A stretch of DNA of 21,520 nucleotides from a virus. The first letter of the stretch is position 1; every line of letters starts with the position of its first letter. This document shows, piece after piece, positions 1 through 21,520 of this stretch. The notes under the pieces were generated by a model. The model ran no database searches, was not told where the DNA came from, and saw only the letters and a list, made by a program, of their open reading frames with translations. The DNA lies in IMG/VR virus record IMGVR_UViG_3300033273_000240, positions 1 through 21,520 of that record. One strand, given 5' to 3'. The translations under genes and the position numbers were made by a program.

Positions 1-30
1 AAACCAGTTACGCCCATGAAAAAAGGGAGC
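1..30 (-). repeat. Edge-truncated copy of the intergenic cassette
   Basis: These 30 bases are identical to positions 322-351, so the window begins inside another copy of the terminator/conserved-block cassette found between the small leftward genes. The hairpin partner present in the second copy is not preserved here: the GGGAGC arm is followed by different sequence, although the A-run (a T-run on the minus strand) is retained. Confidence 0.8.
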
Positions 31-36
31 CGATGG

Positions 37-222
37 TTAGTTAAACCAACTGCATTGTTGAGCGTACCAATGTTTCTTATCTTTACCTTGGTGCCACGAC
101 CAACCACCATATTCTGAATATTGTTTATCCATAACAGTTCGATTCATATACTCCATCGCTTTTCCAACGTCTGGTGCTTGAATCTCAAAGGTATCTTCAC
201 CTACTTCAAAATAAAATTTCAT
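37..222 (-). CDS. Small hypothetical phage protein (61 aa)
   Basis: I do not recognise this protein. It starts with MKFYFEVGEDTFEI, a beta-strand-like opening, and ends in a Trp/His/Tyr-rich segment (GGWSWHQGKDKKHWYAQQC). The start is supported by a strong ribosome-binding site (AAAGGGGG on the minus strand, about 7 bases upstream) and by a sigma70-like promoter at 252-279. It appears to be a single-gene transcription unit in an array of small leftward genes, the usual setting for phage early or host-takeover proteins. Function unknown; reality as a gene is likely because of the promoter and ribosome-binding site. Confidence 0.7.
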   Translation of the reverse strand: MKFYFEVGEDTFEIQAPDVGKAMEYMNRTVMDKQYSEYGGWSWHQGKDKKHWYAQQCSWFN

Positions 223-236
223 AAAATCCCCCTTTT

Positions 237-258
237 AAAGTTTACATATTTATTTTAC
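237..258 (-). repeat. Promoter-proximal 22-bp repeat, copy 1
   Basis: The 22 bases at 237-258 recur exactly at 647-668. Read on the minus strand, the repeat carries the TAAAAT -10 hexamer and the start of the 5' leader of the downstream gene. The two leaders therefore share sequence around the transcription start, which points to common regulation of the two small genes. Confidence 0.8.
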
Positions 259-279
259 ATTATCTAAGTAAATGATCAA
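252..279 (-). promoter_or_regulatory. Sigma70-like promoter for the 37-222 gene
   Basis: On the minus strand there is a TTGATC -35 (plus-strand 274-279), a 16-base spacer and a TAAAAT -10 (252-257). The same spacing and -10 recur at the second cassette (662-689), where the -35 is a perfect TTGACA. An AT-rich tract (about 281-300) lies just upstream and could act as an UP element. Confidence 0.6.
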
Positions 280-283
280 GTAA

Positions 284-351
284 AAAATTTTCTTAAATAA
301 TGAGTTAATCGATATACTTTGAAACCAGTTACGCCCATGAAAAAAGGGAGC
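284..351 (-). repeat. Conserved intergenic block, complete copy
   Basis: This block lies between a terminator and a promoter. It is similar to 706-754 and overlaps in sequence with 1-30. The best conserved part contains TTAATCGATATACTTTGA followed by ACCAGTTAC. On the minus strand it has an open frame of 20 codons (276-338) whose VTG-x-KVYRL pattern is shared with the second copy, but the start codon directly follows the terminator T-run, so I treat it as a regulatory repeat first. Confidence 0.65.
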
Positions 352-361
352 TGGAGCTCCC
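340..361 (-). terminator. Intrinsic terminator after the 367-621 gene
   Basis: A hairpin with arms GGGAGC (346-351) and GCTCCC (356-361) and a 4-base loop is followed on the minus strand by a run of six T (340-345). It begins 5 bases past the stop codon of the 367-621 gene. Confidence 0.85.
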
Positions 362-366
362 CTGAT

Positions 367-621
367 TCAATCCAAAAGAACCATGTACTCTTTTGGAAAA
401 TACTCTCGGAACCAAGCCAGCCCAGCCCGAACATGCTCCCATTGCTTGGTGTACTCAGCACCAATGATGCAGTCATACATTGCAACTGCGTCTGGAGGTA
501 ATTCGCAAGATCCTCCCATGATTGGATTAGTTACAACTTCGGGCTCATCACCAAACCTTATCCCTTCGAAGATTGCTGGGATAGGTCTTTCAGCTGAGAT
601 TGGATTTTCTATTGTTTTCAT
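367..621 (-). CDS. Small hypothetical phage protein (84 aa)
   Basis: I do not recognise this protein. It is mostly polar and acidic, with a Pro/Gly-rich first half (around IPAIFEGIRFGDEP) and an aromatic C-terminal half (EHVRAGLAWFREYFPKEY). The start is supported by a GGGAG ribosome-binding site about 7 bases upstream. It lies neatly between its own promoter (662-689, the best in the window) and its own terminator (340-361), so it is a monocistronic unit. No domain assignment can be made by eye; a phage early or accessory role is inferred only from position. Confidence 0.75.
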   Translation of the reverse strand: MKTIENPISAERPIPAIFEGIRFGDEPEVVTNPIMGGSCELPPDAVAMYDCIIGAEYTKQWEHVRAGLAWFREYFPKEYMVLLD

Positions 622-646
622 AATAACTCCCTTTTGTGGTTTATAA

Positions 647-668
647 AAAGTTTACATATTTATTTTAC
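647..668 (-). repeat. Promoter-proximal 22-bp repeat, copy 2
   Basis: Exact copy of 237-258, covering the -10 region and early leader of the 367-621 gene. See copy 1. Confidence 0.8.
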
Positions 669-689
669 GCTTTAACCCTTATATGTCAA
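662..689 (-). promoter_or_regulatory. Strong sigma70-like promoter for the 367-621 gene
   Basis: On the minus strand there is a consensus TTGACA -35 (plus-strand 684-689), a 16-base spacer and a TAAAAT -10 (662-667). This is the closest match to the bacterial consensus that I found in the window, fitting a gene read by host RNA polymerase early in infection. Confidence 0.75.
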
Positions 690-705
690 GTGCCAAGACA
701 ATATA

Positions 706-754
706 AAAATTTTCTTAATAATGTAATTAATCGATATACTTTGATACCAGTTAC
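706..754 (-). repeat. Conserved intergenic block, diverged copy
   Basis: Similar to 284-332. It shares AAAATTTTCTTAA, TTAATCGATATACTTTGA and ACCAGTTAC with only a few substitutions and no net length change. It lies immediately upstream of the -35 of the 662-689 promoter, as in the other copy, so it may hold an upstream activating or operator site. Confidence 0.65.
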
Positions 755-760
755 TGTGAC

Positions 761-814
761 TCATACTTCTACTTCTACTGTGAACTTCATTTTTACTGTA
801 TCAAATTCAATCAT
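761..814 (-). CDS. Possible 17-codon ORF or remnant
   Basis: A 17-residue reading frame (MIEFDTVKMKFTVEVEV) has a good GGAG ribosome-binding site 4 bases upstream of its ATG, but the T-run of the terminator at 825-854 lies directly before it and no separate promoter is visible. After its TGA stop the same frame continues into the conserved block as VTVTGIKVYRL, matching the frame of the other copy. It could be a broken small gene, a readthrough product, or chance. Confidence in a functional peptide is low. Confidence 0.3.
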   Translation of the reverse strand: MIEFDTVKMKFTVEVEV

Positions 815-824
815 AATATTCTCC

Positions 825-854
825 TAAAAAAAAGAAGGGACCCTTGCGGGTCCC
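825..854 (-). terminator. Intrinsic terminator ending the 1719-868 gene cluster
   Basis: Seven-base arms GGGACCC (837-843) and GGGTCCC (848-854) with a 4-base loop are followed on the minus strand by TTC and eight T (825-832). It begins 13 bases past the stop codon of the 868-1074 gene. Confidence 0.92.
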
Positions 855-867
855 TAGGGAGTAAAGA

Positions 868-1074
868 CTACGGATGGATGTAGCCTTCATGGATGAGCTG
901 TTTCGCTGTTCTACCAAACCAGCCTTGAAGTTTCCAAGCCAGCCCGGTATCAACTAGGTATTGCCACGCCTCAAGATAGTCAGCTTCATTGTCACATTCA
1001 ATGTAACCCTCAGCAATTCCCACCGCGTTGGCCTGGATATATTTTTTATGATCATAATGTGTTGTCTTGTCCAT
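868..1074 (-). CDS. Small phage protein of the TGLAWxLQGWFGRTA type (68 aa)
   Basis: The second half, with LVDTGLAWKLQGWFGRTA around residues 41-58 and an ending of LIHEGYIHP, matches a small protein family I remember as widespread in marine and enteric phages (possibly DUF7417; number from memory, not checked). No function is known to me. A GGAGG ribosome-binding site (1083-1087) lies 8 bases before the ATG. The gene overlaps the 3' end of the 1052-1240 gene by 23 bases, so the two are probably translationally coupled, and it is last in the leftward cluster before the terminator at 825-854. Confidence 0.85.
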   Translation of the reverse strand: MDKTTHYDHKKYIQANAVGIAEGYIECDNEADYLEAWQYLVDTGLAWKLQGWFGRTAKQLIHEGYIHP

Positions 1075-1240
1075 TGTCTGGTCCTCCGTCGTGACTACTA
1101 AAATAAAATTCTAAACGCGCCGCAACGACTTTCTTGTTACACTCGTCACAGCACTGTTCATCCGTTGTTTTCAAAGGCCAAGGATTGTTTCCCCAGCCTT
1201 CAAAAGTTTTGTCGCACAAACAACAAGTCTTATTTTCCAT
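1052..1240 (-). CDS. Small zinc-finger-like phage protein (62 aa)
   Basis: Two paired-cysteine knuckles, C6-x2-C9 and C31-x2-C34, bracket a WGNNPWPL segment, an arrangement seen in many small phage proteins of unknown role. The cysteines should bind one zinc ion. The tail (residues 45-62) is acidic and Gly/Asn-rich. A GGAGG ribosome-binding site (1247-1251) sits 6 bases before the ATG. The gene overlaps its upstream neighbour (stop at 1230) by 11 bases and its downstream neighbour by 23, marking a tight operon. A role in binding nucleic acid or a host protein is possible but not shown. Confidence 0.85.
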   Translation of the reverse strand: MENKTCCLCDKTFEGWGNNPWPLKTTDEQCCDECNKKVVAARLEFYFSSHDGGPDNGQDNTL

Positions 1241-1400
1241 TGTTTGCCTCCTCGATCATTTCATCCACCAGCTTACTACAGTAATTCACAGTCCAAGCAC
1301 ATGCTGTAAGTGGATTGGTTGTTGAGTTAATCAACGCGTGAAGATGATCACGGCTTTCTGGTACTACAAACATTTCTGCTTTCTTAATTGGATTTTCCAT
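1230..1400 (-). CDS. Small hypothetical phage protein (56 aa)
   Basis: The open frame extends upstream to 1565, but the start at 1398-1400 is chosen because it has a GGGAGA ribosome-binding site (1406-1411) 5 bases upstream and because the longer version would run through the terminator at 1419-1444 and into the 1450-1719 gene. The protein begins MENPIKKAEMFVVPESR and ends in an acidic helix (LVDEMIEEANNGK). It appears helical and soluble. I do not recognise it. It is first of three overlapping genes read leftward. Confidence 0.75.
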   Translation of the reverse strand: MENPIKKAEMFVVPESRDHLHALINSTTNPLTACAWTVNYCSKLVDEMIEEANNGK

Positions 1401-1418
1401 TTCAATCTCCCTTTGATT

Positions 1419-1444
1419 AAAAAAGAAGGGGGGGCTTTCGCCCC
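1419..1444 (-). terminator. Intrinsic terminator after the 1450-1719 gene
   Basis: On the minus strand a GGGGC-GAAA-GCCCC hairpin (plus-strand 1431-1444) is followed by further C residues, TTC and a six-base T-run (1419-1424). It lies directly before the ribosome-binding site of the next gene (1230-1400), so it probably works as a partial terminator that sets expression levels inside the cluster. Confidence 0.8.
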
Positions 1445-1449
1445 ACTCC

Positions 1450-1719
1450 TTACAGGTACCTCTCGATCCGCTCGAGAAAGTCTGCTCGGGCAGACTCCCA
1501 GCAAGCATCCGGATCAGCCGGATCCTCCATGAAGTAATTGCCCGACCAAGTGTGAGTGTGATCACTCACATCAAACCTCCAAGTTACGAACTTGGAAGCG
1601 TCATCGTACAGCTGACCAAGAACAACACCATCACCATGTTCTTGCTCCATCACAGCTAAGACTTTTGCAAGTCCGTTAGCTGTTGACTTACCAACTGTTA
1701 GGTTAAATTTCTTTTCCAT
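1450..1719 (-). CDS. Small hypothetical phage protein (89 aa)
   Basis: It starts MEKKFNLTVGKSTANGLAK with a GGGAG ribosome-binding site 7 bases upstream. The middle contains acidic stretches and the pair FVTWRFDVSDHTHTW, suggesting a small alpha/beta fold. The C-terminus (ACWESARADFLERIERYL) is a likely amphipathic helix. No family is recognised. It is the first gene of the leftward cluster, and the AT-rich sequence upstream (about 1795-1850) should hold its promoter, though I could not fix a convincing -35/-10 pair. Confidence 0.75.
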   Translation of the reverse strand: MEKKFNLTVGKSTANGLAKVLAVMEQEHGDGVVLGQLYDDASKFVTWRFDVSDHTHTWSGNYFMEDPADPDACWESARADFLERIERYL

Positions 1720-2196
1720 GTTTATCTCCCTTTGAGATGTTAACTTTGTTGCTTATTTGCAACACCCTGTGGATCTATCTCCCCCATCCATATAAATATC
1801 TTCTCATACTTTTATTAATAAGTCAACTATTATTTTACTAATGTTCACCAGGCAGAGAAGCTGGGTCCGAACGTTATGTTAAATCCCAGACCCAGACCCA
1901 GAAAATCTTGATTGCCAGGCCCGACCCACCCCCGACCCACCGCGTAATAATGTAATAATTTTATTTTTGTATATACACTAAGACTTACACAAATGACCAG
2001 ACAAAATCTGGAATACTAGACCCCCACCCCCCTCTATATGTAAAGTACCCCCTTGATGGTACCTTGAATGATTCCTATTTCTGAAAAATATTTTGCAAAG
2101 CGTATAGTTGGCGTATGAAATTTATATTTAAATACTTAGATGAGATTGTGGCGCTCGGTTTGAGCTTGACGTTCTATGTGATCTGGCTATACTTAC
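1720..2196. other. Non-coding, repeat-rich intergenic region
   Basis: Apart from a doubtful 31-codon ORF at its right end, this stretch holds no gene. It contains several short structures: a hairpin TGTTGC/GCAACA (1747-1764); CTGGGTC (1861-1867) with two overlapping complements GACCCAG (1889-1901); a tandem pair of CCCGACCCAC (1920-1929 and 1931-1940); a doubled GTAATAAT at about 1944-1959; a hairpin CCAGA/TCTGG (1997-2011); C-runs at about 2020-2032; and GTACC/GGTAC (2045-2062). Such a mixture of repeats next to the packaging genes would fit a replication origin, a packaging (pac/cos) site or a control region, but nothing here decides between them. Confidence 0.5.
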
Positions 2197-2210
2197 TTAT
2201 AACTCTTTAG
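2115..2210 (+). CDS. Doubtful 31-codon membrane peptide ORF
   Basis: An ATG-initiated frame encodes MKFIFKYLDEIVALG followed by a hydrophobic stretch with LTFYVIWLYLLITL, i.e. a short basic/acidic head and one membrane-spanning helix. There is no clear ribosome-binding site, and its last 14 bases overlap the 3' end of the oppositely oriented SprT-like gene. The composition is what one would expect of a real small membrane peptide, but chance cannot be excluded. Confidence 0.25.
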   Translation: MKFIFKYLDEIVALGLSLTFYVIWLYLLITL

Positions 2211-2541
2211 GGTCAAACCCATACAAGGAGGCAATATGTTTAATGATGACTTTAAAACGTTTGTTGTCATGGCTGTCGTAGTCTTCATCTTTTTCCTTAT
2301 ACACAGCTAAGTGAGCCATCTCGTGCAGTAGGGTTTTGCATATGGTATCGAAGTGACCATTCTTAGTGCTACTTATATAAATCGTATTTTCTTCTGGGGC
2401 AAACTCACCCATAATATCTTTGCGACGGGTGACTTTAAGTTTAATCTGATGAGCATGAGGCATATTCAGTTTATTAAACGGAGGCATTTTGACAAAGATC
2501 TTATATAAGAGTTTAAGGTTTTCATCAGTGAGTAGGGTCAT
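2197..2541 (-). CDS. SprT-like zinc metalloprotein (114 aa)
   Basis: The core LLHEMAHLAV (residues 71-80) is the HExxH zinc-binding and catalytic motif of the SprT/zincin families. A third candidate ligand is His91 in DSHDNKRF, corresponding to the HGxxF-type motif of SprT proteins. A strand ENTIYISS precedes the motif, as in SprT-like folds. At 114 residues it is a minimal SprT domain without the C-terminal zinc ribbon. SprT-like proteins are common in phages; eukaryotic SPRTN cleaves DNA-protein crosslinks, but the phage role is unknown. The start is preceded by AGGTAGG. It is the only predicted enzyme in the leftward block. Confidence 0.8.
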   Translation of the reverse strand: MTLLTDENLKLLYKIFVKMPPFNKLNMPHAHQIKLKVTRRKDIMGEFAPEENTIYISSTKNGHFDTICKTLLHEMAHLAVYKEKDEDYDSHDNKRFKVIIKHIASLYGFDPKEL

Positions 2542-2599
2542 GAACGAGACCTACCTAAAGACCATAGGTTGATTGGACCAAACTCTGTATCTTTCCACT

Positions 2600-2800
2600 C
2601 TATAGACATGTCTTTGGATGTTTAGGAATAAAACCTTCTGGTAAATATAAATAGTTTTGGTGAATACAAGCGGTTGACCATTGTTTAAATTCGCCTTGTA
2701 CGCATTCTTGAAAATATTGATTGGCGTGGGCACAGCTAGCGAAGTTACCTATGTACTGTCGATCATTATCTAAATACAAATATAAAACCCACTCAAACAT
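2600..2800 (-). CDS. Small hypothetical phage protein (66 aa)
   Basis: The sequence starts MFEWVLYLYLDNDRQYIGNF and continues with Cys, Trp and Tyr residues (SCAHANQYFQECV, KQWSTACIHQNYLYLP). This looks like a compact one-domain protein similar in style to small marine-phage proteins, with no known function. A competing frame at 2551-2733 lacks comparable composition and is rejected. No real ribosome-binding site is present. Instead a perfect TATAAT lies only 6 bases upstream of the ATG, so the mRNA may be nearly leaderless. Read away from the terminase operon. Confidence 0.65.
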   Translation of the reverse strand: MFEWVLYLYLDNDRQYIGNFASCAHANQYFQECVQGEFKQWSTACIHQNYLYLPEGFIPKHPKTCL

Positions 2801-2806
2801 TTTACC

Positions 2807-2835
2807 ATTATACTCTTTTTGAATTATTATGTTAC
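2807..2835 (-). promoter_or_regulatory. Leftward promoter in the divergent region
   Basis: On the minus strand there is a GTAACA -35 (2830-2835), a 17-base spacer and a perfect TATAAT -10 (2807-2812). The expected transcription start falls at the ATG of the 2600-2800 gene. Confidence 0.5.
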
Positions 2836-2847
2836 AATTCGTTTTAT
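2819..2847 (+). promoter_or_regulatory. Weak candidate rightward promoter for the packaging/head operon
   Basis: TTGAAT (2819-2824) is separated by 17 bases from TTTTAT (2842-2847), interleaved with the leftward promoter. The -10 is poor, so true late expression may use another signal or a phage factor. The first gene begins at 2881. Confidence 0.3.
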
Positions 2848-2880
2848 TAGCTGCAAATCAAAAGGTGTAAACAGCAACAC

Positions 2881-3468
2881 ATGTCAAAGAACTCAATAAC
2901 ACAAGATGCGTTAGACGACTTTTTGTTTCCAACAGTGGAGTCTGATATTCCTATACCTAAGTCGCAAAAAGAAGCGATGCATGATTTAAAAATGGAAGAG
3001 GAAGTTCAAGTTCGAGCAAAGACAATCAAAGCTTTATCAGATATTACCGGGGATGACATTACGCCAGACGCTGAGCAAATGCAAGAAGCCGAAGAGATGG
3101 CAAAGAAGATGATGAAAGACCCGAGTTTAAAAGTAGACTACGCAAAATATCCAAATGAGACAATGGCGTACTTAGCGGGTATGGTGTCTCAAACAAATTG
3201 TATGATTGTAGAAGAGCTAGCAGACTTTAAATTACACATTGTGAACAGATTATTACAAGAAGCAGAGACAGGGAAGACAGCACGAGACCGCATATCTGCA
3301 TTAAAGACGTTAGGCGAAGTGGATGGTGTGGATGCATTCAAGAAAAAAACAGAAATTACACACATTAATAAATCAGGTAAAGAGCTTGAAGAAGAGCTAA
3401 AAAAGACTATTGAGGAGCTAAAAGGTCGTGTTATTGAAGGTGAAGTAATAGAAAACGACGATGATTAG
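2881..3468 (+). CDS. Putative terminase small subunit
   Basis: This 195-residue, highly charged and helical protein lies directly upstream of, and overlaps by 8 bases, the terminase large subunit gene, which is the standard place for the DNA-recognition subunit. The middle (residues about 60-150) is predicted helical with a heptad-like pattern, and the C-terminus (EELEEELKKTIEELKGRV) looks like the acidic helix through which small subunits contact the large one. No clear helix-turn-helix is visible by eye, so the call rests mostly on position and overall character. A weak AAGGTG site precedes the ATG. Confidence 0.7.
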   Translation: MSKNSITQDALDDFLFPTVESDIPIPKSQKEAMHDLKMEEEVQVRAKTIKALSDITGDDITPDAEQMQEAEEMAKKMMKDPSLKVDYAKYPNETMAYLAGMVSQTNCMIVEELADFKLHIVNRLLQEAETGKTARDRISALKTLGEVDGVDAFKKKTEITHINKSGKELEEELKKTIEELKGRVIEGEVIENDDD

Positions 3469-4987
3469 TAAAAAAGAACTAGATTCGTTGAAAAAAGCAA
3501 TTCCTCACATGTCTGAAACAGAAAGGCGTGAGAAATTACAGCTATTAACAGAGTATAAAAAGCAATTAACTAAGGATAGAGGGTCTAAAAGGTTTTTAGA
3601 CTTTATCTCTCATGTTTACCCTAACTATATTATAGGAGAACATCATCGGCGACTGGCTCAACTCTTTGAAGACATTGCTATGGGCAAAAAGAAAAGGATT
3701 ATTGTCAACATTGCACCTCGACACGGTAAGAGCGAACTTATCTCCTATCTGGCTCCAGCATGGTTCTTGGGTAAACACCCGACTAAAAAGGTTATTATGG
3801 CATCTCACACTGCAGACCTTGCGGTTAACTTTGGTCGTCGAGTCCGTAACCTCGTGGGTAGTGATTCGTACAAAGATGTGTTTCCAAATGTTGAGTTGCA
3901 AGCAGACTCTAAATCGGCTTCGAGATGGGGTACTAATTTTAATGGTGAGTATTTTGCCATTGGTGTTGGTGGCGCTCTTGCTGGACGCGGGGCTGACCTC
4001 TTTATCATCGACGACCCTCACTCAGAACAAGATGCAAAACTTGGAAAGCCAGATGTATTCTTACCAGCATGGGAATGGTTTCAATCAGGTCCCTTACAAC
4101 GGCTTATGCCCGGAGGAGCGATTATTGTCGTTATGACAAGATGGTCTAAATTAGACCTGACAGGACAGATTGTGAACCAAATGGTTAAGAATGATGAGGT
4201 AGATGAATGGGAAGTTGTTGAATTTCCTGCTATTTTAGAAGATAAAAATGGTGAAGAAGTCTCATTATGGCCTGAATTTTGGAGTTTAGAAGAATTAAGA
4301 GCTAGACGTGCAGCTTTAGATGTTCGATATTGGAACGCACAGTACATGCAAAACCCAGTATCCGAAGAAGGTGCATTAATTAAGAGAGAATGGTGGAATA
4401 TATGGGAAGAAGAGAACCCACCTGCCTGTGAATTCATCATAATGACGCTAGATGCGGCGCAAGAAGCTAATACTCGGGCAGATTATAATGCATTAACGAC
4501 TTGGGGCGTGTTTTTTAACGAAGAAACTAATAATTATAATATAATATTGCTAAATGCAATTAAAAAACGGTTAGAATTCCCTGAATTAAAGGAAATGTGT
4601 ATTGAAGAATACCGAGATTGGGAGCCTGACTCGTTTATTGTAGAGAAAAAATCAAATGGTGCTGCACTCTATCAAGAGTTTAGACGGATGGGTATACCTG
4701 TAGGGGAGTTTACTCCAGGTAAAGGACAAGATAAGATTAGTCGAGTCAATGCAATCTCTGATTTATTTAGTTCAGGTATTGTTTGGGCTCCTGATCGACG
4801 TTGGGCAGAAGAAGTTGTTGAGGAATGTAATGACTTTCCTAGTGGTGCAAACGATGACTTAGTTGATGCAACAACTCTTGCTTTGTTACGTTTTAGGCAA
4901 GGTGGGTTTATAAGGTTACCAAGTGATGAAGAAGATGAGATCCCTGTGTTTAGAGGACACGGTCACAAGCGATTATATGCTGTATAA
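3461..4987 (+). CDS. terL: Terminase large subunit (DNA-packaging ATPase/nuclease)
   Basis: The motor that pumps DNA into the prohead and cuts it. All expected motifs are visible: Walker A APRHGKSE (residues 85-92), Walker B LFIIDDPH (180-187), a coupling-type motif around MTRWSK (225-230), and the C-terminal RNase H-like nuclease with acidic residues D331 (MTLDAA), E395 (FIVEKKSNG) and D466/D469 (NDDLVDATTLALLRFR). The length, 508 residues, is normal. The N-terminal helix-rich part is short. It overlaps the small subunit gene by 8 bases, and its last codons overlap a small membrane ORF. Confidence 0.96.
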   Translation: MISKKELDSLKKAIPHMSETERREKLQLLTEYKKQLTKDRGSKRFLDFISHVYPNYIIGEHHRRLAQLFEDIAMGKKKRIIVNIAPRHGKSELISYLAPAWFLGKHPTKKVIMASHTADLAVNFGRRVRNLVGSDSYKDVFPNVELQADSKSASRWGTNFNGEYFAIGVGGALAGRGADLFIIDDPHSEQDAKLGKPDVFLPAWEWFQSGPLQRLMPGGAIIVVMTRWSKLDLTGQIVNQMVKNDEVDEWEVVEFPAILEDKNGEEVSLWPEFWSLEELRARRAALDVRYWNAQYMQNPVSEEGALIKREWWNIWEEENPPACEFIIMTLDAAQEANTRADYNALTTWGVFFNEETNNYNIILLNAIKKRLEFPELKEMCIEEYRDWEPDSFIVEKKSNGAALYQEFRRMGIPVGEFTPGKGQDKISRVNAISDLFSSGIVWAPDRRWAEEVVEECNDFPSGANDDLVDATTLALLRFRQGGFIRLPSDEEDEIPVFRGHGHKRLYAV

Positions 4988-5111
4988 TTTTGCAAACATA
5001 TTATGGAAACTTATTTGGTGGGCTTGGCGACTACTAAACATTACTCATTTAATTTTATTAATTATATTAAATTTATTAGAACTACAAGTAAAAAAATTAT
5101 TTAGGAACTAA
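4977..5111 (+). CDS. Small membrane protein ORF between terL and portal (44 aa)
   Basis: An ATG inside the last codons of terL opens a 44-codon frame. A basic/aromatic segment (ILWKLIWWAWRLL) is followed by a hydrophobic helix (THLILLIILNLLEL) and a basic end (QVKKLFRN). It fills the 126-base gap between terL and the portal gene almost completely, with the portal ribosome-binding site in its last codons. The upstream site is weak (AGGA about 14 bases before). Candidate roles are a holin-like or otherwise membrane-active peptide, but this is a guess. The gap is AT-rich, which also favours hydrophobic codons by chance. Confidence 0.45.
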   Translation: MLYNFANILWKLIWWAWRLLNITHLILLIILNLLELQVKKLFRN

Positions 5112-5113
5112 CT

Positions 5114-7582
5114 ATGGCAGCGAATGATATAGATAAGGGAATCTCACAAGCACCAAGAGGCATTGATGACATGATGAAAGAGATGGCTAATGTTGAGCCT
5201 GATCTTGAGATTGAAATCGAAGACCCAGAAGAGGTACGAATTAAAGCTGGCGGAATGGAGATTGAGATTGATCCCGATGCTATGGCTAGTGACGAATTTA
5301 ATGCCAACCTCGCAGAAGAAATAGATGAAGAGCATTTACATAATTTAGCAAGTGAATTATTAGAAGATTACGAAGGAGATTTATCAGCTCGTCGTGATTG
5401 GTTAGATACTTATGTTGATGGATTAGAATTACTCGGGTTAAAACTCGAAGACAGATCAGAACCGTGGGAAGGTGCATGTAATGTTTTCCACCCTCTCATG
5501 ACCGAAACTTTAGTGAAGTTCCAAGCTGAAACAATGACGGAGACGTTCCCAGCGTCAGGACCCGTGAAAACACAAATCATAGGAAAGTTAACTAAAGCTA
5601 AAGAAGAAGCGGCTGATCGTGTTAAAGAGGATATGAACTATCAACTCACTGAGAAGATGCCGGAGTATAGACCCGAACATGAACGTATGTTATGGGGTTT
5701 AGGGCTCGCTGGTAATGCTTTCAAAAAGGTTTATTATGATCCGAGTTTAGAACGACAAGTCGCTATCTTCGTTCCCGCTGAAGATATTGTTGTACCTTAT
5801 GGAGCTTCCGATTTAGAATCAGCTGAACGAGTCACACACGTCATGCGTAAGACAGGTAATGAACTACGCAAACTACAAGTTGCAGGATTTTATCGTGATG
5901 TAGATTTAGGCGAACCATCTCATGACTTAGAAGAAGTAGAAAAGAAAATTGCAGAGAAGATGGGATTCAATGCTACCACTGATAATCGATTTAAAGTTTT
6001 AGAAATGCATGTAGACCTTGACTTAGAAGGTTATGAAGATGAACAAGACGGAAAACCTACAGGCATTGCGTTACCATACGTCGTTACTATTGAGAGATCA
6101 ACACAAGAAATTTTAGCTATACGGCGTAACTGGAACCCTGATGATGACACTAAACAAAAACGTCAGCACTTTGTTCACTATGGATATGTTCCAGGATTTG
6201 GCTTTTATTGTTTCGGTTTAATTCATTTAATCGGAGCTTTTGCTAAATCAGGCACAATGATTCTTCGTCAGTTAGTTGATGCAGGTACACTAGCCAACTT
6301 ACCAGGTGGATTTAAATCAAGAGGACTTAGAATTAGAGGAGATGAAACACCAATCTCTCCTGCTGAGTTCCGTGATGTTGATGTACCGTCTGGCACTATT
6401 AGAGATAATATTTTACCTCTTCCATATAAAGAACCAAGCCAAGTTCTTAATCAATTGATGAATCAAATTGTAGAAGAAGGAAGACGTTTTGCATCAGCAG
6501 CAGACTTAAAAGTATCTGATATGTCAGCCAACGCACCTGTTGGAACTACGCTAGCTATCTTAGAGCGAACTCTTAAAGTGATGTCAGCTGTACAAGCTCG
6601 TATTCACTATGCAATGAAGCAAGAGTTTAAACTCTTAAAAAATATTATTCGTGATTACACTGATGATGAGTATTCATATGAGCCTACAGATGGCACTGAA
6701 TATGTTAAAAAATCAGACTACGATACAGTTGAAGTTATCCCTGTGTCAGACCCCAATGCTGCTACAATGTCTCAGAAAGTTGTTCAGTATCAAGCGGTTA
6801 TGCAATTAGCTCAAGCTAATCCAGATATTTATGACATGGTAGAACTTAATAAACAAATGTTAGATATTCTTGGCGTTAAAAATGCAGATAAGCTAATACC
6901 TAGTAAAGATGATATGAAACCTGCTGATCCTGTATCTGAAAATATGAACATTATTAATCTTAAACCTGTAAAAGCTTTTTCATATCAAGATCACCAAGCA
7001 CACATTGATGTTCATTTAGCTTTTGCAGATGATCCTAAAATTAGACAACTTGTTGGACAAAGCCCGAAAGCAGGAGAAGTCCAAGCAGCACTCGACGCTC
7101 ACGTCGCAGAACATTTAGCTTTCTTATATAGAAAAGAAGTTGAAGAACAACTAGGTGTACCACTACCTAAACCAAACGAAGTTCTTCCAGAGGATGTAGA
7201 ACTAGAAGTATCACGACTAGCTTCTCGTGCAGCATTACAACTACTACAGAAAAATCAAACTGAAGTAGCACAAAAACAAGCAGCGCAAGTTGCACAAGAC
7301 CCACTTACACAAATACAACAACGTGAACTAGCAATTAAAGAAATGGAAGCTCAAGCCAAAGCTCAGAAGATGCAAGCTGATACTCAATTAGAACAAGCTA
7401 GACTTGAACTTGAAAAACTTAGAATAGATTCACAAGAAAGAATTGCAGGAGCGAAACTCGGAGCTGATGCAATAACACAGGACAAACAAATCAAATCTAA
7501 AGAGCTGATGGAAGGCGCTAAGATTGGTGTGAATGTCGTGCAACAAGATAAACAATTCGAGGCAAATAAAAGAAAGGAATAG
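5114..7582 (+). CDS. Portal protein (P22-like family)
   Basis: The portal ring is the DNA gateway at one head vertex and the docking site for terminase and connector. The first 90 residues are acidic. The segment with DRSEPWEGACNVFHPLMTET and the later APVGTTLAILERTLKVMSA are typical of the large portal family found in many marine podo- and siphophages. The long C-terminal part (about residues 710-822) is a Gln/Ala/Lys-rich coiled coil, like the barrel of P22-type portals, which reaches into the head. Length 822 residues. An AGGAA site lies 5 bases before the ATG. It is followed 3 bases later by a small head gene. Confidence 0.92.
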   Translation: MAANDIDKGISQAPRGIDDMMKEMANVEPDLEIEIEDPEEVRIKAGGMEIEIDPDAMASDEFNANLAEEIDEEHLHNLASELLEDYEGDLSARRDWLDTYVDGLELLGLKLEDRSEPWEGACNVFHPLMTETLVKFQAETMTETFPASGPVKTQIIGKLTKAKEEAADRVKEDMNYQLTEKMPEYRPEHERMLWGLGLAGNAFKKVYYDPSLERQVAIFVPAEDIVVPYGASDLESAERVTHVMRKTGNELRKLQVAGFYRDVDLGEPSHDLEEVEKKIAEKMGFNATTDNRFKVLEMHVDLDLEGYEDEQDGKPTGIALPYVVTIERSTQEILAIRRNWNPDDDTKQKRQHFVHYGYVPGFGFYCFGLIHLIGAFAKSGTMILRQLVDAGTLANLPGGFKSRGLRIRGDETPISPAEFRDVDVPSGTIRDNILPLPYKEPSQVLNQLMNQIVEEGRRFASAADLKVSDMSANAPVGTTLAILERTLKVMSAVQARIHYAMKQEFKLLKNIIRDYTDDEYSYEPTDGTEYVKKSDYDTVEVIPVSDPNAATMSQKVVQYQAVMQLAQANPDIYDMVELNKQMLDILGVKNADKLIPSKDDMKPADPVSENMNIINLKPVKAFSYQDHQAHIDVHLAFADDPKIRQLVGQSPKAGEVQAALDAHVAEHLAFLYRKEVEEQLGVPLPKPNEVLPEDVELEVSRLASRAALQLLQKNQTEVAQKQAAQVAQDPLTQIQQRELAIKEMEAQAKAQKMQADTQLEQARLELEKLRIDSQERIAGAKLGADAITQDKQIKSKELMEGAKIGVNVVQQDKQFEANKRKE

Positions 7583-7585
7583 TAA

Positions 7586-7777
7586 ATGGATCAAACGTTA
7601 AAACTCCTCGCTGAAAAGCTTGGTGAGGAAAGGCAACGCATTAGTGATGATCTAGTTATGGGAAGAGCTGAAGAACATGCACAATACATGCATGGCTGTG
7701 GCATTATCCGTGGCTTTGACATTGCACAAGGATTAATTTCCGATATAGCAAAATTACAGGAGGATGACGATGACTGA
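7586..7777 (+). CDS. Small head-region protein (63 aa)
   Basis: A short, acidic helical protein with the pattern MGRAEEHAQYMHGCGIIRG (residues 25-43), then an alanine/isoleucine helix and an acid tail. Proteins with this pattern follow the portal gene in many marine phages; no function is known to me. A GGAA site precedes the ATG. Its 3' end (stop at 7775-7777) contains both the AGGAGG ribosome-binding site and the start of the GroES-like gene, so the two are translationally linked. Confidence 0.8.
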   Translation: MDQTLKLLAEKLGEERQRISDDLVMGRAEEHAQYMHGCGIIRGFDIAQGLISDIAKLQEDDDD

Positions 7778-8189
7778 AATCATAACTCCTAATAAAACAA
7801 TAGTGGACTTCAAAGGCAAAGCAGTTAAAGCTGAAGAAAAAAAACAAGAACAAAAAATAACTCAATTACCTGAAGTCAAAGGGTATCGCATTTTATGTGC
7901 TGTACCTAATGTAAATGAAAAGTATGAGAGTGGGCTAATTAAAGCAGATAAAACAAAGCATATTGAAGAACATTCAACTGTAGTTTTATTTGTTATTAAA
8001 TTAGGAGATATGGCTTATCAAGACAAAGACAGATTTCCTACAGGACCCTGGTGTAAAGAAGGTGACTTCGTTATTACTAGGGCATATTCTGGAACTCGAA
8101 TCAAGATACATGGTAAAGAGTTTCGCATTATTAACGACGATACAGTAGAAGCGGTGGTCGATGACCCACGTGGATATGAACGCGCATAA
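7770..8189 (+). CDS. GroES-like co-chaperonin (139 aa)
   Basis: The segment from residue 38 (GYRILCAVPNVNEKYESGLI) follows the GroES fold: first strands, then a mobile loop with a GLI-type hydrophobic tripeptide (55-57), then LGDMAYQDKDRFPTGPWCKEGDFV (in two parts, 79-101) and a final strand pair FRIINDDTVEAVV. Phage co-chaperonins (T4 gp31 is the classic case) pair with host GroEL to fold the capsid protein, which fits the position between portal and scaffold. The N-terminal 35 residues are a charged extension. Start 7770 is preferred to the ATG at 7764 because the AGGAGG site (7758-7763) directly abuts the earlier ATG. Confidence 0.85.
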   Translation: MTEIITPNKTIVDFKGKAVKAEEKKQEQKITQLPEVKGYRILCAVPNVNEKYESGLIKADKTKHIEEHSTVVLFVIKLGDMAYQDKDRFPTGPWCKEGDFVITRAYSGTRIKIHGKEFRIINDDTVEAVVDDPRGYERA

Positions 8190-8199
8190 GGAGTAAAGT

Positions 8200-9264
8200 A
8201 TGGCTGAAATAATTAATGAAATACCTGAAGAACTTAAGGATGAAGAAGAAACTACGGAAGTAGATTTAGAATCCAAAGAAGATAAGGAAGACTACGAAGA
8301 AGCCGCCGAGTCTAAAAAAGAAGAGTCTAAAAAAGAGTCTAAGCCTAAACAAGAAGAACTTGATTTTGAAATTGAAGAGGAAGACGACACTCCTCCTGAA
8401 GATCGAGATCGAGACCCACTACCAGAAAATATAAAAGAAGAATTAGAAGCGGATACTCTCGATGATTATTCTGAAAGAGTTAAACAACGCTTATCTCAAC
8501 TAAAAAAAGTTTGGCATGATGAACGCCGAGCTAAAGAAGCAGCTGACCGAGAAAGACAAGAAGCTGTGGCTATGGCTCAACGAATCATTGCAGAAAATAA
8601 AAAACTAAAAACAACATTGTCTTCTGGTGAAGAAGACTATTTAAACACTTTAAAAGATTCTTATACTAAAGAGTTAGATTTAGCTAAACGAGAATATCGT
8701 GATGCTTATGATTCTGGAGATACAGAGAAAATTATAGAAGCTCAGTCTAAAATGAATGAAGCTCAATATAAATTGTCTCAAGCCCAGCAATTAAAGCCTC
8801 AATATAAAATAGACTCTTTACAAGAAGACGAAAATAGTGTACAAATACAGCAAGAAAGAAATACACAACCTCAAGCACCAAAACCAGATGCAAAAGCACT
8901 TGCTTGGCAGGATGCTAATCCATGGTTTGGTAAAAACAGAGCAATGACGGGGTTTGCTTTGGGGTTGCACGATGAACTCGTTAACCACGAGGGAATAATG
9001 CCGTCAACAGATGCATATTATCGTCGTATAGATGATGCGATGCGAAAAACATTCCCAGAACACTTTGGGGAAACTGAATCGTTGGAGGAAGAAAAACCTG
9101 CCCAACGCACTAAACCTTCAAATGTAGTTGCTCCGGCTACGCGTAGTACCGCGCCAAAAAAAGTACGTTTGACTAAGACACAATTAGCATTGGCTAAGAA
9201 GTTTAAGTTAACACCGGAACAATATGCAAGAGAACTTTTAAAAACGGAGAACGCAAATGGATAA
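8200..9264 (+). CDS. Putative scaffolding protein
   Basis: A 354-residue, extremely acidic and charged protein. Residues 1-90 are rich in Glu/Asp/Lys, and about 95-210 form a long coiled coil (ERVKQRLSQLKKVWHDERR, then repeated Glu/Lys/Ala heptads). The C-terminal region is basic (KKVRLTKTQLALAKKFKL), as in scaffolds whose C-terminal helix contacts the coat protein. The position between portal and major capsid protein is the usual scaffold locus. AAGGAG overlaps the stop codon of the GroES-like gene. No protease domain is visible, so it is probably a removable or recycled scaffold. Confidence 0.8.
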   Translation: MAEIINEIPEELKDEEETTEVDLESKEDKEDYEEAAESKKEESKKESKPKQEELDFEIEEEDDTPPEDRDRDPLPENIKEELEADTLDDYSERVKQRLSQLKKVWHDERRAKEAADRERQEAVAMAQRIIAENKKLKTTLSSGEEDYLNTLKDSYTKELDLAKREYRDAYDSGDTEKIIEAQSKMNEAQYKLSQAQQLKPQYKIDSLQEDENSVQIQQERNTQPQAPKPDAKALAWQDANPWFGKNRAMTGFALGLHDELVNHEGIMPSTDAYYRRIDDAMRKTFPEHFGETESLEEEKPAQRTKPSNVVAPATRSTAPKKVRLTKTQLALAKKFKLTPEQYARELLKTENANG

Positions 9265-9703
9265 CAGAAAAACTAGAGAAGCAGTAACTCGTGAAGAAAC
9301 AGATATGAGAACGAAGACTTGGGCTCCCCCATCTTTGCTCCCAGAATTTAAGAAACAACCAGGCTGGGCATATCGTTGGATTCGAGTCACGCTTGCTAAT
9401 GAAGCTGATGCCAGAAACGCTTCTTCGAAAATGCGTGAAGGCTGGGAACCTGTGAAACATTCAGAACACCCAGAAATTAAATTAACATCAAACCCTAACA
9501 GCCAATATAAAGATGCTGTAGAAGTAGGGGGTTTGTTACTTTGTAAAATGCCACAAGAAATGGTAGATCAGAGAAATGCATACTATAGACAGAAAACAGA
9601 AGGTCAAGCACAAGCAGTTGATAATAGCTTCTTGAAAGAAAATGACCCACGCATGCCACTCTTCTCAGATAAAAAGTCTACTAAGTCTTTTGGTAAAGGT
9701 TAA
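9257..9703 (+). CDS. Head-region protein of unknown function (148 aa)
   Basis: It contains TWAPPSLLPEFKKQPGWAYR (residues 21-40) and REGWEPVKHSEHPEI, a pattern I associate with a conserved protein next to the capsid genes of marine phages; function not known to me. The central part (GGLLLCKMPQEMVDQRNAYY) may form a helix-strand unit, and the C-terminus is basic and disordered. It overlaps the end of the scaffold gene by 8 bases, with GGAG 7 bases before its ATG. A structural or assembly role is inferred from context only. Confidence 0.8.
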   Translation: MDNRKTREAVTREETDMRTKTWAPPSLLPEFKKQPGWAYRWIRVTLANEADARNASSKMREGWEPVKHSEHPEIKLTSNPNSQYKDAVEVGGLLLCKMPQEMVDQRNAYYRQKTEGQAQAVDNSFLKENDPRMPLFSDKKSTKSFGKG

Positions 9704-9728
9704 ACGAAATCTTTAAGGAGATATTATT

Positions 9729-10331
9729 ATGGCAACAACAGCCGCAGCTTACGGTTTAAAAGCCGTTAATTTGATCGGTGGTCAGCCTTATGCTGGTTCT
9801 ACACGTCAAATTAAAATCGCGTCTGGATATAATACTAACATCTTCAACGGAAGCGTCGTATCAATCGTAGCGGCAGGTACAATCGAATTAGTAACAACAA
9901 TCGGTTCATCCGCTTCTAAATTCCCTGCAGGTACTGTAGGTGTTTTCGTTGGATGTTCTTATACAGATCCAAACACTAAACAAAAATTATTCAAACAATA
10001 CTGGCCAGCTGGCACAGTAGCTTCTGACGCAGTTGCATACGTAATTGACGATCCAGATGTTGTATTCCAAATTCAAGCTGACGATACAGTTCCTCAAACA
10101 GCTCTTGGTGCTAACGCTCCATTAGCGAACGTACAGTCAACTTCTACAGGTGATACAGCTACAGGTAACTCAAACGTAGCATTAGACGCAACTGTTGTAC
10201 AAACAGAAGCAGCTTTCAGAATCGTGGATTTTGTTGATTCAACTACATCAAGCGTAGGCGATGCTTATACTGACGTGTTAGTTAAATTCAACGGTGTAAA
10301 CCACGGTTACAATAACGGTACTGGTATTTAA
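9729..10331 (+). CDS. Putative capsid decoration or structural protein (200 aa)
   Basis: A Thr/Ala/Val-rich, probably beta-rich protein without cysteine pairs. It shows the pattern FVGCSYTDPNTKQKLFKQYW (residues 77-96) and the phrase YVIDDPDVVFQIQADD, both of which I remember from proteins encoded just before the capsid gene in pelagic phages. The ideal ribosome-binding site (AAGGAG, 9 bases before the ATG) and the regular codon choice fit a highly expressed virion protein. A head-decoration or cement role is likely but inferred. Confidence 0.75.
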   Translation: MATTAAAYGLKAVNLIGGQPYAGSTRQIKIASGYNTNIFNGSVVSIVAAGTIELVTTIGSSASKFPAGTVGVFVGCSYTDPNTKQKLFKQYWPAGTVASDAVAYVIDDPDVVFQIQADDTVPQTALGANAPLANVQSTSTGDTATGNSNVALDATVVQTEAAFRIVDFVDSTTSSVGDAYTDVLVKFNGVNHGYNNGTGI

Positions 10332-10343
10332 GGAGAATAAACC

Positions 10344-11258
10344 ATGGCAATTTCAAGAGCTCAGTTATTAAAAGAACTGCTCCCAGGTCTTAATGCTTTA
10401 TTCGGTATGGAATACCAGCGTTATGGCGAAGAGCACAAAGAAATCTACGAAACAGAATCATCAGAAAGAAGTTTCGAAGAAGAAACAAAACTATCAGGCT
10501 TCGCAGCTGCCCCTAACAAGGCTGAAGGTGCTGCAATTGCGTATGACAACGCACAAGAAGCTTGGACAGCTAGATATAATCACGAAACAATCGCTTTAGG
10601 CTTCTCATTAACTGAAGAAGCAGTAGAAGATAACTTGTATGACACTTTATCTGCTCGTTACACTAAAGCATTAGCTCGTGCTATGTCTTACACAAAACAA
10701 GTTAAAGCTGCTAACGTTTTAAACAACGGCTTTGACGGTACTAACTACCCAGGCGGTGACGCTAAAGCATTATTTGCTACAGATCACCCATTAGTAAACG
10801 GCGGTACAAACAGCAATACGCAGTCAGTTGCTGCTGACTTAAACGAAACTTCATTAGAAAACGCAGTTATTCAGTTAGCTGGTTGGACAGATGAAAGAGG
10901 TTTATTAATTGCTGCTAAACCACGTAAACTAATTATCCCACCAGCATTACAGTTCGTGGCTACTCGTTTATTAGAAACTGACTTAAGAGTTGGTACTGCT
11001 GATAACGATATCAACGCATTACGTAGTAACGGTGCGATTCCAGAAGGCTATGCAGTAAATCACTTCTTAACAGATACTGATGCATACTTCTTAACAACCG
11101 ATGTTCCTAACGGTATGAAGCACTTCGAAAGAACTGCATTAACTACTTCTATGGACGGCGACTTCGACACAGGTAACGTACGTTACAAAGCTCGTGAGCG
11201 TTATTCATTCGGTTGGTCAGATCCCCTCGGTATGTGGGGCTCACAAGGCGCTGCTTAA
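10344..11258 (+). CDS. Major capsid protein
   Basis: A 304-residue protein with the layout of HK97-fold coat proteins of the Mu gpT-like group: an N-terminal helical arm (MAISRAQLLKELLPGLNALF), a charged E-loop region (residues about 30-65), a spine helix region (LSARYTKALARAMSYTKQVK), the KALFATDHPLVNGGT segment, a P-domain strand KPRKLIIPPALQF, and the C-terminal KARERYSFGWSDPLGMWG. It has an AAGGAG site 8 bases before its ATG and is followed by a strong terminator, both fitting the most abundant virion protein. Confidence 0.9.
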   Translation: MAISRAQLLKELLPGLNALFGMEYQRYGEEHKEIYETESSERSFEEETKLSGFAAAPNKAEGAAIAYDNAQEAWTARYNHETIALGFSLTEEAVEDNLYDTLSARYTKALARAMSYTKQVKAANVLNNGFDGTNYPGGDAKALFATDHPLVNGGTNSNTQSVAADLNETSLENAVIQLAGWTDERGLLIAAKPRKLIIPPALQFVATRLLETDLRVGTADNDINALRSNGAIPEGYAVNHFLTDTDAYFLTTDVPNGMKHFERTALTTSMDGDFDTGNVRYKARERYSFGWSDPLGMWGSQGAA

Positions 11259-11286
11259 TTAATTAAGCGGAGTCTACTCTCCTCCT

Positions 11287-11315
11287 AAGACCCAGTTTCG
11301 GCTGGGTCTTTTTTT
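11287..11315 (+). terminator. Strong intrinsic terminator after the capsid gene
   Basis: Nine-base arms AAGACCCAG (11287-11295) and CTGGGTCTT (11302-11310), a 6-base loop and a T-run to 11315. It closes the head operon 28 bases after the capsid stop codon and separates it from the pqqA-like gene. Confidence 0.95.
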
Positions 11316-11411
11316 ATTTATAACTCATGGTTTTCTTTATAGTTTTTCTTTTTAATATCAATACAATACATATATCAGCTATGCTGAAATTTAATTTAAG
11401 GAGATTACATT

Positions 11412-11483
11412 ATGTGGACAACACCATCAGCAACAGAAATGAGATTTGGTTTTGAAGTAACAATGTACGTATGTAACAAGTAA
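11412..11483 (+). CDS. pqqA: PqqA-like PQQ precursor peptide (23 aa)
   Basis: A 23-codon gene with an excellent ribosome-binding site (AAGGAGA, 11398-11404, 7 bases before the ATG). The peptide opens MWTTPSATEMRFGF and continues EVTMYVCNK. This matches the short beta/gammaproteobacterial PqqA type (recalled pattern: MWT-x-P at the start, R-x-GFEVTMY near the end). In PqqA the Glu and Tyr of E-x3-Y are cross-linked by PqqE (with PqqD) and cut out to become pyrroloquinoline quinone; here they are Glu15 and Tyr19. The C-terminal Cys21 is unusual to me. Terminators on both sides make it a separate transcription unit. No pqqB-E genes are in the window, so it would feed the host pathway. Confidence 0.85.
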   Translation: MWTTPSATEMRFGFEVTMYVCNK

Positions 11484-11718
11484 GTATATAATTTAAAAAC
11501 TTATTATCTATTCGGTACGGTGGCTAGGAAACAGCCTGAATCGTTTAAAAGGGATAATATTTTAAAAGCACCAACATTAAAGGGCCTAGTGTCCTTTTTT
11601 GTTGTATAATACTAATAAGTGATGTATTATCTTATTATCTGGGAACAACCAGCTTATCAGACTGCCCCAGCAGACGCATACACGACGGATAAGCTTAACT
11701 TTGTATGGAGAAACACTA
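11484..11718 (+). other. Structured intergenic stretch after pqqA
   Basis: No convincing gene. It contains a small hairpin GGCT/AGCC (11522-11536), a TTTAAAA/TTTTAAA hairpin (11544-11566), the weak terminator at 11579-11600, and a long-range 8-base inverted repeat AGCTTATC (11651-11658) / GATAAGCT (11688-11695) enclosing CTGC/GCAG. The last forms a folded leader for the 11719 gene. A 44-codon frame (11622-11756) crosses this leader, overlaps the next gene out of frame and lacks a good ribosome-binding site. Confidence 0.5.
11579..11600 (+). terminator. Weak intrinsic terminator downstream of pqqA
   Basis: AAAGG (11579-11583) pairs with CCTTT (11593-11597), with one added G-U pair and a 7-base loop, followed by a T-run to 11600. 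The stem is weak and overlaps the T-run, so it may leak. Confidence 0.5.
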
Positions 11719-11946
11719 ATGGCAACAACAACCTTTACAGGCCCAGTTGTATCTAACAACGGGTTCACATCTACAGCAATCGCATTTGCTAACTTACCAA
11801 CAGCTTCAGACAGCACAGGTCAAGTAATCTTTTGTTCTAACGCATTAAAAGCATCTGAAACAGCAGGTAACGGTACAGGCAACTTAGTATTTTCTGACGG
11901 TTCTAACTGGATCCGCGTTGATACCGGCGCTACAGCATCTGCTTAA
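11719..11946 (+). CDS. Small beta-rich virion-type protein (75 aa)
   Basis: The sequence MATTTFTGPVVSNNGFTSTA followed by Gly/Thr/Asn-rich strands and ending SDGSNWIRVDTGATASA resembles short phage structural proteins such as head-fibre or tail-tip subunits. The upstream TTG at 11701 in the same frame is rejected because GGAG (11707-11710) lies 8 bases before the ATG at 11719. It begins the second rightward block, preceded by the folded leader. Exact role unknown. Confidence 0.75.
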   Translation: MATTTFTGPVVSNNGFTSTAIAFANLPTASDSTGQVIFCSNALKASETAGNGTGNLVFSDGSNWIRVDTGATASA

Positions 11947-11958
11947 TAGGAGATAAAT

Positions 11959-12240
11959 ATGCAATCTGACGTAAAAGCAACCAACTTTGTTGCCGCAGAT
12001 TCTCCTGATACAGCTATTAACCATAGAGCTCGTGTTAGAAGCATTAACTATGTTTCAGCAGCAACTGCGGGCTCTATCGTTTTAAAAAATGGCTCAACTG
12101 GTGCAACATTACTAACAGTCGTAACACCTGCAGGTATTGGTGGACATGACGTAGTAATCCCAGGCGATGGTATTCTATTCAGCGATGAAGTTTACTGCAC
12201 ATTAACTAATGTCACATCTGTGACTATCTTCCATAGTTAA
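11959..12240 (+). CDS. Small virion-type protein (93 aa)
   Basis: A beta-rich protein: MQSDVKATNFVAADSPDTA, then RARVRSINYVSAATAGSIVL and a conserved-looking VVIPGDGILFSDEVYCTL. I have seen this pattern in many phages as a small protein of unknown function, often encoded near head or connector genes; a decoration or head-fibre role is possible. A GGAG site precedes the ATG. Only two bases separate it from the next gene, which has no ribosome-binding site of its own and is probably translated by coupling. Confidence 0.75.
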   Translation: MQSDVKATNFVAADSPDTAINHRARVRSINYVSAATAGSIVLKNGSTGATLLTVVTPAGIGGHDVVIPGDGILFSDEVYCTLTNVTSVTIFHS

Positions 12241-12242
12241 TA

Positions 12243-12539
12243 ATGGCAACGACTAAGAAAAAAGGAATGGGTATTAAAACTTCTGTAAAGTCGGGCAACT
12301 TTCGTCCGACCAAGCAGGGTGCGGGTATGACTAAGAAAGGTGTTGCAGCCTATCGCAAAGCCAACCCAGGTTCTAAATTAAAAACAGCGGTTACGGGTAA
12401 AGTCAAACCTGGGTCTAAAGATGCAAAACGACGTAAGTCATTTTGTGCTAGGTCTGCAGGACAGATGAAGCAGTTTCCAAAGGCAGCTAAAGACCCTAAC
12501 TCAAGATTACGTCAAGCAAGACGTAGGTGGAAGTGTTAA
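12243..12539 (+). CDS. Lys/Arg-rich protein, DUF6321-like (98 aa)
   Basis: A strongly basic protein with GAGMTKKGVAAYRKANPGSK (residues 27-46), then KPGSKDAKRRKSFCARSAGQ and a C-terminal RLRQARRRWKC. This matches a domain I recall as DUF6321, found in marine phages and with no known function (name from memory). The composition suggests binding to nucleic acid or encapsidated DNA. It is the first of the run of basic genes. No own ribosome-binding site; TAATAATG links it to the preceding stop codon. Confidence 0.8.
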   Translation: MATTKKKGMGIKTSVKSGNFRPTKQGAGMTKKGVAAYRKANPGSKLKTAVTGKVKPGSKDAKRRKSFCARSAGQMKQFPKAAKDPNSRLRQARRRWKC

Positions 12540-12540
12540 C

Positions 12541-12765
12541 ATGGAAAAGATGCAAGAAACAGTAGCTGTTCACTCGGCAGAGATTGAACACATGAAGAAA
12601 GATATAGATCATATCATAGCTAAAGTTGACAAGATGGACAAGTCGGTAGATGACATTAAAGAAACATTAGCAGAAATCAGAGGCGGTAAAGCTGTAGCGA
12701 TGTGGTTTTTTGGTTTTATTGGAGTTATAGTAGGATCTGTTGTTACTTGGTGGATGGGTAAATAA
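12541..12765 (+). CDS. XhlA-like coiled-coil/membrane protein (74 aa)
   Basis: Residues 1-50 form a heptad-patterned coiled coil (HMKKDIDHIIAKVDKMDKSV), and residues 51-72 are a membrane helix (AMWFFGFIGVIVGSVVTWW). This is the layout of the haemolysin XhlA family, small membrane proteins that assist holins in phage lysis. It could instead tether or insert another phage protein into the membrane. It is not basic like its neighbours but lies in the same operon; its stop codon overlaps the next start by one base (TAATG). Confidence 0.7.
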   Translation: MEKMQETVAVHSAEIEHMKKDIDHIIAKVDKMDKSVDDIKETLAEIRGGKAVAMWFFGFIGVIVGSVVTWWMGK

Positions 12766-12902
12766 TGCCAGCAAAAAGTAAAAAACAGTATCAGTTTATG
12801 AAAGCGGTAGCAAAGAATAAAAAGTTTGCAAAGAAGGTAGGTGTACCTACAAAAGTAGGTAAAGAATTTACAAAGAAACCAAAGTCCAAAAGGAGAAAAT
12901 AA
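12765..12902 (+). CDS. Very small Lys-rich protein (45 aa)
   Basis: The 45-residue product opens MPAKSKKQYQFMKAVAKNKK and ends with KKPKSKRRK; about four in ten residues are Lys or Arg. The MPAKSK-Q-x-FM opening resembles a small phage/bacterial family that I associate with DUF3008 (from memory). Its start overlaps the preceding stop (TAATG) and its stop overlaps the next start (TAATG), so it is embedded in a continuously translated operon. DNA binding is likely from composition only. Confidence 0.75.
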   Translation: MPAKSKKQYQFMKAVAKNKKFAKKVGVPTKVGKEFTKKPKSKRRK

Positions 12903-13246
12903 TGGGCGATGAAAAAAAGAAAAAAGTAATTAAACCTGAAGACGAAAAAAAGCGTATTAAGGACATGGCTAAAGAAGAACGCATGAAAAAAATTCTTACT
13001 AAAGATATGGAAACGTTCGGACCTAGAGAAGAATCTAAACCTATGAAATCTATGAAGTCTAAGGACCCAATGGTTGGAGTAGTTAAAGAACCAGGACCTA
13101 TGAGTGGAAATATGCTTAAGGAAAAGAAAAAAGGTGGTAAGATTGGTATGGGTATGACTAAGAATAATTATAAAAAAGGTGGATCTGTTAAGTGTAAACG
13201 CGACGGTATCTGTGTACGAGGTAAAACTAAAGGACGGATGGTGTAA
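12902..13246 (+). CDS. Lys-rich KKGG protein with shared C-terminal tail, member 1 (114 aa)
   Basis: The sequence is low-complexity, Lys/Glu/Met-rich and probably disordered, with KKKGGKIGMG and KKGGSV motifs. It ends CKRDGICVRGKTKGRMV, the first of three copies of a C-terminal tail containing two Cys, DG and RGKTKGRMV. The AGGAG site lies inside the end of the preceding gene. No catalytic motif is seen. The tail, repeated on three otherwise different proteins, looks like a sorting or docking tag. The 27 bases at 13216-13242 recur exactly at 13782-13808 in the next gene. Confidence 0.8.
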   Translation: MGDEKKKKVIKPEDEKKRIKDMAKEERMKKILTKDMETFGPREESKPMKSMKSKDPMVGVVKEPGPMSGNMLKEKKKGGKIGMGMTKNNYKKGGSVKCKRDGICVRGKTKGRMV

Positions 13247-13248
13247 TT

Positions 13249-13812
13249 ATGGGTAAATTAAGTGCAGTGGCGAAAGCCGCAAAAGAAATTGCAAAGAAAG
13301 CAAGAAACGAATCTCTTGCTTATAGAAGAAAGCTTAAGAAAAAATTAAAGGAAACGGTAGATCGACCTGCTCGTAAATCTCTACAGGAAAAAGAAGCCAG
13401 AATTAACGAGTTAGAAAAAGATATTGCATTAGAGAATCCTTACATGACTTACGAAGACCGAGTGAAATACTTGGGAGGTAAGTACAAAAAAGGTGGTAAA
13501 GTAAAAAAAATGCAAGCAGGCGGAATGGCTGCAGGTAATACTCAAGCTGAAATAGAAAAACTTGATCGGCAAATTGAAATGTTAAAACGACAAGCTGCAG
13601 AACAAGCACAAGCCGTGCCTCAAAGATCTAGATTAGGAGGCGTTCCAGGAGCAATGAAAGCGCTTGGCGGTCCTCAAGGTAGGGCTAACTTGGGGGGAAT
13701 GAAAAAAGGTGGTAAAGTAAAACAAATGAAAAAAGGTGGCAAAGTTTCCTCTTGCTCTAAACGAGCTGATGGCTGTGCTAAACGAGGTAAAACTAAAGGA
13801 CGGATGGTTTAG
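13249..13812 (+). CDS. Lys-rich KKGG protein with shared C-terminal tail, member 2 (187 aa)
   Basis: A basic N-terminal helix region (residues 1-65) is followed by KKGGKVKKMQAGGMAAG, a coiled-coil stretch (AEIEKLDRQIEMLKRQAAEQ, about 105-124), a Gly-rich linker (GGVPGAMKALGGPQG) and two more KKGGKV motifs. It ends CSKRADGCAKRGKTKGRMV, the second copy of the shared tail. It looks like a modular protein: basic DNA-binding-like part, oligomerising coil, tag. It lies 2 bases after its neighbour. Function unknown; an internal head protein is my inference. Confidence 0.8.
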   Translation: MGKLSAVAKAAKEIAKKARNESLAYRRKLKKKLKETVDRPARKSLQEKEARINELEKDIALENPYMTYEDRVKYLGGKYKKGGKVKKMQAGGMAAGNTQAEIEKLDRQIEMLKRQAAEQAQAVPQRSRLGGVPGAMKALGGPQGRANLGGMKKGGKVKQMKKGGKVSSCSKRADGCAKRGKTKGRMV

Positions 13813-13821
13813 GAGATCATT

Positions 13822-14424
13822 ATGGCAAAAAAATTATTAGAAACAATTTACAAGGCTGGTAAAAAGAAACTTCAAAGTATGACTAAGGGTAGTAAAAAAA
13901 CTACACCGAAGAAAACTACACCCAAGGTTACACCGAAGAAGTCTACAGTTAAACCTGCAACAATTGATTTTAAAAAAGCTAAAAGAACATTGGCTGGAAC
14001 AGTAGGCGTAGGTGCTGGTGTAGGATATATGGCAGGCAGATCGAAGTCTAGTAAATCTAACAACAAGCCTAACCCACAAAGAGCTCCAGGTTCATCAGGA
14101 TACAAACCGACTCAGACTAACAAGGGCCCTAACATGAGTGCCGTCAATAAACCTAAGAAAACAGTAAATGCGCCTAAAAAAGAGCAAACTTACTACAAGT
14201 CTAATCCTAATAAGTCTAACGCTCCTCGACCAGACTACACTCCGAAGAAACCAGAAACAAAAGAAAAAGAGAAGTTTGATCGTATGGCAGCTGCTAGAAA
14301 CCAACAACGTATGGCTCAGAAAGCTATGGGCTTTAAAAAAGGTGGCATGCTGAAAAAAGGTGGTAAAGTTTATTGTAAAGATGGCTGTGCAGTACGAGGC
14401 AAAACTAGAGGAAAACTCATATGA
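13822..14424 (+). CDS. Lys-rich KKGG protein with shared C-terminal tail, member 3 (200 aa)
   Basis: The first 55 residues are Lys/Thr/Pro-rich and histone-H1-like (TTPKKTTPKVTPKKSTVKP). Next come a Gly/Ala/Val hydrophobic stretch (LAGTVGVGAGVGYMAG, residues about 57-72) resembling a glycine-zipper membrane helix, then a long disordered Pro/Lys/Asn region. It ends KKGGKVYCKDGCAVRGKTRGKLI (the final 17 residues are the tail), a variant copy of the shared tail. A GGAG site precedes the ATG. The combination of DNA-binding-like and membrane-like segments would suit an ejected internal protein, but that is inference. Confidence 0.8.
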   Translation: MAKKLLETIYKAGKKKLQSMTKGSKKTTPKKTTPKVTPKKSTVKPATIDFKKAKRTLAGTVGVGAGVGYMAGRSKSSKSNNKPNPQRAPGSSGYKPTQTNKGPNMSAVNKPKKTVNAPKKEQTYYKSNPNKSNAPRPDYTPKKPETKEKEKFDRMAAARNQQRMAQKAMGFKKGGMLKKGGKVYCKDGCAVRGKTRGKLI

Positions 14425-14948
14425 TGAAATGTCGTGGCATGGGGAAAGCAATGAAACCGGTTGCTTTGAATAAAGGTGGTCTACTTAGTAAAGCTTACAA
14501 AACAGCTAAATCAAAACTAGCGGCTAGAAAAGCGCGTAAAGCAGCTGAAGCAGAAAGAGACCGTAAAAGAAAACGTATATCTAAAAAAGATCAGGATGCC
14601 GTTCGAGCTGCGGATAAACGTAGGACAGCAAGAGATGCAGCAATACTAGCGGGTTCTACTTCAGCCGCCGCTGTTCCTTACAAGATGATAAAGGATGAAG
14701 CAGATAGACAAAATATTGAACTTCAGCCAAAAAAGAAAGTGCGTGGGGGAACGGTCAAAAAAACAACCCCTAAAACAGTACTAGGTACTAGAGGATATGA
14801 TCCAACTAAACCTAAAAAAATGAAAAAAGGTGGTAGTGTGAAAGACGCATGCTACCACAAAGTAAAAGCAAGCTACAAAGTATTTCCTAGTGCATACGCA
14901 TCAGGTGCTATCGCTAAATGTAGGAAAAAGAAAGCGGGTAAAAAATAA
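14421..14948 (+). CDS. Lys-rich protein with CYHKVK/PSAYASGA domain (175 aa)
   Basis: The basic N-terminal half has NKGGLLSKAYKTAKSKLAAR and a Lys/Arg/Ala helix. A hydrophobic Ala-rich piece follows (AAILAGSTSAAAVPYKMI, about residues 73-90), placed like the Gly-rich stretch of the preceding gene. After KKMKKGGSV the protein ends ACYHKVKASYKVFPSAYASG and AIAKCRKKKAGKK, a compact Cys-containing domain I recall from many marine phage proteins, function unknown. It has KKGG but not the RGKTKGR tail. It starts within the last codons of the preceding gene (ATG at 14421 or 14424). Confidence 0.8.
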   Translation: MMKCRGMGKAMKPVALNKGGLLSKAYKTAKSKLAARKARKAAEAERDRKRKRISKKDQDAVRAADKRRTARDAAILAGSTSAAAVPYKMIKDEADRQNIELQPKKKVRGGTVKKTTPKTVLGTRGYDPTKPKKMKKGGSVKDACYHKVKASYKVFPSAYASGAIAKCRKKKAGKK

Positions 14949-15229
14949 TGGCAGTCCGAAAGACAGCTAAAGGTGCCGCACTAAAACGCTGGTTCAAAGA
15001 AGAATGGAAAGATGTTAGAACCGGTAAAGCATGTGGCAGAAAGAAAGGAGAATCACGTGGAACTCCTTACTGTAGACCTAGCAAACGTGTATCAAGTAAA
15101 ACTCCTAAGACATCAGGAGAAATGACTGCAGCTGAGAAGAAGTCTAGAATAGCTCAGAAGAAAAGTTTAGGGCAACCAGCAGGTAAACCGAGAAGAGTTG
15201 CTCCACTAAAACGTAGAAGGAAGAAATAA
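14948..15229 (+). CDS. Lys/Arg-rich RWFKEEW protein (93 aa)
   Basis: KRWFKEEWKDVRTGKACGRK and then SRGTPYCRPSKRV match a basic small domain common in phages and often fused to the PSAYASGA-type domain of the preceding gene; I associate it with the DUF5872 group (memory, unverified). Two Cys may be redox- or metal-linked. The C-terminus is a Lys/Arg run (KPRRVAPLKRRRKK). It overlaps the preceding stop by one base (TAATG) and closes the run of basic genes before the connector genes. Confidence 0.78.
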   Translation: MAVRKTAKGAALKRWFKEEWKDVRTGKACGRKKGESRGTPYCRPSKRVSSKTPKTSGEMTAAEKKSRIAQKKSLGQPAGKPRRVAPLKRRRKK

Positions 15230-15910
15230 ATGGCTACATCAGGAACAGCAACATTTAATTTAGACTTAAATAATATAGTCGAAGAAGCGTTCGAGCGATG
15301 CGGTGCTGAACTACGTACAGGTTATGATTTAAGAACTGCAAGACGTAGTCTAAACTTACTTACTGCAGAATGGGCTAACCGAGGCGTTAACCTATGGACT
15401 ATTGATGAGGGTTCAGTGACACTAACTTCAGGTACAAACAATTATAATCTACCTGCGGATACCATTGACTTAATAGAACAAGTAGTAAGAACAGGTACAG
15501 GACAGAATCAACAAGACATTAACATTACTAGAATCTCTGCTCCTACATGGGGAACAATACCAAACAAAAATGCAACAGGTCGACCAATACAAGTTTGGAT
15601 AAATAGACAAGCAAGTCAACCACAAATTAATGTATGGCCTGCACCAGATAACAATAATTACACATTTGTCTATTGGAGATTGAAGCGTATTGAGGACGCA
15701 GGGAACGGCGTTAATACTCAAGACATACCGTTTAGATTTTTACCTTGTTTAGTAGCAGGATTAGCTTTTTATTTAAGTATGAAACTACCAGGTGCTGATA
15801 TGAGAACTCAAATGCTAAAACAAGAATATGAAGAACAGTGGTTATTAGCTTCAACTGAAGATAGAGAAAAAGCCGATTTAAGACTTGCACCCCGTCGGCA
15901 GTATTTATAA
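15230..15910 (+). CDS. Head-tail adaptor / tail accessory factor (P22 gp4-like)
   Basis: A 226-residue protein with the signature of the packaged-DNA-stabilising adaptor family: an N-terminal helix containing EEAFERCGAELRTGYDLRTA (residues 18-37) and RRSLNLLTAEWANRGVNLW, then a beta region (NLPADTIDLIEQVV), the YWRLKRIEDAGN strand, and a C-terminal helix (FLPCLVAGLAFYLSMKLPG). Such proteins attach under the portal and plug the head after packaging. Strong AAGGAAG site. It lies directly after the basic gene cluster. Confidence 0.85.
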   Translation: MATSGTATFNLDLNNIVEEAFERCGAELRTGYDLRTARRSLNLLTAEWANRGVNLWTIDEGSVTLTSGTNNYNLPADTIDLIEQVVRTGTGQNQQDINITRISAPTWGTIPNKNATGRPIQVWINRQASQPQINVWPAPDNNNYTFVYWRLKRIEDAGNGVNTQDIPFRFLPCLVAGLAFYLSMKLPGADMRTQMLKQEYEEQWLLASTEDREKADLRLAPRRQYL

Positions 15911-15919
15911 GGATAAGCT

Positions 15920-16273
15920 ATGGGACGAAAGTATACGTCTGGTAAACATGCCATAGCAGAATGTGATAGATGTGGTTTTAGGTATAAGTTAAAAGAACTA
16001 AAAGACTTATTTATAAAGACTACAGAAACAAATATTAAAGTCTGCAAAGAGTGTTGGGAACCAGACCATCCACAGAACATGCAAGGTATGTATCCTGTTG
16101 ATGACCCACAGGCAGTAGAAGACCCAAGACCAGATAAAAACTTGGAGATACAAAGAGATTATCAGTATGGTTGGAATCCTGTTGGACTTAATAATCCACT
16201 TGCATTACCAGACGTAGAAGATGATTTGGAAGGTACCGGCGGGGTTGGCACGGTTACTGTAACAACAACTTAG
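15920..16273 (+). CDS. Zinc-ribbon structural-region protein (117 aa)
   Basis: C15-x2-C18 and C42-x2-C45 followed by WEPDHPQ form a small zinc ribbon (ECDRCGFRYKLKEL and VCKECWEPDHPQNM). This domain is frequent in phage proteins encoded next to adaptor genes. The C-terminal half is Asp/Pro/Gly-rich with a short Val/Thr tail (GGVGTVTVTTT), suggesting an extended virion protein. An AAGGA site precedes the ATG. Role unknown; position suggests a connector or neck component. Confidence 0.82.
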   Translation: MGRKYTSGKHAIAECDRCGFRYKLKELKDLFIKTTETNIKVCKECWEPDHPQNMQGMYPVDDPQAVEDPRPDKNLEIQRDYQYGWNPVGLNNPLALPDVEDDLEGTGGVGTVTVTTT

Positions 16274-16282
16274 GAGTATAAT

Positions 16283-16450
16283 ATGAACAAAGATAGAAAA
16301 GGCTGCAATACTACATATAAACAACCAGAGATGGTTGCAGTGCCTAACACAGCTGGATATCCGTCAAAAGATGTTAAGACTGAAGGTGTAGTAACACGCG
16401 GTAACGGTGCAGCAACAAAAGGTACAAAAGCACGCGGCCCAATGGCATAA
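16283..16450 (+). CDS. Small conserved phage protein ending GAATKGTKARGPM (55 aa)
   Basis: The product starts MNKDRKGCNTTYKQPEMVAV and ends GNGAATKGTKARGPMA. The GAATKGTKARGPM ending is strongly conserved in small phage proteins in my memory; function unknown. A TAGGAG site lies 6 bases before the ATG. It sits in the connector operon between the zinc-ribbon gene and a second adaptor gene. Like the Lys-rich family upstream, conservation is concentrated in a short basic tail. Confidence 0.8.
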   Translation: MNKDRKGCNTTYKQPEMVAVPNTAGYPSKDVKTEGVVTRGNGAATKGTKARGPMA

Positions 16451-16459
16451 GGATAAAGA

Positions 16460-17095
16460 ATGACTTACGCAGAATTAGTAGCAGCGATACAGTCTTATAC
16501 TGAGAACCAGTATAGTACAACTGACGTAAATACATTTATACAACAGGCTGAACAACGTATATATAATTCAGTTCAATTGCCCGACTTACGTAAAAATGTT
16601 ACAGGTAACATGACAAGTGGTAATAAATATTTTAGTTTACCTAGTGATTGGTTATCTACATTTAGTATTGCTGTAATTAACGCTGATAATGAATACACAT
16701 ACTTATTAAACAAAGATGTAAACTTTATTAGAGAATCATTCCCTGATACTGATTCAGGGTTTTATGGACAGCCACAATATTATGCTATATTCGATGATAC
16801 AACAATGTTGCTTGGTCCTACACCAGATGCTAATTATAACTCTGAGCTTCATTACTATTATTACCCTGAGTCTATTGTTACAGCTAGCAACACTTGGTTG
16901 GGTGATAACTTTGATACTGCTCTATTCTATGGAGCGTTGTTGGAAGCAGCTGCGTTTATGAAAGAAGAGGGTGATGTACTTACAGTATATGCTCAAAAAT
17001 ATAACGAAGCTATGGGACTTCTTCAGAACTTAGGAGAAGGTAAAAATAGGAGAGATGCTTACAGAAGTGGGCAAGAAAGGATAGCAGTTAAGTAA
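16460..17095 (+). CDS. Second adaptor / tail-tube-like connector protein (211 aa)
   Basis: The N-terminal helix (TYAELVAAIQSYTENQYSTT), then VNTFIQQAEQRIYNSVQLPD, the LPSDWLSTFSI strand, FIRESFPDTDSGFYGQPQYY (residues 89-108), GPTPDANYNSELHYYYYPES and a C-terminal helix with FYGALLEAAAFMKEEGD are typical of the phage adaptor protein family (gp6-like) that joins portal and tail. The Tyr-rich centre is a normal family feature. AAGGA site present. With 15230-15910 it gives two connector proteins. Confidence 0.82.
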   Translation: MTYAELVAAIQSYTENQYSTTDVNTFIQQAEQRIYNSVQLPDLRKNVTGNMTSGNKYFSLPSDWLSTFSIAVINADNEYTYLLNKDVNFIRESFPDTDSGFYGQPQYYAIFDDTTMLLGPTPDANYNSELHYYYYPESIVTASNTWLGDNFDTALFYGALLEAAAFMKEEGDVLTVYAQKYNEAMGLLQNLGEGKNRRDAYRSGQERIAVK

Positions 17096-17379
17096 TGAAA
17101 GAAATGAACTTTGGTGATTTACAGTTTGATGTAATTACTTCAAAAGCAAACCAGGGTCATTCACCTGAACAGATAGCGGAAATGGCGTTAGCAAAAATAA
17201 TTTATGTAGCTCAAGATGCTAATCCGTTAATACGTGAGCAAGCAGAAGTGTACAAAAATCACATTAGACAAGTTCTAGTGCAATATATGAAAAAGGCTAT
17301 TAAGTCTAATCATACAACAATAGCGAATAAACTGCGTGAAGCAGGACATTCAGATTTAATTAAAATTTTGGAGATATAA
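17095..17379 (+). CDS. Small helical phage protein (94 aa)
   Basis: Almost entirely helical: EQIAEMALAKIIYVAQDANP, then LIREQAEVYKNHIRQVLVQY and SNHTTIANKLREAGHSDL. The same pattern occurs in small proteins next to adaptor genes of marine phages; function unknown to me. Its ATG overlaps the stop codon of the preceding adaptor gene by one base. It may be an assembly chaperone or internal virion protein, without direct evidence. Confidence 0.75.
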   Translation: MKEMNFGDLQFDVITSKANQGHSPEQIAEMALAKIIYVAQDANPLIREQAEVYKNHIRQVLVQYMKKAIKSNHTTIANKLREAGHSDLIKILEI

Positions 17380-17380
17380 A

Positions 17381-17827
17381 ATGGCAATTACTCAAGCAAT
17401 GTGTACGTCATTTAAAGTGGACTTATTGAATGGTATTCACGCTTTTGGTACTACAGTCGCTCGTGCAGGTACAACTGCTGACACTATGTACATGGCTTTA
17501 TACACATCATCAGCTACTTTAGGTGCGACAACAACAGCTTACACAGCTACTAACGAAGTATCAGGTACTGGATATTCTGCTGGTGGTCAAGCACTTACTG
17601 CAGTTGCTCCTACATCATCAGGTACAACAGCGTACTTAGACTTTGATGATGAAACATGGACATCTTCTACTATTACAGCACGTGGTGCGTTGATTTATAA
17701 TTCAACACAATCAAACAAATCTGTAGCAGTATTAGACTTTGGTGCAGACAAAACATCAACAGCAGGTGACTTTACTGTAGTATTCCCTACAGCTGACGCT
17801 TCTAACGCTATTATTAGAATAGCCTAA
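17381..17827 (+). CDS. Beta-rich tail/virion protein (148 aa)
   Basis: MAITQAMCTSFKVDLLNGIH begins a conserved pattern that continues with MYMALYTSSATLGATT, YTATNEVSGTGYSAGGQAL, ARGALIYNSTQSNKSVAVLD and ends FPTADASNAIIRIA. I recognise this as a widespread virion protein of phages, usually encoded just before tail-fibre genes; the exact function is not established as far as I know. Thr/Ala/Gly-rich beta sandwich composition. GGAG site 7 bases before the ATG. Confidence 0.8.
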   Translation: MAITQAMCTSFKVDLLNGIHAFGTTVARAGTTADTMYMALYTSSATLGATTTAYTATNEVSGTGYSAGGQALTAVAPTSSGTTAYLDFDDETWTSSTITARGALIYNSTQSNKSVAVLDFGADKTSTAGDFTVVFPTADASNAIIRIA

Positions 17828-17839
17828 TAGGAGGCTAAT

Positions 17840-18355
17840 ATGGCTCTTGTTGTTAAAGACAGGGTAAAAGAAACTACTACCACGACAGGTACAGGCACTT
17901 TAACACTAGCTGGAGCAGTGACTGACTATCAAGCTTTCTCTGCTATTGGCGATGGTAATACAACGTATTACACCATTCAGTTAAGTACAAGTGATGAGTG
18001 GGAAGTAGGTCTTGGTACATATACTGCATCAGGTACGACTTTATCTCGTGATACTATTCTTGCGTCCTCTAATTCAGGAAGTGCAGTTAATTTTTCTGCA
18101 GGAACTAAAGATGTATTTGTTGTGTATCCAGCAGGTAAAGCAGTATACGGAGATGCAAATGGGGATGTTACAGTTTCTGGAGTTGTACGAGGCACAGAAC
18201 TAGAGGCATCAAATGGTATAGTTACAAACAATGAGACCGTTGGTGCTAATTATACTTTTCCTACAGGATATAATGGAATGAGTGTAGGACCAATTACTAT
18301 TAGTAGTGGGGTTACAGTAACAGTACCGTCAGGGCAACGCTGGGTAGTACTGTAA
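17840..18355 (+). CDS. Tail-fibre-like protein with MSVGPITI tip (171 aa)
   Basis: The N-terminal part (MALVVKDRVKETTTTTGTGT, then AFSAIGDGNTTYYTIQ and YTASGTTLSRDTILASS) is typical of short marine phage tail-fibre subunits. It ends with MSVGPITISSGVTVTV and PSGQRWVVL, a conserved C-terminal tip shared in the window with the 19358 gene. The tip is likely a receptor-binding or trimerising end. TAGGAGG site present. It is directly joined to the following repeat gene (TAAATG), which has no ribosome-binding site. Confidence 0.8.
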   Translation: MALVVKDRVKETTTTTGTGTLTLAGAVTDYQAFSAIGDGNTTYYTIQLSTSDEWEVGLGTYTASGTTLSRDTILASSNSGSAVNFSAGTKDVFVVYPAGKAVYGDANGDVTVSGVVRGTELEASNGIVTNNETVGANYTFPTGYNGMSVGPITISSGVTVTVPSGQRWVVL

Positions 18356-19129
18356 ATGTTTTCCGATAGCCCTTTAGCCACCTCCGCCTTTTCGGCGTTA
18401 GGGAACATAAGTGTTTCCGTAGCTGTTACGGGTGTACAAGGAACTACTGGACTAGGGAACGAAACTGTTGTTGCAGATGCAAATGTATTCCCAACAGGAG
18501 TAAATGCAACAGGTAATATAGGTGATGTAACAATCACCGCAGATGCAAATGTAAGTGTTACAGGAGTAGCAGGTACAACAGCACTAGGTACAGCTGACGC
18601 AACAGGTGATGCAAATGTAAGTGTTACAGGTGAAGCAGGCACTACAACAGTAGGTGATGTAACAATCACTGCAGATGCAAATGTAAGTGTTACAGGAGTA
18701 GCAGGTACAACAGGATTAGGAAGTGCAACTGTTACAGGGGACGCAAATGTAAGTGTTACAGGTGAAGCAGGCACTACAACAGTAGGTGATGTAACAATCA
18801 CCGCAGGTGCAAATGTAAGTGTTACAGGTGTACAAGGTACAACAGGATTAGGAAGTGCAACTGTTACAGGGGACGCAAATGTTCCTATATCTTTAACACC
18901 AAGACTACGAAGTGGTTTAGGTAATGTAACAGTAGTAGAAGGTTCAGGAACTACTGTAAATGTAACAGGAGTAGAAGCACAAGGACAAACTAATGTATTT
19001 ACTCTTGTATGGGGTGAAATAGATACTAATCAAACACCAAACTGGACAGATGTAACAACAACACAATCGCCTAACTGGACAGATGTAACAACAACACAAT
19101 CGCCTAACTGGACGGAGATAGCAGCATGA
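18356..19129 (+). CDS. Tandem-repeat tail/adhesin-like protein (257 aa)
   Basis: After a 21-residue opening, seven back-to-back 22-residue units (residues 22-175) follow the pattern V-x-V-T-G-x2-G-T-T-x2-G-x6-A-x-A-N, alternating between a GEAGTTTVGDVTIT type and a GVAGTTGLGSATVT type. A degenerate eighth unit and a second, 11-residue repeat (PNWTDVTTTQS, two full copies and one partial) come next, and the protein ends NWTEIAA. Repeats of this kind form beta-solenoid or stacked beta folds in phage and marine adhesins. No ribosome-binding site; translation probably couples to the preceding fibre gene. It overlaps the next gene by 4 bases. Confidence 0.8.
   Translation: MFSDSPLATSAFSALGNISVSVAVTGVQGTTGLGNETVVADANVFPTGVNATGNIGDVTITADANVSVTGVAGTTALGTADATGDANVSVTGEAGTTTVGDVTITADANVSVTGVAGTTGLGSATVTGDANVSVTGEAGTTTVGDVTITAGANVSVTGVQGTTGLGSATVTGDANVPISLTPRLRSGLGNVTVVEGSGTTVNVTGVEAQGQTNVFTLVWGEIDTNQTPNWTDVTTTQSPNWTDVTTTQSPNWTEIAA
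18419..18880 (+). repeat. Seven tandem 66-bp repeats
   Basis: Seven in-frame 66-base units encode the 22-residue repeats of the 18356-19129 protein. Units 4-5 (18617-18748) and 6-7 (18749-18880) form a nearly identical 132-base duplication differing at only a few bases, so this part expanded recently and may vary in copy number. Confidence 0.9.
19040..19115 (+). repeat. 33-bp direct repeat, two full copies plus a partial
   Basis: The 33 bases at 19040-19072 are repeated exactly at 19073-19105, and a partial third copy begins at 19106. They encode the NWTDVTTTQSP units at the C-terminus of the repeat protein. Confidence 0.9.
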
Positions 19130-19332
19130 TAAAAATAGAAGCAAATAAAAAAGAAGATGGCACAGTAGAATGTGCTTACGAAGTAGAACTTGAATGTTCA
19201 AATTGTGGTATGAAAGTAGACGCTGAAGAATATAGTTCAGGCACATGCTCTGACTGTGGTGAAGCTTGGAACGAAAAACGTCACACTAAAGTATATGCTA
19301 CAAGTATTCCAATGGAAGGACAATCGAGTTAA
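19126..19332 (+). CDS. Small zinc-ribbon protein (68 aa)
   Basis: C24-x2-C27 (ECSNCGMKVD) and C41-x2-C44 (TCSDCGEAWNE) form a zinc ribbon. The N-terminus is acidic and Lys-rich (MIKIEANKKEDGTVECAYE), and the C-terminus is short and polar. The GGAG site lies within the end of the repeat gene, and the start overlaps its stop (ATGA). Small zinc ribbons inside fibre operons are common in marine phages; the role is unknown. It is followed by the second tail-fibre gene. Confidence 0.8.
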   Translation: MIKIEANKKEDGTVECAYEVELECSNCGMKVDAEEYSSGTCSDCGEAWNEKRHTKVYATSIPMEGQSS

Positions 19333-19357
19333 AATAGCATAAAATCAAGGATAAATT

Positions 19358-20311
19358 ATGGCAAGTACATATTCAGATTTAAAAATTGAGTTAATTGGTA
19401 CAGGTGACCAATCAGGTGCATGGGGTACAACGACCAATACTAACTTAGGTACAGCAATTGAAGAAGCTATTACCGGTTCTGCTGATGTTAGTTTTTCTAG
19501 TGCCGACGTTACTTTAACTCTAACTGATACTAACACAACTCAATCAGCTCGTAATTTAAGATTAAACTTAACAGGCACTTCTGGTGGCGCTCGTAACTTA
19601 ATTGTCCCTGCTATTGAAAAATTCTATATTATTAATAATGGACTTGCCGATACTGTTACAGTTAAAAATAGTTCTGGCACAGGTATTGCTGTTCCAGCTG
19701 GTAAAAGCACATTAGTTTATAACGATGCAACCAATGTAGTTAGTGTAATTACAGATTTAGTTTCATTATCCACATCAGGCGCTGATATTAACGGAGGAAA
19801 CATAGATGGTACTACTATTGGTGCTAGTTCTGCAGCAGCAGCTACCTTTACCAATCTAACAGCAAGTGGAAGTTTAGCAGGAACTGCATTTAGTGACTAT
19901 TTAGCTTCGCCTCCAGCAATCGGTGGTACAGCGGCGGCGGCGGGTACATTTACAGGAATCACAATCTCTGGTGGAACTTTAACAACACCGGCAACATTAA
20001 CTTTCTCAACCACAGCAAGTGTAAGATTACCAAATGGTACAACAGCTGAAAGACCAGGCACTCCACTAGCTGGTATGATAAGGTATAATAGTGACAATAC
20101 AAAGTTTGAAGGGTATACTACTACTTGGGGAAGTATTGGCGGAGGAGCCACAGGTGGCGGTACTGATGAAGTCTTTCAAGAAAATGAATTAATAGTAACA
20201 ACAAGTTACACCCTATCTACAGGAAAAAGTGCAATGAGTGTAGGGCCTATTACAATTAATTCGGGGGCAACGGTGACAGTGCCGTCGGGATCAAAATGGG
20301 TGGTATTATAA
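19358..20311 (+). CDS. Tail-fibre protein with MSVGPITI tip (317 aa)
   Basis: It begins MASTYSDLKIELIGTGDQSG and continues AWGTTTNTNLGTAIEEAITG, an N-terminal pattern common in marine phage tail fibres. A beta-rich shaft with VTVKNSSGTGIAVPAGKSTL and a Gly/Ala-rich region (GGTAAAAGTFTGITISGGTL) follow. The NGTTAERPGTPLAGMIRYNS and FEGYTTTWGSIGGG segments form a typical fibre knob. The C-terminus MSVGPITINSGATVTV + PSGSKWVVL matches the 17840 gene. AAGGA site. Probably part of the host-recognition apparatus. Confidence 0.85.
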   Translation: MASTYSDLKIELIGTGDQSGAWGTTTNTNLGTAIEEAITGSADVSFSSADVTLTLTDTNTTQSARNLRLNLTGTSGGARNLIVPAIEKFYIINNGLADTVTVKNSSGTGIAVPAGKSTLVYNDATNVVSVITDLVSLSTSGADINGGNIDGTTIGASSAAAATFTNLTASGSLAGTAFSDYLASPPAIGGTAAAAGTFTGITISGGTLTTPATLTFSTTASVRLPNGTTAERPGTPLAGMIRYNSDNTKFEGYTTTWGSIGGGATGGGTDEVFQENELIVTTSYTLSTGKSAMSVGPITINSGATVTVPSGSKWVVL

Positions 20312-20320
20312 GGAAATTAT

Positions 20321-20965
20321 ATGTCGACTATAATTAACGCAGATACATCAGACGGATTAAAGTTTACCTCTGACACATCTGGTGAGATAAAACTACAGAG
20401 TGCTGGTACAGATATTGCTACAGTCAATAGTAGTGGTATTACAATGGCAAGTGGTAAGACAGTATCTGATAGCACTGGTGCAATTTATCCACTTACATCA
20501 GGCACAACAGTAACAGCAACAGGCAGTGAAACATCTTTTGATTTTACAGGCATACCTTCTTGGGTAAAGAAAATTACTATTTGTTTTAGCACGATTTCAA
20601 CTAGCACTGCTGATAAATTTATAGTTCAACTAGGAACATCTAGTGGTTTTGTAACAAGTGGTTATCAAGGTGATATTATGCAAATAACTACTAGTGATGC
20701 TATGTCTCGTAGTGCTAGTACTGCTGGATTAATACTATCAAATACTGGATCAACATCAAATTATTATGGACTTGCTACATTAGCATTGTTAGATAGTGGA
20801 TTATGGGTATATCAAACAAATGGTAGTAGAGATGGTAATAGTACTGCTCTTGCTGGTGGGGGCGATGCTGACATCTCTGGCACACTCACTCAATTAAGAT
20901 TTACGACTGACAATGGTACTTATACATTTAACAGTGGTGCTAAAATTAACATTTTATACGAGTAA
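20321..20965 (+). CDS. Tail-fibre/tail-tip protein (214 aa)
   Basis: The N-terminal segment (MSTIINADTSDGLKFTSDTS, then GEIKLQSAGTDIATVNSSGI) is a known fibre-attachment pattern in marine phages. The rest is a Ser/Thr/Gly-rich beta domain with SFDFTGIPSWVKKITICFST, a pattern seen in fibre knobs, and ends in an aromatic TYTFNSGAKINILYE. AAGGA site 7 bases before the ATG. Likely a structural, possibly receptor-binding, subunit. Confidence 0.78.
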   Translation: MSTIINADTSDGLKFTSDTSGEIKLQSAGTDIATVNSSGITMASGKTVSDSTGAIYPLTSGTTVTATGSETSFDFTGIPSWVKKITICFSTISTSTADKFIVQLGTSSGFVTSGYQGDIMQITTSDAMSRSASTAGLILSNTGSTSNYYGLATLALLDSGLWVYQTNGSRDGNSTALAGGGDADISGTLTQLRFTTDNGTYTFNSGAKINILYE

Positions 20966-20969
20966 AATT

Positions 20970-21080
20970 ATGAGAAAAGAAATCAATCTACAAACAGGTG
21001 AAGTAAAAGAATTACCAGATGCTCCAGTCACATGGACACCTGACACTAGAACAGAATCAGAAAAAGAACAGGAGTCATAA
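20970..21080 (+). CDS. Very small polar protein in the fibre operon (36 aa)
   Basis: The product opens MRKEINLQTGEVKELPDAPV and ends TPDTRTESEKEQES. The opening (R-x-E-x-N-L-x-TGE) resembles the N-terminus of small fibre-region proteins and fibre-assembly proteins, but the rest of such a protein is absent. The ribosome-binding site is weak (GAG about 7 bases before). The stop codon is 2 bases before the next ATG and the frame contains the next gene's AGGAG site. Real but of unknown function, moderately sure. Confidence 0.6.
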   Translation: MRKEINLQTGEVKELPDAPVTWTPDTRTESEKEQES

Positions 21081-21082
21081 TA

Positions 21083-21520
21083 ATGGCTAGTATAAATTTA
21101 CAAGGCGATACATCAGGAAGTATTAGCATATCAGCACCTAGTGTAGCTGGATCAAATACATTAACATTACCAGCAACCACACAGACACTAGCAACACAGA
21201 ATGCTCTTGGTGTTCGTAACCTTATCATCAATGGTGATATGAGGATTGCACAGAGGGGAACGAGTTCTAGTAGCGTAACTGCTAGTGGATATACAACTGT
21301 GGATAGATGGGGAAGTTCTGTGGGAACTGCTGGTACATGGACTGTAAGTCAAGATACCAATGTTCCAACTGGACAAGGTTTTTCTAATAGTCATAAATGG
21401 GACTGTATAGCTGCTAATGCTTCTTTAAGTGCTGGTAGTGAATTAATAATTGTACAACAAATTGAAGCTCAAAACTTACAACATTTAAAATATGGAACAT
21501 CTAGTGCAGAACAAATTACT
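21083..21520 (+). CDS. Tail-fibre protein, cut by the window edge (first 146 aa)
   Basis: An open frame without stop runs to the window end. It begins MASINLQGDTSGSISISAPS and then GSNTLTLPATTQTLATQNAL, a standard phage fibre N-terminus. NLIINGDMRIAQRGTSSSSV and YTTVDRWGSS (from about residue 46) mark the conserved beta-sandwich receptor or carbohydrate-binding type domain found in many marine phages. An AGGAG site lies 8 bases before the ATG. It is probably another receptor-binding fibre; full length cannot be determined here. Confidence 0.85.
   Translation, partial: MASINLQGDTSGSISISAPSVAGSNTLTLPATTQTLATQNALGVRNLIINGDMRIAQRGTSSSSVTASGYTTVDRWGSSVGTAGTWTVSQDTNVPTGQGFSNSHKWDCIAANASLSAGSELIIVQQIEAQNLQHLKYGTSSAEQIT

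What the first reader, a model, noticed from the sequence alone, without database searches (positions are those of the whole stretch)
11412..11483. A phage-encoded PqqA: the 23-residue precursor of the cofactor PQQ
The peptide MWTTPSATEMRFGF-EVTMYVCNK has the length, start, Gly-Phe-Glu core and E-x3-Y motif of bacterial PqqA, with Glu15 and Tyr19 being the two residues that become PQQ. It has a near-ideal ribosome-binding site and its own transcription unit between two terminators, directly behind the capsid gene. No other pqq genes are in view, so it would supply extra substrate to the host PqqB-E enzymes. This would be an auxiliary metabolic gene aimed at quinoprotein metabolism, for example methanol dehydrogenase in a marine methylotroph. 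It is below usual gene-calling cutoffs, so it is probably missed in related genomes. I cannot tell whether it has already been reported.
Basis: partly seen in the sequence, partly recalled or inferred. Interest (0 to 1): 0.92.

Follow-up and report, generated by a model that had tools for sequence, protein, structure and literature searches.

The report
Phage gene for PQQ cofactor precursor
This bacterial virus carries a tiny, routinely overlooked gene for PqqA, the peptide that bacteria turn into the cofactor PQQ used to burn methanol; at least nine known phages of methanol-eating bacteria, from several unrelated families, carry it too, which suggests they top up their host's cofactor supply during infection.

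Summary
ORF 11412-11483 encodes MWTTPSATEMRFGFEVTMYVCNK, a genuine PqqA (Pfam PF08042 41.3 bits, cut-off 21.1; NCBIfam equivalog TIGR02107 43.3, cut-off 20), with Glu15 and Tyr19 intact, an AAGGAG site and flanking terminators. It is conserved behind the capsid gene in relatives under purifying selection (dN/dS about 0.09). At least 120 viral contigs encode PqqA. Nine isolate phages of Methylophilales/Methylophilaceae carry it at different positions, never annotated as PqqA; capsids of the groups compared are unrelated. Related phages of other hosts lack it. All 120 bacterial loci matching this PqqA type are Methylophilaceae or compatible with it. No phage locus has pqqB-E; larger contigs carry exactly one pqqA. 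Hosts keep 2-12 copies. Best mechanism (inferred): PqqA is a consumed substrate, so the phage supplies precursor to host PqqB-E, sustaining methanol oxidation. Viral PqqA was reported in Lake Baikal (PMC7678222) and listed in a 2026 paper, so the kind is known; its recurrence across methylophages appears new. Bonus: the next gene has a covarying double-pseudoknot leader RNA without an Rfam match.

The parts
11412..11483 (+). pqqA: 23-residue PQQ precursor peptide MWTTPSATEMRFGFEVTMYVCNK, Glu15 and Tyr19 intact
   Evidence: conserved in relatives
11398..11403 (+). Shine-Dalgarno AAGGAG of pqqA
   Evidence: sequence; SD present in 130 of 130 viral pqqA
11362..11367 (+). putative -10 element TACAAT of pqqA (aligned with TATAAT in relatives)
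   Evidence: comparative; not found by the consensus scan
11375..11387 (+). small 5' hairpin TCAGC-TAT-GCTGA ahead of pqqA, recurring in L002, L008, L012, L013, L017
11287..11310 (+). intrinsic terminator of the capsid gene (upstream boundary of the pqqA unit)
11579..11597 (+). intrinsic terminator of pqqA
   Evidence: fold
10344..11258 (+). major capsid protein (phrog_371)
17840..18355 (+). tail-fibre-type protein whose best full-length relatives are Venkman and MW202481, both pqqA-bearing (host evidence)

Best explanation
The ORF is a functional orphan pqqA, captured from a Methylophilaceae-type host and kept by selection as a one-gene insertion (moron-type auxiliary metabolic gene) between the capsid terminator and the leader of the next gene. 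Shown: it is a PqqA; it is conserved with its reactive residues; it stands alone without pqqB-E; the same kind of gene recurs in unrelated phages of methylotrophs. Inferred: during infection it is transcribed from its own promoter, the peptide is bound by host PqqD, cross-linked at Glu15/Tyr19 by host PqqE and finished by host PqqB/PqqC. Because each PQQ consumes one PqqA, extra peptide tops up (or keeps up, if host transcription fails) the PQQ of the XoxF/MxaF methanol dehydrogenase and so sustains methanol oxidation for phage production.
For: Curated profile matches far above cut-off. Purifying selection: dN/dS about 0.09 in the capsid-locus set and 0.10 over 118 viral sequences (synonymous sites near saturation); Trp2, Pro5 and Arg11, which the search pattern did not fix, are invariant in 118/118. 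130/130 viral copies have an SD, and 67/125 have a terminator within 150 nt (6.8 in shuffles). About 19 capsid-family relatives carry it 50-550 nt behind the capsid. L067/L071 show the empty site, and L005/L055/L043 hold endonuclease-like genes there, marking an insertion slot. The isolates P19250A, Venkman, MEP301, MEP401/402 and Melnitz x4 all carry PqqA, at different positions. Capsids of window, MEP402, MEP301, Venkman and P19250A are unrelated, and terminases too except window-MEP402 at 23%. Nearest relatives on other hosts (pelagiphages, ICP2, Lentibacter phages) give no PqqA hit. No pqqB-E in any viral locus; no PqqE above cut-off in 21 larger contigs; exactly one pqqA in each of those 21 and none in 15 pqqA-less capsid relatives. 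Hosts show the same dosage logic: 2-12 pqqA copies (3-12 in PMC4109929, typically with one pqqBCDE set). One phage contig, G014, also has a full methanol-dehydrogenase-type gene, 608 bits. Added PqqA is converted to PQQ by a cell-free extract (cited in PMC9851590).
Against: No expression or conversion data. Whether PqqA supply limits PQQ in infected cells is unknown; hosts already have several copies. Overexpressing pqqABCDE in Methylovorus raised PQQ only modestly (cited in PMC9851590). Carriage is patchy: L005, L067 and L071 inside the pqqA clade lack it at this locus, and MW202697, with a MEP402-like terminase but unknown host, gave no hit.
Confidence: 0.75

Rival explanations
1. Maintenance rather than boost: the phage shuts down or degrades host mRNA, so the very short pqqA message must be re-supplied merely to keep PQQ synthesis at its normal level.
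For: Fits a separate promoter/terminator unit and the absence of pqqB-E, whose enzymes persist while the peptide is consumed.
Against: Nothing here tells boost from maintenance; host takeover by this phage is not characterised.
Confidence: 0.15
2. Decoy or brake: the phage peptide occupies PqqD/PqqE to lower host PQQ.
For: Only the substrate is encoded, which a competitor would also need.
Against: Both reactive residues and the leader residues are kept, and the window peptide is 91-96% identical to host PqqA variants; a decoy should lose Glu15 or Tyr19.
Confidence: 0.03
3. Neutral passenger or functional RNA: the locus is a host fragment without peptide function, or its transcript acts as an RNA.
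For: Very short; variable flanks; a structured 3' segment (z=-2.9).
Against: Selection acts on the protein (dN/dS about 0.1); UTRs are not conserved between phage groups; repeated presence in unrelated phages of one host family.
Confidence: 0.04

Closest known systems
PqqA family (PF08042 / TIGR02107), Methylophilaceae type
   Same: Length, leader residues, Glu15-x3-Tyr19; differs from the commonest host peptide MWTTPAATEMRFGFEVTMYVMNK at two positions (A6S, M21C)
   Different: On a phage, without pqqB-E; host genomes have a pqqBCDE set, though most host pqqA loci found here have no pqqB-E close by either
PqqA of Lake Baikal virus VP_266 (PMC7678222)
   Same: Viral PqqA proposed as an auxiliary metabolic gene for PQQ and methanol dehydrogenase in Methylophilaceae
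   Different: VP_266 is T4-like and carries methanol dehydrogenase itself; here a phage of another group (phrog_371 capsid, HTVC023P-like), pqqA alone in the sequence held
Unannotated pqqA of methylophages P19250A, Venkman EXVC282S, MEP301, MEP401/402, Melnitz
   Same: Orphan pqqA of the same type with its own SD
   Different: Different loci (replication modules, beside tRNA-Leu, next to MEP402 gp69) and unrelated phage groups

Membership tests
PqqA (PF08042/TIGR02107) | Match above curated profile cut-off | tested here: met
   41.3 vs 21.1 and 43.3 vs 20 bits
PqqA (PF08042/TIGR02107) | Glu and Tyr three residues apart, source of the PQQ skeleton | tested here: met
   E15, Y19; kept at the capsid locus in relatives. 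In the pattern-selected set they were fixed by the search
PqqA (PF08042/TIGR02107) | Short peptide (about 22-30 aa) with conserved N-terminal leader | tested here: met
   23 aa; W2, P5, R11 invariant in 118/118 viral sequences
PqqA (PF08042/TIGR02107) | Cross-linked by PqqE with PqqD and converted to PQQ | not testable with these tools
   needs biochemistry
PQQ biosynthesis operon | pqqBCDE nearby | tested here: not met
   none in viral loci, no PqqE above cut-off in 21 larger viral contigs; orphan pqqA is normal in the host family (PMC4109929)
Phage auxiliary metabolic gene | Gene with host metabolic homologue, on a bona fide phage | tested here: met
   capsid, terminase, portal in window; host homologues
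Phage auxiliary metabolic gene | Maintained by selection | tested here: met
   dN/dS about 0.09-0.10
Phage auxiliary metabolic gene | Expressed and changes host metabolism during infection | not testable with these tools
   no expression data
Phage of Methylophilaceae | Demonstrated host | tested here: inconclusive
   indirect: PqqA type, tail-fibre relatives Venkman and MW202481

The most novel reading that the evidence does not exclude
Carriage of an orphan pqqA is a hallmark of phages that infect Methylophilaceae, acquired independently in about six phage groups: a class of auxiliary gene that encodes a consumed substrate peptide rather than an enzyme, systematically missed because of its 23-codon length.
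Probability: 0.7. Interest if true: 0.75.

Novelty: new member of a known kind. Interest (0 to 1): 0.64.

Why it matters
OM43 and LD28 methylotrophs matter in coastal and freshwater one-carbon cycling, and XoxF methanol dehydrogenase is often the top transcript of OM43 (PMC5120137). If nearly all their phages carry a spare PQQ precursor gene, cofactor substrate supply is a convergent target of infection. That can be tested now, because isolates (Venkman, Melnitz, MEP301, P19250A) already exist. It also shows that a class of auxiliary genes lies below gene-calling cut-offs.

Tried and rejected
Chance ORF: rejected by the profiles and dN/dS. Host contamination: rejected, since capsid and terminase lie in the same window and pqqB-E are absent. 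Acinetobacter phage MD-2021a hit: rejected as phage evidence; its contig has ppk and pqqB-E and looks like bacterial chromosome. MT839883: chance (E=5). pqqA-lacking capsid relatives were searched for decayed copies with a local HMM: none (best E=0.76). Mu-gpT-DE (RF03012) was considered for the leader RNA: no match at E<=1. I could not establish whether other named Methylophilales phages (MEP431-434, HIM624-A, EXVC038S) are in the collection or carry pqqA.

Full report
Observation. The 72-nt ORF at 11412-11483 is present as described. It is the only PqqA in its record and scores about twice the curated cut-offs of PF08042 and of the equivalog model TIGR02107. AAGGAG stands 8 nt before the ATG. 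The unit lies between a terminator after the capsid gene (11287-11310) and one at 11579-11597. The window is a phage fragment: terminase, portal and a capsid of the phrog_371 type. The closest capsid relatives among annotated phages come from Planktothrix, Synechococcus, Pelagibacter and others, not methylotrophs.

Related phages. A capsid search of IMG/VR and a PqqA-core pattern search gave about 200 loci. About 19 distinct capsid-family relatives carry pqqA on the same strand 50-550 nt behind the capsid. A capsid tree puts the window in a supported clade of 16 rows, 13 with pqqA (99/94), with further pqqA carriers elsewhere, needing about 7 gains or losses. In L067 and L071 the slot is empty; in L005, L055, L043 and L031 it holds endonuclease-like or zinc-finger-like genes (judged from sequence by eye). 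The slot is therefore an insertion hotspot. No decayed pqqA was found in relatives without it.

Selection. Over 118 distinct viral sequences pN/pS is 0.19 (dN/dS about 0.10); in the capsid-locus set dN/dS is about 0.09; host genes give 0.08. Seven residues were fixed by the search pattern, but W2, P5 and R11 were not and are invariant.

Generality. tblastn of the peptide against 50,697 phage records hits nine isolate phages of Methylophilales/Methylophilaceae (P19250A, Venkman, MEP301, MEP401, MEP402, four Melnitz), one spring-water phage with a Venkman-like terminase, two contigs labelled Acinetobacter phage MD-2021a (the one examined looks bacterial) and one chance hit. None of the genuine hits is annotated as PqqA; in Melnitz EXVC044M and MW202481 the annotated ORF there is on the opposite strand. 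Capsids of window, MEP402, MEP301, Venkman and P19250A show no significant similarity, and of the terminases only window-MEP402 do, at 23%. Nearest relatives by terminase or capsid (pelagiphages of the HTVC010P type, Hodr and HTVC023P; ICP2; Lentibacter phages) are absent from the PqqA hit list. Independent acquisition by phages sharing a host family is the simplest reading. Larger pqqA contigs hold exactly one copy each (21 of 21), no PqqE above cut-off, and one (G014) a methanol-dehydrogenase-type enzyme.

Host. A bacterial-genome pattern search for this PqqA type returned 120 loci; titles are Methylophilaceae genera or uninformative labels compatible with them. A tail-fibre-type protein of the window (17840-18355) has its best full-length matches in Venkman and MW202481, both pqqA carriers. 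Eight host genomes carry 2-12 pqqA copies, as known for cultured Methylophilaceae (3-12 copies, typically one pqqBCDE set; PMC4109929).

Mechanism. Established biochemistry (PqqE with PqqD cross-links Glu-Tyr of PqqA; PqqB and PqqC finish) makes PqqA a consumed substrate, one per PQQ. That explains why hosts amplify pqqA alone and why phages need carry only pqqA. Cell extract converting added PqqA to PQQ is cited in PMC9851590. Steps from transcription to raised methanol oxidation are inferred.

Prior art. Viral PqqA was reported for Lake Baikal virus VP_266 with methanol dehydrogenase (PMC7678222), and pqqA is listed among viral genes in PMC13188868. The Melnitz paper mentions PQQ only as a medium additive, and the MEP401/402 paper does not mention it. 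I found no report of its recurrence across methylophages; the library is open-access only.

Leader RNA. Between pqqA and the next gene (ATG 11719) lies a leader with three covarying helices: 11639-11643/11666-11670, 11652-11658/11688-11694 and 11677-11682/11702-11707, the last touching the Shine-Dalgarno. The order a-b-a'-c-b'-c' makes two pseudoknots. In 41 relatives the central helix pairs in 90% of cells with 3-6 pair types per position, against 35-40% when slid and at most 66% in shuffles; the outer two also exceed all shuffles. It occurs with and without pqqA (L046, L067), so it belongs to the downstream gene. No Rfam 15 match.

Noticed in passing
window 11639-11710 (+), leader of gene 11719-11946: Conserved double-pseudoknot leader RNA (a-b-a'-c-b'-c', last strand touching the Shine-Dalgarno) with strong covariation in 41 capsid-family relatives, present with or without pqqA and not matched in Rfam 15; probably a new cis-regulatory RNA of the gene after the capsid.
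   Followed up: partly
window 11497-11565 (+): Structured insert in the pqqA 3' UTR (TTATTATC...GATAATA with an inner GGCT/AGCC hairpin), shared with L012/L013 but absent from L002, whose capsid is 99% identical.
   Followed up: no
L005, L031, L043, L055 behind the capsid gene: The slot that holds pqqA carries endonuclease-like or zinc-finger-like genes in other relatives, an insertion hotspot.
   Followed up: partly
G014 (record of L123), 34049-35731: A 72 kb viral contig with both pqqA and a PQQ-dependent alcohol/methanol dehydrogenase (608 bits), like Lake Baikal VP_266.
   Followed up: no
L084, L093, L098, L104, L105, L108, L158: Viral contigs with PqqA of other types (e.g. [23 protein letters not shown]), suggesting phages of other PQQ producers may also carry it.
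   Followed up: no
L207 (CAKLQF020000010.1): Record labelled Acinetobacter phage MD-2021a holds ppk and pqqBCDE and looks like host chromosome, not phage.
   Followed up: partly
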